64,000 nt of DNA from Roseicyclus marinus. Lineage in GTDB: Bacteria; Pseudomonadota; Alphaproteobacteria; Rhodobacterales; Rhodobacteraceae. The stretch's first letter is position 1. Each line of letters begins with the position of its first letter. A model generated the notes under the pieces. It was not told the DNA's origin and did not search any database. It worked only from the letters and a program-made list of their open reading frames with translations. Below are positions 1 to 64,000 of the stretch, in pieces. The stretch lies in the NCBI RefSeq assembly GCF_036322625.1, contig NZ_AP027266.1, positions 2,545,001 through 2,609,000 of the forward strand, read 5' to 3'. Both the position numbers and the translations under genes were made by a program.

Positions 1-435
1 CCGCGCGTAATGCTGGATCAGCCGGTCTGTATCGATGTCCCAGGCATCGTCATGGACCGCCGCGCCCGTGATGGCCTGCGGGTTCAGGGCGGGAACCAGC
101 GCCGCCGCCTCGGCGGGGGAAATCACCTCGAGCCCCATCTGGCCTGCGTCATGGGCAAAAAGATCCTCCTCGCCCGGACCGGCCAGAAGCATCAGGCCCC
201 GCGGGCTGAGGACCCCGCCATCCAGCGTCTCGTGATCCGCGCGGGAGGCGAGGTTGAGCGCGATGGTGGTGGGTTTTCCGTATTGCGCCTCGTATAGCGC
301 GGCCGACCGGCCCGAGGCGTGATAGGCGAGCGCGGGTTCCGCCTCCAGCAGCAAAACCTTGCCCAGCGCGGCCAGATGCGCACCCGCCGACAGCCCCGCA
401 ATGCCACCGCCGATGATGAGAAAGTCATGGGTCAT
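1..435 (-). CDS. FAD-dependent oxidoreductase (DAO family), N-terminal part
   Basis: The frame opens with ATG at 433-435 on the minus strand and runs off the left edge, so about 145 N-terminal residues are present. The start MTHDFLIIGGGIAGLSAG holds the GxGxxG dinucleotide-binding loop of the Rossmann fold (about residues 8-15), followed by a conserved acidic residue in LLLEAE that would bind the FAD ribose. The stretch YHASGRSAALY is typical of the glycine/D-amino-acid oxidase (DAO) family, which oxidises amines or amino acids. The substrate cannot be told from the fragment. No partner gene is visible upstream, where the DNA is G-rich and non-coding. Confidence 0.85.
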   Translation of the reverse strand, partial: MTHDFLIIGGGIAGLSAGAHLAALGKVLLLEAEPALAYHASGRSAALYEAQYGKPTTIALNLASRADHETLDGGVLSPRGLMLLAGPGEEDLFAHDAGQMGLEVISPAEAAALVPALNPQAITGAAVHDDAWDIDTDRLIQHYAR

Positions 436-459
436 GGGGGGATGGGTGGCATGGGGCGG

Positions 460-512
460 GGGTCGTGGCAAGGGGTGGGGATGGTGGCAAGGGGTGGGGG
501 TGGACGAAAGGC
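460..512. repeat. G-rich direct repeat
   Basis: Two tandem copies of about GTGGCAAGGGGTGGGG lie just upstream of the minus-strand oxidoreductase. The many G4 runs could fold as a quadruplex, but no function is shown. The rest of 436-582 has no convincing gene. Confidence 0.5.
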
Positions 513-579
513 ACGGACCAGACCACCGGAGGGCGGCGGGTGGCCGCGGACTGCCGCTGCGCCATCAGGGGTCTTCCCT

Positions 580-692
580 TTATCGCGCCACATCCGGATG
601 ACCTCGATCCGCGCGCTGGCGTCACCAAAGCGGCTGGCCGGGGGGCGGCCATCCGCTGCCCGGGCCGCTGGCGCGGCTGTTCCGGGCGTGGG
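580..692. repeat. Diverged dispersed repeat, copy 1
   Basis: This stretch aligns with 8231-8353 at very roughly 70-75% identity by eye. Shared words include TTTAT.GCGCCA, CCGCGCGC, GCGTCACCAAA, CCGGGGGGCGG and GCTGTTC. Both copies are in the same orientation and each lies just past the 3' end of a low-GC minus-strand gene (here the GIY-YIG gene). No convincing coding potential; its nature is unknown. Confidence 0.6.
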
Positions 693-711
693 ACCGTTCA
701 GCTGTCTGACA

Positions 712-1344
712 CTAACCGCGCCCCTGCATGTTCCATTCAGGTTTCAGGAAGGAAATCAGACCAAGTTCGAGCCCCGCTGACGTGTTCACAGGTAAACCGT
801 TCCAAGTCGACGCTTCAGGTGTAGCGCATAAAAGGCGAAGCCGAACGCCTTTCATAAGTTCCCCTCGCAACTGGGCATTTATTCGGCTGGATGTCCGCTG
901 CCTTTCGTGACCACGCCGGTAGTCGTTCATGCGGGCTCTCAAGGTTCGGTTGCTTATTCCGATATAGACCACGCTCTGGTCGCGTACGATGGCGTAAACA
1001 CCGGGACGTGAAGGCGGGGTTTCGTCCAATACCGGCTTGCCCTCCTCATCCAACTTGAAATCGCCGACATACTCGAAGCCACGGCGCAGCAAGTATGACC
1101 AGTCTCGATCAGGTCGGATCTGGAGGGAGGATTCGCCGATCAATGCCACGGTCGAGGTTGTGACCTTTCGCAGGTCGGGAAATCGTTTGCGCTTCCAATG
1201 GCCGTATTGCGTGTTGGCCGTCGACTTGTTGATACCCTCAGCCACGCAGGCTGCCACGACATCCGCCCGTGACGCTGGATTTGTTGCTCCCGCCGTCAAA
1301 GCATCCGCAACTTCCCAAATTCGCGCAGTAATCGTTACAGCCAT
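712..1344 (-). CDS. GIY-YIG domain protein
   Basis: A 210-residue protein. The C-terminal half has the GIY-YIG nuclease core: GVYAIV (115-120), VYIGIS (126-131), a following basic stretch with RTLRARM, and a glutamate in the helix GLELGLI (about 193) followed by KPEWN, matching the usual metal-binding Glu and closing Asn. The N-terminal 60 residues (ADVVAACVAEGINKSTANTQ) look like a helix-turn-helix DNA-reading domain. Such stand-alone proteins are often linked to mobile DNA or restriction, but the role here is unknown. GC content is clearly below that of the neighbours, which suggests transfer. It lies 6 bases downstream of the dehydrogenase gene on the same strand. Confidence 0.8.
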   Translation of the reverse strand: MAVTITARIWEVADALTAGATNPASRADVVAACVAEGINKSTANTQYGHWKRKRFPDLRKVTTSTVALIGESSLQIRPDRDWSYLLRRGFEYVGDFKLDEEGKPVLDETPPSRPGVYAIVRDQSVVYIGISNRTLRARMNDYRRGHERQRTSSRINAQLRGELMKGVRLRLLCATPEASTWNGLPVNTSAGLELGLISFLKPEWNMQGRG

Positions 1345-1350
1345 CCCCCC

Positions 1351-2337
1351 TCACAACATGCTCGGCACCACCAGATCCGGCGGCCTGTGCCCGTCGGCGA
1401 AGGTCTTGATGTTGATGATCACCTTCTCGCCCATCTCGATCCGCCCCTCGCGCGTGGCCGATCCCATATGCGGCAAAAGCACGACGTTGGGCAATTCGCG
1501 CAGGCGCGGGTTCACCTCGCGGCCCTTCTCGAACACGTCGAGCCCCGCCCCCGCGATCTCGCCCGCGCGCAGCATCCGCGTCAGCGCATTCTCGTCGATG
1601 ACCTCCCCGCGCGAGGTGTTCACGATCACCGCCTGCGGCTTCATCAGCTTGAGCCGGCGCGCATTCATCAGGTGAAAGGTCGAGGGCGTGTGCGGACAAT
1701 TCACGCTGATCACATCCATCCGGGAAATCATCTGGTCGAGGCTTTCCCACCACGTCGCCTCCAGCGCCGCTTCGGTATCGGGATGCAGCCTGCGACGGTT
1801 GTGGTAGTGCACCTGCATGCCAAAGGCATGGGCCCGCCGCGCGACCGCCTGACCGATCCGCCCCATCCCCAGGATGCCGAGCCTCTTGCCCGCGACGCGC
1901 CCCCCCATGAAGGCGGTGGGCGCCCAGCCGTCCCAATTGCCCGATTGCATCACCGCCATCCCCTCGGGCAGGCGGCGCAGAACGGCCAGGATCAGCGCCA
2001 TCGCCATGTCGGCCGTGTCATCGGTCATCACGCCCGGCGTGTTCGACACCAGGACGCCCCGCTGGCGCGCGGTCGCCACGTCGATGTGGTCGACCCCCGC
2101 CCCGTAATTGGCGATCAGTTTCAACCTGTCGCCGGCCTGCGCCAGCATCGTGCCGTCGATCCGGTCGGCGATGCAGGGCACCACCACATCGGCCTGCGCC
2201 ATCGCGGCCACCAGATCGGCGCGCGACATCGGCGTGTCTTCCTCGCGCAGGCGGACATCGAACAATTCGGTCATCCGCGTCTCGACGATCTCGGGCAACC
2301 GTCGCGTCACGACAACACTCAACCGCTGAGCTGGCAT
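1351..2337 (-). CDS. D-isomer-specific 2-hydroxyacid dehydrogenase (glyoxylate/hydroxypyruvate reductase-like)
   Basis: A 328-residue NAD(P)-dependent dehydrogenase that would interconvert a 2-oxoacid and a D-2-hydroxyacid, most likely glyoxylate or hydroxypyruvate. The nucleotide-binding loop GMGRIG is at 157-162, the substrate arginine in NTSRGE at 243 and the catalytic histidine in LLPHMGS at 290. The usual E of the F-E-x-E-P motif reads Gly in FEKGRE (270-274), so either Glu270/274 substitutes or the subgroup differs. ATG at 2337 gives the normal family length. It is divergent from the SH3 gene. Confidence 0.9.
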   Translation of the reverse strand: MPAQRLSVVVTRRLPEIVETRMTELFDVRLREEDTPMSRADLVAAMAQADVVVPCIADRIDGTMLAQAGDRLKLIANYGAGVDHIDVATARQRGVLVSNTPGVMTDDTADMAMALILAVLRRLPEGMAVMQSGNWDGWAPTAFMGGRVAGKRLGILGMGRIGQAVARRAHAFGMQVHYHNRRRLHPDTEAALEATWWESLDQMISRMDVISVNCPHTPSTFHLMNARRLKLMKPQAVIVNTSRGEVIDENALTRMLRAGEIAGAGLDVFEKGREVNPRLRELPNVVLLPHMGSATREGRIEMGEKVIINIKTFADGHRPPDLVVPSML

Positions 2338-2538
2338 CGGACCCTTCCCTCTTCTGGCATTCGGGCGTTTGACGTGACACTCTCAGGTCCGAACCGGGCG
2401 CGCAAGCGGCAGGGCCGCCGCAGCCCCGGCTCGGGCGTTCCGACGCACCGGGAAAAAACACGCCCCGACCGACAAGGGGCGGCAGACGGGCAGACAGACC
2501 GGGCGGCAGCCCGGACAGGCAAGGGCAGGACAGGCGGG

Positions 2539-3219
2539 ATGCGCAAGACGATGAACCGGCGTGGCCTTCGGGTCGCAGGCATGGCCGTGATCCTTGCGAT
2601 CGGCAGCGCCGCCATGGCCGAGGTGCCGCAGATCACCCCCGTCCCGCGCCCTCTCGGCCTTGCGCCGGCCGACACGCCCGCGCCCCAGGCGACGGCACCC
2701 GCCCCCGATACCAACGCGGCACCCGCCCTCGAAACGGCCCTTGCGCTGGCCGCAGCCGATCCCGCCCCCGCCTCGGCACCGCATGACCCAACCGTGGGTC
2801 CGGTCACGGGCTTTCCCCTCCCGCGCTACGTCTCGATCAAGGCGGCCGAGGCGAATGCAAGGCGCGGCCCCTCGCGCAGCCACCGCATCGACTGGGTGTT
2901 CCAGCGCCGCGACATGCCCGTGATGATCGTGGCCGAACATGGCCATTGGCGGCGCGTGGTCGACCGCGACGGGGTGGGCGGCTGGGTCCATTACACGCTT
3001 CTGTCGGGCGAACGCACCGCCATCGTCGAGGCCGCGCGCCTGCCCCTCTACCAACGCCCCGACACAAGCTCGATGATCCGGGCCGAGGCCGAACGCGGCG
3101 TGATCGGCAGCTTGCGCGAATGCCACGGCGATTGGTGCGAGATGGAGGTTGCGGGCTTTCGCGGCTGGGTCGAGGTCAGCGGCATCTGGGGCGTCGACCC
3201 CGGCGAAAGCTTCGAGTAA
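2539..3219 (+). CDS. Exported SH3-domain protein
   Basis: Encodes 226 residues. A signal peptide (MRKTMNRRGLRVAGMAVILA, cleavage near AMA-EV at about 27) directs export, and a Pro/Ala-rich linker follows to about residue 90. The rest holds two bacterial SH3-like (SH3_4) repeats with the typical ARRGPSRSHRIDWVF, HWRRVVDRDGVGGWVH and GDWCEMEVAGFRGWVE signatures. These domains usually bind cell-wall peptides or proteins in the periplasm. ATG at 2539 was chosen because it is the first start that leaves a complete signal peptide, with GGCGGG a few bases upstream. The ligand is unknown. Confidence 0.88.
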   Translation: MRKTMNRRGLRVAGMAVILAIGSAAMAEVPQITPVPRPLGLAPADTPAPQATAPAPDTNAAPALETALALAAADPAPASAPHDPTVGPVTGFPLPRYVSIKAAEANARRGPSRSHRIDWVFQRRDMPVMIVAEHGHWRRVVDRDGVGGWVHYTLLSGERTAIVEAARLPLYQRPDTSSMIRAEAERGVIGSLRECHGDWCEMEVAGFRGWVEVSGIWGVDPGESFE

Positions 3220-3255
3220 GCCGCCCCGCCGCAGGCCAGCACGAAAGCCGCCCCC

Positions 3256-4386
3256 ATGCCCCCCCACACAACCCCGCTCCCCCGCGCAGCGTTGGCCACG
3301 CGGCTGGCCTTTCTGGCGGCGGGTTTCGTCATGGCCTCCTGGGCCCCGCTCATCCCTTTCGCCAAGACACAGGTCGGCGCGACCGAAGGGGTCTTCGGCC
3401 TTCTGCTTCTCTGCCTCGGGCTCGGGTCCATCGTGGCCATGCCCCTGACCGGCTATCTCAGCGCGCGGATGGGGGCACGGCCCATGATCCTTCTGGGGGG
3501 CTATGGCCTGGTGGCGCTCCTGCCGCTGCTGGTCCTCGCGCCCTCGGTGCCGGTTCTGGCCGTGGCGCTCGCGTTTTTCGGCGCGGCGCTTGGCACCATC
3601 GATGTCGCCATGAACGTCCACGCAGCCGAGGTCGAAACCCGCGCCGCGCGGCCCATGATGTCGGGCTTTCACGCGATGTGGAGCGTCGGCGGCATCCTTG
3701 GCGCGGGGGGCGTCACCGCGCTGCTCTGGATCGGGGCGACACCGCTTGCGGCAGGGCTGGCGGCCAGCGCGCTGGCATTGGCGATGATGGCCGTGGCGAC
3801 ACCACGCTTCCTGCGCCGGGCGGCGGGCGAGCCGCCGAAACTGGCGCTGCCGCGCGGTCCGGTTCTTCTCCTGGCGCTTCTGGCCGCGATCACCTTCCTG
3901 GTGGAGGGTGCGGTGCTCGACTGGGGCGCGCTCCTGATCGTGGCGCGCAACCTGATGGAGCCTGCAGGCGCGGGCCTTGGCTACATGCTGTTCTCGGTCG
4001 CGATGACCATCGCGCGGCTGACGGGCGACAGGATCGTGGCCGCCCTGGGCCAAAGGCTTGTCCTGATCCTCGGCGGGCTCACGGCCATCGCGGGCATCGC
4101 CCTGACGCTTGCCCCCGGCATGACCTGGGTTGCCTTGCTGGGCTTTGTCCTGATCGGGCTTGGCTGCGCCAATCTCGTGCCCGTGGTCTTCAGCCTCGCG
4201 GCGCGGCAACCGGGCATGGCCCCGGGTCTTGCCGTCGCGGCTGTGACCACCACGGGCTATGCGGGCATCTTGCTTGGTCCGGCGCTGGTCGGATTCGTGG
4301 CCGAGATCAGCAGCCTTGCCGTGGCCTTTGGCTGCCTTGCCCTCCTGATGCTGGCCTTTCCGGCCCTCGCCCGCCGCATCACCTGA
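3256..4386 (+). CDS. MFS transporter
   Basis: A 376-residue, very hydrophobic protein with about 12 predicted membrane segments. The loop after TM2 reads GYLSARMGARPMIL, the characteristic G-x-x-x-D/R-R-x-G-R motif of the major facilitator superfamily. The opening (RLAFLAAGFVMASWAPLIPFAK) resembles the YbjJ/sugar-type subfamily. The substrate cannot be inferred. It follows the SH3 gene by 36 bases on the same strand and may share its transcript. Confidence 0.88.
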   Translation: MPPHTTPLPRAALATRLAFLAAGFVMASWAPLIPFAKTQVGATEGVFGLLLLCLGLGSIVAMPLTGYLSARMGARPMILLGGYGLVALLPLLVLAPSVPVLAVALAFFGAALGTIDVAMNVHAAEVETRAARPMMSGFHAMWSVGGILGAGGVTALLWIGATPLAAGLAASALALAMMAVATPRFLRRAAGEPPKLALPRGPVLLLALLAAITFLVEGAVLDWGALLIVARNLMEPAGAGLGYMLFSVAMTIARLTGDRIVAALGQRLVLILGGLTAIAGIALTLAPGMTWVALLGFVLIGLGCANLVPVVFSLAARQPGMAPGLAVAAVTTTGYAGILLGPALVGFVAEISSLAVAFGCLALLMLAFPALARRIT

Positions 4387-4681
4387 GCGCCCCGTGATGG
4401 CCCGCCATGGCCATCGCTTGAAACAATCGCGCAGCCAATCCCGTGACTGCCACGTGAAAATTGCGCCGATCCGCGCCATGCCAGATCACAACGCGCTGTT
4501 TTCATTTACTTTTTTAAGGGCGCCCTGATCACGCAGGTCTCGCGCCCTCTCACGGCTGCGTGGGCAACGGGGCCGTGATTGGCGCGTGATCGCTCTGCCT
4601 GCGCAAGGTCAGCTTGTCCGCCGGTCGAACGGCGGCCGTAATGCAATCACAAGTGAACCGAAAATCGGGAGCCTTTTCACA
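4387..4681. other. Intergenic region before the buf operon
   Basis: About 295 bases without a gene. It holds an AT-rich patch (TTTTCATTTACTTTTTTAA, about 4499-4517) that stands out in this high-GC DNA and may be part of the end of the MFS transcript or the promoter of the buf operon. A ribosome site CGGGAG (4666-4671) serves bufA. I could not fix a promoter or a metal-regulator site. Confidence 0.5.
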
Positions 4682-4972
4682 ATGACCACCGCAACCAAAT
4701 CCTTCGCCCTGCTGGGGGCCGTCGCCGCCGCCGTCACCGCCACCGGCATGACCGAGGCCCAGGCCCAGGAGCAGGAAAAATGCTACGGCATCTCGCTTGC
4801 CGGCGAGAATGATTGCGCCGCTGGCCCCGGCACGACCTGCGCCGGCACCTCGACCGTCGATTTCCAGGGCAACGCCTGGACCTTCGTGCCCGCAGGCACC
4901 TGCGCCACGATGGAAGTCGAAGGCGGCCGGATGGGCTCCCTCGAAGCGCTCGACCGCGACCTGCCCGCATAA
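4682..4972 (+). CDS. bufA: Bufferin precursor peptide BufA (DUF2282)
   Basis: A 96-residue exported peptide of the DUF2282 family, now known as bufferins: ribosomally made peptides modified on cysteine by a DUF692 iron enzyme and thought to bind copper in the periplasm. The signal peptide covers about residues 1-29 ([14 protein letters not shown]). The mature part has the four conserved Cys (34, 45, 53, 74) in the family pattern EKCYGI...NDCAA...[23 protein letters not shown] at 4682 is preceded by CGGGAG and gives the expected length. It heads an operon with bufB, bufC and a DoxX gene, matching known bufferin clusters. Metal binding and modification are inferred from the family. Confidence 0.92.
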
Positions 4973-5038
4973 CACCTCGCTCTCCCGGATCCCGCGGCCG
5001 GAACCGCGGGATCCCCCCTCACGGATCACAGGCAAACC

Positions 5039-5898
5039 ATGCTCGACACCTCCGCCCCCGCACCCTGCCCGTCGCTGCAGGCATCGGCTACAAGGCGCAG
5101 CATTTCACCGGGCTGATGGCCGATCCCGGCCCCGTCGCATGGCTGGAAATCCATGCCGAGAATTACCTGGGCGCAGGCGGCCGCCCGCTCGCGCAACTGC
5201 GCGCCCTGGCGGACCATTTCCCCGTCTCGGTCCATGGCGTGGGCCTGTCGATCGGCGGCGAAGGGCCGCTCGATGCCGACCATCTCGCCCGCCTCGCCCA
5301 CCTCTGCGACTGGCTGCAACCCGCCAGTTTCTCCGAACATCTCGCCTGGTCGACGCATGATGCGGGCTTTCTGAACGATCTTCTGCCCCTGCCCTACACA
5401 TCCGCCACACTGGCCCGCGTCTGCGACCATATCGACGCGGTGCAAGAGGCGTTGGGCCGCCGCATGCTGCTTGAGAACCCCTCCACCTATCTCGCCTTTG
5501 CCGACAGCACGATGGACGAGGTGACATTCCTGTCCGAGATCGCGCGGCGCACCGGCTGCGGCCTCCTCCTTGACGTCAACAATGTCTTCGTCTCGGCCAC
5601 GAACCAGGGGTGGGATGCGCGCGCCTATATCGACGCCTTCCCGCTCGATGCCGTGGGCGAAATCCACCTCGGCGGCCATGACGAGGATACCGATGACCAC
5701 GGTCGCCCGCTTCTGATCGACAGCCATGGCCGCGCCGTGGTCGATCCGGTCTGGACGCTCTACGCCCATGTGATCGCGCAGGGCGGCCCCCGCCCCACGC
5801 TCATCGAATGGGACAATGACGTGCCCCCCCTCCCCGAACTGATGGCCGAGGCCGCCCGCGCAGCCGCCATCCTGACCCCGGTGGGGGCGGCCAGATGA
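5039..5898 (+). CDS. bufB: MNIO-family bufferin-modifying enzyme BufB (DUF692), apparent frameshift at start
   Basis: Multinuclear non-heme iron oxidase family (DUF692), the partner that would convert BufA cysteines to heterocycles. TIM-barrel and metal-site motifs are intact in order: [55 protein letters not shown] and LIEWDND. The family-like start MLDTSAPAP (ATG 5039) is in frame 2, while [14 protein letters not shown] and all that follows are in frame 1. Adding one C near 5063-5065 would join them. Frame 1 itself offers only CTG (5065) or an internal ATG (5117) as starts. So this is a real one-base deletion, a sequencing error in the C-runs, or a rare CTG start. About 283 residues if repaired. 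It overlaps bufC by 4 bases. Confidence 0.85.
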
Positions 5899-6629
5899 CC
5901 CACCAGTCAGGCTTTGCCGCGGCCATTCTCGATCCTGCGTGCCTCACGCCCGAGGGGCTGGTGAACCCCTTCGGCGGGCCTGCGGGCAAACGCTTCGATG
6001 TCTACCGCAACAATGTCGCCGTTTCCCTGACCGAGGCGCTGGAAACCGGCTTTCCCACCGTGCGCAAACTCGTGGGGGATGAATTCTTCAAGGCGATGGC
6101 AGGCGTCTACCTGCGCGCCAATCCCCCCACCGATCCCCGCCTTGCGCTTTACGGCACATCCTTTCCCGGCTTTCTCGCCCGCTTCGGCCCCGTGGCGCAC
6201 CTGGCCTATCTGCCCGATGTCGCGCGCCTCGACCTGGGGCTGCGCCAATCCTACCACGCCGCCGATGCCGCGCCCCTCGACACGGGCGGCATGGAGCCTG
6301 CCACGGTTCTGGCACAGCGCCCCCGGCTGGCCCCTGCCACGCTCGTCCTGTCTTCCCGCCACCCGGTCCACGGGATCTGGCGGTTCAACACCGATCCCGA
6401 TGCGCCCCAGCCACCTACGGAACCGCAGGATGTGCTGATCGCGCGGCGTCGCTTCGACCCGGTCCCGCATCTCCTGCCGCCGGGCGGCCTGACGCTCGCC
6501 CGCGCGCTCAAGGGGCGGCTGACCCTCTCCGAGGCGATGACCCGCACGCTGGCCGATCACCCCAAAGCCGATATCGCGGCGCTGCTCACGCTTTTCTTCA
6601 CCTCCGGCGCGTTGACCCTCGACGCCTGA
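5895..6629 (+). CDS. bufC: BufC/HvfC-type partner protein (DUF2063)
   Basis: A 244-residue cytosolic protein whose first 95 residues form the DUF2063 (HvfC/BufC N-terminal) domain: [33 protein letters not shown], a DNA-binding-like fold used here as a peptide-recognition partner. In this family it works with the DUF692 oxidase to present the precursor peptide. Its ATG overlaps the bufB stop (ATGA), so the two are translationally coupled and probably made in equal amounts. That this gene is intact argues that the operon is still in use or that the bufB lesion is recent or artefactual. Confidence 0.9.
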
Positions 6630-6653
6630 CGCCCCCCGAAAGGACCGCCTCCC

Positions 6654-7229
6654 ATGCAGAGACTTGTCGCGCTCCATGCCCGCATCTTCACCGCGCTCGA
6701 AACCCATCTCGCCCCGGTGCTTCTGCCGACGCTCGCGCGGTTTCTCTTCGTGGCCGCGCTGTTTCTCTATTACTGGAACGCGGGCCTGACCAAGCTGGGC
6801 GAGGGGTTCACGGGCCTCTTCCGGCTCGAGCCGGGCGCCTATGTCCAGATCCTGCCCCGCGCGGTCGAGGCCGTGGGCTATGACCCCTCGGCGCTCGGCC
6901 CGCTGGCGCGCAGCGTGGTCCTGTTGGGCACCTGGAGCGAATTTCTTCTGCCGATCCTGATCGCCGTGGGGCTGTTCACGCGGCTCGCAGCGCTTGGCAT
7001 GACGGGCTTTGTCCTCGTCCAGACATGGGTCGACGTGACCGGCCATGGCGCGGCACTTGGCCAATTCTTCGACCGCCACGCCGATGGGCTGATCGACATC
7101 CGCGCCTTCTGGGTCTTTCCCCTGATCCTCCTGGTGCTGAAGGGCGCAGGCCCCCTGTCGCTCGACGCCTGGCTTGCCCGCCGTCAGACGCCCAGCGCCG
7201 CCCTGACACCCGCATCCCAGCCAAGGTAA
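6654..7229 (+). CDS. DoxX-family membrane protein of the buf operon
   Basis: A 191-residue protein with about four membrane helices (ARFLFVAALFLYYWNAGLTKL, SVVLLGTWSEFLLPILIAVGL, LAALGMTGFVLVQTWVDV, FWVFPLILLVLKGAG are the cores). The pattern LYYWNAGLTKLG...WSEFLLPILIAVGLFTRLAA is typical of DoxX, regularly the last gene of bufferin clusters, perhaps supplying electrons or quinone chemistry. It starts 24 bases after bufC with AAAGGA upstream. Its last 46 bases overlap the convergent ArsC-like gene. Confidence 0.88.
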   Translation: MQRLVALHARIFTALETHLAPVLLPTLARFLFVAALFLYYWNAGLTKLGEGFTGLFRLEPGAYVQILPRAVEAVGYDPSALGPLARSVVLLGTWSEFLLPILIAVGLFTRLAALGMTGFVLVQTWVDVTGHGAALGQFFDRHADGLIDIRAFWVFPLILLVLKGAGPLSLDAWLARRQTPSAALTPASQPR

Positions 7230-7504
7230 AGCTTACCCCCCGCCGCGATCACGGGCCGCTTCATCAGCGCGGGATGGGCCGCCAGAAGATCCTCGGGCGC
7301 GCCCGCGCGCTCGGCCTCGGACAGGCCCTTCCACGTGGTCGAGCGGCGATTGACCAGCGCCTCCCCGAATTCCGCCAGGAACCTTGCCCGCGTCGCGGGA
7401 TCGAGCGGCTCGGCCCGGATATCCACCAAAACCGCCCCCTGCCCCGCCAAGGCCTTCACCGCCGCCCGGCAGGTATCGCAGGTCTTCAGCCCATAGATCT
7501 TCAT
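7184..7504 (-). CDS. ArsC/Spx-family thioredoxin-fold protein (YffB-like)
   Basis: A 106-residue small protein starting MKIYGLKTCDTCRAAVKAL. The CxxC pair is at residues 9 and 12, as in Spx and YffB rather than in true arsenate reductases. It continues with NRRSTTWKGLSEAER and ends with MKRPVIAAGGKLYLGWD, the cis-Pro and closing strand of the ArsC fold (MKRP). Substrates of this subgroup are unsettled: a thiol oxidoreductase or an arsenate reductase are both possible. An ATG 39 bases further upstream is possible, but the start at 7504 gives the canonical N-terminus. It overlaps the 3' end of the DoxX gene on the other strand. Confidence 0.87.
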   Translation of the reverse strand: MKIYGLKTCDTCRAAVKALAGQGAVLVDIRAEPLDPATRARFLAEFGEALVNRRSTTWKGLSEAERAGAPEDLLAAHPALMKRPVIAAGGKLYLGWDAGVRAALGV

Positions 7505-7721
7505 TCCGCCCTCTTTTTCAGCATCCGCGGCGCAGGCCCACACGCCCTGCGCGAAAACCGGCCGGGACAGCCCCCCGCCCCCGCCCGCGCCGCTTGTTTT
7601 TTACATAACGCACGCCATGCTTTCCCATGTGGGGGGGAGGTGCAAGACGCGTATCCTGTCTCCGCGCCCGGGCGGATGTACCCCCCGGGCTCCTGTGGAC
7701 TTGAGAAGGAAAGACAGACCG

Positions 7722-7931
7722 ATGCCCACTGGCACCGTGAAATGGTTCAACACCACCAAGGGGTTCGGCTTCATCGCCCCCGATGATGGCGGAAAGGACG
7801 TGTTCGTCCACATCTCCGCTGTCGAGCGCGCCGGCATGACCGACCTGCCCGACAACACCAAGCTCAGCTACGAGCTGCGCGCCGGCCGCGACGGCCGCGA
7901 ATCGGCGGTGGAGTTGCAAAAGATCGGCTGA
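7722..7931 (+). CDS. Cold-shock protein, CspA family
   Basis: A 69-residue single-domain OB-fold protein that binds single-stranded RNA and DNA and melts mRNA structure. The RNP1-type motif KGFGFIAP (about 13-20) and RNP2 DVFVHISAV (about 26-34) are intact. ATG at 7722 is preceded by GAGAAGGAA. The 5' region from about 7600 is GC-rich and may form the long leader usual for such genes. A hairpin with the features of a terminator follows at 7961. Confidence 0.93.
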   Translation: MPTGTVKWFNTTKGFGFIAPDDGGKDVFVHISAVERAGMTDLPDNTKLSYELRAGRDGRESAVELQKIG

Positions 7932-7960
7932 GGCCGGGTATTTCCCCAAGACAGACAGAG

Positions 7961-7987
7961 GGTGCGCCCCCCGGCGCACCTTTCCCG
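7961..7987 (+). terminator. Terminator after the cold-shock gene
   Basis: An 8-bp perfect stem (GGTGCGCC / GGCGCACC) with a CCCC loop is followed by TTTCCCGTTT, 30 bases after the stop codon. The stem resembles the palindromic repeat family just downstream. Confidence 0.7.
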
Positions 7988-8036
7988 TTTCGCGGCCCCA
8001 CGCGCCCCGCAAAACCCCCGCTCTCATCCCGAAGGG

Positions 8037-8149
8037 TAGGGTGCGCCTTCAGGCGCACCACCCGCCCCGTAGGGTGGGCATTTTGCCCACCATGGTGGGG
8101 TAGAACCCCACCCTACGCCTGCCATCCGGTAGGGTGGGTGAAACCCACC
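8037..8149. repeat. Cluster of TAGGGTG palindromic repeats
   Basis: Four adjacent palindromes: TAGGGTGCGCC with its inverse from 8037; GTAGGGTGGGC / GCCCACC at 8069-8091; GGTGGGG / CCCCACCCTAC to 8116; and GTAGGGTGGGT / ACCCACC at 8129-8149. They belong to a family scattered over the window. The surrounding 7988-8395 has no gene. Confidence 0.85.
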
Positions 8150-8230
8150 AAACGCCCCACCACACGCCCCCCACAAGCCCCCCGACCCATCGCCGACCCG
8201 CGGGGCGACGATCCGACGCCCGGACCGCGC

Positions 8231-8353
8231 GCTTTATGGCGCCAAACCCGGAAGCCCCCTGACCCGCGCGCCCGCGTCACCAAATTGCCGCCCCGGGGGG
8301 CGGGTCGGCGATGGTCCGGCGTCCTGCCGACGCTGTTCGGCCCGGGCGGGGAT
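8231..8353. repeat. Diverged dispersed repeat, copy 2
   Basis: Homologous to 580-692 in the same orientation (see that entry). It again lies just past the 3' end of a low-GC minus-strand gene. Confidence 0.6.
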
Positions 8354-8354
8354 G

Positions 8355-8402
8355 TAGGGTGGGCATTTTGCCCACCATGGTGGGTTGCACCCACCCTACG
8401 GT
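8355..8402. repeat. TAGGGTG double palindrome overlapping a gene end
   Basis: GTAGGGTGGGC / GCCCACC followed by GGTGGGT / ACCCACCCTAC. Read on the minus strand, its outer TAG is the stop codon of the membrane-protein gene at 8396-8983. Confidence 0.85.
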
Positions 8403-8983
8403 AACAAAATGAAATAACGAGTGGCCAAACCAATCGCCACTATTGGAGTTAAAACATACCAAAAACCGACTATCGCATAGCCTGCCCGTGAAATGCGCCG
8501 ATAGCCCTTGTGAACGTCGGAGAAGGCCCTTTTCAAACTCTGCGTTGCACTAAGAAACTGCTGAGCAGCCTCTTCAAGGGCCTTTACATCGGCAGGCGCA
8601 TCACATGTGCCCGATAAATTTCCCACAAGCTTTTGCTCCGCGTGGGCCGCTTGCTCGGCACTTCTCTTCCACACGTCAAATACTGAAATCCGGTCTCCCA
8701 CGGTATCCCAACCGCTGTCGACTATTTTACCCTCTGAGACCCAGTTGAAGAAAAAAATCAAATCGCCAAAGAGGTGCAGCGCATAAGATGCAAATGCGTA
8801 AATCAGAAGTCCAACGGCAACCCACCAGACCTGATCGGGCGTCAAGTCGCGTAAGCCCAAGCTCCAGCTTTCATCGTTCAAGTCAAAGCATCCCACTGCA
8901 AACATGGTTGCAGCGAAAGCCATCAGCCGGAAATGCGCTGCGGCGGTGTTTCTTGAAATCAGCTCTTGTCCTGAAATACGCAC
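8396..8983 (-). CDS. Hypothetical membrane protein
   Basis: A 195-residue protein I do not recognise. It has a hydrophobic segment near residues 19-33 (FRLMAFAATMFAVGC), one near 51-75 (VWWVAVGLLIYAFASYALHLF), a middle soluble part (about 85-160) with heptad-like spacing that may be coiled coil, and a last membrane segment near 168-188 (AIVGFWYVLTPIVAIGLA). The base composition is far more AT-rich than the neighbours, so it was probably acquired horizontally. The stop codon is provided by a palindromic repeat, so the last residues (LLP) may have been set by the repeat. No partner gene is present. Confidence 0.72.
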   Translation of the reverse strand: MRISGQELISRNTAAAHFRLMAFAATMFAVGCFDLNDESWSLGLRDLTPDQVWWVAVGLLIYAFASYALHLFGDLIFFFNWVSEGKIVDSGWDTVGDRISVFDVWKRSAEQAAHAEQKLVGNLSGTCDAPADVKALEEAAQQFLSATQSLKRAFSDVHKGYRRISRAGYAIVGFWYVLTPIVAIGLATRYFILLP

Positions 8984-9068
8984 AGCAAAACCCTACGAAC
9001 CGCTAAACAAGACACCTGTTCCGCTTATGGAACCCATTTCTGAGCTACTTGGGTTCAATTGACACCCC

Positions 9069-9974
9069 TCACCCAAACACCTCCACGAACTCCCGCCATT
9101 CCCCCTTGCTCATGCCCGATGTCTCCTGCGTCACGGCCTCCCCCGCCAGGCGCCGCCGGATCACCTCGACCCCCTTGGCGCTGACCGACACGCCGCCCAT
9201 CCGGTAATCGGCGAATGCCGCATAGGCCAGCGGCACCCAATCGGCCACCAGCTTGCACATCAATTCCGCATAGACCCGGATTTCATACTGCGCATGGGCA
9301 TCGGCCCTCAGCCGCAGGAAATGGAACAGGTTGTGCAGATCGGTCTTCCAATACCATTGCGTGTAGACATTGGCGGGCAGGTTCATCCGCGCCAATTCGC
9401 GCGCCAGCCCCTGCTGGCCGTCTTGTGACAGCATCGCCTCGTAATGGTCATAGGCCCGCATCGCATCGCCCTTGAGCATCTCGAGCACCCGGGCGGCCTC
9501 CGCCCCTTCCAGCACCGCCCCCCGGCCCTGGTTGTTCACCGTCGATTGCGCCGCCAGCTGACCCGGCTCGGGGATGTAGAATTCCCGGTCCAGGATCGAA
9601 TACCGCGCCGAATATTCGTTCACATTGGCCGTCCGGTGCCGGATCCATTGCCGCGCCACGAAAACCGGCAATTTGACGTGGAACTTGACCTCGCACATCT
9701 CGAACGGCGTCGAATGCCAATGCCGCATCAGGTAGCGGATCAGCCCCTCGTCATTCGACACATGCTTGGTGCCCGCCCCGTAGCTGACGCGGGCGGCCTG
9801 CACGATGGCGCTGTCATCGCCCATGTAGTCGATCACCCGGACGAACCCGTGATCCAGAACCGGATGGGCGGTGTAAAGCTGCGCCTCCATGCCCTCGCTG
9901 ACGGCGCGCAGCGTGGGGCGCGCGCTGGCGCGGGCGGCGTCGATCTCGGCCTGGGCTTCTTGGGTGAGGGGCAT
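9069..9974 (-). CDS. thyX: Flavin-dependent thymidylate synthase ThyX
   Basis: Makes dTMP from dUMP using methylene-THF and reduced FAD. The 301-residue protein has the ThyX signature [15 protein letters not shown] (112-126; family RHR-x7-8-S-x-R-Y), with the catalytic serine in SARYS, and [18 protein letters not shown] near the C-terminus for the substrate phosphate. ATG at 9974 was preferred over an upstream in-frame start because the family begins close to MPLTQEAQ and an AGGAGTGG ribosome site lies just before it. No thyA is in the window, so ThyX may be the main route. Confidence 0.96.
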
Positions 9975-10169
9975 GGGGCCACTCCTTCCTGTCTGGGGTC
10001 TCTTGCGGGGCGAACCCCTACATCTTGCATCACCGACCCGCCATGCCGCAAGATAAAGGGGGCAACCGGCGGTGCATTTACCCACAGGAAATTTACCGCC
10101 CCCCGGGGCTGTCACCCGCGCGGCCCCGCGTTAGACTGTGCCCAACCACGACGAAAGGGACGAGGAAAC

Positions 10170-10598
10170 ATGACGCTCAAATACCTGCACACGATGGTCC
10201 GGGTAAAGGATCTGGAGGCGTCGATGGCCTTCTACCGCCTGCTCGGGCTCGAGGAAACGCGCCGCACCGACAATGACAAGGGCCGCTTCACGCTGGTCTT
10301 CATGGCCCCTCCGGGCCAACCCGAATGCCCGGTCGAACTGACCTGGAACTGGGATGGCGATGACGGCCTGCCGTCCGACAGCCGCCATTTCGGCCATCTC
10401 GCCTACCGGGTGGGCGATATCTACGCGGTCTGCCAGCACCTGATGGACAATGGCGTGACCATCAACCGCCCGCCGCGCGACGGCTACATGGCCTTCGTCC
10501 GCTCGCCCGACAATGTCTCGATCGAATTGCTGCAAGAGGGCGAGGCGCTCGCCCCGGCCGAGCCCTGGGCCTCCATGCCCAACACGGGCCATTGGTGA
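10170..10598 (+). CDS. gloA: Lactoylglutathione lyase (glyoxalase I)
   Basis: A 142-residue VOC-fold metalloenzyme that isomerises the methylglyoxal-glutathione adduct to S-lactoylglutathione. It begins YLHTMVRVKDLEASMAFYRLLGL and contains VELTWNWD, GHLAYRVGDIY and DNVSIELLQ. The metal ligands expected for glyoxalase I (His in LHTMVRV, Glu in VELTWN, His in FGHLAYRV, Glu in IELLQ) are all present. GACGAGGAA precedes the ATG. The next gene starts inside its stop codon (GTGA overlap), so they are co-translated. Confidence 0.95.
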   Translation: MTLKYLHTMVRVKDLEASMAFYRLLGLEETRRTDNDKGRFTLVFMAPPGQPECPVELTWNWDGDDGLPSDSRHFGHLAYRVGDIYAVCQHLMDNGVTINRPPRDGYMAFVRSPDNVSIELLQEGEALAPAEPWASMPNTGHW

Positions 10599-11299
10599 TC
10601 CGCGGGGCGGCATTGGCGCTTGCGCTGGCCATGGCGGGCCCCGCCGTGGCGCAGGACCAGTGCCGCCTTGCGCTTTTGCTGGGCGTCGATGTCTCGGCCT
10701 CGGTCGATCCGTCCGAATACGTCCAGCAGACCTCGGGCCTCGCCGCGGCCCTCATCGCCCCCGAGATCGTGGAGGCCTTCCTCAACGGCCCGGGACCCGT
10801 GGCGCTCTCGATCTTCGAATGGTCGGGCCGCTTCCAGCAGGACCTGGTCCTCGACTGGACCCTCGTCACCTCCGAGGCGGATCTGACCCGCATCGCCGAA
10901 CGCGTCGCCCGCCAACAGCGCCGCCACCAGGATTTCCCCACCGCACTCGGCTACGCGCTGGGATATGCGGCAGGCCATTTCGCCAGCGCGCCGCCCTGCC
11001 TCTTCCAGACCATCGACATCTCGGGCGACGGGATGAACAACGACGGCTTCGACCCGGCGGCGGCTTACGAACATTTCCCCTTCGAGGGCATCACCGTCAA
11101 CGCGCTGGCCATCGGCGGCGCCTCGCGCGGGATCGAGGAGTATTTCCTGACCGAGGTCATCCGCGGCCCCGGCGCCTTCGTCGAATATGCCGCAACCCAT
11201 GACGATTTCGCCGAAGCCATCCGGCGCAAGCTCGAACGCGAATTGCGGGTGATGATCCTGGGCGGCCTTGCCCTTCCGACAGGCCAACTCCCCCGTTAG
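10595..11299 (+). CDS. Exported DUF1194 / von Willebrand factor A protein
   Basis: About 234 residues. After a signal peptide (GAALALALAMAGPAVAQ, cut near AQ-DQ at 20) comes a vWA fold with the metal-site motif DVSASVD (D32, S34, S36) and the strand QTIDISGDGMNND. DUF1194 proteins are periplasmic and of unknown function; a metal-dependent protein interaction is the usual reading. GTG at 10595 overlaps the gloA stop by 4 bases and gives a clean signal peptide. The TTG three bases earlier is less likely. Confidence 0.85.
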   Translation: MIRGAALALALAMAGPAVAQDQCRLALLLGVDVSASVDPSEYVQQTSGLAAALIAPEIVEAFLNGPGPVALSIFEWSGRFQQDLVLDWTLVTSEADLTRIAERVARQQRRHQDFPTALGYALGYAAGHFASAPPCLFQTIDISGDGMNNDGFDPAAAYEHFPFEGITVNALAIGGASRGIEEYFLTEVIRGPGAFVEYAATHDDFAEAIRRKLERELRVMILGGLALPTGQLPR

Positions 11300-11352
11300 A
11301 GCCCGCCCGCGTTCATTCGCAGTCACGCGCCGCACTCCAACCTTTTGATGTC

Positions 11353-11399
11353 GCATGTCCGGGGAGCGCAAAACCGGTTCCCACTTTTGCGCGACATGC
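11353..11399. repeat. Palindromic repeat of the rhizobial-type AACCGGTTCCCACTTTTGCGC family
   Basis: Nested inverted repeats GCATGTC...GACATGC and GCGCAAAA...TTTTGCGC around CCGGTTCCCAC, 54 bases downstream of the vWA gene. Very similar elements are common in intergenic DNA of Rhizobiales (from memory). It could act as a terminator or an RNA stability element. Nothing else is seen in 11300-11590 apart from the repeat at 11501. Confidence 0.7.
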
Positions 11400-11500
11400 T
11401 CTAACCCCGCATCAAGGTCGATGCGCGCCCTCCCCTTCATCTTGGCCAAAAAACTCAAGGCAAGCCCCCTCCACCTGCCGATACGCGTGAGATGGCATCC

Positions 11501-11527
11501 GTAGGGTGCGCCTTCAGGCGCACCACC
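11501..11527. repeat. TAGGGTG palindromic repeat
   Basis: GTAGGGTGCGCC / GGCGCACC with a TTCA loop, 64 bases beyond the stop of the minus-strand Mth938-domain gene. Confidence 0.8.
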
Positions 11528-11590
11528 CCAATTCTCAAACGCCTGTCACGGCGCACCGCCCCCACCAAACCCGACACACCAACCGCCCCC

Positions 11591-11944
11591 TCAAACCGGC
11601 AGCGCCGCCAACCCCACGCGCCGCCCCTCGGACAAGAGCACGTTATACGTCCGGCAGGCCGCAGGGCTCGCCGCGATCTCGACCCCCAGCCCCGCCGCCT
11701 CCAGCGCGGCCCGCAGCTCGCGCGGGATCTGCGCGATCTCGGCCCCCGTGCCGACAAAGATCACGTCGATCTCGCCTGCCGCCGCGACCAGCCGCGCCAC
11801 ATCGCCATATCCGCCCCAAACCGTCACGCCCGAGGGCAGGATGATCACCGCCCCCTCCACGATCTCTCCGCCCACGCGGAAAAACCCCGGCCCATAGCCA
11901 TCCACCGGGCGGCTGTCGTCGAATGTCACCTCGTTCATGCGCAT
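11591..11944 (-). CDS. Mth938-domain (DUF498) protein
   Basis: A 117-residue protein of the Mth938/DUF498 family, whose mitochondrial relative NDUFAF3 helps complex I assembly. The core GYGPGFFRVGGEIVEGAVIILPSGV...IDVIFVGTGAEIAQIPREL...AACRTYNVLLSEGRRVGLAALPV is intact. It is the last gene of the yajC-secD-secF-TSUP run; the pairing of this family with secDF is common in alphaproteobacteria, suggesting a membrane-protein biogenesis link. ATG at 11944 was chosen; an ATG two codons later is equally possible. Confidence 0.88.
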   Translation of the reverse strand: MRMNEVTFDDSRPVDGYGPGFFRVGGEIVEGAVIILPSGVTVWGGYGDVARLVAAAGEIDVIFVGTGAEIAQIPRELRAALEAAGLGVEIAASPAACRTYNVLLSEGRRVGLAALPV

Positions 11945-11960
11945 CGCGGCCTCCTTTCCG

Positions 11961-12713
11961 TCACGTCCAGACCGGCAATCCGACCAGCGCCGAGGCCGCG
12001 ATGATCGCATAGGCCACGCGCCGATAGATCGCCTCGGCCCCGGGATCGAACAGCGCCTGCCCGATCCGGTTGCCCACAGCATAGGGCAGCACCAGCAAAA
12101 GACCCAGCCACAGCGCCTCGGGGCGCAACAGCCCCTGCACCCACAGGTGCGGCAGCAACAAAAGCGCGGAAAAGGTCAGAAAGACCAGCGTATTGGCCCG
12201 CGTCACCGCCGCCGGCGCGCCGGCGCCAAGGTTGAACAGGATCACCACCGGCCCCGTCAGGCCCGTGGCCCCGCCCACGATCCCGGTCGCAGCCCCGACC
12301 CCCAGCCGCGCCACGGGTCTCGGCGCCGCCCGCATCCGCCAGCCCGCAATCAATGCCGCCAGCGTCACCAGGACGACCCCCGACACCGCCCAGCGGATGG
12401 CGATCTCGTCGCCCACCCGCAACACCCAGACCCCCAAGGGAAAGCTCACCATCGCCGCCAGCAGCAATTGCCCCAGCGCGCGCTTGTCCGTCTGGCCAAA
12501 GGCGCGCGGCACCACCGTGACGAGCGAGGACAGCGCCGACACCGAGAAAGCCGCCACCGCCAGTTCGGGCGGCACCAAGGCCACCGCCACCGGCAAAAAG
12601 ACCAGCGCCGCGCCAAAGCCCGCAAAGCCGAAGACCAGCCCCGCCACCATCACCGCGCCGAGCAATCCCCAAAGCCCCGGCAGCGCCAGCGCCGCCGAAA
12701 ACCCCTCAGGCAT
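11961..12713 (-). CDS. TSUP/TauE-SafE family permease
   Basis: A 250-residue membrane protein with about eight helices and the two-fold repeat of the sulfite-exporter TauE/SafE family (GLVFGFAGFGAALVFLPV in the first half and GIVGGATGLTGPVVILF in the second). Members export sulfite, sulfoacetate or other organosulfur anions; the substrate here is unknown. It overlaps the end of secF by 8 bases, so it is translationally coupled to the Sec genes even though no functional link is known. Confidence 0.88.
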   Translation of the reverse strand: MPEGFSAALALPGLWGLLGAVMVAGLVFGFAGFGAALVFLPVAVALVPPELAVAAFSVSALSSLVTVVPRAFGQTDKRALGQLLLAAMVSFPLGVWVLRVGDEIAIRWAVSGVVLVTLAALIAGWRMRAAPRPVARLGVGAATGIVGGATGLTGPVVILFNLGAGAPAAVTRANTLVFLTFSALLLLPHLWVQGLLRPEALWLGLLLVLPYAVGNRIGQALFDPGAEAIYRRVAYAIIAASALVGLPVWT

Positions 12714-13674
12714 CGATGTTGGAAAACTGCGTGCCCGATTTCTGGTCGGGCTTGGACCAATCCCGCTTCACCCCGATCATCAGAACGATGTTCTTGGCCA
12801 CGAAGATCGAGGAATAGGTCCCCACGATCACACCCCAGAAGATGGCGAAAACAAAGCCCCGGATCACGTCGCCCCCCAGCACCATCAGCGCCAGAAGCGC
12901 CAAAAGCGTCGTGCCGCTGGTCATCAGGGTCCGGCTCAGCGTCTCGTTCGCCGACAGGTTCATCACGTCCTGCAGCGCGCGGGTCTTGTACTTGATGAGG
13001 TTCTCGCGCAGCCGGTCAAAGATCACCACCGTATCGTTGATCGAATAGCCCACGATGGTCAAAAGCGCCGCGATGGTGGCCAGGTCGAACCGGATCTGGA
13101 GCAGGCTGAACACCCCGATCGTCAGCACGATGTCATGGATCAGCGCCGCCACCGCGCCGACCGAAAACTGCCATTCGAACCGCAGCCAGATATAGACCAG
13201 GATCGCGCCCAGCGAGGCCAGAACCGCCAGGATCGCGGTCTGGATCAGCTCGCCCGACACCTTGGGCCCCACCGATTCCACGCTGGGAAATGTCATCGCC
13301 GGATAGACGCTCCGCAGCGCGTCTTGCACCGCCGCGATGGTCGCGGGCGTCACGCTTTCCTCGCCATCCTGCGCCTGGATGCGGATCATGGCCACGTTTT
13401 CATCCGGGCCGAATGTCGGGTCGAACACCTCCGTGATCGACACATCGCCGAGCTCCAGCGCCTCCAGCGCCGCGCGATAGGCCCCCACATCCACGGGCTC
13501 GCTGCTTTCCGTGCGGATCGTCGTGCCGCCCAGGAAATCGATGCCGAAATTCAGCCCCATCGCGAACCAGATGCCCAAGGACAGCACCATCGCCACGACC
13601 GATGCGCCAAATGTCAGCCGCGCATGTTTGAAGAAATCGATATTCGTCTGTTCGGGGACAAGGCGCAGGCGCAT
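12706..13674 (-). CDS. secF: Protein translocase subunit SecF
   Basis: A 322-residue RND-type membrane protein that, with SecD, uses the proton gradient to pull secreted proteins through SecYEG. It has the N-terminal GLNFGIDFLGGTTI motif, a periplasmic domain of about 100 residues, and the helix cluster with FEWQFSVGAVAALIHDIV and GYSINDTVVIFDRLRENL, the SecF hallmark. It starts 4 bases after the secD stop. Confidence 0.97.
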   Translation of the reverse strand: MRLRLVPEQTNIDFFKHARLTFGASVVAMVLSLGIWFAMGLNFGIDFLGGTTIRTESSEPVDVGAYRAALEALELGDVSITEVFDPTFGPDENVAMIRIQAQDGEESVTPATIAAVQDALRSVYPAMTFPSVESVGPKVSGELIQTAILAVLASLGAILVYIWLRFEWQFSVGAVAALIHDIVLTIGVFSLLQIRFDLATIAALLTIVGYSINDTVVIFDRLRENLIKYKTRALQDVMNLSANETLSRTLMTSGTTLLALLALMVLGGDVIRGFVFAIFWGVIVGTYSSIFVAKNIVLMIGVKRDWSKPDQKSGTQFSNIDA

Positions 13675-13678
13675 GGGA

Positions 13679-15346
13679 TCAGACCTCGATTGTCTTGGGG
13701 CGGGCCCGGTCGAACCAGGTCACGATGATCAGACGGGTGACATAGATCGCGGTGAAGACCGAGGTGATGATCCCGATCCCCAGCGTGACCGAGAAGCCCC
13801 GCACAGGGCCCGAACCCAGAACGAACAGGATCACGGCGATCAAAAAGGTCGTCAGGTTCGCATCGACGATGGCCGACAGCGCGCGGCTATAGCCCAGCTC
13901 GATGGCGCGCGCCGGGCCCTTGGCCGTCTTCAATTCCTCGCGGATGCGCTCGAAGACCAGCACATTGGCATCCACCGCCATGCCGATGGTCAGAACGATC
14001 CCCGCGATGCCGGGCAGGGTCAGCGTGGCCCCGATCAGGCTCAAGACGCCAAAGATCAGCCCCACGTTCAACACCAGCGCAACCGAGGCAAAGACCCCGA
14101 ACAAGCCGTAGCTCAACACCATGAAGACCAGCACGGCCGCAAAGGCGACCAGCGCCGCGATCTCGCCCGCCTGGATACTGTCCGCACCCAGTTCCGGGCC
14201 GATGGTCCGTTCCTCCAGGAACACCATTTCCGCAGGCAGCGCGCCCGCGCGCAGCAACACGGCCAGCTCGGTCGATTCCGCCACCGTGAAATTGCCCGTG
14301 ATCTGGCCCGAGCCGCCCGTGATCGCCGACCGGATCACCGGGGCGGACACGACCTCGTTGTCCAGCACGATGGCAAAGGGCGCGCCGATATTGGCCGCCG
14401 TGTAATCGCCGAAATCCCGCGCGCCCGACGGGTTGAACCGGAAGGTGACGGCCGGTTGCCCGGTTTGTTGGTCAAAGGCCGGCTGGCTGTCGACCAGATC
14501 ATCCCCCGTCACCACGGGCGTCTGTTCCAGCACGTAGAACGCGCCCGGCTCGTCCATCGACGGCAACAGGATCTCGCGCGCATCGACACGCGCCTCGGGA
14601 TCGGTGGTGCGGCGGACGACCGGGTGGAATGTCAGCCGCGCCGTGGTCCCGATCAGATCCTTCAATTCCTGCGCCGATCCGATGCCCGGCACCTGGATCA
14701 GGATCCGGTCCGCGCCCTGCCGCTGGATCGTGGGTTCGCGCGTGCCCGCCTCGTCGACGCGGCGGCGCACGATCTCGACCGATTGCTGCATGGTCCGGTC
14801 ATCCGTCGCCTGCCGCTCGGCCTCCGACAGGGTGACGATCACCGTATCCGTCTCGCCCCGCACCTCGAGCGTGGGGGCCGCGATCCCGGTCAGGCCCACG
14901 ACGGGCGTGGCCAATTCGCGCACGGCCGCGACGGCGGCGGCGATCCCCGCAGGCTCGCTGATGCGCACATGCAATTCGCCCGCCGGGGCATCTTGCCGCC
15001 GGATCGTGCCGACCTGGTCGCGCACATCGCGCAGCGCATCGCGGACATCGGGCCAAAGCCCGTCCATCCGCGCCTCGTAGACATCCGCGACCTGCACCTC
15101 GGCCAACAGATGCGCACCCCCCCGCAGATCGAGACCCAGGTTCACCAGCGTCGAGGGCAGGAAATCGGGCCAAAGCGCCCGGTCGGCCTCCAGCGCTTCG
15201 GTGCTGGCCCCCGTCGCCTCGATGGCGGCCACGGCGTCATTGTGCCGCTCGACCCGGTCATAGAACAGGTTGGGCATGGCGAGCGACAGGCCCGCCAGCA
15301 CCACGACAACGATCATCAGCCGGTTCCACAGCGGGATCTGCAACAT
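13679..15346 (-). CDS. secD: Protein translocase subunit SecD
   Basis: A 555-residue six-helix RND protein, partner of SecF. The family motif GLDLRGGAHLL lies near residue 60. The large periplasmic P1 region holds the DRILIQVPGIGSAQELKDLIG stretch. The C-terminal helices carry GMAVDANVLVFERIREELK, which includes the conserved Asp of the proton path. It lies 64 bases downstream of yajC on the minus strand. Confidence 0.97.
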   Translation of the reverse strand: MLQIPLWNRLMIVVVVLAGLSLAMPNLFYDRVERHNDAVAAIEATGASTEALEADRALWPDFLPSTLVNLGLDLRGGAHLLAEVQVADVYEARMDGLWPDVRDALRDVRDQVGTIRRQDAPAGELHVRISEPAGIAAAVAAVRELATPVVGLTGIAAPTLEVRGETDTVIVTLSEAERQATDDRTMQQSVEIVRRRVDEAGTREPTIQRQGADRILIQVPGIGSAQELKDLIGTTARLTFHPVVRRTTDPEARVDAREILLPSMDEPGAFYVLEQTPVVTGDDLVDSQPAFDQQTGQPAVTFRFNPSGARDFGDYTAANIGAPFAIVLDNEVVSAPVIRSAITGGSGQITGNFTVAESTELAVLLRAGALPAEMVFLEERTIGPELGADSIQAGEIAALVAFAAVLVFMVLSYGLFGVFASVALVLNVGLIFGVLSLIGATLTLPGIAGIVLTIGMAVDANVLVFERIREELKTAKGPARAIELGYSRALSAIVDANLTTFLIAVILFVLGSGPVRGFSVTLGIGIITSVFTAIYVTRLIIVTWFDRARPKTIEV

Positions 15347-15410
15347 CGCTCAGGGCCCTTTCCGAAGCTCCGGGTCCGACGGGGCGCGCGCGGCGGCGCC
15401 CCTGCCGGGA

Positions 15411-15698
15411 TCAATCGTTTGCGGCGGCGGGCTCGGTCTTGGAGCGGACCTGCGAAATGGTCGGGCGCACGACGCGCACCTTCACGCCGGTCGACAGTTC
15501 GACCTCGACCTCGGCGTCATCCTTGACCTTGGTGATCTTGCCGATCAGCCCGCCCGCGGTCACGATCTCGTCGCCCCGGCGCAGGGCCGCGATCATCGCC
15601 TGATGCTCCTTCACCTTCTTCTGCTGCGGACGGATCAGCAGGAACCACATGATCACGAAGATCAGGATAAGGGGGACGAACTGGGCGAAAGCTTCCAT
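15411..15698 (-). CDS. yajC: Preprotein translocase subunit YajC
   Basis: A 95-residue protein with one N-terminal membrane helix (FVPLILIFVIMWFLLIRPQQKK, a strong YajC signature) and a small cytosolic domain (RRGDEIVTAGGLIGKITKV). It is an accessory of SecDF. It is the first gene of the minus-strand run, divergent from serS. Confidence 0.96.
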   Translation of the reverse strand: MEAFAQFVPLILIFVIMWFLLIRPQQKKVKEHQAMIAALRRGDEIVTAGGLIGKITKVKDDAEVEVELSTGVKVRVVRPTISQVRSKTEPAAAND

Positions 15699-16072
15699 GG
15701 TCAGACGCGGTCCTTCTTGGCGGATCGATATGGCGGATGAGGCGCGCGGCAGCGCGGCCCCGTCGAAATTCGGCGCACCCTACTTTCGGGTCGGAGCGAA
15801 GGCAAGGCGCGCCAGCCGTAGGGTGGGCAATCTGCCCACCACCACGCCACCAAACCCCTCCCCAAAAACCCTTGCCCCACACCCCCTCCGCCCCCACACC
15901 CCCGCACCAACCCATCCCAAACCGCCCCTCTCCGTGCGCCCATCGGTAACGCCTGATGCACGACGCCTTCCCTACCGCTTCCCGACGCTTTCCCTACGGC
16001 ACCACCGCCCCCTTTCCCCCCGCCCCCCGCTCTGGCATACCCCGGCCCGAGACAGCGCCAGACGAGGGCCCC
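15699..16072. other. Divergent promoter region between yajC and serS, with a palindromic repeat
   Basis: 374 bases without a gene. A TAGGGTG-family palindrome (GTAGGGTGGGC / GCCCACC) is at 15818-15840 and a half copy (GGCGCACCCTAC) at about 15772. The stretch 15841-15930 is strongly C-rich. No promoter could be fixed. Confidence 0.5.
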
Positions 16073-17365
16073 ATGCACGACATCCGCGCCATCCGCGACA
16101 ATCCCGCAGCCTTCGATGCGGGCCTCGCCCGCCGGGGTCTGCCCCCGCAATCCGCCGACATCCTGTCGCTCGACGAAGCGCGCCGCGCCTGCATCCTCGC
16201 CTCCGAAACCGCGCAGGCCGACCGCAATACCGCCAGCAAGGACGTGGGCGCCGCCAAGGCCCGTGGCGACGCGGCGGAATTCGAACGCCTCCGCGCCCTT
16301 GTCTCTGAAAAGAAAGACGAAATCGCCCGGCTGGAGGATGAGGCCAAGGACAAGGACGCAGCCCTCCGCGACCTTCTCGCCACCATCCCGAACCTGCCCG
16401 CCGAGGACGTGCCCGATGGCGCGGACGAGGCCGACAATGTCGAGATCAACCGGTGGGGAACCCCCCGCGCCTTCGACTTCCAGCCCCGCGAACACTTTGA
16501 AATCAAGGGCGTTTCCCATGGTCTCGACTTCGAGACGGCGGCGAAACTCTCGGGCTCGCGCTTCGTCGTCCTGACAGGCGCCGTGGCCCGCCTGCACCGC
16601 GCGCTGTCGCAATTCATGCTGGATATTCATACACTTGAGAATGGCCTGACCGAGGTGAACGGCCCCGTTCTCGTGCGTCCCGAAACCATGTTCGGCACCG
16701 GCCAATTGCCCAAATTCGGCGAAGACAGCTATGAGACGACGAACGGCTGGTGGCTCATCCCCACCTCCGAAGTCTCGTTGACCAATATCGTCGCAGGCGA
16801 AATCCTCGACGAGGCCGATCTGCCCAAGCGCTTCACCGCCCATTCGCTCTGCTTCCGCTCCGAGGCCGGATCGGCCGGTCGCGACACGGCGGGCATGTTG
16901 CGCCAGCACCAGTTCGAAAAGGTCGAGATGGTCTCGATCACCCATCCCGACCACTCCGACGCCGAACAGAAACGCATGCTCGGCTGCGCCGAAGGTATTC
17001 TTGAACGCCTTGAAATTCCTTACAGAACCGTGGTGCTCTGCACCGGCGACATGGGCTTCGGCGCGCGCCGCACCTATGACATCGAAGCCTGGCTGCCGGG
17101 GCAGGACACCTATCGCGAGATCAGCTCCGTCTCGACCTGCGGCGATTTCCAGGCGCGCCGGATGAACGCCCGCTTCCGCCCAACCGGCGGCGGCAAGCCG
17201 GAATTCCTGCACACGCTGAACGGCTCCGGCCTCGCCGTCGGGCGCTGCCTGATCGCGGTGGTGGAAAACGGCCAGCAAGCCGATGGCTCGGTCCTTCTGC
17301 CCAAGGCGCTTCATCCCTACATGGGGGGCAAGACCCGCATCACGCCCGAGGGACAGCTTGACTGA
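16073..17365 (+). CDS. serS: Seryl-tRNA synthetase
   Basis: Charges tRNA-Ser (and tRNA-Sec) with serine. The 430-residue class II enzyme has the N-terminal coiled-coil arm (about residues 25-105, rich in Glu/Lys/Ala), motif 2 as [20 protein letters not shown] and motif 3 as [20 protein letters not shown] at 16073 ([10 protein letters not shown]) is the canonical family start; open reading upstream is non-coding. The next gene starts within its last codons. Confidence 0.98.
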
Positions 17366-18086
17366 TCTGGAACATCCCGACGACCCGCAAGACAGCGCCA
17401 AGCTCAAGGCGGTGCTGCTCGTCGTCGCCGCACTGGCCTTTGTCGTCTCGCCGCTGATTTCGCAGCCTTTTACCGGCTTCAACCCGGCGCAGCTGCCGAT
17501 CCCGGTGGATGATCCGCCGATCCAGCCCGCGGGCTATGCCTTTTCGATCTGGGGCGTGATCTATCTCTGGCTGCTCGGCTCGGCGGGCTACGGACTGATC
17601 CGCCGCGACACCGCGCCCGATTGGGACCGGGGCCGCTGGGGCGCTTTCATCAGCCTCGCCATCGGCGCGAGCTGGATCGCCGTCGCCCTCAGCGCCCCCG
17701 TCATGGCCACGATCCTGATCTGGCTGATGCTCGGCGGCGCGCTCTGGGCGCTGGCCCGCGCGCCCGCCCGCGACCGGGGGTGGAACGCGCTGCCCTTGGG
17801 GCTTTACGCAGGCTGGCTCACCGCGGCCTCCTGCGTGGCGACGGGGACCGTCGTCATGGGCCACGGCTGGGGCAGCCCCGAGGCGCTCAGCTGGGTCATG
17901 CTCGGCGTGGCGCTCGCGCTCTCGGTTTGGCTGACCCTGCGGCTGCGCACGCCCACCTATCCCATCGCCGTCGCATGGGCGCTCATCGGCATCCTTGCGG
18001 CCAATGGCGCAAGCGCCTTCGGCCTTGCCGCAGGCCTCGGAGCCCTCATCCTCCTCGCGCTCGGTTTTCGCCAATTGCGCGCCTGA
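17358..18086 (+). CDS. Membrane protein related to TspO/tryptophan-rich sensory proteins
   Basis: About 242 residues with seven or so hydrophobic segments. The region [21 protein letters not shown] resembles the start of the TspO/MBR family (tetrapyrrole-binding membrane proteins), and several Trp residues fall in helices, but the overall length is above the classical 160. Start: TTG at 17358 overlaps the serS stop (TTGACTGA), which suggests translational coupling; no ATG exists nearby in frame. Function is not established. Confidence 0.7.
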
Positions 18087-18103
18087 CCCCCACTTCTCTG
18101 TTT

Positions 18104-18151
18104 CAAAAATATCCCGGGGGAGCCCGGAACGGGCGGGGGCAGAGCCCCCTT
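18104..18151. repeat. Rhodobacterales-type GGGGGCAGAGCCCCC element
   Basis: CAAAAATATCCCGGGGGAG, then CGGAAC and the hairpin GGGGGC-AGA-GCCCCC followed by TTCT. The same element occurs in the opposite orientation at 61660-61706. Here it lies 17 bases past a stop codon and may terminate transcription. Confidence 0.75.
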
Positions 18152-18229
18152 CTGCCGCCTCCCGCTTGCCGCGCTGGTCCCCAGCCGCTAGACCCGGGAT
18201 GAGGCCCCGACACCCGGCAGGACGATCCC

Positions 18230-19015
18230 ATGCGCATCCTCATCACCAATGACGACGGCATCAACGCCCCCGGCCTCAAGGTGCTCGAAGCCATCGCCGC
18301 CGAGATCGCGGGACCCGCAGGCGAGGTCTGGACCGTCGCACCCGCTTTCGAGCAATCGGGCGTCGGGCATTGCATCTCCTATGTCCATCCCACGATGATC
18401 GCCGAACTGTCCCCCCGTCGCTTCGCGGCCGAAGGCTCGCCCGCCGATTGCGTGCTTGCGGGTCTTTATGACGTGATGCGCGACAGCCCGCCCGATCTGG
18501 TCCTGTCCGGTGTCAACCGGGGCAACAACGCGGCCGAGAACGTGCTGTATTCCGGCACCATCGGCGGCGCGATGGAAGCGGCCCTGCAGGGCCTGCCCGC
18601 CATCGCACTCTCGCAATATTACGGGCCCGGGAACCTGACGCTCGACAACGGGTTCGAGGCCGCCCGCACCCATGGCGCTGCGGTGATCCGCAAGCTTCTG
18701 GCCAATGGCCATTGGGACGAGGATGACTACCGCGTCTTCTACAACGTGAATTTTCCGCCCCTGCCCGCCGATGGGGTGCTGGGGACGCGGGTCACGACCC
18801 AAGGATTCCGGCGCGAGACGCGCTTCGGGGTGGAACCCCATGTCGCGCCCAACGGGCGGCGGTTTCTCTGGATCAAGGGCGGGCGGCAGGATGTTCCGAC
18901 CGAACCTGGCAGCGACGCCCATGCCAATCTTTCGGGCTACATCTCGGTCACGCCGATGCGCGCCGACCTGACCGCCCATGATCGTCTCGACGCCTTGAGG
19001 GCCGCGCTGGAATGA
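18230..19015 (+). CDS. surE: 5'/3'-nucleotidase SurE
   Basis: A 261-residue metal-dependent nucleotidase that removes phosphate from nucleoside monophosphates (and short polyphosphate in some species). The start [16 protein letters not shown] holds the metal-binding NDD, and [25 protein letters not shown] is the SurE signature. It begins a surE-pcm-nlpD run; the pcm ATG overlaps its stop codon by four bases. Confidence 0.97.
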
Positions 19016-19662
19016 CGCCCGAAGACGCCACGCGCAAGATGCAGTTCCTGTTCCAGCTGCGCCAGAAGGGCGTGACCGACAGCCGTGTCCTGAAAGCGAT
19101 GGAGGCGGTCGACCGCGGGGCTTTCGTGCAGGGGCATTTCTCGGCCCGTGCCTATGACGACATGCCCTTGCCCATCGCGTCGGGCCAGACGATCAGCCAG
19201 CCATCGGTGGTGGGGCTGATGACACAGGCGCTGAACGTGCAGCCGCGCGATACGGTGCTCGAGATCGGGACAGGCTCGGGCTACCAGGCGGCGGTTCTGG
19301 CGGAACTTGCGCGCCGCGTCTACACGATCGACCGCTTCCGCAACCTGACCCGCGAGGCGGAGGCGCGTTTTGCAGCTCTTGGCCTGAGCAATGTCACCGT
19401 GCTAACGGGCGACGGCAGTTTCGGCCTGCCCGACCAGGGGCCTTTCGATCGCATTCTCGTCACGGCAGCGGCCGAGGACCCGCCGGGGCCGCTTTTGCAG
19501 CAGCTCAAGCCGGGCGGGATCATGGTCCTGCCCGTGGGCCAGTCGGATGCCGTGCAAAGCCTGATCAAGGTCACGCGCCGCGCGGATGGCTCGGGCTTCG
19601 ACTATGACGAGATCATGAATGTGCGTTTCGTGCCGCTGATCGACGGTGTGCCGCGCGATTGA
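19012..19662 (+). CDS. pcm: Protein-L-isoaspartate O-methyltransferase
   Basis: A 216-residue SAM-dependent enzyme that starts repair of isoaspartyl residues in damaged proteins. [22 protein letters not shown] is the family signature, [16 protein letters not shown] is the SAM-binding motif I, and [14 protein letters not shown] corresponds to motif II. Coupled to surE through an ATGA overlap, an old pairing in proteobacteria linked to stationary-phase survival. Confidence 0.97.
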
Positions 19663-19815
19663 GCGCCTGCAAATGGCCGCTTTCGCGCAATGGGGTTTAT
19701 CCGGGCCCCGGTTTCGATGTAGACAATCAGGCAAGACAAGACCCCCGGAACGCGGGGCCGTAACAGGTGAAGGCCGACACGCAGACCGGCCCATAAGTTG
19801 AGGAAGACCCGAGCG

Positions 19816-20931
19816 ATGCCGCGCGCCCATCTGATCGTCCTTGGCCTGTGCCTGCCTGTTCTTGCAGGCTGTGTCACCTCGGACCTCGATTTCGACCTGC
19901 GCCCCGACCGCATCTCGACCCGTGGGGCGGTGACCACCGAACCGCGCCCGGAACCGGATGCCAACGGGCTGATCACCTATGAAAGCTACCAGGTCGCCGT
20001 CGCGCGCCGGGGCGACACGGTTGCCAGCGTCGCCACGCGCATCGGCATGGACCCCGAGGAACTGGCACGGTTCAACGGGCGACAGGCCACCGATGTGCTG
20101 CGGCCCGACGAGATCCTCGCCCTTCCCCGTCGCGTGACGCCGGGCACGGCGCCGGGCGGCCGGGACATCGCCGCCATCGCCTCGGGCGCGATCGAGGCCG
20201 CCGAGGCGCGCGCGGGCACGACGGGGACAAATCCGTCGCTCACGGTGCAGGACGGCGCGGAACCGGTGCGCCACCGCGTGGCCCGCGGCGAAACCGCCTA
20301 TTCCATCGCGCGGCTCTACAGCGTGTCGGTGCGGTCGCTTGCGGAATGGAACGGGCTGGGTCCGGACCTGACCGTGCGCGAGGGGCAATACCTGATCATC
20401 CCGCTGGTGATCGAGGAGGCTTCGGCCCAGGCTTCCAGCCCGACACGGCCGGGAACGTCGGTGGCACCCTTGCCCCCCTCGTCGGCGACACCGCTGCCCG
20501 AGCCGATCCAGCAGGCCACGCTTCCCGAACGGGGCACAACGCCCGCACCGGCCCCTGCCCAACCCACCCCGCAAGCGGCACCTTCGGCACGGCTCATCCA
20601 GCCCGTGTCCGGCAATATCATCCGTCCCTACGGACGCGGCAACGAAGGCATCGACATCGGGGCTGCGACAGGCACGGCCGTGCGTGCGGCCGGCGACGGC
20701 GAGGTGGCGGCGATCACGCAAGACACCGACCAGATCCCGATCCTTGTCGTGCGCCATCCCGATGGGCTGCTGACGGTCTATGCCAATATCCGCAACATCA
20801 CCGTTGCGCGCGGCGACCGCGTGACCCAGGGCCAGACCATCGCCGAGGTCGGACCGGGCGAGCCGTCCTTCCTGCATTTCGAGGTGCGGCGCGGCTTCGA
20901 GGCGGTGAACCCGACCCAATACCTGCCCTAA
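19816..20931 (+). CDS. nlpD: NlpD-like lipoprotein with LysM and degenerate LytM domains
   Basis: A 371-residue outer-membrane lipoprotein: signal peptide with lipobox VLAGC (Cys near 19), a first LysM-like repeat (about 56-102), a second (RHRVARGETAYSIARLYSVSV), a Pro/Ala-rich linker and a C-terminal M23/LytM domain (about 265-370). The zinc ligands of active LytM enzymes are lost: the first His position reads GNEGIDIG, the YAHL motif reads YANI, and HLHFEVR reads FLHFEVR. It is therefore probably an amidase activator like E. coli NlpD/EnvC, not a hydrolase. ATG 19816 follows GAGGAAG. Its stop overlaps that of the convergent argP. Confidence 0.92.
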   Translation: MPRAHLIVLGLCLPVLAGCVTSDLDFDLRPDRISTRGAVTTEPRPEPDANGLITYESYQVAVARRGDTVASVATRIGMDPEELARFNGRQATDVLRPDEILALPRRVTPGTAPGGRDIAAIASGAIEAAEARAGTTGTNPSLTVQDGAEPVRHRVARGETAYSIARLYSVSVRSLAEWNGLGPDLTVREGQYLIIPLVIEEASAQASSPTRPGTSVAPLPPSSATPLPEPIQQATLPERGTTPAPAPAQPTPQAAPSARLIQPVSGNIIRPYGRGNEGIDIGAATGTAVRAAGDGEVAAITQDTDQIPILVVRHPDGLLTVYANIRNITVARGDRVTQGQTIAEVGPGEPSFLHFEVRRGFEAVNPTQYLP

Positions 20932-21794
20932 CGCGTCCTAGGGGCTGCGCGCTGCAAGACGCGGGTGACGGCGGCAAGCGCCGGTGCGACTCGGCGCGCG
21001 ACCTGCCAGGACAACGGTGTCTCGACCCGCACGTGCGGGTTCAGATCGACAAGCCGCCCGGAAGCGATCAGTGGCGCGACAAGCGTTTCGGGGTTCACGC
21101 CCCATCCCATGCCCGCCAGCCCGGCCTCGGTGATGGCATGGGTCGACCCGATGTAATGGGTGGGCAGGATCACCCGCGCGCCTGTCGCCATCTCGGCCCA
21201 AGCCTTTTGCAGACGGTCCTTGCGGTTGAAGGTCAAGGCGGGCGCATGCGCGAGCGCTTCGAGCGTCACGCCATCGGGAAAATGACGCGCCACGAAGTCG
21301 GGCGCGGCAAAAGCGATATAGCGCAGATGCCCCAAGGGCAGCGCGTCGCATCCCGGCACGGGCCTGTCCGAGGCGGTTATGGCACCCGCGACCTCGCCCG
21401 CGCGCAAGAGATCGGCGGAATGGTCCTGATCGTCGACCACCAGATCGAACAAAACCCCCTCGACTGCCGCAAGCGCCGGGATGACCCATGTGGCCAGACA
21501 ATCCGCCGTCACGGCAATCCGCAGCGGCGCGTCCGGCGCGGGCAGACCCAGATCGCGCAAAAGATCCCGTTCCAGAAGGCCAAGCGCCTCGGCATGGACC
21601 ATCAGGCGGCGACCGGCATCTGTCGGGGCGGCGGGGCGCGTGCGCAGGATGAGCGCGGTTCCGAGGTTTTCCTCAAGACCCCTGATACGCTGCGACACGG
21701 CCGATTGCGTAACCCCCAGAAGTGCTGCCGCCCCGTCAAAGGACCCTGCCCGGATGACGGCGGAAAAGGCGGCGAGGGCGGCACGGTCAATCAT
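20928..21794 (-). CDS. argP: LysR-family regulator, ArgP/LysG type
   Basis: A 288-residue LysR-type activator. The N-terminal winged helix (MIDRAALAAFSAVIRAGSFDGAAALLGVTQSAVSQRIRGLEENLG, read in parts) gives the DNA-binding domain, followed by a linker and a periplasmic-binding-like effector domain. Sequence type and its place divergent from a LysE-family exporter point to lysine/arginine sensing and activation of the exporter. An inverted repeat ATAAG-N5-CTTAT overlaps its own start codon, suggesting autorepression. Confidence 0.93.
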   Translation of the reverse strand: MIDRAALAAFSAVIRAGSFDGAAALLGVTQSAVSQRIRGLEENLGTALILRTRPAAPTDAGRRLMVHAEALGLLERDLLRDLGLPAPDAPLRIAVTADCLATWVIPALAAVEGVLFDLVVDDQDHSADLLRAGEVAGAITASDRPVPGCDALPLGHLRYIAFAAPDFVARHFPDGVTLEALAHAPALTFNRKDRLQKAWAEMATGARVILPTHYIGSTHAITEAGLAGMGWGVNPETLVAPLIASGRLVDLNPHVRVETPLSWQVARRVAPALAAVTRVLQRAAPRTR

Positions 21795-21807
21795 AAGTCA
21801 TGCTTAT
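21793..21807. promoter_or_regulatory. LysR-type operator between argP and the exporter gene
   Basis: Perfect inverted repeat ATAAG-TCATG-CTTAT, a T-N11-A LysR box, covering the argP start codon. A further AT-rich patch (CATAATTATG, to about 21824) follows toward the exporter gene. Binding is inferred. Confidence 0.65.
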
Positions 21808-21881
21808 CTTGATTCATAATTATGCGCTAGACCGATGCATTTGGACGCCTTAGCCAGACCTGCGTCGCGAATGGAGCTGCC

Positions 21882-22487
21882 ATGACCACCGCCCTTGTCG
21901 CAGGCTTCGCCCTGTCCCTGTCGCTCATCCTCGCCATCGGGGCGCAGAACGCATTCGTGCTGCGCCAGGGATTGCGGCGGGCCCATGTGGGGGCGGTCGT
22001 GGCCGTCTGCTGCCTGTCCGAGGCGATCTTGATCTTTTCGGGTGTCGCGGGCTTTGGGGCCATCGCCACGCGCGCGCCCTGGGCGATCGAGGCGATGCGC
22101 TGGGGTGGCGCGGGGTTTTTGGTGATTTACGGCCTCAGAAGCCTGCGCGCGGCCTGGACCGAGACAGGCGCGCTCGACACCGGCAACGGGGCGGAACAAA
22201 GCCTGCGCACCGCGCTTGGAACGACGCTGGTCCTGACCTGGGCCAATCCGCATGTCTATCTCGATACGGTCGGCCTGATCGGGGCGGTCGCGGCGACCTA
22301 TGGGACCGAGAGATGGGCCTTTGGCAGCGGGGCGCTTGCGGCTTCGGTCCTGTTCTTTGTGGCACTTGGATACGGGGCGCGGCTGCTCGCCCCTGTCTTT
22401 GCACGGCCTGCGGCCTGGCGCGCGCTCGACGGTATCGTGGGCGTGACGATGCTGGCCCTGGCGGTCAAGCTTGGCCTTGGTGCGTGA
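21882..22487 (+). CDS. LysE/ArgO-family amino-acid exporter
   Basis: A 201-residue membrane protein with six helices and the family start LSLSLILAIGAQNAFVLRQGLRR (GAQNAFVLRQG is diagnostic for LysE/ArgO). It contains the TWANPHVYLDT motif, the conserved NPxxYLD of this family. It would export lysine and/or arginine to relieve intracellular excess. It is transcribed away from argP. Confidence 0.95.
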   Translation: MTTALVAGFALSLSLILAIGAQNAFVLRQGLRRAHVGAVVAVCCLSEAILIFSGVAGFGAIATRAPWAIEAMRWGGAGFLVIYGLRSLRAAWTETGALDTGNGAEQSLRTALGTTLVLTWANPHVYLDTVGLIGAVAATYGTERWAFGSGALAASVLFFVALGYGARLLAPVFARPAAWRALDGIVGVTMLALAVKLGLGA

Positions 22488-22527
22488 ACCGCTGGACACG
22501 CCCTGACGGCTGCGCCATGTCACGTGC

Positions 22528-23457
22528 ATGGCAGCCCCGACCGACAGTCCCAGCCTGACCGCAAGACCGGCCGCGCGGCCCGTTGCGGGCATCCTTTGGA
22601 TGATCCTGACCGGGCTTTGCTTTGTCGCCGTCACCGCCAGCGTCAAGATGGTGGGCACCCATGTTCCCGCCGGGCAATCGGCCTTTTTGCGCTATGCGCT
22701 GGGTCTGGTGTTCCTGATCCCGATGTGGCCCGCCGTGCGCGCCGCCGTGATCGACAGGCGGACCTGGGCCCTGTTCGGGATACGGGGGCTGTGCCATGCG
22801 GTGGCCGTGATCCTGTGGTTCTTCGCCATGGCGCGCATCCCCATCGCGGATGTCACGGCGCTGAACTACCTGAACCCGATCTACGTGATGCTCTTGGCCG
22901 TCGTTCTTCTGAAAGAACGGCTGGGGCCATGGCGGATCGGCGCGGTTGTGGTGGCGTTCCTGGGCACATTGGTGATCGTGCGCCCCGGCTTTCGCGAGAT
23001 CGACATCGGCCATCTGGCCATGCTGTTCACCGCGGTCTTCATGGCCGGCAGCTATTTCATGGCAAAGCTGCTGTCGGACCGCGCGCGACCTGAGGTCGTG
23101 GTTTTCATGCTCTCGGTCGTCGTGCCTGCGGTGCTTTTGCCCTATGCGCTGGCGGTCTGGGTCCCCATCGGCTGGCGCGAACTGGGCTGGCTGTCGCTGA
23201 CCGCGATGTTCGCCACGGCGGGGCATTACACGATGACGCTGGCCTTCACCAAGGCACCGCTGACGGTGACGCAACCGGTCACCTTCCTGCAGCTGATCTG
23301 GGCGACGCTTCTGGGTGTCGTGATCTTTGGCGAGGCGGCGGATGTCTTTGTCATGCTGGGCGGCGCGATGATCATCGCGGCCATCAGCGTCGTGACATGG
23401 CGCGAGGCGCGGCGCAAAAAGGCGATCACACCGCCGCCGGATGCACCCGCAACCTGA
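22528..23457 (+). CDS. EamA/DMT-family transporter
   Basis: A 309-residue protein with ten predicted membrane helices in two EamA repeats. The first repeat ends with ALNYLNPIYVMLLAVVLLKERLG and the second with QLIWATLLGVVIFGEAADV, the typical place for the conserved Glu in each repeat. It exports small metabolites; the substrate is unknown. It starts 40 bases after the LysE gene and could be read on from it. Confidence 0.92.
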   Translation: MAAPTDSPSLTARPAARPVAGILWMILTGLCFVAVTASVKMVGTHVPAGQSAFLRYALGLVFLIPMWPAVRAAVIDRRTWALFGIRGLCHAVAVILWFFAMARIPIADVTALNYLNPIYVMLLAVVLLKERLGPWRIGAVVVAFLGTLVIVRPGFREIDIGHLAMLFTAVFMAGSYFMAKLLSDRARPEVVVFMLSVVVPAVLLPYALAVWVPIGWRELGWLSLTAMFATAGHYTMTLAFTKAPLTVTQPVTFLQLIWATLLGVVIFGEAADVFVMLGGAMIIAAISVVTWREARRKKAITPPPDAPAT

Positions 23458-23610
23458 GTTTGCGTTTTTCCTTTCGCCTGCAAATTGTGCAGTGCTGCAC
23501 TCTCCCGCACATGGGGGGATCAAAGCGCGTTGCCGCAGCGCGGCGATCGGCGCTCTGTCATTTCGAATTAACCTTCATCGGGCGTTCTATGGCCAAGAGC
23601 GGAGGGATAC

Positions 23611-24303
23611 ATGACACTGGAAGCACTGATCTTCGGGGGAATCGGCACCTTGGCCGAGGTCGCCGAACTGGACCGCGCGGCGTGGAACGCGGCGTTCCGG
23701 GCGCATGGGATAAGCTGGAACTGGTCATGGGACACCTATGCCGAGCTGATGCGGCCGGGCGGTGACCGGCAATTGGCGGCACGCTATGCCGCCCATCTGG
23801 GCGAGAGCGTGGATGCCGATCTTCTGGACCATACCCATCAGAACCATTTCGCCACCATGCTGGCGGGGGGCGTGCCGCTGCGCCCCGGCGTGGCGCGGGT
23901 GATGAACTGGGCCGCGCGGGGCGGGGTCAAGCTGGCGCTGGTCAGCCGGTCCGACATGGAACCCGTGCGCGCGCTGTTGATGGCCACGGCGCGCGCGCGC
24001 GGTGGCGTGCCCTTCGATGTCGCCATCTTGCGGGGGGATGTGACGCGCATGGCCCCCGACCCCGAAGCGATGGAGGCGGCCTTGATCGCGCTGAACCTCG
24101 GGCCGGCACGCGCGCTGGCCATCGTGGACACGCCTGTCGCCCTGCACGCCGCCCGCGACGCGGGCCTGCGGACCCTGGCCTTCCCCGGACGGCTGGCAGA
24201 AACCGAGCCCGAGGATTTCGAGGGGATGACGATTGCCCATGCCCTGGGGCCGGAGGCGCTGATTTCTGCCTGGCGCGGCGAAAGCCGGGAGGCTGCGGAA
24301 TGA
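23611..24303 (+). CDS. HAD-superfamily protein lacking the catalytic aspartates
   Basis: A 230-residue protein with the cap-type HAD fold of the CbbY/phosphoglucomutase-like group (PLRPGVARVMNWAARGGVKLALVSRS is motif II; DPEAMEAAL with MAPDP and ALAIVDTPVALHAARDAGLRTL covers motifs III-IV). Motif I, normally FDxDGTL, reads FGGIGTL (8-14), so both the nucleophile and the general acid/base are gone. Phosphatase activity by the normal mechanism is unlikely; a binding or regulatory role is more plausible. A GTGCAG-TG-CTGCAC palindrome lies upstream at 23487-23500. Confidence 0.82.
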   Translation: MTLEALIFGGIGTLAEVAELDRAAWNAAFRAHGISWNWSWDTYAELMRPGGDRQLAARYAAHLGESVDADLLDHTHQNHFATMLAGGVPLRPGVARVMNWAARGGVKLALVSRSDMEPVRALLMATARARGGVPFDVAILRGDVTRMAPDPEAMEAALIALNLGPARALAIVDTPVALHAARDAGLRTLAFPGRLAETEPEDFEGMTIAHALGPEALISAWRGESREAAE

Positions 24304-24313
24304 GCGGGGCGGG

Positions 24314-24327
24314 TTGATCTGGCTCAA
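24314..24327. promoter_or_regulatory. Candidate FnrL site before the DUF465 gene
   Basis: TTGAT-CTGG-CTCAA, one mismatch from the TTGAT-N4-ATCAA consensus, centred 73 bases before the start codon. With a class II position the transcript would begin near 24362. Not proven. Confidence 0.4.
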
Positions 24328-24393
24328 AGCCCGCAGGGGGACCGGCGGCCTAGTGTCCATGCGAACACATGGACCACAGGCAAGGAGACCCGC

Positions 24394-24633
24394 ATGTCGC
24401 ATACCCCCCATGAACTGGCCGAGGAATTCCCCCAGCACGCCGACAAGATCCACGACCTGAAAACGACCGACGCGCATTTCGCGCGCCTGTTCGAAGCCTA
24501 TCACGACGTGAACCGCGCCGTGCATCGGGCCGAAAGCGGGGTGGAACCGGTCGACGATTTCACCGATCAGAAAATGCGCAAGGAACGCATGACGCTCAAG
24601 GATCAGATCGCGACGATCCTGTCCAAGGATTGA
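24394..24633 (+). CDS. YdcH/DUF465-family small protein
   Basis: A 79-residue, highly charged helical protein. The family core EEFPQHADKIHDLKTTDAHFARLFEAYHDVN is clear, followed by the second helix with MRKERMTLKDQIATIL. DUF465 proteins are small helical hairpins of unknown function, often stress- or redox-linked. A good ribosome site (AAGGAGA) precedes the ATG. A possible FnrL site lies upstream, hinting at oxygen control. Confidence 0.9.
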   Translation: MSHTPHELAEEFPQHADKIHDLKTTDAHFARLFEAYHDVNRAVHRAESGVEPVDDFTDQKMRKERMTLKDQIATILSKD

Positions 24634-24672
24634 TAATGCCTCGGGTCGTGCGCCCGAGCGCGCGCGACCCGC

Positions 24673-25128
24673 TTACCCTTCGGCCGGGCCTTCGACATGG
24701 GCCTGGAACCGTTCAAAGAACTGGTCGGCCATGCGGGTTGCGAAACTGTCGACCAGACGCGAGCCAAGCTGCGCGATCTTTCCGCCGACCTTTGCCTCCA
24801 CATCGTAATGCAGATCGGTTCCGCCCCCCTCGGCATCACTGAGACGGACCACCGCGCCGCCCTTGGCAAAGCCCGCGACACCGCCCTTGCCCTCGCCCGA
24901 GATCGTGTAGCCTTCGCCCGGAACCACGTCGGACAGCGTCACCTCGCCCTTGAAGGTCGCCTTGACCGGGCCGACCTTCTGCGTGACGACGGCGGCGAAA
25001 CCCTCTTCGGGGGAACCCGTCAGTTCCGAACAGCCGGGGATGCAGGCCTTGAGCACCTCGGGGTCGTTCAGCGCGGCCCAGACCGTCATCCGATCTGCCG
25101 CGATGGTGCGGGTTGCATGCATTTCCAT
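24673..25128 (-). CDS. CoxG-like SRPBCC-domain protein
   Basis: A 151-residue START/SRPBCC-fold protein of the carbon monoxide dehydrogenase subunit G type: VWAALNDPEVLKACIPGCSEL and GEVTLSDVVPGEGYTISGEGKGG...GGTDLHYDVEAKVGGKIAQLGSRLVDSFATRMADQFFERF. CoxG anchors CO dehydrogenase to the membrane, but many stand-alone copies exist far from cox genes, as here, where no cox genes are near. Function is therefore open. Convergent with the DUF465 gene. Confidence 0.88.
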   Translation of the reverse strand: MEMHATRTIAADRMTVWAALNDPEVLKACIPGCSELTGSPEEGFAAVVTQKVGPVKATFKGEVTLSDVVPGEGYTISGEGKGGVAGFAKGGAVVRLSDAEGGGTDLHYDVEAKVGGKIAQLGSRLVDSFATRMADQFFERFQAHVEGPAEG

Positions 25129-25182
25129 GGTCGGTGTCCTCCGTGCCGATGGGGTCAGGATTAGGGGCCGGGGGCGGGCGCG

Positions 25183-26577
25183 TCAACGCCCGATCTCGTA
25201 GGGCAGCGTCCCGCGCCGGTTGGGGTCCACCACCAGATGCCGCTCCAGGGGCGGCACGGCGCGCTGGTGGCATTGGGCGCGGTCACAGATCCGGCACGAT
25301 ATCCCGATGGGCTGGAACGCGCTGTCGCGGTCCAGGTCGAGCCCGTCGGCATAGACCAGATCGGCGGCATGTTTCACCTCGCACCCCAGCGAGATGGCGA
25401 AGCGGCGCGTGGGCGTGCCCCATGCCCCGCCCGATTTCGACACGTCGCGGGCGATGATGACATAGCGCATCCCGTCCGGCGTTTCGGCCAGTTGGCGCAG
25501 GAAACGGGTGGGTGTCTCGAAGGCCTGATGCACGTTCCACAAGGGGCAGGCCCCGCCGAAACGGGCGAATTGCAGGCGCGTCGCGGAATGGCGCTTGGTC
25601 ACGGTCCCCGCCTGATCGACGCGGGCGAAGAAGAAGGGGATGCCCTTTGCCCCCGGTCTTTGCAGCGTGGACAGGCGATGGGCCACCTGTTCGATGGAGG
25701 CGCCGAACTGGATCGAGAGGCGTTCGAGGTCATGGCGCGTTTCCCGCGCGGCGCTGGCGAAACGGGTATAGGGCATCAGCACCGCGCCCGCGAAATAATT
25801 GGCCATGCCGATCCGCGCGATTTCCCGGCTGGTGTCGGATTGGAACCGCGCCAGATCGAGCGTCGCCTCGATCAGCTGGGCCTGACCCAAGAGCGCGTAT
25901 TGGTGCAAAAGCTGGAAGCGTTGGGTTTCGGGTGCCGCACGGGGGCTGAGCGTCAGGACACGGGTTGCGGGATCATAGGCGCGCACGCCCTGCCCCGCCT
26001 CGAGCCTGAGCGTGATGCCCATGGCAGCCAGAACGGTTTCGGTATGCGAGGCCAGATCGCCCGTCGCCTGCCCGGCAAAGCGTTCGGCGGCGCGGTCGAC
26101 GGCGTCGATGTAATTGTCGCAGTAATGAAAGAAATCGCGCACCTCCTCCCAGGGGGAGGGGGCGGCGCGGCGGTCCTGCCCCAGCGCCTCGTCAAGACTG
26201 GCGAGCCGTTCATGCGTCTGGCGATAGGCCCGGTGCAGGTCAAGAAAGGCACGGGCCAGTGCCGGGGCGTTGGAGGCCGCAAGCCGGAGGTCCGCAAGCG
26301 GCGGGGTGGCATCGACAAAGACCGGATCGGCCAGCGCCTCGCGCATGTCCGACACCAGCCGCTCGGCATCGCCCGCACGCAATTCGGTGACATCGACGCC
26401 GAATTCCTGCGCCAAGCCCAGCACCACGGCGGTGGAGACCGGGCGGTTGTTGTTTTCCATCTGGTTCAGATAGGGCAGCGACACGGCAAGTTTCGCCGCG
26501 AAATCCTTTTGCGTCAGGCCAAGCCGCGTGCGGATCTCGCGCAGCTTGGCGCCGACATAGAGCTTGGCGGGGGACAT
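25183..26577 (-). CDS. pccR: ScfR-family transcriptional regulator PccR
   Basis: A 464-residue regulator: an N-terminal XRE helix-turn-helix (LREIRTRLGLTQKDFAAKL, then LPYLNQMENNNRPVS, residues about 10-50), a middle M78/ImmA-like region (FQLLHQYALLGQAQLIEATL) and a C-terminal DUF2083 domain ending with the cysteine group CRICDRAQC. This is the short-chain fatty acyl-CoA regulator family that includes RamB, MccR and Rhodobacter PccR. Its position by pccB and the TTTGCAAA-type sites before both genes identify it as PccR, sensing propionyl-CoA or a related acyl-CoA. ATG at 26577; open frame upstream is antisense to the MFS gene and not coding. Confidence 0.9.
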   Translation of the reverse strand: MSPAKLYVGAKLREIRTRLGLTQKDFAAKLAVSLPYLNQMENNNRPVSTAVVLGLAQEFGVDVTELRAGDAERLVSDMREALADPVFVDATPPLADLRLAASNAPALARAFLDLHRAYRQTHERLASLDEALGQDRRAAPSPWEEVRDFFHYCDNYIDAVDRAAERFAGQATGDLASHTETVLAAMGITLRLEAGQGVRAYDPATRVLTLSPRAAPETQRFQLLHQYALLGQAQLIEATLDLARFQSDTSREIARIGMANYFAGAVLMPYTRFASAARETRHDLERLSIQFGASIEQVAHRLSTLQRPGAKGIPFFFARVDQAGTVTKRHSATRLQFARFGGACPLWNVHQAFETPTRFLRQLAETPDGMRYVIIARDVSKSGGAWGTPTRRFAISLGCEVKHAADLVYADGLDLDRDSAFQPIGISCRICDRAQCHQRAVPPLERHLVVDPNRRGTLPYEIGR

Positions 26578-26593
26578 CGCGCCTCCGATCTGA

Positions 26594-26634
26594 TTTGCAA
26601 GGTCAGTGTGACGCTTTGCAAATCTTGGCGCAAG
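26594..26634. promoter_or_regulatory. Candidate PccR sites upstream of pccR
   Basis: TTTGCAAG (26594-26601) and TTTGCAAA (26615-26622), the latter followed after four bases by GGCGCAAG. They lie 17-57 bases before the pccR start, which fits autoregulation. The motif is that recalled for Rhodobacter PccR (paired TTTGCAAA with a 4-base gap). Confidence 0.65.
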
Positions 26635-26636
26635 CC

Positions 26637-27851
26637 TCAGCCCTGCACCTCGCGCTCGCGGCGGATGGTGTAGAGGATCGACAGGACGGCAAGGACCGAG
26701 GCGACGAGCATGATCCAGATCAGCGGATAGGCCCCGTTGCCGCCGGTGAGCATGATGCCCGCCAGCGCCGAAAGTGCAGCGCCGCCGCCCACCATGATCG
26801 CGCCGCCCAGACCGCTGGCCGTGCCCGCCAGATGTGGCCGCACCGACAGCATCCCCGAGGTGGCATTGGGCAGGACCATGCCGTTGCCCAGCCCCACGAA
26901 GGTCATGAACCCGAAAAAGACAAGTGCCGTCTTGAACCCCAGCAAGAACAGCAACAGCGAGGCGATCAGCCCGCCCGCCGAGATGATCGTTCCCCACAGG
27001 ATCATCGCGTTGATGCCCGCACGCACCGAAAACTTGCCCGATATCCAGTTGCCGAAGAAATACCCCAACGCTGGCGCACCGAAATAGAAACCGACGGCGG
27101 CAGGCGACAGGCCAAAGACCTCGGACCCGACATAGGGTGCCCCGCCGAGATAGGCAAAGAACGCCCCCGAGGCGAAAGCGGCGGCAAGGCAATAGCCCCA
27201 GAACCGGCGCGAGCGCAGAAGTTCCGGGTATTCGCGGACCTGCGCGCCAAAGCTGCTGGAGGTCGCGCGCGCCGTTTCCCCCAGATCACGCCACGTGAGC
27301 AGCAAGACCAAGAGCCCCAGCCCGAACAGCAGCCAGAAATTCGCCTGCCAGCCAAAGCTTTGATCGAGCACGCCCCCGATCGCGGGCCCGATCATCGGCA
27401 CCACGGCCATGCCCATGGTCACATAGCCGATCTGGCTGGCGGCCTGGTCGGCGGGATACATGTCGCGCACCACCGCCCGCCCCAGGACGAGGCCGACAAC
27501 GACCACCGCCTGGATCATGCGGAAAAAGAGAAAGACCTCGATATTGGGGGCGAAAAGGCAGCCGAGCGTAGCGATCAGGAAAACCCCCACCCCCCAGAGC
27601 AGGACGGGCCGCCGCCCGTAGCGATCCGAAATCGGGCCGATCAGGACCTGGAGCGCCGCATTCACCGCGAGATAGAGGGCGACGGACAGCTGCATCAGCC
27701 GGTAATCCGTCGCGAAATGCTCGGTCATCTGCGGCAGCGACGGCAGGAAGATGTTCATCGACAAGGCCCCGAGACCCGTCAGAACGATCAGCGTGAAGAT
27801 GTGGGGCGGGGTCGCGCGATCGAGAAACCGCACCGGAGAGATTGTTGCCAT
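26637..27851 (-). CDS. Bcr/CflA-family multidrug MFS transporter
   Basis: A 404-residue 12-helix antiporter. It shows the drug:H+ antiporter motifs: PSLPQMTEHFAT in TM1, GPISDRYGRRPVLLWG (motif A, loop 2-3) and RMIQAVVVVGLVLGRAVVRD in TM4. The second half is intact to REREVQ at the C-terminus. It exports hydrophobic drugs or metabolites, substrate unknown. It lies upstream of pccR on the same strand, with the PccR sites in the 59-base gap. Confidence 0.9.
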   Translation of the reverse strand: MATISPVRFLDRATPPHIFTLIVLTGLGALSMNIFLPSLPQMTEHFATDYRLMQLSVALYLAVNAALQVLIGPISDRYGRRPVLLWGVGVFLIATLGCLFAPNIEVFLFFRMIQAVVVVGLVLGRAVVRDMYPADQAASQIGYVTMGMAVVPMIGPAIGGVLDQSFGWQANFWLLFGLGLLVLLLTWRDLGETARATSSSFGAQVREYPELLRSRRFWGYCLAAAFASGAFFAYLGGAPYVGSEVFGLSPAAVGFYFGAPALGYFFGNWISGKFSVRAGINAMILWGTIISAGGLIASLLLFLLGFKTALVFFGFMTFVGLGNGMVLPNATSGMLSVRPHLAGTASGLGGAIMVGGGAALSALAGIMLTGGNGAYPLIWIMLVASVLAVLSILYTIRREREVQG

Positions 27852-27926
27852 GGCAACGGAATTAAGCCCAAGCGCGCCCCGGGTCCAGCCCGTGCGACGT
27901 GCGGGCCTGCACGGGCGGCTGTGCGC

Positions 27927-28280
27927 TCAGGTCCAGCGGTGGAACACGAAGAAGGCCCCCGCCGCGATCAGGGCAAAGCCCACAAGGTGGTTCCAGGCCA
28001 ACGGTTCGCGCAGGTAGACAACGGAAAAGATGCCGAAGACGGTCAGGGTGATGACCTCCTGGATCGTCTTGAGCTCGGCGGCGGAGAAATGGCCATGCCC
28101 GATCCGGTTGGCGGGCACCTGCAGAAGATATTCGAAAAAGGCGATGCCCCAGCTGATCAAGATCACCGCCAGAAGCGGCGCGGTCTTGAACTTCAGATGG
28201 CCGTACCAGGCAAAGGTCATGAAGATGTTGGACAGGATCAGAAGGCCGATGGTGGCGACGGGCACGGGGATCTGCGGCAT
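27927..28280 (-). CDS. DUF486 (DMT-like) small membrane protein
   Basis: A 117-residue four-helix membrane protein. The signature SNIFMTFAWYGHLKF near the N-terminus and ISWGIAFFEYLLQVPANRIGHGHFSAAELKTIQEVITL in the middle (read in parts) are diagnostic of DUF486, a family distantly related to small multidrug carriers. Function unknown. It is divergent from pccB. Confidence 0.92.
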   Translation of the reverse strand: MPQIPVPVATIGLLILSNIFMTFAWYGHLKFKTAPLLAVILISWGIAFFEYLLQVPANRIGHGHFSAAELKTIQEVITLTVFGIFSVVYLREPLAWNHLVGFALIAAGAFFVFHRWT

Positions 28281-28363
28281 GGCGGGTCTCGGGCTGGGGT
28301 GATGGGCGCATGTACTCCACCGCCGGGGTTGCGGCGAGGGGGAGCCGGGGGTGAATTCGCAGC

Positions 28364-28407
28364 TTTGCTAAATGATCCCGCGCACGGCAAACATATTTGC
28401 AAATATG
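28364..28407. promoter_or_regulatory. Candidate PccR operator upstream of pccB
   Basis: TTTGCTAAA (28364-28372), then ACGGCAAA-CATA-TTTGCAAA (28384-28403), exactly a degenerate half-site, a 4-base gap and a perfect half-site. The second lies within the perfect 16-base palindrome CATATTTGCAAATATG (28392-28407). It is 115-160 bases before the pccB start. Confidence 0.75.
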
Positions 28408-28521
28408 CGCATTCGGACTCGCCTGCGCGGCCCCTGCGGCCTTAGGGTCCGCGACAACCCGGCCCCGCCTGCGCTAAGGCTGATCACGACGAGGGGCCAG
28501 ACCAGCCGGAAGGGGAGACGG

Positions 28522-30054
28522 ATGAAGGACATCCTGCAAGAGCTCGAGCATCGCCGCAACGAAGCGCGGCTGGGTGGCGGCCAAAAACGGATCGATGCGC
28601 AGCACGCCAAGGGCAAGCTGACCGCGCGCGAGCGCATCGAGCTGCTGCTCGACGAAGGGTCCTTCGAAGAATACGACATGTTCGTCACCCATCGCTGCAC
28701 CGATTTCGGCATGGAGAAATCCAAGCCCCGCGGCGATGGCGTCGTGACCGGCTGGGGCACGATCAACGGCCGCATGGTCTACGTCTTTTCGCAAGATTTC
28801 ACCGTTCTGGGCGGGTCCGTGTCGGAAACCCATGCCGCCAAGATCTGCAAGATCATGGATATGGCGATGCAGAACGGCGCGCCCGTCATCGGCATCAACG
28901 ACTCGGGCGGCGCGCGCATCCAGGAAGGCGTGTCCTCCCTTGCCGCCTATGGCGAGGTGTTCCAGCGCAACATCGAAGCCTCGGGCGTGGTGCCGCAGAT
29001 CAGCATGATCATGGGCCCCTGCGCGGGCGGCGCGGTCTATTCGCCGGCCATGACCGACTTCATCTTCATGGTGAAGGACAGCTCCTACATGTTCGTGACC
29101 GGCCCCGATGTGGTCAAGACGGTGACCAACGAACAGGTCACCGCCGAAGAACTTGGGGGCGCCACCACCCATACCCGCAAGTCGAGCGTGGCCGATGCCG
29201 CCTTTGAAAACGATGTCGAGGCGCTGGCCGAAGTGCGGCGGCTGGTCGATTTCCTGCCGCTCTCGAACCGCGAAAAGCCGCCCGTGCGCCCCTTCTACGA
29301 CAGCCCGGACCGGATCGAGGAAAGCCTCGACACGCTGATCCCCGACAATCCCAACAAGCCCTACGACATGAAGGAACTGATCCTGAAGGTCGCGGACGAA
29401 GGGGATTTCTACGAGATCCAGGAAGACTTTGCCAAGAACATCATCACGGGCTTCATCCGGCTCGAGGGGCAGACGGTCGGCGTGGTCGCCAACCAGCCGA
29501 TGATGCTGGCGGGCGTTCTGGACATCGACAGCGCCCGCAAGGCCGCGCGCTTTGTCCGGTTCTGTGATTGCTTCGAGATCCCGCTCCTGACCTTTGTCGA
29601 TGTTCCGGGTTTCCTGCCCGGCACGGGCCAGGAATACAACGGCGTCATCAAGCACGGCGCGAAGCTGCTCTTTGCCTATGGCGAGGCGACGGTGCCCAAG
29701 GTGACCGTGATCACCCGCAAGGCCTATGGCGGGGCTTACGTGGTGATGTCGTCCAAACATCTGCGTGGCGACATCAACTATGCCTGGCCCACATCCGAGA
29801 TTGCCGTGATGGGGGCCAAGGGAGCGGTCGAGATCATCCATCGCGCCGATCTGGGTGATGCGGAAAAGACCGCGGCCCATACCAAGGAATACGAGGATCG
29901 CTTCGCCAATCCCTTCGTCGCGGCCGAGCGTGGCTTCATCGACGAGGTGATCCAGCCGCGCTCCACCCGCAAACGGGTCTGCCGGGCCTTTGCGCAGCTT
30001 CGGACCAAGCGCAAGCAGATGCCGTGGAAAAAGCACGACAACATTCCGCTGTAG
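28522..30054 (+). CDS. pccB: Propionyl-CoA carboxylase beta subunit
   Basis: The 510-residue carboxyltransferase subunit moves the carboxyl from biotin to propionyl-CoA, giving (S)-methylmalonyl-CoA. It starts [20 protein letters not shown], the usual family start, with AGGGGAG upstream. The two crotonase-fold halves carry [28 protein letters not shown] and [12 protein letters not shown] (first acyl-CoA site) and [29 protein letters not shown] with [13 protein letters not shown] (second). Regulated by PccR sites upstream. The stop codon TAG is the first three bases of a palindromic repeat. Confidence 0.98.
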
Positions 30055-30107
30055 GGTGGGCAATCTGCCCACCGCATCAGGAATGGTGGGCAAATTGCCC
30101 ACCCTAC
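30051..30107. repeat. TAGGGTG palindromic repeat at the end of pccB
   Basis: GTAGGGTGGGC...GCCCACC followed by GGTGGGC...GCCCACCCTAC, so the outer ends also pair. Its TAG (30052-30054) is the pccB stop. It fills nearly all of the gap to the RidA gene and could cut or stabilise the transcript. Confidence 0.85.
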
Positions 30108-30117
30108 GGAGCCATGC

Positions 30118-30528
30118 ATGACTGACCCCATCTTTCACATGATCACTGGTGGCCCCCGCCCCGTCGCGCCGTTTTCGCATGCGGTCGAGGCGGATGGCTG
30201 GGTTCTTTTGACAGGCCAGATGCCGACCGATCCCACAGCCCCCGATGCGCCCCTGCCCGACGGCGTGGTGGCGCAGACGCGGGCCGTGATGCGCAACCTC
30301 GAAATCGTGCTGAAGGGCGTGGGGCTCGACCTGTCCCACGTGGTGCAGATGCGGGCCTATCTGACGGAATTCGAACGCGATTACGCGGCCTTCAACGAGA
30401 CCTACCAAAGCTTTTTCCCCGCCGACCGCCGTCCGGCGCGGACCACGGTGGGTGTGACGGCGCTCGCCGTCGGTGCCTTGGTCGAGATCGATTGCGTGGC
30501 GCGCAGACCCGCCGGGGCGGCCCCGTGA
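30118..30528 (+). CDS. RidA-family enamine/imine deaminase
   Basis: A 136-residue trimeric chorismate-mutase-like fold protein. PVAPFSHAVEADGWVLLTGQMPTDP resembles the RidA opening, and the end ARTTVGVTALAVGALVEIDCVA carries the conserved region in which true RidA has an Arg (R in PARTTVGV) that holds the substrate carboxylate. It would hydrolyse reactive 2-aminoacrylate-type enamines. An ATG four bases earlier (30114) stops at once, so 30118 is the start. The next gene begins at its stop codon. Confidence 0.9.
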   Translation: MTDPIFHMITGGPRPVAPFSHAVEADGWVLLTGQMPTDPTAPDAPLPDGVVAQTRAVMRNLEIVLKGVGLDLSHVVQMRAYLTEFERDYAAFNETYQSFFPADRRPARTTVGVTALAVGALVEIDCVARRPAGAAP

Positions 30529-30938
30529 TGTTGCCCGCCCTCGGCCTTGTCGGCGCCTTGGCGCTTGGCCCCACGGCCGCGCTGGCCGATCCCTGGCCCG
30601 TGGGCGAGGTCGTGACCCCGTCAGGCATGACCGTGGCGCTGGAGGCCGTGGTGTTCGAGGAAAACCCGTGGTCGGGCGAAAGCCTGGCCGTGGTGCGCCT
30701 GATCGCACCGCAGCTTGCGCAGGCATTGACCGACCCTTTCGCGTTGCGCGCCGACATGGATTGGGCCTGCGCGACATGGGGGCTGCCTGCTGCGGCAAGC
30801 GTTTCTTCGGCGCCCGATATCGTGGTGGTCGAGATGATGGCGGCCCCTGTCGCGCGCGGCACGCCGGACCCGGCGATCCTGCAGGTTTTCGAACAATACC
30901 GGCTTCTTGGGGCCGACTGTATCTGGGAGCTTTTCTGA
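30528..30938 (+). CDS. Exported hypothetical protein (probably DUF6497)
   Basis: A 136-residue protein with a signal peptide (MLPALGLVGALALGPTAALA, cut near residue 20). The mature part (PSGMTVALEAVVFEENPWSGESLAVVRLIAP...DWACATWGLP...PDIVVVEMMAAPVARGTPDP) matches a small family seen near pcc genes in Rhodobacteraceae, which I believe is DUF6497. Two cysteines (in DWACATW and ADCIWEL) may form a disulfide. ATG overlaps the RidA stop by one base (TGATG). Function unknown. Confidence 0.75.
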   Translation: MLPALGLVGALALGPTAALADPWPVGEVVTPSGMTVALEAVVFEENPWSGESLAVVRLIAPQLAQALTDPFALRADMDWACATWGLPAAASVSSAPDIVVVEMMAAPVARGTPDPAILQVFEQYRLLGADCIWELF

Positions 30939-31140
30939 TGTTTCCACAATATCTTGCGGAACGATCCTCAAGCCCCCGGCGGTTTGATGCAACCCGGCCA
31001 CAACGCCGCGCGGCTTGTGGAAAACCCTGTGGAGAAAGTGCAGAGCGGGGTATCTTTGGTGCCAGTCGGAACTTTTCGGCTGCACCTCTGGCCGCCTCCG
31101 CCCCGCTGACGGATGCGGCCCAATACGAAAGGAGAGCGGG

Positions 31141-31287
31141 ATGGCACGTATCATCCAAGCTCTTCTTGCCCTGGGCCTTGTGGCAGGCGTCGCAGCTTGC
31201 GCCGCTCCGGCGCCCGAGCAGGAAGAGATCATCTTCATCGAACCCGCACCGATCACCCAAGACACGGTGTCGAACAAGTATCGCTGA
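31141..31287 (+). CDS. Small lipoprotein
   Basis: A 48-residue predicted lipoprotein: MARIIQALLALGLVAGVAAC gives a signal peptide with lipobox VAAC, leaving about 29 residues rich in Glu/Pro (APAPEQEEIIFIEPAPITQD). AAAGGAGAG precedes the ATG. Function unknown; the gene order pccB - small lipoproteins - pccA suggests a conserved Rhodobacterales insert. The 200 bases upstream hold no other gene I can support. Confidence 0.75.
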   Translation: MARIIQALLALGLVAGVAACAAPAPEQEEIIFIEPAPITQDTVSNKYR

Positions 31288-31353
31288 AGGCCAAGAACCC
31301 GGGCGGGCGGCACCGCCTGCCCGGACCGCGCCCCATCAGGCGGGGGCGCAGGC

Positions 31354-31728
31354 ATGATCAAGCATCGTGGCTTTCCGGGCCGTTTCCCCGGCACCGATTA
31401 CCAGTTCACCATCCGCCGTGCGAACAAGGACGGCGCGACCAAGCTGATCGCCCGCCAACGCTATCCCGACCGCAAACCCGCAGACCGTCGCGCCGATGCC
31501 GCCTTCATGGAGGCGCTGTGGCTCTTTTTCGGTGACCAGCCGTTCGAGCGCGGCAATCTCGATGCGGGGCGGCTGTCGTGGCTCTTTGGCCGCGAGGTGA
31601 TCCCCGCCGAAGACCCGTTCGATCCCGAAAGCTACGAGGCGCTCTTGATGATCGACGAGCCACGCGCGCGCGCCTCTTTCCCGGAGGCCTTCGAAGGCGA
31701 CGGTTTCTGGGAGGATGGCTCGGCATGA
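31354..31728 (+). CDS. Hypothetical protein
   Basis: A 124-residue soluble protein I do not recognise. It starts MIKHRGFPGRFPGTDYQFTI, is rich in charged residues, and has no signal peptide or membrane segment. The codon use matches its neighbours (high third-position GC), which supports a real gene. A hairpin CGAAAACCGGC / GCCGGTTTTCG lies 56 bases after its stop (31784-31813) and may end its transcript. Confidence 0.7.
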   Translation: MIKHRGFPGRFPGTDYQFTIRRANKDGATKLIARQRYPDRKPADRRADAAFMEALWLFFGDQPFERGNLDAGRLSWLFGREVIPAEDPFDPESYEALLMIDEPRARASFPEAFEGDGFWEDGSA

Positions 31729-32029
31729 TCTTGCCAGCGGGATACGGGGTTGCGCGGTTTCGCGCGCATGGCGGCCAAGGGCCCGAAAACCGGCTTTCGC
31801 AGGCCGGTTTTCGTGGCATCGTCGTCGTGTCGGCCCCTGTCCCCAATTCCATGGCGGTCGACGACGACAAGACGTGTTACCCTTCCCCTTCGATGCGGTC
31901 GGCCAGCCTGCTGCGCCGACCGCCTTTTTCCGGCAGGCAGATCGGGGGCAGGCCGGGCCCCGCTATCTCACCGCGCAATTTGGACCTATCCTGCGCGGCA
32001 CGAGGCAATTCGACAGGAGCTGACGCAGA
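31729..32029. other. Gap with a palindrome, no supported gene
   Basis: An 11-bp perfect stem with an 8-base loop is at 31784-31813. An open frame runs through the gap but has no family features or ribosome site. A ribosome site GACAGGAG (about 32012-32019) for the next lipoprotein lies at the end. Confidence 0.4.
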
Positions 32030-32239
32030 ATGCGCGCCATCAAGAAGACCTATATTCCCGCAACCCTCTTTGCCGCGGCGCTTGCGCTGTCGGGCTGTGT
32101 CACATCGGATCTCGAACGCGCCGGAATCGGTGCGGCGGCCGGTGGGCTTACCGCCGCAGCCTTTGACGGCAGCATCGGCACCGGCATCATCCTCGGCGCG
32201 GCCGGTGGCGCGCTGTGCGACGACGCCGGTCTTTGCTGA
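32030..32239 (+). CDS. Small lipoprotein with glycine-zipper segment
   Basis: A 69-residue predicted lipoprotein: MRAIKKTYIPATLFAAALAL then lipobox LSGC, followed by VTSDLERAGIGAAAGGLTAA and GIILGAAGGALCDDAGLC, a glycine-zipper type segment. Interestingly the CVTSDL start of the mature part is the same as in the NlpD-like lipoprotein at 19816. Two further Cys near the end may pair. Function unknown. A strong terminator follows. Confidence 0.82.
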   Translation: MRAIKKTYIPATLFAAALALSGCVTSDLERAGIGAAAGGLTAAAFDGSIGTGIILGAAGGALCDDAGLC

Positions 32240-32288
32240 AAGCCTGAACCAACGGGCCTTCGGGCCGATCCATGACATCACGACACAA

Positions 32289-32325
32289 GGCCACCGGGGC
32301 GAAAGACCCCCGGTGGCCTTCTTTG
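32289..32325 (+). terminator. Strong terminator between lipoprotein gene and pccA
   Basis: Perfect 11-bp stem GGCCACCGGGG / CCCCGGTGGCC with an 8-base loop, then TTCTTTG. It separates the lipoprotein transcript from pccA, which therefore needs its own promoter or read-through. Confidence 0.88.
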
Positions 32326-32368
32326 CGTCAGAACGGGGCAAAAGCCCCGCAAGGAAGGGACAGTGACC

Positions 32369-34414
<2,046 letters not shown>

Positions 34415-34459
34415 CGCCGTGACCAAGCGCCTGCCGCATATCGACGATGGGATGGGGTC

Positions 34460-34939
34460 TTATTGCCCCATCCGCAGCTCTTCTTGCCGGAACGAGAAAT
34501 TGTCGATGCCCCGAATGATCTCGCGCACGTCGCGGGGGCTGGGGCGGCGGAAGCCGACGGCACCGTCCTTTTGCATGACCACGATGGAAAAGCCGCGCGG
34601 GCGCAATTCCGTGCGGATCGCCGAGCGCGCCGACGGGTCGGTATCCACCAGGATGACGACATCGCGCTCCAGCAAGGGGGCCGGACGCGCGGCAAGCAAG
34701 GCCAGTTGTTCGGCGACGCGCGGGTCGTTGGGGCTGTCGGCAAAGATGATGATGGGCCGCGCCACCCACTGGAATTCCTCGAGCGTGAGCAGCGTCGCGT
34801 CGCGGGCTTCCAACGGGCCAATGGCGTCCATCCCGGTCTCGCCCGTCTCGGCGGCCGCGATCGTGTCATTGGCGGTCTGGGCGGGGGTCTGGCCCGCGAT
34901 GGTCAGAGATGCCGCAAGGGCAAGAAAGATCGGTCGCAT
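34460..34939 (-). CDS. Exported DUF4174-domain protein
   Basis: A 159-residue protein with a signal peptide (MRPIFLALAASLTIAGQTPAQ, cut near residue 21). The DUF4174 core follows (LTLEEFQWVARPIIIFADSPNDPRV...LLERDVVILVDTDP...RPRGFSIVVMQKDGAVGFRRPSPRDVREI), a thioredoxin-like fold without a CxxC pair. Function unknown. It is antisense in orientation to the pcc genes around it and ends 46 bases after pccA; a GATGGGG / CCCCATC hairpin at its C-terminal end may serve pccA. Confidence 0.88.
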   Translation of the reverse strand: MRPIFLALAASLTIAGQTPAQTANDTIAAAETGETGMDAIGPLEARDATLLTLEEFQWVARPIIIFADSPNDPRVAEQLALLAARPAPLLERDVVILVDTDPSARSAIRTELRPRGFSIVVMQKDGAVGFRRPSPRDVREIIRGIDNFSFRQEELRMGQ

Positions 34940-35131
34940 TCATCCTCCGTTCCCATCGGATATAGGCACTCGCCCCGGGAAAGCGAAGGATTTCGGACAG
35001 ATGCGACCAGCGCTGCCGCAAGGGCATGACAATAGCACGAAGGGCCGTCCGCGACAGCGACCGGACCAGCCCGACACCGGCAGCCGGGGCGTGCCCCCTG
35101 CGCCTGACAGGACAGAAAAGAGGATCGACCG

Positions 35132-37267
35132 ATGACGGACAGCAATCTTGACGCTTGGCGCAGCCTGGCCGCAGCGGAGCTGCGCGGCAAAGACCCCGAG
35201 GGCCTGAGCTGGGACACGCTGGAAGGCATAAGGGTCAAGCCGCTTTACACCGAGGCCGACACCGAAGGTTTGGCGCATATGGGCAGCCTGCCCGGCTTTG
35301 CGCCCTTCACGCGCGGGGTGAAGGCCACGATGTATGCAGGCCGCCCCTGGACGATCCGGCAATATGCCGGCTTCTCGACCGCCGAGGAATCGAATGCCTT
35401 CTACCGCAAGGCGCTGGCGGCAGGTCAACAGGGCGTGTCGGTCGCCTTTGATCTGGCCACCCACCGCGGCTATGACAGCGATCACCCGAGGGTCGAGGGC
35501 GACGTGGGCAAGGCCGGTGTCGCCATCGACAGCGTCGAGGACATGAAGATCCTGTTCGACGGCATCCCGCTGGACAAGGTGTCGGTGTCCATGACCATGA
35601 ATGGCGCGGTCATCCCGATCCTCGCCAATTTCATCGTCACGGGCGAAGAACAGGGTCATGACCGCCGCGTGCTGTCGGGGACCATCCAGAACGACATCCT
35701 CAAGGAGTTCATGGTCCGCAACACCTATATCTACCCGCCCGAGCCGAGCATGCGGATCATTTCCGACATCATCGCCTATACCTCGGACAACATGCCGAAA
35801 TTCAACTCGATCTCGATCTCCGGCTACCACATGCAGGAGGCGGGGGCGAACCTGGTGCAGGAGCTGGCCTATACGCTGGCCGACGGGCGCGAATATGTCC
35901 GCGCGGCGGTGGCCGCCGGCATGGACGTGGACAAATTCGCGGGGCGTCTGTCGTTCTTTTTCGCCATCGGCATGAATTTCTTCATGGAAATCGCCAAGCT
36001 GCGCGCGGCCCGCACGCTGTGGCACCGGGTGATGACGGAGTTCGGCGCGCAGGATGAACGCTCCAAGATGCTGCGCACCCATTGCCAGACCTCGGGCGTG
36101 TCCTTGCAGGAACAAGACCCCTACAACAACGTGATCCGCACCGCCTACGAGGCGATGAGCGCGGTTCTGGGCGGCACGCAATCGCTGCACACCAACGCGC
36201 TGGACGAAGCCATCGCGCTGCCGACCGAGTTTTCGGCCAGGATCGCGCGCAACACCCAGCTGATCTTGCAGGAAGAAACCGGTGTGACGCGCGTCGTCGA
36301 TCCGCTGGCGGGCTCCTATTACGTCGAGGCGCTGACCGGCGACCTGATCGAACAGGCCTGGGCGCTGATGCAGGAAGTCGAGGAGATGGGCGGCATGACC
36401 AAGGCGGTCGCCACCGGCATGCCCAAGCTGCGCATCGAGGAATCCGCCGCCCGCCGTCAGGCCATGATCGACCGCGGCGAAGAGGTGATCGTCGGCGTGA
36501 ACAAGTACCGCAAGGAGGTCGAGGATCCGATCGACATCCTCGACATCGACAACATGAAGGTGCGCGACAACCAGATCGCCCGGCTCGAGCGCGTGCGCGC
36601 GGGCCGCGACGAGGCCGCCTGCCAAAGCGCGCTGACCGAACTGGAACGGCGCGCCAAAGAGGGTGGCAACCTGCTCGAGGCCGCGGTCGAAGCCGCGCGT
36701 GCGCGGGCCAGCGTGGGGGAAATCAGCATGGCGATGGAAAAGGTGTTCGGCCGCCACCGGGCCGAGGTCAAGACGCTCGCCGGTGTCTATGGCGCGGCCT
36801 ATGACGGCGATGCGGGCTTTGCCGCGATCCAGGCCGACGTGGAAAAATTCGCCGAGGAAGAGGGCCGCCGCCCCCGGATGCTCGTGGTCAAGATGGGCCA
36901 GGACGGCCATGACCGGGGCGCCAAGGTCATCGCCACGGCCTTTGCCGATATCGGCTTTGACGTGGATGTGGGCCCCTTGTTCCAGACGCCCGAGGAAGCG
37001 GCGCAGGATGCCATCGACAACGATGTCCACGTCATCGGCATCTCGTCGCAGGCCGCAGGCCACAAGACACTGGCCCCCAAGCTGATCGAGACGCTCAAGG
37101 CGCAGGGGGCGGGTGATATCCTTGTGATCTGTGGCGGCGTGATCCCGCAGCAGGATTACGACTTCCTCAAGGCGGCAGGGGTCAAGGCGATCTTTGGCCC
37201 CGGCACGAACATCCCCGATGCGGCCAAGGATATCCTGTCACTGATCCGCGCAGCACGCGCGGCCTGA
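35132..37267 (+). CDS. scpA: Methylmalonyl-CoA mutase
   Basis: A 711-residue adenosylcobalamin enzyme that rearranges (R)-methylmalonyl-CoA to succinyl-CoA. The TIM-barrel part carries [21 protein letters not shown] (substrate site) and [17 protein letters not shown]. The C-terminal cobalamin domain has DGHDRG (591-596), with His593 as the lower ligand of cobalt. It is the single-chain type. No epimerase or MeaB chaperone is near. The AGAGGA ribosome site is 8 bases before ATG. It completes the propionyl-CoA route with pccA and pccB. Confidence 0.98.
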
Positions 37268-37272
37268 GGGGC

Positions 37273-37337
37273 GAAAAACTGCAGGTTTTCGGTCGGGAAA
37301 ACCGCAGTTTTCCCGACCGGAAAACACGCGTTTTCCG
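37273..37337. repeat. Three GGAAAAC...GTTTTCC palindromes after the mutase gene
   Basis: GAAAA-N8-TTTTC at 37273-37290; GGTCGGGAAAAC / GTTTTCCCGACC with a CGCA loop at 37291-37318 (12-bp perfect stem); GGAAAAC-ACGC-GTTTTCC at 37319-37336. The middle one is a good terminator candidate despite lacking a T-run. Confidence 0.82.
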
Positions 37338-37409
37338 CACCCTGCCGAACGGCACCCCTTGCCCGGTGGCCCAGCGTGACGCATCTAGGGGCCAGTAACA
37401 GGAGAGCGC

Positions 37410-38495
37410 ATGGCCCTGCCCGTCCGACAGCAAGTGACCTATTGGGGCATCGCCACGGCGGTGTTACTGTTCCTGCTCTGGGCGCTCGGGAACGTGATCC
37501 TGCCCTTTCTCGTCGGTGCGGCCATCGCCTATTTTCTCGATCCTGTCGCCGACCGGCTGGAACGGATGGGCCTGAGCCGGGTGCTGGCGACGGTCCTCAT
37601 CTTCGTCTTCCTGCTCGGGGTCGTCATTCTTGCGCTCCTGGTGATCATCCCGCTCCTGATCCAGCAGAGCAACGATCTGATCCAGGCTGCGCCCGACCTG
37701 TTCAACCAGTTGCGGACATGGCTGACCGAACGCTTTCCGCAGCTGATGGACAATGGCTCGCCGCTGCGCCAATCGCTGGGCTCCATCGGCGAGACGATCC
37801 AGGCGCGCGGGGGCGAGTTGCTGCAACAGCTTCTGACCTCGGCGGCGGGTGTCGTGAACCTTCTGGTGTTTCTCGTCGTCGTGCCGGTCGTGGCCTTTTA
37901 CATGCTGCTCGACTGGGACCGGCTGGTTGCCCGTATCGACGAGCTTTTGCCGCGCGATCATGCCGATACGATCCGGATGCTGGCCGGCCAGATCGACCGG
38001 ACGCTGGCAAGCTTCATCCGGGGCCAGGGCACCGTTTGCCTGATCCTCGGCACATTCTACGCGGTCGCGCTGATGGTGGTGGGGCTGCAATTCGGGTTGG
38101 TCGTGGGGCTGGTTGCGGGGCTTTTGACCTTCATTCCCTACGTGGGCGCGCTGGTGGGCGGGGCGCTGTCGGTCGGGCTGGCGCTCTTTCAGTTCTGGGG
38201 GGATTGGTGGCTGATCGTCGCCGTCGCCGCGATTTTCCAGATCGGCCAGATGGTCGAGGGCAATATCCTGACCCCCAAGCTGGTGGGCAGTTCGGTGGGG
38301 TTGCACCCGGTCTGGCTGATCTTTGCGCTTTCGGCCTTCGGCACGCTCTTCGGCTTTGTTGGCATGCTGGTCGCGGTGCCGGTCGCGGCGGCGATCGGGG
38401 TATTGGTGCGCTTTGCCATCGAGCAATACAAGGCCGGACTGCTCTACAAGGGGCTGGCGGGCCGCTTGGCCAAAGGTGACGGGGACGACGCCTGA
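37410..38495 (+). CDS. AI-2E-family transporter (PerM-like)
   Basis: A 361-residue protein of the AI-2E exporter superfamily: about eight helices, with VTYWGIATAVLLFLLWALGNVILPFLVGAAIAYFLDPVADRLER at the start (read in parts) and the family end region LTFIPYVGALVGGALSV...EGNILTPKLVGSSVGLHPVW. Members move small molecules or ions; the name does not imply autoinducer export here. AGGAGAG precedes the ATG. It overlaps hdaA by one base (TGATG). Confidence 0.92.
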   Translation: MALPVRQQVTYWGIATAVLLFLLWALGNVILPFLVGAAIAYFLDPVADRLERMGLSRVLATVLIFVFLLGVVILALLVIIPLLIQQSNDLIQAAPDLFNQLRTWLTERFPQLMDNGSPLRQSLGSIGETIQARGGELLQQLLTSAAGVVNLLVFLVVVPVVAFYMLLDWDRLVARIDELLPRDHADTIRMLAGQIDRTLASFIRGQGTVCLILGTFYAVALMVVGLQFGLVVGLVAGLLTFIPYVGALVGGALSVGLALFQFWGDWWLIVAVAAIFQIGQMVEGNILTPKLVGSSVGLHPVWLIFALSAFGTLFGFVGMLVAVPVAAAIGVLVRFAIEQYKAGLLYKGLAGRLAKGDGDDA

Positions 38496-39172
38496 TGCCA
38501 CGTCAACTTGTGCTCGACCTGCCGTTCCGGGCAGCGATGGGGCGCGCGGATTTCTTTGTCTGCCAAAGTAATGCGGCGGCGGTTGCGGGGCTTGATGGCT
38601 GGCGCGCCTGGCCGGGGGGCAAGATGCTCCTGATCGGGCCTGCGGGGTCGGGCAAGACGCATCTGGCCCATGTCTTCGCCACCCAGACAGGCGCGCGGAT
38701 CATCGCAGGCGCGGACATGCCCGGCCATGATCCCGCAGCCCTTGCCGAAAGCGGGGCGCTGGTGGTCGAGGATGCCGACCAGATCGCAGGTCTGCCCAAG
38801 GCCGAAGAGGCGCTCTTTCACCTGCACAATGCCTGTGCCAATGGGGGTTGCGCGCTGCTGGTGACGGGGCGCGCACCGCCCAACCGTTGGGGCGTGAGCC
38901 TGCCCGACCTCCAGAGCCGGATGCAGCAGGCGGGCCAGTTGACCCTGTCGCCCCCCGATGACGCGCTCATGGCCGCCGTTCTGGTGAAGCTGTCCGCCGA
39001 CCGGCAGATGGCGCTGACGCCCGCGCTGGTCGCCCATATCCTGCCCCGGATCGAACGTTCGCTGGATTACGTGCAACGGTTCGTCGCCGCCCTCGATGCC
39101 GAGGCGCTGGCCGCAAAGCAAAAACCGGGGTTGCGCCATGTCAAGGCGGTGATCGCGCGTCTGGGCGCGTGA
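38495..39172 (+). CDS. hdaA: DnaA-homologous regulator HdaA (RIDA)
   Basis: A 225-residue AAA+ protein lacking the DnaA DNA-binding domain. It starts with QLVLDLPF, a beta-clamp-binding type motif, then Walker A GPAGSGKT (48-55), Walker B ALVVEDAD and sensor regions ([22 protein letters not shown]). With the loaded clamp it stimulates ATP hydrolysis by DnaA and so limits replication initiation. The co-cistronic AI-2E gene and the downstream ppk are usual neighbours in Rhodobacteraceae. Confidence 0.93.
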
Positions 39173-39222
39173 TCCGATCGCCTCTCGACGCCACTTTGCC
39201 CCCGGCGCATCATGGTGCCCGA

Positions 39223-39240
39223 GTGTCACGCAACCGTCAC
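39223..39240 (+). promoter_or_regulatory. Candidate Pho box before ppk
   Basis: Two 7-mers GTGTCAC and CCGTCAC with a 4-base gap (11-base period), as in PhoB sites (CTGTCAT-N4-CTGTCAT). It ends 23 bases before the ppk start codon, so the transcript leader would be short. Confidence 0.5.
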
Positions 39241-39263
39241 CGAACCGCACTAGGCTCAAGCGC

Positions 39264-41438
39264 ATGAGTTTCGCCGATTTTCTGACCGCCCCCCTGCCCG
39301 AACCCGTGACCCTGCCCGAGGCGCAGATCACGGGGCCGCAGCGCTTCTTCAACCGCGAATTGAGCTGGCTCGCCTTCAACTGGCGCGTACTGGAAGAGGC
39401 AGGGAACCCGCGTGTGCCGCTTCTGGAGCGGGTGCGGTTCGTGTCGATCTCGGCGGGCAATCTCGATGAATTCTATACCGTGCGCGTCGCGGGCCTGCGC
39501 GAACTCGCGCAAGAGGGCAACATGACCCCCGCCGCCGATGGCCGCACACCTGCCGAACAGCTCAAGCTGATCAACGCCGATGCGCGCCGCCTGATGCAGC
39601 ATCAACAGGCGGCGTGGAACGCGCTTCGGGCCGAGATGGAAACCCATGGCCTGAGCGTCGTCAGCCAGTCCAAACTGACGGCCGCCGACCGAAAGCACCT
39701 GGAGGAGGCGTTTTTCGCCCGTGTTTTCCCGGTTCTGTCGCCGCTCGCGATCGACCCGGCCCATCCCTTTCCCTTCATCCCGAACGAAGGGATCGCGCTG
39801 GCGCTGCAATTGACGCGGGACCGGGACGGGCGTGTGCTTCAGGCTCTATTGCCCATTCCCGGCCAGATCGACCGCTTCATCCGCCTGCCCGCCCCCGAGG
39901 GGCAGATGCGGTTCCTGCCGCTCGAAGACCTGCTGCGCCTGCATATCGGGGCGCTGTTTCCGGGCTACAAATTGACCGGATCCTGCCTGTTCCGCGTTTT
40001 GCGCGACAGCGATCTGGAGGTCGAGGAAGAGGCCGAAGACCTGGTGCGCGAATTCGAAACCGCGCTCAAGCGCCGCCGCCGGGGCGAGGTGGTGCGGCTT
40101 CAGATCAGCGCGGGCGCGCCTGCCGACCTCAAGGCCGAGATCGTGCACCAGTTGCACGTCAAGGATACCGAAGTGGTCGAGGTCAAGGGGATGATCGGCC
40201 TTGTCCGGCTCAAGGAACTGGTGGTGGATGATCGGCCCGACCTGCTTTGGCCCAGCTTCACGCCGCGGGTGCCCGAACGGGTGCAGGACCATGACGGCGA
40301 CATGTTCGCGGCCATCCGGCAAAAGGACATGCTGCTGCACCACCCTTATGAAACCTTCGACATGGTGATCCGCTTTCTGAGCCAGGCGGCACGCGATCCC
40401 AATGTCGTGGCGATCAAGCAGACGCTCTATCGCACCTCCAACGAAAGCCCCATCGTCGACGCGCTGTGCGAGGCGGCGGAAAACGGGAAATCCGTCACGG
40501 CACTGGTCGAGCTGAAGGCCCGCTTCGACGAGGCCGCCAACATCCGCCAATCGCGCAAGCTGGAACGCGCGGGCGCGCATGTGATCTACGGCTTCATCAA
40601 CTACAAGACGCATGCCAAGATCAGCACCGTTGTGCGCCGCGAGGGCGACCGGCTGGTCACCTATACCCATTTCGGGACCGGCAATTACCACCCGATCACC
40701 GCGCGCATCTACACCGACCTGAGCCTGTTCACCTGCGACGACGCGCTGGGGCGGGATGCCACCAAGGTCTTCAATTACGTCGGCGGCTATGCCGAACCCG
40801 AGCGGCTGGAAAACCTGTCGATCTCGCCACTGACGCTGAAATCCACGATCCTCGACGGGCTCAAGGCCGAGATCGACCATGCCAAGGCTGGCCAACCCGC
40901 CATGGTCTGGGTCAAGATGAATTCCGTCATCGACCCCGATGTGATCGACGCGCTGTACGAGGCAAGCCGCGCGGGCGTGCGGATCGATCTGGTGGTGCGC
41001 GGCATCTGCGGCCTGCGGCCCGGCGTGAAGGGTCTGTCGGAAAACATCCGCGTGAAATCCATCGTGGGCCGGTTCCTCGAACATTCGCGGATCATCTGTT
41101 TCGGCAATGGCCACGGGCTGCCGTCGAAAAAGGCGCGCGTCTACATCAGTTCGGCGGACTGGATGGGCCGCAACCTGAACCGTCGCGTGGAAACGCTGGT
41201 CGAATGCCGCAACCCCACCGTCAAGGCGCAGATCGTCAGCCAGATCATGGCGGCCAATCTGGCCGATGTGGCGCAAAGCTGGGTGCTGCAACCCGATGGC
41301 AGTTTTCAGCGGCCCGACCTGTCCGTCATCGAGAACCCGTTTTCCTGCCATCGCTTCTTCATGGAAAACCCCTCGCTTTCCGGGCGGGGGTCGGCGGGGG
41401 CCAAGGATGTGCCCGACCTGACGCATAGTCACGACTGA
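39264..41438 (+). CDS. ppk1: Polyphosphate kinase 1
   Basis: A 724-residue enzyme that polymerises the gamma-phosphate of ATP into polyphosphate, reversibly. It starts with [20 protein letters not shown], the conserved N-terminal signature. The catalytic core has [17 protein letters not shown], the phosphorylated histidine in KTHAKI (His450), HFGTGNYHP and RTMVECR-like [12 protein letters not shown] near the end. A candidate Pho box lies upstream. The exopolyphosphatase gene follows, so both synthesis and breakdown are in one place. Confidence 0.98.
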
Positions 41439-41490
41439 CCGGCACAAGCGCGCGATTGACGCCTGCGGGTGGCCCGTGCAAAAGGGCCGC

Positions 41491-43068
41491 ATGGTCAGGC
41501 AGATGCGCGCCGAAACGCCGCCCGGCGGCCCCGAACATCACCCCGAATGGGGACCGTTCGGCGTACCGCTCTTCGACGGGCCCGAGGCGCAATCGCTGCA
41601 ACGCGTCGGCGTGATCGACATCGGATCGAATTCGGTCCGCATGGTGATCTTTGACGGTGCCGCCCGCAGCCCGGCCTATTTCTTCAACGAAAAGATCCTC
41701 TGCGGGCTTGGGGCCGGCTTTTCCGAAACCGGCCGGCTCAACCCCGAGGGCAAGGCACGCGCGATGGTCGCGCTCAAGCGCTTTGCCCGTCTGGCCGAGG
41801 CGGCGAAGGTCGCGCCGCTTCTGGCGGTGGCAACAGCCGCCGTGCGCGACGCCGAGGATGGTCCCGATTTCCGGGAGGCCGTGCGCCGGGAAACCGGTCT
41901 CGAGATTCGCGTCATCGACGGTACCGAAGAGGCGCGGCTGTCGGCGCAGGGCGTGCTGTTGGGGTGGCCGGGGGCCGAGGGCCTGATCTGCGACATCGGC
42001 GGATCGTCCATGGAACTGGCCGAGCTCGAGGGCAGCGGCAAGGTCGGGCGCCGGGCCACATCGGATCTGGGGCCGCTCAAGCTGATGGGCATCACCGGCG
42101 GCAAGAAGGCGCTGCGCGCCCATATCAAGGCCGAGGTCGCCAAGCTGTCACAGGAATTCGACGACAGCTGCGAGCGGCTGTTCCTGGTCGGCGGGTCTTG
42201 GCGGGCGATTGCGCGCATCGACATGGAACGGCGCGGCTATCCGCTCAAGGTGCTCCACGAATACCGGATGACGCCGCAGGGCATTCTCGACACGATCAAG
42301 TATATCGGCAAGACGGATCTGGAGGCTTTGCGCAATTCGACCGGCACAAGCATGGATCGGATGCGCCTTGTCCCCCATGCCGCCGAGGTGCTGCGCGTTC
42401 TGGTGCGCAAGCTCAAGCCGCGCGAAATCGCCGTATCCTCCTACGGCATCCGCGAGGGGCTGCTGTATGAACAGATGTCCGAGGCCTTGCGCAAGCGCGA
42501 TCCCCTGATCGAGGCCGCCCGCCATTCCGAGGCGCAATCGGCGCGCATGCCGGGCTTTGGCCGCCAGCTCTACCGCTTTGTCGAGCCGCTGTTCCCGCGC
42601 GCCCGTGCCGACAAGAAACGCCTGATCCGCGCCGCCTGCCTGTTGCATGATGTCAGCTGGCGCGCGCATCCCGATTACCGGGCCGAGGTCTGTTTCGACA
42701 ATGCGACCCGCGCCAACCTTGGCGGCATGACCCATGCGGAACGGGTCTATCTGGGTCTGGCGCTCTTGCACCGCTACAAATCGAGCCGGACGGGAACAGG
42801 GTTCGACCCTGCCCTGCTTGATCTTTTGCCCGAGGCGCAGGTGCGGGAGGCCGAAATCCTTGGCCGCGCGATGCGGTTCGGGGCGATGTTCGCGGTGGCC
42901 AATCCATCCGATCACGGGACGCTCGCTTTTCGCTCCAAGCGCCAGGAACTGATCCTGACGCTGCACACCGATGCGGGTCGCGACCTGTTTGGCGAAGTGG
43001 CGCAGGCCCGGTTCAAGGCGCTTGCCACGGCCATGGGTGTCGTCCCCATCGTCAAGGGCGGGGCGTAA
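41491..43068 (+). CDS. ppx: Ppx/GppA-family exopolyphosphatase
   Basis: A 525-residue enzyme that releases phosphate from polyphosphate ends (GppA-type members also act on pppGpp). The ASKHA nucleotide-binding motifs are GVIDIGSNSVRMVIFDG near residue 40, ATAAVRDAEDG, and CDIGGSSMELAEL. The C-terminal half is an HD-type helical domain with LLHDVSWRAHPDYR. An in-frame GTG lies five codons earlier (41476); ATG 41491 was chosen as it has AAAGGG at the right distance. It lies 52 bases after ppk1. Confidence 0.95.
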   Translation: MVRQMRAETPPGGPEHHPEWGPFGVPLFDGPEAQSLQRVGVIDIGSNSVRMVIFDGAARSPAYFFNEKILCGLGAGFSETGRLNPEGKARAMVALKRFARLAEAAKVAPLLAVATAAVRDAEDGPDFREAVRRETGLEIRVIDGTEEARLSAQGVLLGWPGAEGLICDIGGSSMELAELEGSGKVGRRATSDLGPLKLMGITGGKKALRAHIKAEVAKLSQEFDDSCERLFLVGGSWRAIARIDMERRGYPLKVLHEYRMTPQGILDTIKYIGKTDLEALRNSTGTSMDRMRLVPHAAEVLRVLVRKLKPREIAVSSYGIREGLLYEQMSEALRKRDPLIEAARHSEAQSARMPGFGRQLYRFVEPLFPRARADKKRLIRAACLLHDVSWRAHPDYRAEVCFDNATRANLGGMTHAERVYLGLALLHRYKSSRTGTGFDPALLDLLPEAQVREAEILGRAMRFGAMFAVANPSDHGTLAFRSKRQELILTLHTDAGRDLFGEVAQARFKALATAMGVVPIVKGGA

Positions 43069-43107
43069 CACTTCGGTAGGACTTTTCGGTCTAGGGTTCG
43101 CTGAGGC

Positions 43108-43124
43108 TTGGCACGGCAGTTGCA
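43108..43124 (+). promoter_or_regulatory. Sigma-54 promoter, full consensus
   Basis: TTGGCACGGCAGTTGCA matches the -24/-12 consensus YTGGCACGRNNNTTGCW at every fixed position, with GG at 43110-43111 and GC at 43122-43123. The predicted start is near 43135, 27 bases before the small peptide gene. An enhancer-binding protein would be required; none is in the window. Confidence 0.8.
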
Positions 43125-43161
43125 GAGCTTCTGGCAGGTGACCCGGACCGGAGACATCGTA

Positions 43162-43260
43162 ATGAGTGTTCTGAATACCCTTGCAGTATCCCTCGTGTTC
43201 CTCGTGCTCGTTGTGTTCAGTGTCCTGATCTTCGGTTCCGGGTCACTTGCCCCGGCGTGA
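43162..43260 (+). CDS. 32-residue hydrophobic membrane peptide
   Basis: A short open frame (ATG to TGA, 33 codons): starts MSVLNTLAVSLVFLVLVVFS and ends VLIFGSGSLAPA. Residues about 4-25 form a single membrane helix and there are no charged side chains. GGAG about 8 bases before the ATG serves as ribosome site. A full-consensus sigma-54 promoter is upstream and a strong terminator downstream, so it seems to be a one-gene transcript between ppx and proS. I know no family for it. A role as a small membrane regulator under nitrogen or other RpoN control is inference. Confidence 0.68.
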   Translation: MSVLNTLAVSLVFLVLVVFSVLIFGSGSLAPA

Positions 43261-43292
43261 TCCCTCGTCACGCCGATCCTCCCTGTTGGACT

Positions 43293-43321
43293 GGCCCCCG
43301 GAGATATCCGGGGGCTTTTTT
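43293..43321 (+). terminator. Terminator after the small peptide gene
   Basis: Stem GCCCCCGGA / CCGGGGGC with a short GATAT loop, followed by a run of seven T. It is the best rho-independent terminator in the window. Confidence 0.93.
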
Positions 43322-43426
43322 GCAGGGCTTTGCGCAGGATGGCCGACCCCTTTGGGGATCGCCGCCTTGTGAGGCGAAACCCTTTGGCGTATGCGTCGGC
43401 CAACACATCTGGCCAAAGGGTTTCCC

Positions 43427-44767
43427 ATGCGTCTGAGCCGTTATTTCCTGCCCGTTCTCAAGGAAACGCCCTCCGAGGCGCAGATCGTCAGCCATCGCCT
43501 GATGCTGCGCGCGGGCATGATCAAGCAGGCGAGCGCCGGCATCTATTCCTGGCTTCCGCTGGGCTACAAGGTGCTCAAGCGGATCGAGCAGATCGTGCAC
43601 GAGGAACAGATCCGCGCGGGCCATATCCCGATGCTGATGCCGACGCTGCAATCGGCGGATCTGTGGCGGGAATCGGGGCGTTACGACGCCTATGGCCCGG
43701 AAATGCTGCGCATCCGCGACCGGCATGACCGCGACATGCTCTACGGTCCGACGAACGAGGAGATGATCACCGACATCTTCCGCGCGCATGTGGGCAGCTA
43801 CAAGGATCTGCCGCTGACGCTCTATCACATCCAGTGGAAATTCCGCGACGAGGTGCGGCCGCGGTTCGGCGTGATGCGCGGGCGCGAGTTCCTGATGAAG
43901 GACGGCTACAACTTTGATCTCACGAAGGAAGACGCCCTTCACGCCTATAACCGCCACCTGGTGAGCTACCTGCGCAGCTACGAGCGGATGGGCCTGCAGG
44001 CGATCCCGATGCGCGCGGATTCGGGGCCGATCGGGGGCGACGACACCCACGAATTCCTTGTGCTCGCCGAAACGGGCGAGAGCGAAGTGTTCTACGACAG
44101 CGAGATCACCGATCTGCGCTTTGGCGACCGGGAGATCGATTACGATTCGGTCGAACAATGCCAGTCTGTCCTGGAAGAGTTCACATCCCGTTACGCCCGG
44201 ACCGACGAGACCCACGACCCCGAGGTTTTCGCCCAGATTCCTGTGGAGCGTCAAAGGGTTGCGCGCGGGATCGAGGTTGGCCAGATCTTCTATTTCGGGA
44301 CGAAATATTCCGATGCGATGGGCGCCCTGGTCGATGACGGCCAAGGCGGCCGGGTGCCGGTTCACATGGGCTCGCACGGGATCGGCGTGAGCCGTCTGGT
44401 CGGCGCGATCATCGAGGCGAGCCATGACGAGAACGGCATCATCTGGCCCGAGGGCGTGACGCCTTTCCATGTCGGGATCGTGAACCTCAAACAGGGCGAT
44501 GCGGCCTGTGACGCGGCCTGCGAGGATCTTTACAAAGCCTTGTCCGCCAAGGGGTTGGAGCCGCTTTACGACGACCGTGCCGAACGGGCGGGCGCGAAAT
44601 TCGCGACCATGGACCTGATCGGTCTGCCCTGGCGGATCACGGTCGGACCAAGGGGTCTGGGGGCCGGTGTGGTCGAGCTGACGAGCCGCAAGACGGGCGA
44701 GAGCGAGGAGCTGTCGCTGGAGGCCGCCGTGGCCCGCGTGGTCGAGATTTACGCGGCGCACAGGTAA
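43427..44767 (+). CDS. proS: Prolyl-tRNA synthetase (short alphaproteobacterial type)
   Basis: Charges tRNA-Pro. The 446-residue class II enzyme lacks the inserted editing domain, as is normal in alphaproteobacteria. It begins [20 protein letters not shown], then [21 protein letters not shown] (motif 1 region), motif 2 as [20 protein letters not shown], motif 3 as [14 protein letters not shown], and a C-terminal anticodon-binding domain. ATG at 43427 is the family start; upstream codons are not conserved. Confidence 0.97.
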
Positions 44768-44799
44768 CTGCGACCCGCCGCAGGATTTCCGTCGTGACC

Positions 44800-44844
44800 C
44801 TGTAGGGAAGCTGTCGTGCATCTGTCACGACAGCGCCCCTACAG
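44800..44844. other. Long hairpin upstream of the BrnA-like gene
   Basis: Two stacked stems: CTGTAGGG with CCCCTACAG outside and GCTGTCGTG with CACGACAGC inside, loop of 7. There is no T-run right after (GCGAATTTTAACC), so it may be a proS terminator, a repressor operator for the BrnA-like gene, or a structured RNA. Confidence 0.65.
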
Positions 44845-44898
44845 CGAATTTTAACCGATTTGTCGGAATCTGCCCCCGTCGAAAGTCTGGGGGGCAGA

Positions 44899-45306
44899 AT
44901 GGCGGATACCGACAAACGGCTGAATGCGCGCGAGCGGGAGCATCACTATTACCTCGTCGACGCGATGCGCCGGTTCGAATGGGACATGCATTCGCGCATC
45001 TGGATCGAAAGCCGCATCCCGCCCGACTGGCACGAGATCGCGGACCGGCGGGACAGCGCCAAGGTGCAGCTCACCGTCCGCTTCGACGCGGATGTGGTGA
45101 AATGGTTCAAGTCGATGGGTCCGGGCTATCAACCCCGGATGAACGATGTGCTGCGCGCCTTCATGCATGCGAAGCTGTCGGGGTTGTTGCACGGGGATGC
45201 GACGATCGAACCGTTCCGGGAGAATGCGACCGGGCGGATGCCGATGCCCGATTGGGGCGACACGGCGCGGGAGAGCGCGGAACGGAACGCGCGGTTGGGG
45301 GAGTGA
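44899..45306 (+). CDS. BrnA/DUF4415-like ribbon-helix-helix protein
   Basis: A 135-residue protein. The middle KVQLTVRFDADVVKWFKSMGPGYQPRMNDVLRAFMHAKL (about 54-92, read in parts) is the ribbon-helix-helix domain of BrnA-type antitoxins (DUF4415), which bind operator DNA as dimers. The N-terminal 50 residues (REREHHYYLVDAMRRFEWDMHSR) are longer than in classical BrnA. No BrnT toxin is next to it, so it may be an orphan antitoxin or a plain regulator. ATG at 44899 has GGGGGGCAG upstream. A 45-base hairpin lies before it. Confidence 0.8.
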   Translation: MADTDKRLNAREREHHYYLVDAMRRFEWDMHSRIWIESRIPPDWHEIADRRDSAKVQLTVRFDADVVKWFKSMGPGYQPRMNDVLRAFMHAKLSGLLHGDATIEPFRENATGRMPMPDWGDTARESAERNARLGE

Positions 45307-45318
45307 GTTGCGCCATTG

Positions 45319-45328
45319 GTAATGTTAC
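45319..45328. promoter_or_regulatory. Possible operator/promoter of the PIN toxin-antitoxin unit
   Basis: Inverted repeat GTAA-TG-TTAC followed by an unusually AT-rich TATATAT, 16-25 bases before the toxin start. Autoregulatory binding by the RHH antitoxin is a guess. Confidence 0.35.
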
Positions 45329-45343
45329 GCTATATATGACGCC

Positions 45344-45766
45344 ATGAAGCTGGTGCTCGATACCAATGTGCTGGTCGCGGGTATCCGCAGCAGGACCGGT
45401 GCCAGCAACCTGATCCTGATCGCGGGGTTGGAGGGCCGCTTCGACTGGATGTGCTCTGTGCCGCTTTTCTTCGAATACGAGGATGTGTTGGGCCGGGCGG
45501 AGTTCCTGCTGGAGGCCGGTCTGGATCGCGCGACGGTCGGGCGGTTCCTCGACGCGGTCGCGCGGGTGGTGGTGCCGGTCGAGATCGGGTTCCAGTGGCG
45601 GCCACAGTTACGCGACCCGCAGGACGAAATGGTATTGGAGGCCGCGGTCAACGCAGGTGCGGAGGCCATTGTCACCCACAACTTGCGGGACTTCGGACAG
45701 GTGCCGCCGAGGTTCGGAGTCGACGTTCTGGCACCGGGCGAGGCGAAACGGAGGCTGATGATATGA
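45344..45766 (+). CDS. PIN-domain toxin (COG1569 type)
   Basis: A 140-residue putative ribonuclease toxin. The PIN acidic residues are in place: LVLDTNVLVAG (Asp6), EYEDVLGR (Glu near 46), LRDPQDEMVLEAAV (Asp near 91/94) and THNLRDF (Asp near 111). Members cleave RNA and are held inactive by a small DNA-binding antitoxin. The antitoxin gene overlaps its stop codon (ATATGA), so here the toxin is encoded first. Confidence 0.88.
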   Translation: MKLVLDTNVLVAGIRSRTGASNLILIAGLEGRFDWMCSVPLFFEYEDVLGRAEFLLEAGLDRATVGRFLDAVARVVVPVEIGFQWRPQLRDPQDEMVLEAAVNAGAEAIVTHNLRDFGQVPPRFGVDVLAPGEAKRRLMI

Positions 45767-45975
45767 AGGCGAGGGTGTCATTGAACCTGCCGCAGTCGCT
45801 CAAGCGGGCGGCAGAGGAGTTCGCCGAGAAGGACGGCGTTTCCCTGAACCAGTTCATCGCGCTGGCGCTGGCCGAGAAAGTGGGCGCGGTTGGTGCCGCG
45901 CAGTTCTTTGCCGAGCGGGGGAAGGAAGGGGACCCGGAGTGGGCGGTGGGGTTCCTGAAGGGGCGACCGGAGTGA
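45763..45975 (+). CDS. Ribbon-helix-helix antitoxin of the PIN pair
   Basis: A 70-residue protein starting MKARVSLNLPQSLKRAAEEF and continuing KDGVSLNQFIALALAEKVGA, the classic HicB/CopG-like ribbon-helix-helix (strand R-V-S-L-N-L-P, helix, turn, helix). The C-terminal tail (AAQFFAERGKEGDPEWAVGF) would wrap the PIN toxin. Its ATG overlaps the toxin stop, and its own stop overlaps the GTG of the next small gene, so all three are coupled. Confidence 0.88.
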   Translation: MKARVSLNLPQSLKRAAEEFAEKDGVSLNQFIALALAEKVGAVGAAQFFAERGKEGDPEWAVGFLKGRPE

Positions 45976-46253
45976 GGGGAGCGTCATTGCTCCTTTTGCT
46001 TGCGGTTGGAACAGCTGTAGCTTGGACGCTCCTGACACCGGATCGTTGGCTGGCTACGGTCTACCCGGAAGCTCCAAGCTTGCTCACCCATGTCCACCTC
46101 GATGAATATGACATGCTAGAAGACTGTCGACTGGCCGCCCGAAGCTATCTCCGCCAAACGGGCGCGACTGATGGCATGTATGAGTGTGGCCTGAATTGCG
46201 AGCCCTTCGGAAGCGCCGGCGATATGATGCTTTGCGATGAGACGACCGGGTAA
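45972..46253 (+). CDS. Small hypothetical membrane-anchored protein
   Basis: About 93 residues. GTG at 45972 overlaps the antitoxin stop (GTGA). One N-terminal membrane helix or signal anchor (GASLLLLLAVGTAVAWTLL) is followed by a soluble part with four cysteines (EDCRLAARSY, YECGLNCEP, MLCDETTG), suggesting an oxidising, extracytoplasmic place. Composition is less GC-rich than the window. I do not recognise it. Because it is coupled to the TA pair it may be a third component, or a passenger. Confidence 0.6.
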   Translation: MRGASLLLLLAVGTAVAWTLLTPDRWLATVYPEAPSLLTHVHLDEYDMLEDCRLAARSYLRQTGATDGMYECGLNCEPFGSAGDMMLCDETTG

Positions 46254-46307
46254 GCACATGCACAATTGCGCCTCCGCTCTGTTTGCGGCGCTTTTGAGGA
46301 TCGCTCG

Positions 46308-46380
46308 GGTGCCGGGCTGAAGCCCGGCCTACGGGGGTGGAGATTTGCGGGCGTAGGGTGGGTGGATCCCACCCTGCGAC
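46308..46380. repeat. Palindromic repeats before the tandem array
   Basis: A GCCGGGCT-GA-AGCCCGGC palindrome (about 46312-46329) and a TAGGGTGGG / CCCACCCT palindrome around GTGGATCC (46353-46375). Confidence 0.75.
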
Positions 46381-46390
46381 GCGCGGGGGG

Positions 46391-46503
46391 TGGTGGGTTT
46401 TACCCACCTTACGGGGCTTTGGTGGGTTTCACCCACCCTACGGGGCATTGGTGGGTTGCACCCACCCTACGGGGCAATGGTGGGTTTCACCCACCCTACG
46501 GGA

Positions 46504-46506
<3 letters not shown>
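46391..46506. repeat. Tandem array of four 29-base hairpin units at the carB end
   Basis: Four consecutive units beginning at 46391, 46420, 46449 and 46478, each TGGTGGGTTTCACCCACC followed by CTACGGGGCAT with a few changes. Each unit can fold as a hairpin and belongs to the TAGGGTG family. The last unit ends exactly in the carB stop codon (TCA, read TGA on the minus strand). Confidence 0.9.
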
Positions 46507-49833
<3,327 letters not shown>

Positions 49834-49942
49834 CTCGACCCCCGGACGGCTTGGCGCAAATTGCCTGCCTTATAGACGGGGACAGACCGGGTGCAAGGTG
49901 CGAATGGCGGTTGGCCGGTGCGCGATCTGGGCCAGAGGGCAT

Positions 49943-49966
49943 GGTGCGCCTAAAGGCGCACCCTAC
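49943..49966. repeat. TAGGGTG palindrome at the end of cfa
   Basis: GGTGCGCC-TAAA-GGCGCACC with CTAC attached. On the minus strand its TAG is the stop codon of the cyclopropane synthase gene. Confidence 0.88.
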
Positions 49967-51186
49967 GCGGCGCGCATCTGGCGGGTGGCGGGGGAGGGAT
50001 AGAGGTAATCGCGCGTCAGCGGCACCGCATCGGGGCGATGGGCGATCTGCATCTGGAACACCGCCTGCCGGTTGTGGCGGAACGTGTGTTCGGAGGCTTT
50101 CAGGTAATAGCGCCACATCCGGCAGAAGCGGTCGTCATAGAGCGCGCGGGCGCGACCCTGATTGGCCAGAAAGCGGTCATGCCAGTGGCGAAGCGTTTCG
50201 GCATAATGCAGCCGCCAGATTTCCAGATCGGTGGGGTAAAGGCCCGCCTCCTCGACCGCCGAGGACATTTCGGACAGGGCGGGCACATAGCCGCCGGGAA
50301 AGATGTATTTCGTGATCCAGGGGCTGGTGGCCCCCGGCGGCGCGATGCGCCCGATCGTGTGGATCAGCGCCACCCCATCGGGACGCAGCCGGTCGCGGAC
50401 AGCGTCGAAATATTCGCGGTAATGCGGCACGCCCACATGTTCGAACATGCCGATGGACAAGACCCGGTCGAAGCTGCCCCGGACCGCGCGGTAATCGCGC
50501 AATTCGAAGCGGACGCGATCGGACAGGCCCGCGGCGGCGGCGCGTTCTGTCGCGACCTTGTGCTGTTCGCGCGAGAGCGTCACGCCCAGCACCCGCACCC
50601 CGTAATCTTGCGCCAGCGTCAGCGCCATGCCGCCCCAGCCGCAGCCGATCTCGAACACCTCCATGTCGGGGGAGAGGCAGAGCTTGGCCGCGATATGGTG
50701 TTTCTTGGCGTCTTGCGCCTGTTCGAGGGTCAGGGAGGGATCGGTGAAATAGGCGCAGGAATATTGCCGGTCGGCATCGAGGAAGAGATCGTAGAGCTCG
50801 CCCGACAGGTCGTAGTGATGGGCGACGTTTTCCCGCGCGCGATGGGCGGGGTTGTATTGGTCAAGCACCCGTTTCGCACGCCGGAGCCGCAAGGCCCAGC
50901 GCCGCCAGCCCGCATCGCTTTGCGCGGCATTGGTCGAGACCAAGGTAAAGAAGCGGTCCAGATCATCCCCCTCGATCACGAGGGTGCCGTCCATATAGGC
51001 CTCGCCCAGCGCCAGTTCGGTGGACAGGACCAGCCGCCGTGGCAAGGCGGGATCGGTCAGGGTGATGCGCAGGGCCGCCCCCTGCCCCGGTCCGTAGCGG
51101 CGGCATGTGCCGTCGGGATAGAGAATGTCCAAAGCGCCGGCCACGAAGAATTGGCGCAGCATACGGTCAAGAACCCGGTCCCACAT
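49963..51186 (-). CDS. cfa: Cyclopropane-fatty-acyl-phospholipid synthase
   Basis: A 407-residue SAM-dependent enzyme that adds a methylene bridge to unsaturated membrane lipids. The N-terminal lipid-binding region is followed by NVAHHYDLSGELYDLFLD (bicarbonate/active-site region), YSCAYF, the SAM motif EIGCGWGG (179-186), IGMFEHVG (EHVG) and YIFPGGYVPALSEM. ATG at 51186 gives the family start MWDRVLDRML. It is divergent from bchE, separated by 169 bases. The stop codon comes from a palindromic repeat. Confidence 0.95.
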   Translation of the reverse strand: MWDRVLDRMLRQFFVAGALDILYPDGTCRRYGPGQGAALRITLTDPALPRRLVLSTELALGEAYMDGTLVIEGDDLDRFFTLVSTNAAQSDAGWRRWALRLRRAKRVLDQYNPAHRARENVAHHYDLSGELYDLFLDADRQYSCAYFTDPSLTLEQAQDAKKHHIAAKLCLSPDMEVFEIGCGWGGMALTLAQDYGVRVLGVTLSREQHKVATERAAAAGLSDRVRFELRDYRAVRGSFDRVLSIGMFEHVGVPHYREYFDAVRDRLRPDGVALIHTIGRIAPPGATSPWITKYIFPGGYVPALSEMSSAVEEAGLYPTDLEIWRLHYAETLRHWHDRFLANQGRARALYDDRFCRMWRYYLKASEHTFRHNRQAVFQMQIAHRPDAVPLTRDYLYPSPATRQMRAA

Positions 51187-51288
51187 CGCGTTTCCCCCTC
51201 GCGTTTGTGACCTGCCGAAACCTGCGGGATCCAGTGTAGCAAAAACAGGCCGGGAAAAAAACCGGAGGGCGGGGCGATGGGCGGAAAC

Positions 51289-51314
51289 TTGATCTGTGTC
51301 AATCCAAGTTGACA
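51289..51314. promoter_or_regulatory. Overlapping FnrL and PpsR/CrtJ sites before bchE
   Basis: TTGAT-CTGT-GTCAA (51289-51302) is one mismatch from the FNR consensus TTGAT-N4-ATCAA. TGT-N12-ACA (51297-51314) is a perfect PpsR/CrtJ consensus and sits in the palindrome TGTCAA...TTGACA. With FnrL at -41.5 the bchE transcript would start near 51337, 19 bases before the ATG. Confidence 0.72.
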
Positions 51315-51355
51315 GTATTTGTGGTCCAATTTCCTGACATATCGGGAGTGCGGCC

Positions 51356-53026
51356 ATGCGAATCTGTCTCATCCATCCCAACTATCATTCGGGAGGGGCC
51401 GAAATCGCGGGCAACTGGCCGCCCGCCTGGGTCGCCTATATCGCGGGGGCGCTGAAGACGGCGGGCTTTACCGATATCCATTTCATCGATGCGATGACCG
51501 ATCATGTCAGCCCCGAGGATTTGCGGGTCAAGCTGGCCGAGATCCAGCCCGATGTCGTGGGCACGACCGCGATCACGCCCTCGATCTACGTGGCCGAGGA
51601 AACGTTGCAGATCGCCAAGGAGGTGGTGCCGAACGCGCTGCGCATCCTGGGCGGCATCCATGCGACCTTCATGTACAAGCAGGTTCTGTCCGAGGCGCCG
51701 CAGGTCGATGTGATCGTGCGTGGCGAGGGCGAGGAGATCATCGTCGAGCTGATCCGGGCCTATGCCGAAGGCCGCTGGCCCGATCAGCGCGCGGCGATCA
51801 AGGGCATCGCCTATCGCGAGGGCGACGAGATCGTGGCCACACCCGCCGCCGCGACCGTCAAGGACCTGGATGCGATCACGCCCGATTGGTCGCTCTTGAA
51901 GTGGGACCAGTACATCTACGTGCCGCTCGGCGTGAAGGTCGCGATCCCCAACATGGCGCGGGGGTGCCCCTTTACCTGTTCCTTCTGCAGCCAGTGGAAA
52001 TTCTGGCGCGATTACCGGGTGCGCGATCCGATCAAGGTGGTGGACGAGATCGAAAAGCTGGTGAACGAGCATGGCGTGGGGTTCTTCATCCTGGCCGACG
52101 AGGAACCGACGATCAACCGGCGCAAGTTCATCCAGTTCTGCGAGGAATTGATCAGGCGCGACCTGCCACGCCGCGTGCAATGGGGGATCAACACGCGGGT
52201 GACGGATATCTACCGCGACCGCGACCTGTTGAAATTCTACCGGTCTGCGGGGTTGGTGCATATCAGCCTCGGGACGGAGGCTGCGGCGCAGCTCAAGCTC
52301 GACCAGTTCAACAAGGAAACCAAGGTCGAGGAGAACAAGGAGGCGATCCGCCTGCTGCGGGAGGCCGATATCTTTACCGAGGCGCAGTTCATCGTCGGCC
52401 TCGACAACGAGACGGCGGAGACGCTGGAAGAAACCTACCAGATGGCCTGGGATTGGCAGCCGGATCTGGCGAATTGGGCGATGTACACGCCCTGGCCGTT
52501 CACGCCACTCTATCAAGAGCTGGGCGACAAGGTCGAGATTTTCGATTTCTCGAAATACAATTTCGTCACGCCCATCATGAAGCCCGAGGCGATGGACCGC
52601 GACGAGTTGCTCGACCGGGTGATGAACAATTACCGGCGGTTCTATTCGAAAAAGGCGCTGTTCCACTATCCGTGGCGCGGCACGGGCTATCGGCGGCGGT
52701 ACCTGCTTGGATGCCTCAAGGCGTTCCTGAAGGCGGGCTTTGCGCGGCAGTTCTATGACCTGGGCAAGGTCGATTACTGGGGGCCGCAATCCAAGGGCAA
52801 GCTGAACTTCAACTTCGACCGGACGCGGACGATCGCGCCTGCGCAGATGGAGGATTGGCAGTCCAAGCAGGATATCGCGGCGCAGAAACGGGCGGCGAAG
52901 CTGTCCAGAGCCGGCGATTTCAAGATGCCCAACGGGGCGGAGGTGAAGGCCACGCCGGAGGCCATCAAGGCTTGCGGTGGCGGGGAGCAGCAGATGGAGG
53001 AGGCGGGCAAGATCCCCGCCGAATGA
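51356..53026 (+). CDS. bchE: Oxygen-independent Mg-protoporphyrin IX monomethyl ester cyclase BchE
   Basis: A 556-residue radical-SAM enzyme that forms the fifth ring of bacteriochlorophyll without oxygen. The N-terminal B12-binding-like domain ([20 protein letters not shown]...[11 protein letters not shown]) is followed by the Fe-S motif [11 protein letters not shown] (Cys204, 208, 211), then [18 protein letters not shown] and the C-terminal region usual for BchE. An FnrL and a PpsR site lie upstream, fitting expression at low oxygen. bchJ follows by 3 bases. The gene is not in a visible photosynthesis cluster. Confidence 0.96.
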
Positions 53027-53029
53027 TCC

Positions 53030-53620
53030 ATGGCCGAGGCAAGCGCCCGGATCGGGCCCAATGCGATCTTGCAGTTCGTGCCGGTGCTGGAGGCGGCGCG
53101 GGGGCCCGATGAGACAGCCCATATCCTGGCCATGGCCGGGATCATCACGCTGCCCGACCCTGCGAAAGGCTTGATCGCGGAGGGGCCTGCGGCGCGGTTG
53201 CACCAAATGGTGCGGCAGGCCCTGCCCCAGGATGCGGCGCGGCTGGCGGCAGAGGCGGGGCGGCGGACGGGGGATTACATCCTGGCCCATCGCATCCCGA
53301 AGGCGGCGCAGGCGGTGCTGAAGCTCTTGCCCGCGCGGCTGTCGGTGCCGATCCTGTCCAAAGCGATTGCGAAACATGCCTGGACGTTTTGCGGATCGGG
53401 GGAATTTCGGTTGGAGCCGGGGGTTCCGCCGGTTTTCGCGATCCTGGACAACCCGGTGGTGCGGGGCGAGGTGTCGGAGGTGCCGCTGTGCCATTGGCAT
53501 GCGGCGGTGTTCGAGCGGCTGTTCACCGCGATCTGCGGGACGGGGTGGCAGGTGGTCGAGACGACCTGCTGCGCGCAGGGCGCGCGCGCCTGCCGGTTCG
53601 AGCTGCGGCGGGGGCGGTGA
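53030..53620 (+). CDS. bchJ: Bacteriochlorophyll biosynthesis protein BchJ
   Basis: A 196-residue protein with a V4R-type domain in the C-terminal half (HWHAAVFERLFTAICGTGWQVVETTCCAQGARACRFEL), including the Cys/His-rich end. BchJ was once taken for the 8-vinyl reductase and is now thought to help deliver a porphyrin intermediate. It is co-transcribed with bchE as in photosynthesis clusters of Rhodobacter, but bchG, which normally follows, is absent here. Palindromes follow the stop. Confidence 0.93.
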   Translation: MAEASARIGPNAILQFVPVLEAARGPDETAHILAMAGIITLPDPAKGLIAEGPAARLHQMVRQALPQDAARLAAEAGRRTGDYILAHRIPKAAQAVLKLLPARLSVPILSKAIAKHAWTFCGSGEFRLEPGVPPVFAILDNPVVRGEVSEVPLCHWHAAVFERLFTAICGTGWQVVETTCCAQGARACRFELRRGR

Positions 53621-53625
53621 GGGGG

Positions 53626-53668
53626 CGGAAAACCCGGGTTTTCCGTGTGGGAAACCTGCAGGTTTCCC
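53626..53668. repeat. Two 20-base perfect palindromes after bchJ
   Basis: CGGAAAACCCGGGTTTTCCG (53626-53645) and GGGAAACCTGCAGGTTTCCC (53649-53668). Same family as 37273-37337. They lie between convergent genes and could terminate both. Confidence 0.85.
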
Positions 53669-53674
53669 CCGACG

Positions 53675-54037
53675 TTATTCCGTGATCGGTTCGGGCGACT
53701 GGAACACCCGGTCGCGGCCCGTGGCATCGGTGATCGTCACGGTCGCGATGGGGCGGATCAGCCGCTCGCCCAGGATTTCTTGCAAGATGAAGCGCACGGG
53801 ATTGGTGCCTGGATCGATCTCGACCGTATAGGGATAGGGGCTGGCGCAACCCGTCAGCGTGCCCGACCAGCCGGTTTCCGCCGCCGTTTCGGGCGCAGGG
53901 CCAAGGCAGGTGGAGCCATCGCTCATCCCCACCGACAAAAGCGTGGCGTCGAGCGTCACCCGTTCGGGCATGGCAGGCCCCGTGGCGCAGGCCGCCAGCG
54001 TGGCGAGGGTCAGGGCGGACAAGAGGGCGCGGCGCAT
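53675..54037 (-). CDS. Hypothetical lipoprotein
   Basis: A 120-residue predicted lipoprotein: signal MRRALLSALTLATLAAC with lipobox LAAC (Cys17). The mature part (CLGPAPETAAETGWSGTLTGCASPYPYTVEID, then PIATVTITDATGRDRVFQSPEP) is small and probably all-beta, with two cysteines that may pair. I do not recognise a family. It starts 24 bases after the SLC13 gene on the same strand with AAAGGTCC upstream, so it may share its transcript. Confidence 0.8.
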   Translation of the reverse strand: MRRALLSALTLATLAACATGPAMPERVTLDATLLSVGMSDGSTCLGPAPETAAETGWSGTLTGCASPYPYTVEIDPGTNPVRFILQEILGERLIRPIATVTITDATGRDRVFQSPEPITE

Positions 54038-54060
54038 GGCAGGACCTTTCGGGTCTGGGG

Positions 54061-55842
54061 TCAGAGTGACCAGAACAGCGGGATCGCAAGGCAGACGACC
54101 ACGCCGAGGCTCAGGTTCAGCGGTATACCGATCCGCATGAAATCGGTAAAGCGATAGCCCCCCGGCCCGTAGACCAGCATGTTGGTCTGATAGCCGATGG
54201 GCGTAGCGAAACAGGCAGAGGCCGCGATCATCACCGCCACGACGAGCGGGCGCGGATCGACGCCCACGGCCTCGGCCAGCGCGATGGCGATCGGGGCCAT
54301 GATGACGGCGATGGCATTGTTGGACACGATCTCGGTCAGGATCGTGGTCATGAAATAGACCGCCCAGACCAGCACCCAGGGCGGCAGGTCCATGAGCGCG
54401 GGCGCCACCCGCCCCACGATCAGTTCGATGGCCCCGGTGTGATCGAGTGCCGCCCCCACGGCGAGCATGGCGAAGATGAGCGCAAGCAAGCGCCCCTCGA
54501 CAAAGGAAAACGCCTCGTCCGCGTCGATGCAGCCCGTCATCAGCACGAGGGCCACCGCGATGACGGCCAAGGCAAGGATCGGGGCCACGTCGAAGGCAGC
54601 GAGCGCCACGATCCCCGCCATGGCCCCGATGGCGATGGGGGCCTTGGCCCGGCGATAGGCGCGTTCGGAGGGTTGGGAGACATCGACAAGATCCATGTCG
54701 GCGGCAAGCCGCTGGATATCGGCGGGATCGCCCTCGAGGAGCAGCGTGTCGCCCACGCGGATCGACAGGTTGTCGATCTGGGTGCCGATATTCTGGTTCC
54801 GCCGATGCACGGCCAGGGGATAGACCCCGTAGCGGCGGCGCAGGCGCAGATCGCCCAAGGTGCGCCCCACCAGCCGCGCGCCGGGGGTGATCAGCACCTC
54901 GACCGTGGTGGTACGGACCGACGACAGCTTGTCGACCGTCTTGAGTTCCTTGGAGGCCTGAAGCCCCAGAACCTCGGCCATGTCGGTGCGCAGGACGATG
55001 CGGTCGCCCGCCTGCAGCACGACCTGATCCATCGCGCGCCGGAGCGAGGCATCGCCGCGCAACACGTCGATCAGGCGCACGCCGTCGCGTTTGAACATGT
55101 CGACCTCGGTCACCTTCTGGTCGATCAGGGCGGAATCCTCGGGCACCGCGACCTCGGTGAAGAACTTGGCCTTGGACCGTCCCGCGCCCAGCATCGCGGC
55201 CATCGAACTGCGCTCGGGCAAAAGGTGGCGACCGATGAGGGTGAGGTAGATCATCCCCCATGCGACGACGACAAGGCCGATGGGCGTGATCTCGAAAATG
55301 GTGAAAGGTTCCAGCCCCTCGGTCCGGGCGACGCCATCGACCAGCAGGTTGGTGGAGGTGCCGATCAAGGTCAGCGTGCCGCCCATGATCGCGGCATAGC
55401 TGAGCGGGATCAGAAGCTTGGAGGCGGAGGTGTCGAGGATCCGCGAAATCTGCACGAAGACCGGGATCATGATCACCACGATGGGCGTGTTGTTCATGAA
55501 GGCGGAGGCCAGTGCCACAATCCCCAAAAGCGCCGTGATCGCGATGGTGGGGTTGGAGGCGGCCTTGGCCTCGGCAAACTTGGTGAGGCGGTCGAGGCTG
55601 CCGGTGCGCACCAAAGCGCCCATGACGATGAACATGGCCGCGATGGTCCATGGCGCGGGATTGGCCAGAACCTCGGTCGCGCGGTCGAAGGGCAAAAGCC
55701 CGAGGATCAACAGGACCGAGACGCCCGCGATGGCCACGACCTCGGTCGGCCAGCGCTCGCGCAGGAAGAGCGCGAACATGAGCACAAGCAGCGCCAGCGT
55801 CAGCAGGCCTTGGCCGGTCTGGGACAGGGGCAGGTCGATCAT
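54061..55842 (-). CDS. SLC13/DASS-type permease with two TrkA-C domains
   Basis: A 593-residue ion/anion permease. The first membrane half contains FMNNTPIVVIMIPVFVQ and GGTLTLIGTSTNLLVDG (the SNT motif that binds Na+ and carboxylate in this family). Two cytosolic TrkA-C (RCK-C) domains lie between about residues 200 and 380. The second half has TEIVSNNAIAVIMAPIAI and ATPIGYQTNMLVYGPGGY. It takes up a divalent anion (sulfate, dicarboxylate) or is a related carrier. Two ATGs stand side by side; 55842 has better spacing to AAGGA than 55845. Confidence 0.92.
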   Translation of the reverse strand: MIDLPLSQTGQGLLTLALLVLMFALFLRERWPTEVVAIAGVSVLLILGLLPFDRATEVLANPAPWTIAAMFIVMGALVRTGSLDRLTKFAEAKAASNPTIAITALLGIVALASAFMNNTPIVVIMIPVFVQISRILDTSASKLLIPLSYAAIMGGTLTLIGTSTNLLVDGVARTEGLEPFTIFEITPIGLVVVAWGMIYLTLIGRHLLPERSSMAAMLGAGRSKAKFFTEVAVPEDSALIDQKVTEVDMFKRDGVRLIDVLRGDASLRRAMDQVVLQAGDRIVLRTDMAEVLGLQASKELKTVDKLSSVRTTTVEVLITPGARLVGRTLGDLRLRRRYGVYPLAVHRRNQNIGTQIDNLSIRVGDTLLLEGDPADIQRLAADMDLVDVSQPSERAYRRAKAPIAIGAMAGIVALAAFDVAPILALAVIAVALVLMTGCIDADEAFSFVEGRLLALIFAMLAVGAALDHTGAIELIVGRVAPALMDLPPWVLVWAVYFMTTILTEIVSNNAIAVIMAPIAIALAEAVGVDPRPLVVAVMIAASACFATPIGYQTNMLVYGPGGYRFTDFMRIGIPLNLSLGVVVCLAIPLFWSL

Positions 55843-55945
55843 CATGCGTCCTTGCGCGGGAGGCGCGCCGGAGGTCGAGTGTAGCGATTGGACAAGGCGC
55901 GGCAAGCGCTGCCACGTGGGCGGGGTGGCGGCCGGGCCGCCATGC

Positions 55946-56863
55946 CTATTCCGCAGGCACAGGTTCGGGCGGTTTGCGCGGCTGGACGAGGGCCAGGCCC
56001 GCCATCATCAGCGCGAGCGCCGCCCAGACCCATGGCGAATAGCTTTCGCCCAGGATCAGCTTGGCCCAGAGGATGCCGAAGCCCGTCACAAGGTAGGACA
56101 CCTGCGCGGCAAAGACCGACCCCGCCCGCGTCACGAGCCAGACATAGGCGGTATAGGCCAAGGCATGGCTGACCGAGGAGATGATGATCGCGACATCGGG
56201 CGCGCCCCATGGTGGCAGGGGCGAGATGAATTGCCCGGTCATGGCCGCGAGCGGCAGGGCAAGGACCATCCCCACGATGGATGCGCCAAGAAGGACCTGC
56301 AGCGCATCGAGCCCCTCGGTCCCGTAACGGGCGACGAAATTGCCCTCCACCGCGTAGAAGAGCGGCGCGATGAGCGCCACGGGCAGCCACCAGACCATGG
56401 CGGGATCGGGCAGGCTGGTGCCCGGTGCCGCGATCAGCACGATGGCCGAAAGCCCCAGGCAAAGCCCCAGGAGCCGCCGGGCCGAGAACCGGTCGAGCCC
56501 CCAAGCCAGGGCGATGGGAAAGGCCAGCATCGGGATCAGCGACAAGACGATGGACAAGATACCGGATGGCAGGTGGATCGCGGCCGTATAGCTTGCCGAA
56601 TTGGGCAGGAGCGTGCCGATCAGGGCGATGATCGTGTAAAACAGGAGGTGGCGCGGTTCGCAGGGCAGCCGCCCGCCGCGCGCCAGGTTCATCGCGCCCA
56701 GAAGCAGGACGGCGATGGCGAATTGCCAGAAGATGATGCCGAAATGGCGATAGCCCTCGGAGACCGCGATCTTGGACATGGGTTGGCCAAGACCCCAGCC
56801 CGCGCCGCACAGGATCAGGATCAGGACGTAACCCAGCCGCTCGCGCGGAAGATCACGCCACAT
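55946..56863 (-). CDS. EamA/DMT-family transporter
   Basis: A 305-residue protein with ten helices in two EamA halves (LGYVLILILCGAGWGLGQPMSKIAV at the start; the second half begins near PDPAMVWWLPVALIAPLFYAVEGNFVARYG, with AQVSYLVTGFGILWAKLILGESYS before the end). It exports small metabolites; the substrate is unknown. ATG at 56863 overlaps the end of the ymdB-type gene by 11 bases, so it is translated with it. Confidence 0.92.
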   Translation of the reverse strand: MWRDLPRERLGYVLILILCGAGWGLGQPMSKIAVSEGYRHFGIIFWQFAIAVLLLGAMNLARGGRLPCEPRHLLFYTIIALIGTLLPNSASYTAAIHLPSGILSIVLSLIPMLAFPIALAWGLDRFSARRLLGLCLGLSAIVLIAAPGTSLPDPAMVWWLPVALIAPLFYAVEGNFVARYGTEGLDALQVLLGASIVGMVLALPLAAMTGQFISPLPPWGAPDVAIIISSVSHALAYTAYVWLVTRAGSVFAAQVSYLVTGFGILWAKLILGESYSPWVWAALALMMAGLALVQPRKPPEPVPAE

Positions 56864-57677
56864 CGGGCGGGCCCTGCGGCGCAAGCCGCCCGCCAAGCCG
56901 GATCGCATGGGCGGCGGTCGCGGCCCCGGTCTTGTCATCGGTTTCGACAAAGAGCCCCGACAGCGTCGCAGGCCCTTCGGCGGGGGTGAAACGGTCCTTG
57001 GGCATGCCGGTGATGAAGCGGCGCATCGGTTCGGCCTTTTCCATGCCGATGACGGAATGGTAATCGCCGCACATGCCGGCATCGGTCTGATAGGCGGTGC
57101 CGCCGGGCAGGATCATCGCATCGGCCGTCGGCACATGGGTATGGGTGCCCACGACGACGCTGGCGCGTCCGTCGCAAAAATGCCCTGTCGCCATCTTTTC
57201 CGATGTCGCCTCGGCGTGGATGTCGATCAGGGCCGCCTGAACCGCGCCGCCGCGCGGGTATTTGCGCAAGATGCCGTCGAGCGCGGAAAACGGGTCGTCG
57301 AAGGGGCGTTTCATGAAGACCTGCCCCAAGGCCTGCGCGACAAGGACCTGACGGCCCCGCGTCGTCTTGAACACGCGCGCGCCTGTGCCCGGCGCATCCT
57401 TGGCGTAGTTCAGCGGGCGCAGGATGCGCGGCTCCTCGGTGATGAATTGCAGCATCTCGCGCTGGTCGAAGGCGTGATCGCCCAGCGTGATGCAATCGGC
57501 CCCGGCATCCAGCACCGCCTTGGCATGGGCGGCGGACAGCCCCGCGCCGCCGGTCGCGTTCTCGGCATTGACCACGACGAAATCGAGCCGCCAGTCGACG
57601 CGCAGGCGCGGCAGAGTTTCCGTGATCGCCGCCCGGCCCGCGCGGCCCATGACATCGCCGAGAAAGAGGATACGCAT
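56853..57677 (-). CDS. YmdB-type metallophosphoesterase (TIGR00282)
   Basis: A 274-residue di-iron phosphodiesterase. MRILFLGDVMGRAGR holds the first metal Asp, VVVNAENATGGAGLS the Glu/Asn pair, LGDHAFDQ an Asp-His variant of the usual GNH(T/A)-type motif, IDIHAEATSEK the middle His, and GTHTHVPTAD the last two His. Relatives hydrolyse 2',3'-cyclic nucleotides and affect biofilm/stress behaviour. It lies downstream of the 5-formyl-THF cyclo-ligase gene on the same strand (56-base gap). Confidence 0.93.
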   Translation of the reverse strand: MRILFLGDVMGRAGRAAITETLPRLRVDWRLDFVVVNAENATGGAGLSAAHAKAVLDAGADCITLGDHAFDQREMLQFITEEPRILRPLNYAKDAPGTGARVFKTTRGRQVLVAQALGQVFMKRPFDDPFSALDGILRKYPRGGAVQAALIDIHAEATSEKMATGHFCDGRASVVVGTHTHVPTADAMILPGGTAYQTDAGMCGDYHSVIGMEKAEPMRRFITGMPKDRFTPAEGPATLSGLFVETDDKTGAATAAHAIRLGGRLAPQGPPDVA

Positions 57678-57733
57678 GGCCCGGGCTTAGGTCGCGGCGC
57701 GCGCTTGGGCAAGGTGGAAATGGAGGGCTGGGG

Positions 57734-58300
57734 TCAGGGGCGCAGGATGCCATCCTCGGTCACGATGGCGTCGAGCGCCACATCGGTGGGTTCGACGGGG
57801 AGGCTGGGCAGGCGTTGCGCGGCAAAAGCAAGGCCGATGGCACGAACGGGACGGGTGGCCGCGAGGCGCGCGAGCGTGCGGTCGTAGAAGCCGCCGCCAT
57901 AGCCCAGACGGTTGCAGCCGTGATCGAAGGCCACGAGCGGCACGATGAGCGTGTCGGGCGTCAGCCAATCGCCGCTTTCGGGGATGCGCGCGCCAAAGGG
58001 GCCGTCGATCATCGGGGCCTCGGGCGTCCAGGCGCGGAAATCGAGCGGCTGGCCACGCCCCGCGATCACCGGCACGCAGATCCGCGCGCCCTGTTCGTGC
58101 AGCGCCGTCATGGCGGGAAGGGGATCGATCTCGGAGCGCATGGGCATGTAGCCTGCGACGGTCAGGCCATGGGCCGGGCCGATCAGCGCCAGAAGATGCG
58201 CGGTGGCGCGCGCGACCGCCCCGCTTTCGTGCCGCAGGTCGAAAGCGCGCTGGCGCGCGGCAAAGGCGGATTGGCGCAGGCTGGCCTTGACGTCGCTCAT
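57734..58300 (-). CDS. 5-formyltetrahydrofolate cyclo-ligase
   Basis: A 188-residue ATP-dependent enzyme that converts 5-formyl-THF to 5,10-methenyl-THF. The signature region is VAFDHGCNRLGYGGGFYDRTLA (the LGYGGGFYDR phosphate-binding motif). ATG at 58300 (MSDVKASLRQSAF) is the family start. In many bacteria a 6S RNA gene lies just upstream, but here only 73 bases separate it from the divergent VOC gene. Confidence 0.93.
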   Translation of the reverse strand: MSDVKASLRQSAFAARQRAFDLRHESGAVARATAHLLALIGPAHGLTVAGYMPMRSEIDPLPAMTALHEQGARICVPVIAGRGQPLDFRAWTPEAPMIDGPFGARIPESGDWLTPDTLIVPLVAFDHGCNRLGYGGGFYDRTLARLAATRPVRAIGLAFAAQRLPSLPVEPTDVALDAIVTEDGILRP

Positions 58301-58373
58301 GGGAGGGACCCAAAACCCTTTACGGGGCGCGCGCAAGGCGGGGCGCGACAGGACGGCAGGGAAAGGCGACAGG

Positions 58374-58985
58374 ATGCTCACACTCGACCATATCGCGGTG
58401 GCGGCCGAAGATCTGGAAACCGGCGCGGCAGCGGTGGAGGCGGCCCTTGGCCTGCCCTTGCAGGGCGGCGGGCAGCATGCGGCGATGGGCACGCATAACC
58501 GGCTGATGGGGCTGGGGGCGGATTACCTAGAGGTGATCGCCATCGACCCCGAGGGACAGGCCCCGGCCCAGCCGCGCTGGTTCGACCTGGACCGGTTCAC
58601 GGGGAAAACGCGCGCCACGACATGGATCTGCCGCTGCGACGATCTGGAGGCGGCGCTGGCGGCCTGCCCGCCCGGTGCGGGCGTGCCATGGTCGTTGGCG
58701 CGCGGCGATCTGCGTTGGCGCATGGCGGTGCCGGTGGACGGCATCTTGCCCTTTGACGGGCTCTTCCCCGCGCTGATCCAGTGGGAGGGGGTGGCCCACC
58801 CTGCCCCGCGCCTGACGGATGTGGGGGCAAAGCTTGCTGCGTTGCGGCTGTTCTCGCCGCAGGCCGAGGGATTGCGGGCGGCCCTTGCCCCCCTGATCAC
58901 GGATGCGCGGGTCACGGTGACCCAGGCCGATGCGCCCCGGATGGAGGTCGTTATCGCAACGCCGAAGGGTGAGGTCGTGCTGTGA
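58374..58985 (+). CDS. VOC-family (glyoxalase-like) protein
   Basis: A 203-residue protein. It starts LTLDHIAVAAEDLETGAAAVEAALG, the usual first half of a vicinal-oxygen-chelate fold with His5, continues with THNRLMGLGADYLEVIAID (Glu as metal ligand), and has a second, more diverged half (MAVPVDGILPFDGLFPALIQWEG). This is the glyoxalase_3-like subgroup, with no assigned substrate. AGGCGACAGG is the ribosome site. The GNAT gene starts inside its stop (GTGA overlap). Confidence 0.88.
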   Translation: MLTLDHIAVAAEDLETGAAAVEAALGLPLQGGGQHAAMGTHNRLMGLGADYLEVIAIDPEGQAPAQPRWFDLDRFTGKTRATTWICRCDDLEAALAACPPGAGVPWSLARGDLRWRMAVPVDGILPFDGLFPALIQWEGVAHPAPRLTDVGAKLAALRLFSPQAEGLRAALAPLITDARVTVTQADAPRMEVVIATPKGEVVL

Positions 58986-59452
58986 TCCGCGCGGGCCGGC
59001 CCGAGGATGCGGAGGCCATCGCGGCGATCTGGAACATCATCATCCGCGAGACGAGCCACACCTTTACCACCGCCGAGAAAGACCCCGCCACGCTTGCGAC
59101 CCAGATCGGGCAACAGCCGTATTTCGTGGCCTGCGAGGGGGGTGCCGTCGTGGGATTCGTCACATGGTCGCAATTCCGCGCAGGCCCCGGCTATGCCCAT
59201 ACGCAGGAACATTCGATCCATATCGCGAGGGCGGCGCGCGGGCGCGGTCTGGGGCGCGCGCTGATGACCCGCGCCGAGGCGGAGGCGAAGGCCATGGGCC
59301 ATCATTCGATGATCGCGGGCGTGGCGGGCGAGAATGCGGGCGGTGCGGCCTTTCACGCCGCCATAGGCTATCGCGAGATCGCCCGCCTGCCGCAGGTGGG
59401 GTGGAAATTCGGGCGCTGGCACGATCTGGTCCTGATGCAGAAAATCCTGTGA
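58982..59452 (+). CDS. GNAT N-acetyltransferase (phosphinothricin/methionine sulfone type)
   Basis: A 156-residue acetyltransferase. IRAGRPEDAEAIAAIWN opens the fold, TSHTFTTAEKDP is typical for the Pat/MddA group (usually TxxTF), HSIHIARAARGRGLGRALM is the acetyl-CoA loop (R-G-x-G-L-G), and ENAGGAAFHAAIGYREIARLPQVGWKFGRWHDLVLMQ (read in parts) closes it. It probably acetylates an amino acid analogue such as methionine sulfone. GTG start, coupled to the VOC gene. Confidence 0.9.
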   Translation: MIRAGRPEDAEAIAAIWNIIIRETSHTFTTAEKDPATLATQIGQQPYFVACEGGAVVGFVTWSQFRAGPGYAHTQEHSIHIARAARGRGLGRALMTRAEAEAKAMGHHSMIAGVAGENAGGAAFHAAIGYREIARLPQVGWKFGRWHDLVLMQKIL

Positions 59453-59503
59453 TCTTTCGCGCTTTCGCCTGACAAGCGGGCTGTCTTGGGGTTAGATGGA
59501 GCC

Positions 59504-60223
59504 ATGTCGCTCTGGACCCGCATCACCGAGGCGCTGACCGCGCTTGCCAAGGGCGAAGGCCTTTCGGCGGTGTTCGACAAGCTGCGCGCGCCGCCCGAAC
59601 GGACCGTCGCCTTTACCATCGCCGTCATCGCGCTGTCGGCCAAGATGGCCAAGGCCGACGGGCTGGTGACACGCGACGAGGTGACGGCATTCCGGCAGGT
59701 GTTCCATATCCCGCCCGAGGATGAGCGCGCGGCGGCCCGCGTCTTCAACCTGGCGCGGGAGGATGTGGCGGGCTTCGAAACCTATGCCGCCCGCATCGCC
59801 GCGATGTTCCGTGCCGAGGGGCGACCCTGCGGGGTGGACAGCGTGCTCTGCGACCTGATGGAAGGGCTGTTCCATATCGCCACGGCGGATGGCGATTACC
59901 ACCCGGCCGAAGATGCCTTCCTGCATCGCGTGGCCGAGATTTTCGGGATGGAGGAGGCGCAGTTCCGCCGGATGCGCGCGCGCCACGTCCCCGATGCCGC
60001 CCCCGACCCCTATGCGGTTCTGGGTGTCAGCCCCGAGACCCCGATGGACGAGATCCGCGCCGCATGGCGGGCCGAGGTGCGCATGACCCATCCCGACCGC
60101 ATGATCGCGCGCGGCGTGCCGGAGGAGGCGGTGAAACTGGCCGAGAAACGCCTGATCGCCGTCAACCGCGCCTGGGAGGAAATCTCGGCCCGGTCGCCCG
60201 GTCGCGCGCCCGAGCGGGTGTGA
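59504..60223 (+). CDS. TerB + J-domain co-chaperone (DjlA-like)
   Basis: A 239-residue protein. Residues about 30-160 form a TerB-type helical domain (IAVIALSAKMAKADGLVTRDEVTAF, then LFHIATADGDYHPAEDAFLHRVAEIFG, each with the acidic turn of TerB), and the C-terminus is a J-domain (DPYAVLGVSPETPMDEIRAAW...HPD at 196-198) that would stimulate DnaK. Unlike E. coli DjlA it has no obvious N-terminal membrane helix. ATG at 59504 was preferred over TTG 59486. It overlaps the next gene by one base (TGATG). Confidence 0.92.
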   Translation: MSLWTRITEALTALAKGEGLSAVFDKLRAPPERTVAFTIAVIALSAKMAKADGLVTRDEVTAFRQVFHIPPEDERAAARVFNLAREDVAGFETYAARIAAMFRAEGRPCGVDSVLCDLMEGLFHIATADGDYHPAEDAFLHRVAEIFGMEEAQFRRMRARHVPDAAPDPYAVLGVSPETPMDEIRAAWRAEVRMTHPDRMIARGVPEEAVKLAEKRLIAVNRAWEEISARSPGRAPERV

Positions 60224-61248
60224 TGGACGCGCGCGCCCTGCGCATCGCCACCTATAACGTGGAATGGTTCCACGAGCTGTTCGACGACAAGGGACGGCTT
60301 CTGGACACCAACGCCTGGTCGGGGCGGCACAACGTGACGCGGGCCGAGCAGATCGCGGGGTTGATCACCGTCTTTCGGGCGATGGATGCCGACGGCATCC
60401 TGGTGGTCGAAGCGCCCGACGTGTCGCGGCACCGCAACGGCGCGGTGGCGCTTGCCACTTTCGCGCGCGAAGCGGGCATCCGGGCGCGCGAGGTCTGCCT
60501 GGGCTTTGCCAATGACACGCAGCAAGAGATCATGCTGCTTTTCGATCCCGACGTGATCCGCGCCCGCCATGCGCCAAGCGACCTGGGCGCGCCGCGGTTC
60601 GACCAGAGTTTCCGGATCGATCTGGACGTGGATGCGACCGAGGATGTCGTGACCTTTTCCAAGCCGCCGCTGGAGATGCGGCTGGACACGCCCCTGGGCG
60701 TGATGCGGATGATCGGGGTGCATGTGAAATCGAAAGCGCCCCATGGGGCGCGAAACGCCGATCAGGCGATGAAGCTGGCCATCGCGAACCGGCGCAAGCA
60801 GCTGGCGCAATGCATCTGGTTGCGCCAGAGGGTCCTGGCCCATCTGGACGAGGGGGAGCCGTTGATCCTGCTCGGCGATCTGAACGATGGTCCGGGGCTC
60901 GATGTCTTCGAGGACCTGTTCGGGCGGTCGGGGATCGAGATCGTGATGGGCTGGGGCGAGGAGCCCGAGCGCGCGCTTTTCGATCCCAATGCCGCCCGCG
61001 CGCTGGAACGCCGGATCATCGCCGCGCCCACCACGGCGCGGTTCTACATCGCATCGGAGGGGCGCTATATCTCGGCGCTTCTGGATTACATCATGGTCTC
61101 GCCCGACCTGCGGCCCATGGCGCGGCGCTGGCGGGTCTGGCACCCGTTCGAAGACCCCGATTGCTGGGAAAACGAGGGGCTGCGCGATGCGCTTTTGGCG
61201 GCGTCGGATCATTTCCCGGTGACGCTCGACCTGGTGGCGGAGGGGTGA
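60223..61248 (+). CDS. Endonuclease/exonuclease/phosphatase-family protein
   Basis: A 341-residue protein of the DNase I-like (EEP) superfamily. RIATYNVEWFHELFDD is the first motif (Asn), LVVEAPDVSRHRN carries the metal Glu, MIGVHVKSKAPHG the middle strand, LGDLNDGPGLD the Asp-Asn pair, and SDHFPVTLDL the catalytic Asp-His. These enzymes cleave phosphodiesters in DNA/RNA, lipids or small molecules; the substrate is not evident and there is no signal peptide, so it acts in the cytosol. It starts at the stop codon of the J-domain gene. Confidence 0.92.
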   Translation: MDARALRIATYNVEWFHELFDDKGRLLDTNAWSGRHNVTRAEQIAGLITVFRAMDADGILVVEAPDVSRHRNGAVALATFAREAGIRAREVCLGFANDTQQEIMLLFDPDVIRARHAPSDLGAPRFDQSFRIDLDVDATEDVVTFSKPPLEMRLDTPLGVMRMIGVHVKSKAPHGARNADQAMKLAIANRRKQLAQCIWLRQRVLAHLDEGEPLILLGDLNDGPGLDVFEDLFGRSGIEIVMGWGEEPERALFDPNAARALERRIIAAPTTARFYIASEGRYISALLDYIMVSPDLRPMARRWRVWHPFEDPDCWENEGLRDALLAASDHFPVTLDLVAEG

Positions 61249-61300
61249 CAGGGGGCGGCGGCCTTCCCATATGCGCTTGGTGGACACGGAGGGGATGGGA

Positions 61301-61657
61301 ATGCGGTTCAGGATGCTTTTCGCGGCTGCGCTGGTGGCGGCCGCCCCCGCTGCGGCGCAGGACGAGGGCGGCGGGTTCGGTGAGGGGCTCGACCTTTTGG
61401 GGGAGGGAAGCCGGATGATCCTCGAGCGGCTCCTTGAAGACATGCGCCCGATGCTCGACAGCGCGCGGCCCTTTTTCGAGGAGGAGCTGATGCCGCTTCT
61501 GGAGCGCCTGGGCGAGGTGGTGGATGATCTGTCCTACTACGAACTGCCCGAGCGGCTGCCCAATGGCGACATATTGATCCGCCGAAGCCCCGATGCGCCG
61601 CCCTGGGGCGAAGCGCCCCTGCCCGAGGTCGGCGAGGGGGGCGAGGTGGAGTTGTGA
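61301..61657 (+). CDS. Small exported protein
   Basis: A 118-residue protein with a signal peptide (MRFRMLFAAALVAAAPAAAQ, cut near residue 20) and an acidic, helical mature part (MILERLLEDMRPMLDSARPF, FEEELMPLLERLGEVVDDLS) that ends YYELPERLPNGDILIRRSPDAP. A Rhodobacterales family of this type exists but has no function. Of three in-frame ATGs, 61301 is best spaced from GGAGGGG. A GGGGGC...GCCCCC element follows the stop by two bases. Confidence 0.8.
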   Translation: MRFRMLFAAALVAAAPAAAQDEGGGFGEGLDLLGEGSRMILERLLEDMRPMLDSARPFFEEELMPLLERLGEVVDDLSYYELPERLPNGDILIRRSPDAPPWGEAPLPEVGEGGEVEL

Positions 61658-61659
61658 GA

Positions 61660-61706
61660 GGGGGCTCTGCCCCCGGCGCGTTCCGCGCCTCCCCCGGAGT
61701 TTTTGG
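61660..61706. repeat. GGGGGCAGAGCCCCC element, inverse copy
   Basis: Inverse complement of the element at 18104-18151 with the same parts: GGGGGC-TCT-GCCCCC, GTTCCG, CTCCCCCGG and a TTTTTG end. It lies 2 bases past a stop codon, as in the other copy near a gene end. Confidence 0.75.
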
Positions 61707-61797
61707 GCCAAGATGAAGAGGCAGGCGCGCCGTGGGTTGAGACTGGGCGCGCGGGGGGCCATATCTGGCGGGAACACGAATTCCGAAAGGTCTGTCC

Positions 61798-63630
61798 ATG
61801 CTGATGTCCCAGTTTTCCGCCCCCCTGCCCCGTGATGCCGCGCGCGATGGGGGTGGGGCGCCCTTGGGCGATCTGCCGGATTGGGACCTGAGCGATCTTT
61901 ATGCCGCGCCCGATGCGCCGGAGTTGAAGCGGGATCTGGACTGGCTGGCGCAGGAATGCGCGGATTTCGCCGCCGATTACGAGGGCAAGCTGGCGGGCCT
62001 GGACACGGCCGGCATGCTGGCTTGCGTGCGCCGCTACGAGCGGATCGACGTGGTGGCGGGGCGGATCATGTCCTATGCGGGCCTGCGGTATTACCAGCAC
62101 ACAACGGATGCGGGCCGGGCCAAGTTCATGTCCGACATGCAGGACAAGATCACGACCTATACCACCGCGCTCGTATTCTTCGATTTGGAATTCAACCGCA
62201 TCCCCGATGCAGGCTACGCGGCGGTCTTTGGCGGCGACCCGGCGCTGGCGCGCTACAAGCCGGTTTTCGACCGGATGCGGGCGAGAAAGCCCTACCAGCT
62301 GTCCGATGAACTGGAGAAATTCCTGCACGATCAATCGGTCGTGGGGGCGAGCGCGTGGAACAAGCTGTTCGACGAGACGATCGCGGGCATGTCCTTTGAG
62401 GTCGAGGGCGACAGGCTGGGGATCGAGGCGACGCTGAACCTGTTGACCGACCATGACCGGTCGCGGCGCGAGGCGGGCGCGCGGGCGCTGGCCGACGGTT
62501 TCGCCGAGCGGTTGCCGCTGTTCGCACGGGTCCACAACACGCTGGCCAAGGACAAGGAAATCTCGGACCGCTGGCGCAAGCTGCCGACGCCGCAAATGGG
62601 GCGGCACCTGTCCAATCACGTGGAACCCGAGGTGGTCGAGGCGCTGCGCAACGCGGTCGTCGCGGCCTATCCGCGGCTCTCGCACCGCTATTACGCGCTC
62701 AAGGCCAAGTGGCTGGGGCTGGAGCGGTTGCAGGTCTGGGACCGCAACGCGCCCTTGCCCATGGAGGAGAACCGCATCTTCGGCTGGGAGGAGGCGCGCA
62801 AGCTCGTGACCGAGGCCTATGCCGGGTTCGATCCGCGCATGGCCGAGCTGTCGGAGCCGTTCTTCACCCAGGGCTGGATCGATGCGGGCGTGAAGGAGGG
62901 CAAGGCGCCCGGCGCCTTTGCCCATCCGACGGTGGCGGAGGTGCATCCCTACGTGATGCTCAACTATCTCGGCAAACCGCGGGACGTGATGACGCTGGCC
63001 CATGAGCTGGGCCATGGTGTTCACCAGCGGCTGGCGGCGGGCCAGGGGGAATTGTTGTCCTCCACCCCGCTCACGCTGGCGGAAACGGCGAGCGTCTTTG
63101 GCGAGATGCTGACCTTCCGCAAGATGCTGGCCGAGGCCAAGGACGATGCCGCGAAGAAGGTGTTGCTGGCGGGCAAGGTCGAGGACATGATCAACACGGT
63201 CGTGCGCCAGATCGCGTTCTACGATTTCGAATGCAAGCTGCACGCCGCCCGCCGCGAGGGGGAGCTGACGCCCGAGGATATCAACGCGCTCTGGATGTCG
63301 GTGCAGGCGCAAAGCCTTGGGCCGGTGTTCGATTTCATGGAAGGCTACGAGACCTTCTGGGCCTATATCCCGCATTTCGTGCATTCGCCCTTCTACGTCT
63401 ATGCCTATGCCTTTGGCGACGGCTTGGTGAACGCGCTTTACGCGGTCTATGCGGAAGGCACGCCGGGCTTTCAGGAGAAGTATTTCGACATGCTCAAGGC
63501 GGGCGGGTCCAAGCATCACAAGGACTTGCTGGCGCCCTTCGGGCTGGATGCCTCGGACCCTGCGTTCTGGGACAAGGGGTTGAGCATGATCGAGGGCTTC
63601 ATCGACGAGCTGGAGGCGATGGAAGCCTGA
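61798..63630 (+). CDS. pepF: Oligoendopeptidase F (M3B family)
   Basis: A 610-residue zinc metallopeptidase that degrades oligopeptides in the cytosol. The active site HELGHG is at residues 402-406 in TLAHELGHGVHQ, and the third ligand lies in TLAETASVFGEML about 25 residues on. PYVMLNYLGKPRDV precedes the site and YAYAFGDGLVNALY is typical of the substrate-binding C-terminus. The start reads MLMSQFSAPLP: the second ATG (61804) is also possible. A small membrane-protein gene follows after one base. Confidence 0.96.
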   Translation: MLMSQFSAPLPRDAARDGGGAPLGDLPDWDLSDLYAAPDAPELKRDLDWLAQECADFAADYEGKLAGLDTAGMLACVRRYERIDVVAGRIMSYAGLRYYQHTTDAGRAKFMSDMQDKITTYTTALVFFDLEFNRIPDAGYAAVFGGDPALARYKPVFDRMRARKPYQLSDELEKFLHDQSVVGASAWNKLFDETIAGMSFEVEGDRLGIEATLNLLTDHDRSRREAGARALADGFAERLPLFARVHNTLAKDKEISDRWRKLPTPQMGRHLSNHVEPEVVEALRNAVVAAYPRLSHRYYALKAKWLGLERLQVWDRNAPLPMEENRIFGWEEARKLVTEAYAGFDPRMAELSEPFFTQGWIDAGVKEGKAPGAFAHPTVAEVHPYVMLNYLGKPRDVMTLAHELGHGVHQRLAAGQGELLSSTPLTLAETASVFGEMLTFRKMLAEAKDDAAKKVLLAGKVEDMINTVVRQIAFYDFECKLHAARREGELTPEDINALWMSVQAQSLGPVFDFMEGYETFWAYIPHFVHSPFYVYAYAFGDGLVNALYAVYAEGTPGFQEKYFDMLKAGGSKHHKDLLAPFGLDASDPAFWDKGLSMIEGFIDELEAMEA

Positions 63631-63631
63631 G

Positions 63632-63883
63632 ATGGGCAAAAGCCGCATCCCTTTCCTGTCGGACGCGGAGCTGTCGCGCTGGAAGACGCGGGCGCGGCGG
63701 TTCCTGGTGCGCGTGCGGCAGGTCGTGCCGCCGGGGGGGCGGTTGGTGCTTGGGGTCTTGCTGATGATGGGCGGGCTTTTGGCGTTTTTGCCGGTGCTGG
63801 GGTTGTGGATGCTGCCCCTGGGGCTCGCCGTTGCCTCGCTCGACGTGGTGCCGGCGCTGCGCTGGCTGCGCGGGGGGCGTTAG
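63632..63883 (+). CDS. Small membrane protein
   Basis: An 83-residue protein with a basic N-terminal third (ELSRWKTRARRFLVRVRQVV) and two closely spaced hydrophobic segments (LVLGVLLMMGGLLAFLPVLG and LWMLPLGLAVASLDVVPAL), like small hairpin membrane proteins. The PVLGLWMLPLGLAVASLDVVP end is a pattern seen in other small proteobacterial membrane proteins, but no function is known. It starts one base after the pepF stop and is probably co-transcribed with it. Confidence 0.8.
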   Translation: MGKSRIPFLSDAELSRWKTRARRFLVRVRQVVPPGGRLVLGVLLMMGGLLAFLPVLGLWMLPLGLAVASLDVVPALRWLRGGR

Positions 63884-63885
63884 CC

Positions 63886-64000
63886 GTGCCCTTGCGCCTG
63901 ACGCGGCGGGACACCATCGCGGGGGCGCTGGCCTGTCTTGCGCCACGTGTGGGCCGGACCGAGGGCGACAGGATCGCGGAGCTGGTCGCGCAGGTTTCGC
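63886..64000 (+). CDS. Unidentified gene start, cut by the window edge
   Basis: GTG at 63886 opens a frame that continues to the edge (38 residues: PLRLTRRDTIAGALACLAPR then VGRTEGDRIAELVAQVS). It follows the previous gene by two bases. Too short to assign a family. Confidence 0.45.
   Translation, partial: MPLRLTRRDTIAGALACLAPRVGRTEGDRIAELVAQVS

Follow-up and report, generated by a model that had tools for sequence, protein, structure and literature searches.

Between the end of ppx at 43068 and proS, whose start codon is most likely the ATG at 43427, the window (the whole 64-kb stretch of DNA analysed here, from a genome assembled as one contig of 3.55 Mb and 99.93% complete; G000) holds a short unit on the forward strand. 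At its head lies a diverged copy of a GGTAGGGAWWSCC box, here GGTAGGACTTTTC (43075..43087, +), recognized through comparison with relatives and regarded below as a putative activator site. It is followed by a sigma-54-like string, TTGGCACGGCAGTTGCA (43108..43124, +), by a ribosome-binding site, GGAGA (43150..43154, +), seven bases 5' of an ATG and kept in the sister genome (G297; a draft, 99% complete), and by an open reading frame (43162..43260, +) for a hydrophobic, predicted single-helix peptide. A sequence check bore out the 33 codons given in an earlier note on this DNA: they are 32 residues plus a stop, with no charged residue among them. The end of the frame overlaps an RNA module resembling SorX and SorY (about 43248..43322, +), its Rfam matches lying below cut-off. 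Within it, the predicted fold has a first hairpin (43253..43275, +) with the stop codon inside; a core, CCTCCCTGTTGGACT (43278..43292, +), presumed to be an anti-Shine-Dalgarno seed, comes next, and an intrinsic terminator (43293..43321, +), with a 10-pair stem (43293-43316) and six T, closes the unit. The string, ribosome site, frame and terminator listed in the earlier note are all present, except that the T run counts six rather than seven. Further 3', beyond the terminator, a promoter-like pair TTGTGA - 17 - TATGCG precedes proS (43367..43395, +); it was picked out by eye with its letters checked, and is absent from the output of a stricter scan. The stretch before proS that includes it (43367-43430; CTTGTGAGGCG ... 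TTTGGCGTATGC) is strongly kept across the genus loci compared, and part of it is an 80% match to its own reverse complement.

The description of the unit as stand-alone holds for the window's species and the sister genome, both of which lack the second small ORF that lies between the peptide gene and proS in five relatives (G305, G296, G298, G300, and G389). This second ORF is also hydrophobic, starts MS(L/T)(F/L)N, and has a GGTAGGGA box of its own, with TANNNT at +40 (L056, L057, L059, L074, and L189). Sitting directly 5' of proS and ending in a terminator, the unit could be taken for a leader peptide and attenuator controlling that gene, yet we regard this as extremely improbable: the ORF has one proline codon, the promoter-like pair for proS sits 3' of the terminator, and the second small ORF intervenes in the five relatives just named.

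The peptide frame itself is conserved. Between the window's genome and the sister genome 4 of its 99 bases differ, all at third positions and all silent, leaving 32 of 32 residues identical; overlapping 99-base segments of ppx and proS average 10.4 changes in the same comparison and 4 of 81 have four or fewer, therefore the low count of the ORF is suggestive, not extreme. For two other pairs (G000-G305 and G296-G298), third positions take 34 of 59 changes (P 1e-4), and second positions 8 of 59 (P 5e-4). Our genus sample comprised 13 genomes, with the ppx-proS gap read in 11 (G299 and G306 stood outside this reading): the ORF is present in nine of these gaps and absent from those of G302 and G304. 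Its length is 31-32 codons across the nine genus loci, with a degenerate and charged peptide in G303 and G295, and a 32-residue homologue with the same neighbours occurs in G389, a member of another genus. The codon changes and the genus loci together agree with a small membrane protein whose frame is kept by selection, and the earlier idea of a hydrophobic-peptide gene between ppx and proS, so short that it is easily overlooked, is supported, its frame being kept in nine of 11 gaps and in G389. Beyond this circle little was retrieved. At E<=0.5, a profile search with the peptide matched in 102 of 394 genomes, its own genome and the sister genome among them; outside the genus we accepted one match as convincing, that in G389 (E 4.8e-6), all others having E 0.0025 or worse. 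With the single peptide as query, 18 of 149 genomes matched at E<=1, one of them through the window's own copy and the other 17 with a best E of 0.06 or worse. The peptide has no match in Pfam and one chance-level match (E 0.1) in NCBIfam. Upstream of proS in named relatives, where the best 80 of 591 stretches were surveyed (up to 900 bases each, some loci being shorter), 12 passed a regular-expression and hydropathy filter, none of them with TCCCTGNNGGAC. One, from Roseicyclus (L093), carries a diverged peptide; the other 11 were, by eye only, not judged homologous. Judging from these comparisons, the peptide gene is probably genuine but lineage-restricted. Tree building began with 16 rows. 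For proS, 14 remained (the motif search lost those of Roseibaca and Natronohydrobacter), with 205 codons, a length set by the G389 locus, which ends there; the resulting tree nests two other genera within the genus, sets G389 next to G296, and leaves forks open. For ppx, 11 rows remained, without G389 and the four named relatives. No order of gain or loss is drawn from either.

On paper, the promoter call of the earlier note was sound. The string TTGGCACGGCAGTTGCA fits the sigma-54 -24/-12 consensus at every fixed position, with correct spacing, and the corresponding pattern, TGGCACGNNNNTTGCW, occurs once in the 3.55-Mb genome (none in the backward control). When the window was shuffled with its dinucleotides preserved, matches averaged 0.02 (2 of 100 shuffles held one), a rate that scales up to about 1.1 strings of TGGCACGNNNNTTGCW type per genome; one such string is unusual for the window and ordinary for the genome, and since chance supplies it about once per genome, the match alone is no evidence. 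A looser pattern, TGGCNNGNNNNTTGC, has 3 matches in the window versus 1.4 expected. As to the sigma factor, the PF04552 model found rpoN in seven of the 13 genus genomes and did not find it in G000, G297, G298, G300, G301 (only 73% complete), or G306, whereas TIGR02395, run on four genomes, found it in G296 and not in G000, G297, or G298. The proposed RpoN control thus fails in the genome for which it was proposed: because no sigma-54 gene was found there, a sigma-54 promoter is very unlikely, and so is a unit dependent on RpoN. The full consensus match, kept in G297 with two of the four spacer bases changed, speaks for such a unit, as does a near match, TTGGCATAGCCTTTGCA, in G296, a genome with rpoN, where by eye the GG/GC and the spacing are kept and two bases of the -24 part changed. 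Against it stand the failure to find rpoN in either of the two genomes holding the full string, the chance rate given above, and a TANNNT -10 at the same spot in relatives. Nor is the string conserved in relatives: outside G297 the consensus is not kept in the other genomes with the peptide, G298 keeping just GG and TTGC, and G305, G300, and G301 showing no sigma-54-like site at the locus (all by eye). The rpoN gene may lie on a replicon missing from both the G000 and G297 assemblies; likewise, because G296 combines rpoN with a near match, an older sigma-54 site may have existed in the genus.

The TANNNT element belongs to a recurrent arrangement. Among 15 promoter copies read, 11 have a box of GGTAGGGA/GGTAGGGAWWSCC type exactly 40 bases 5' of TANNNT, a motif found at 0.0014 per position in the window; the copies are related by descent, and 11 is therefore not a count of independent events. 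For the first ORF, the pair is present in G305, G296, G298, G300, and G303 and not in G000, G297, G295, or G301; it precedes the second ORF in G305, G296, G298, and G300, and both ORFs in G389. From its layout, the pair resembles a -10 element preceded, at about -52 to -40, by an activator site. Neither the window's species nor the sister genome has kept the TA of the -10; the box is diverged in both, and the same spot is covered by the sigma-54-like string. A sigma-70 scan identified no promoter at the locus in the window's species. Exact GGTAGGGAWWSCC strings number 10, in four of six genomes searched (control with the backward pattern, 4), and seven of the 10 lie at the ppx-proS locus; by eye, two of the remaining three fall within genes, and the third comes after a different gene and has no TANNNT at +40. 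This exact-match search of six genomes assigned no regulator to the box.

The 3' end of the presumed transcript carries features of another kind. No Rfam family matches the window at gathering level; below it, the SorX model (RF02784) scores 36.7 bits against a cut-off of 46.6 (E 1.5e-7 in 301 bases) and the SorY model (RF02651) 35.8 bits against 111, and MmgR (RF00519) is not among the window's matches at E<=1. In the predicted fold, the core between hairpin and terminator stays mostly open, apart from a weak helix of three pairs; the stability of this fold has a z of -4.6, with none of 200 shuffles as stable. The same module is present at six of the nine peptide loci compared (G000, G297, G305, G296, G298, and G300), with a conserved core and terminator and TCCCTGNNGGACTGGCCC invariant in all six, and was not found at those of G301, G303, and G295. 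Among the relatives, SorX and/or SorY match at E<=0.01 in G297, G305, G296, and G298, and neither does so in G300 or at the three loci lacking the module; an MmgR match (31.5 of 41 bits) occurs in G296 alone among eight ppx-proS loci scanned. G000 and G297 are identical in the sequence of the first hairpin, G296 and G298 have a different sequence there, and for G305 and G300 no such hairpin is predicted; fold z ranges from -5.6 to -1.8 across the six copies. These SorX/SorY matches and the conserved core favour an RNA role, as the earlier note had allowed in a hedge. One could go further and suppose that the small RNA, or its precursor, is the only conserved product and that the ORF is untranslated. 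Strong RNA features, the overlap of ORF and module, and the degenerate peptides of G303 and G295 would suit this idea, but we hold it to be improbable, given the codon-position bias of the changes, the ribosome site, the kept ORF length, and the persistence of the ORF in two genomes without the module at this locus, G301 and G389.

The module resembles RNAs of three described kinds. SorX inhibits potA translation; it is released by cleavage from the mRNA of an OmpR-type regulator, of which it forms the 3' end, and RNase E matures it to a length of 75 nt (PMC9438474). Like SorX as there described, the window module lies at an mRNA 3' end, has a hairpin, a core CCUCCCUGUUGGAC and a terminator, and measures about 74 nt against the 75 nt of SorX (PMC9438474), and the SorX layout of hairpin, open CUCCCUGUUGGAC and terminator is that of the window copy. 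Unlike SorX, it follows a 32-codon ORF for a small membrane peptide instead of a gene for an OmpR-type regulator, in whose 3' UTR SorX lies; since both the gathering score and the host gene fail, we file it as SorX-like, not as SorX. SorY of Rhodobacter sphaeroides shares the core and terminator arrangement; it differs from the window copy, which is also far from the SorY cut-off, in having its own promoter, and it affects takP mRNA (PMC6238624). The alpha-r8 RNAs (MmgR; SisA-D of Caulobacter) combine a hairpin, a single-stranded CCUCCCU of anti-Shine-Dalgarno character and a terminator, with several siblings per genome under unrelated promoters (PMC12559287). The window module is like them in layout and in having multiple siblings in its genome, and unlike them in that the full 10-mer (TTTCCTCCCT/UUUCCUCCCU), found in G296 and G298, is missing from its copy. 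Release of small RNAs from a 3' UTR is also described in R. sphaeroides for UdsC, from the mRNA of a hypothetical protein (RSP_7527), and for CcsR1-4, from ccaF1 mRNA (PMC9779115, PMC8625941); the presumed origin of the window module is of this kind. A literature search yielded no title pointing to a peptide/RNA locus between ppx and proS, and no paper on MmgR and SorX together.

The siblings are two further genomic elements. The string CTCCCTGTTGGAC occurs at three places, 271443, 1762214, and the window. The first copy stands behind a regulator whose C terminus resembles the one shared by 29 of the family's 30 top SorX loci (the thirtieth, L042, was missed by the motif used for it); the element here, at 271409, is a better SorX candidate than the window copy, its regulator being of OmpR type by eye and by PMC8625941. 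The element at 1762176 (L079), behind a gene that looks LysR-like by eye, is a better SorY candidate than the window copy, with 48.6 bits, and scores 31.8 bits with MmgR. All three copies remain below the SorX and SorY cut-offs, and the overlap of the SorX, SorY, and MmgR models on the same elements suggests one wider family. For CTCCCTGNNGGAC, found at five genome places, two were set aside by eye, 521375 as lying in a long open frame and 1649772 for want of a visible terminator hairpin 3' of it. Across the family, SorX matches at E<=0.1 in 286 of 295 genomes and exceeds the cut-off in 231; in 14 control genomes, 6 match at E<=0.1 and 10 at E<=1, none over the cut-off, and at the latter level weak SorX matches are therefore generic. 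Among loci of the L020-L052 type, at least one genome has a second CTCCCTGTTGGAC element shortly 3' of SorX (e.g. L032 around 1859), and tandem SorX matches were seen in G283, G190, and G022.

Sites complementary to the seed (AACAGGGAGG) number six in the genome, three being the siblings themselves; the other three compare with a control of 4, and there is thus no genome-wide enrichment. Two of these three have a possible start codon a short way 3' of them (L222, ATG at +15; L220, GTG at +18), and one of the two begins 15 bases 5' of the ATG for a 418-residue protein that by eye resembles an ABC-transporter binding protein. The binding-protein gene, at 2785307, is as a target of the module a lead only. 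This lack of enrichment, like the Rfam scores under cut-off and the three of nine peptide loci without the module, would fit a peptide gene with an ordinary terminator, the CCUCCCUG core being a relic of SorX-type RNAs or a chance likeness to them. We consider that reading rather unlikely, though it deserves to be taken seriously; the stretch before the stem, needless for termination, is nevertheless invariant in six genomes, and four relatives have SorX/SorY matches.

The explanation we prefer, with modest confidence, is the mRNA of a lineage-restricted 32-residue peptide that has a SorX/SorY-like sRNA module as its 3' end. By this account, a housekeeping-type or other non-sigma-54 polymerase would make a short mRNA between ppx and proS encoding a single-helix membrane peptide. 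The module, from stop codon to terminator, would then be cut out, probably by RNase E by analogy with SorX, or might alternatively work within the whole mRNA. As in its presumed relatives, it would bind Hfq and expose CCUCCCUG, which could pair with the Shine-Dalgarno sites of targets, the transporter binding-protein gene at 2785307 possibly among them, and block their translation. A stronger version, a dual-function RNA in which the membrane peptide and a sibling of the SorX/alpha-r8 sRNAs both act on membrane transport, is more speculative, and we put it forward only tentatively.

These findings correct a promoter call that looked perfect on paper, although no sigma-54 gene was found in its genome, and point to a short gene of the kind annotation is prone to miss, whose end is likely to be a regulatory RNA. 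Should it be confirmed, this RNA would be a new sibling of the SorX/SorY/MmgR anti-Shine-Dalgarno RNAs, placed on a lineage-restricted peptide mRNA. Given that peptide loci exist both with (six of nine) and without (three of nine) the module, it becomes possible to test whether the RNA was gained or lost and what roles peptide and RNA play separately. The dual-function RNA, if true, would show an sRNA sibling gaining a new expression pattern via a young small-protein gene.
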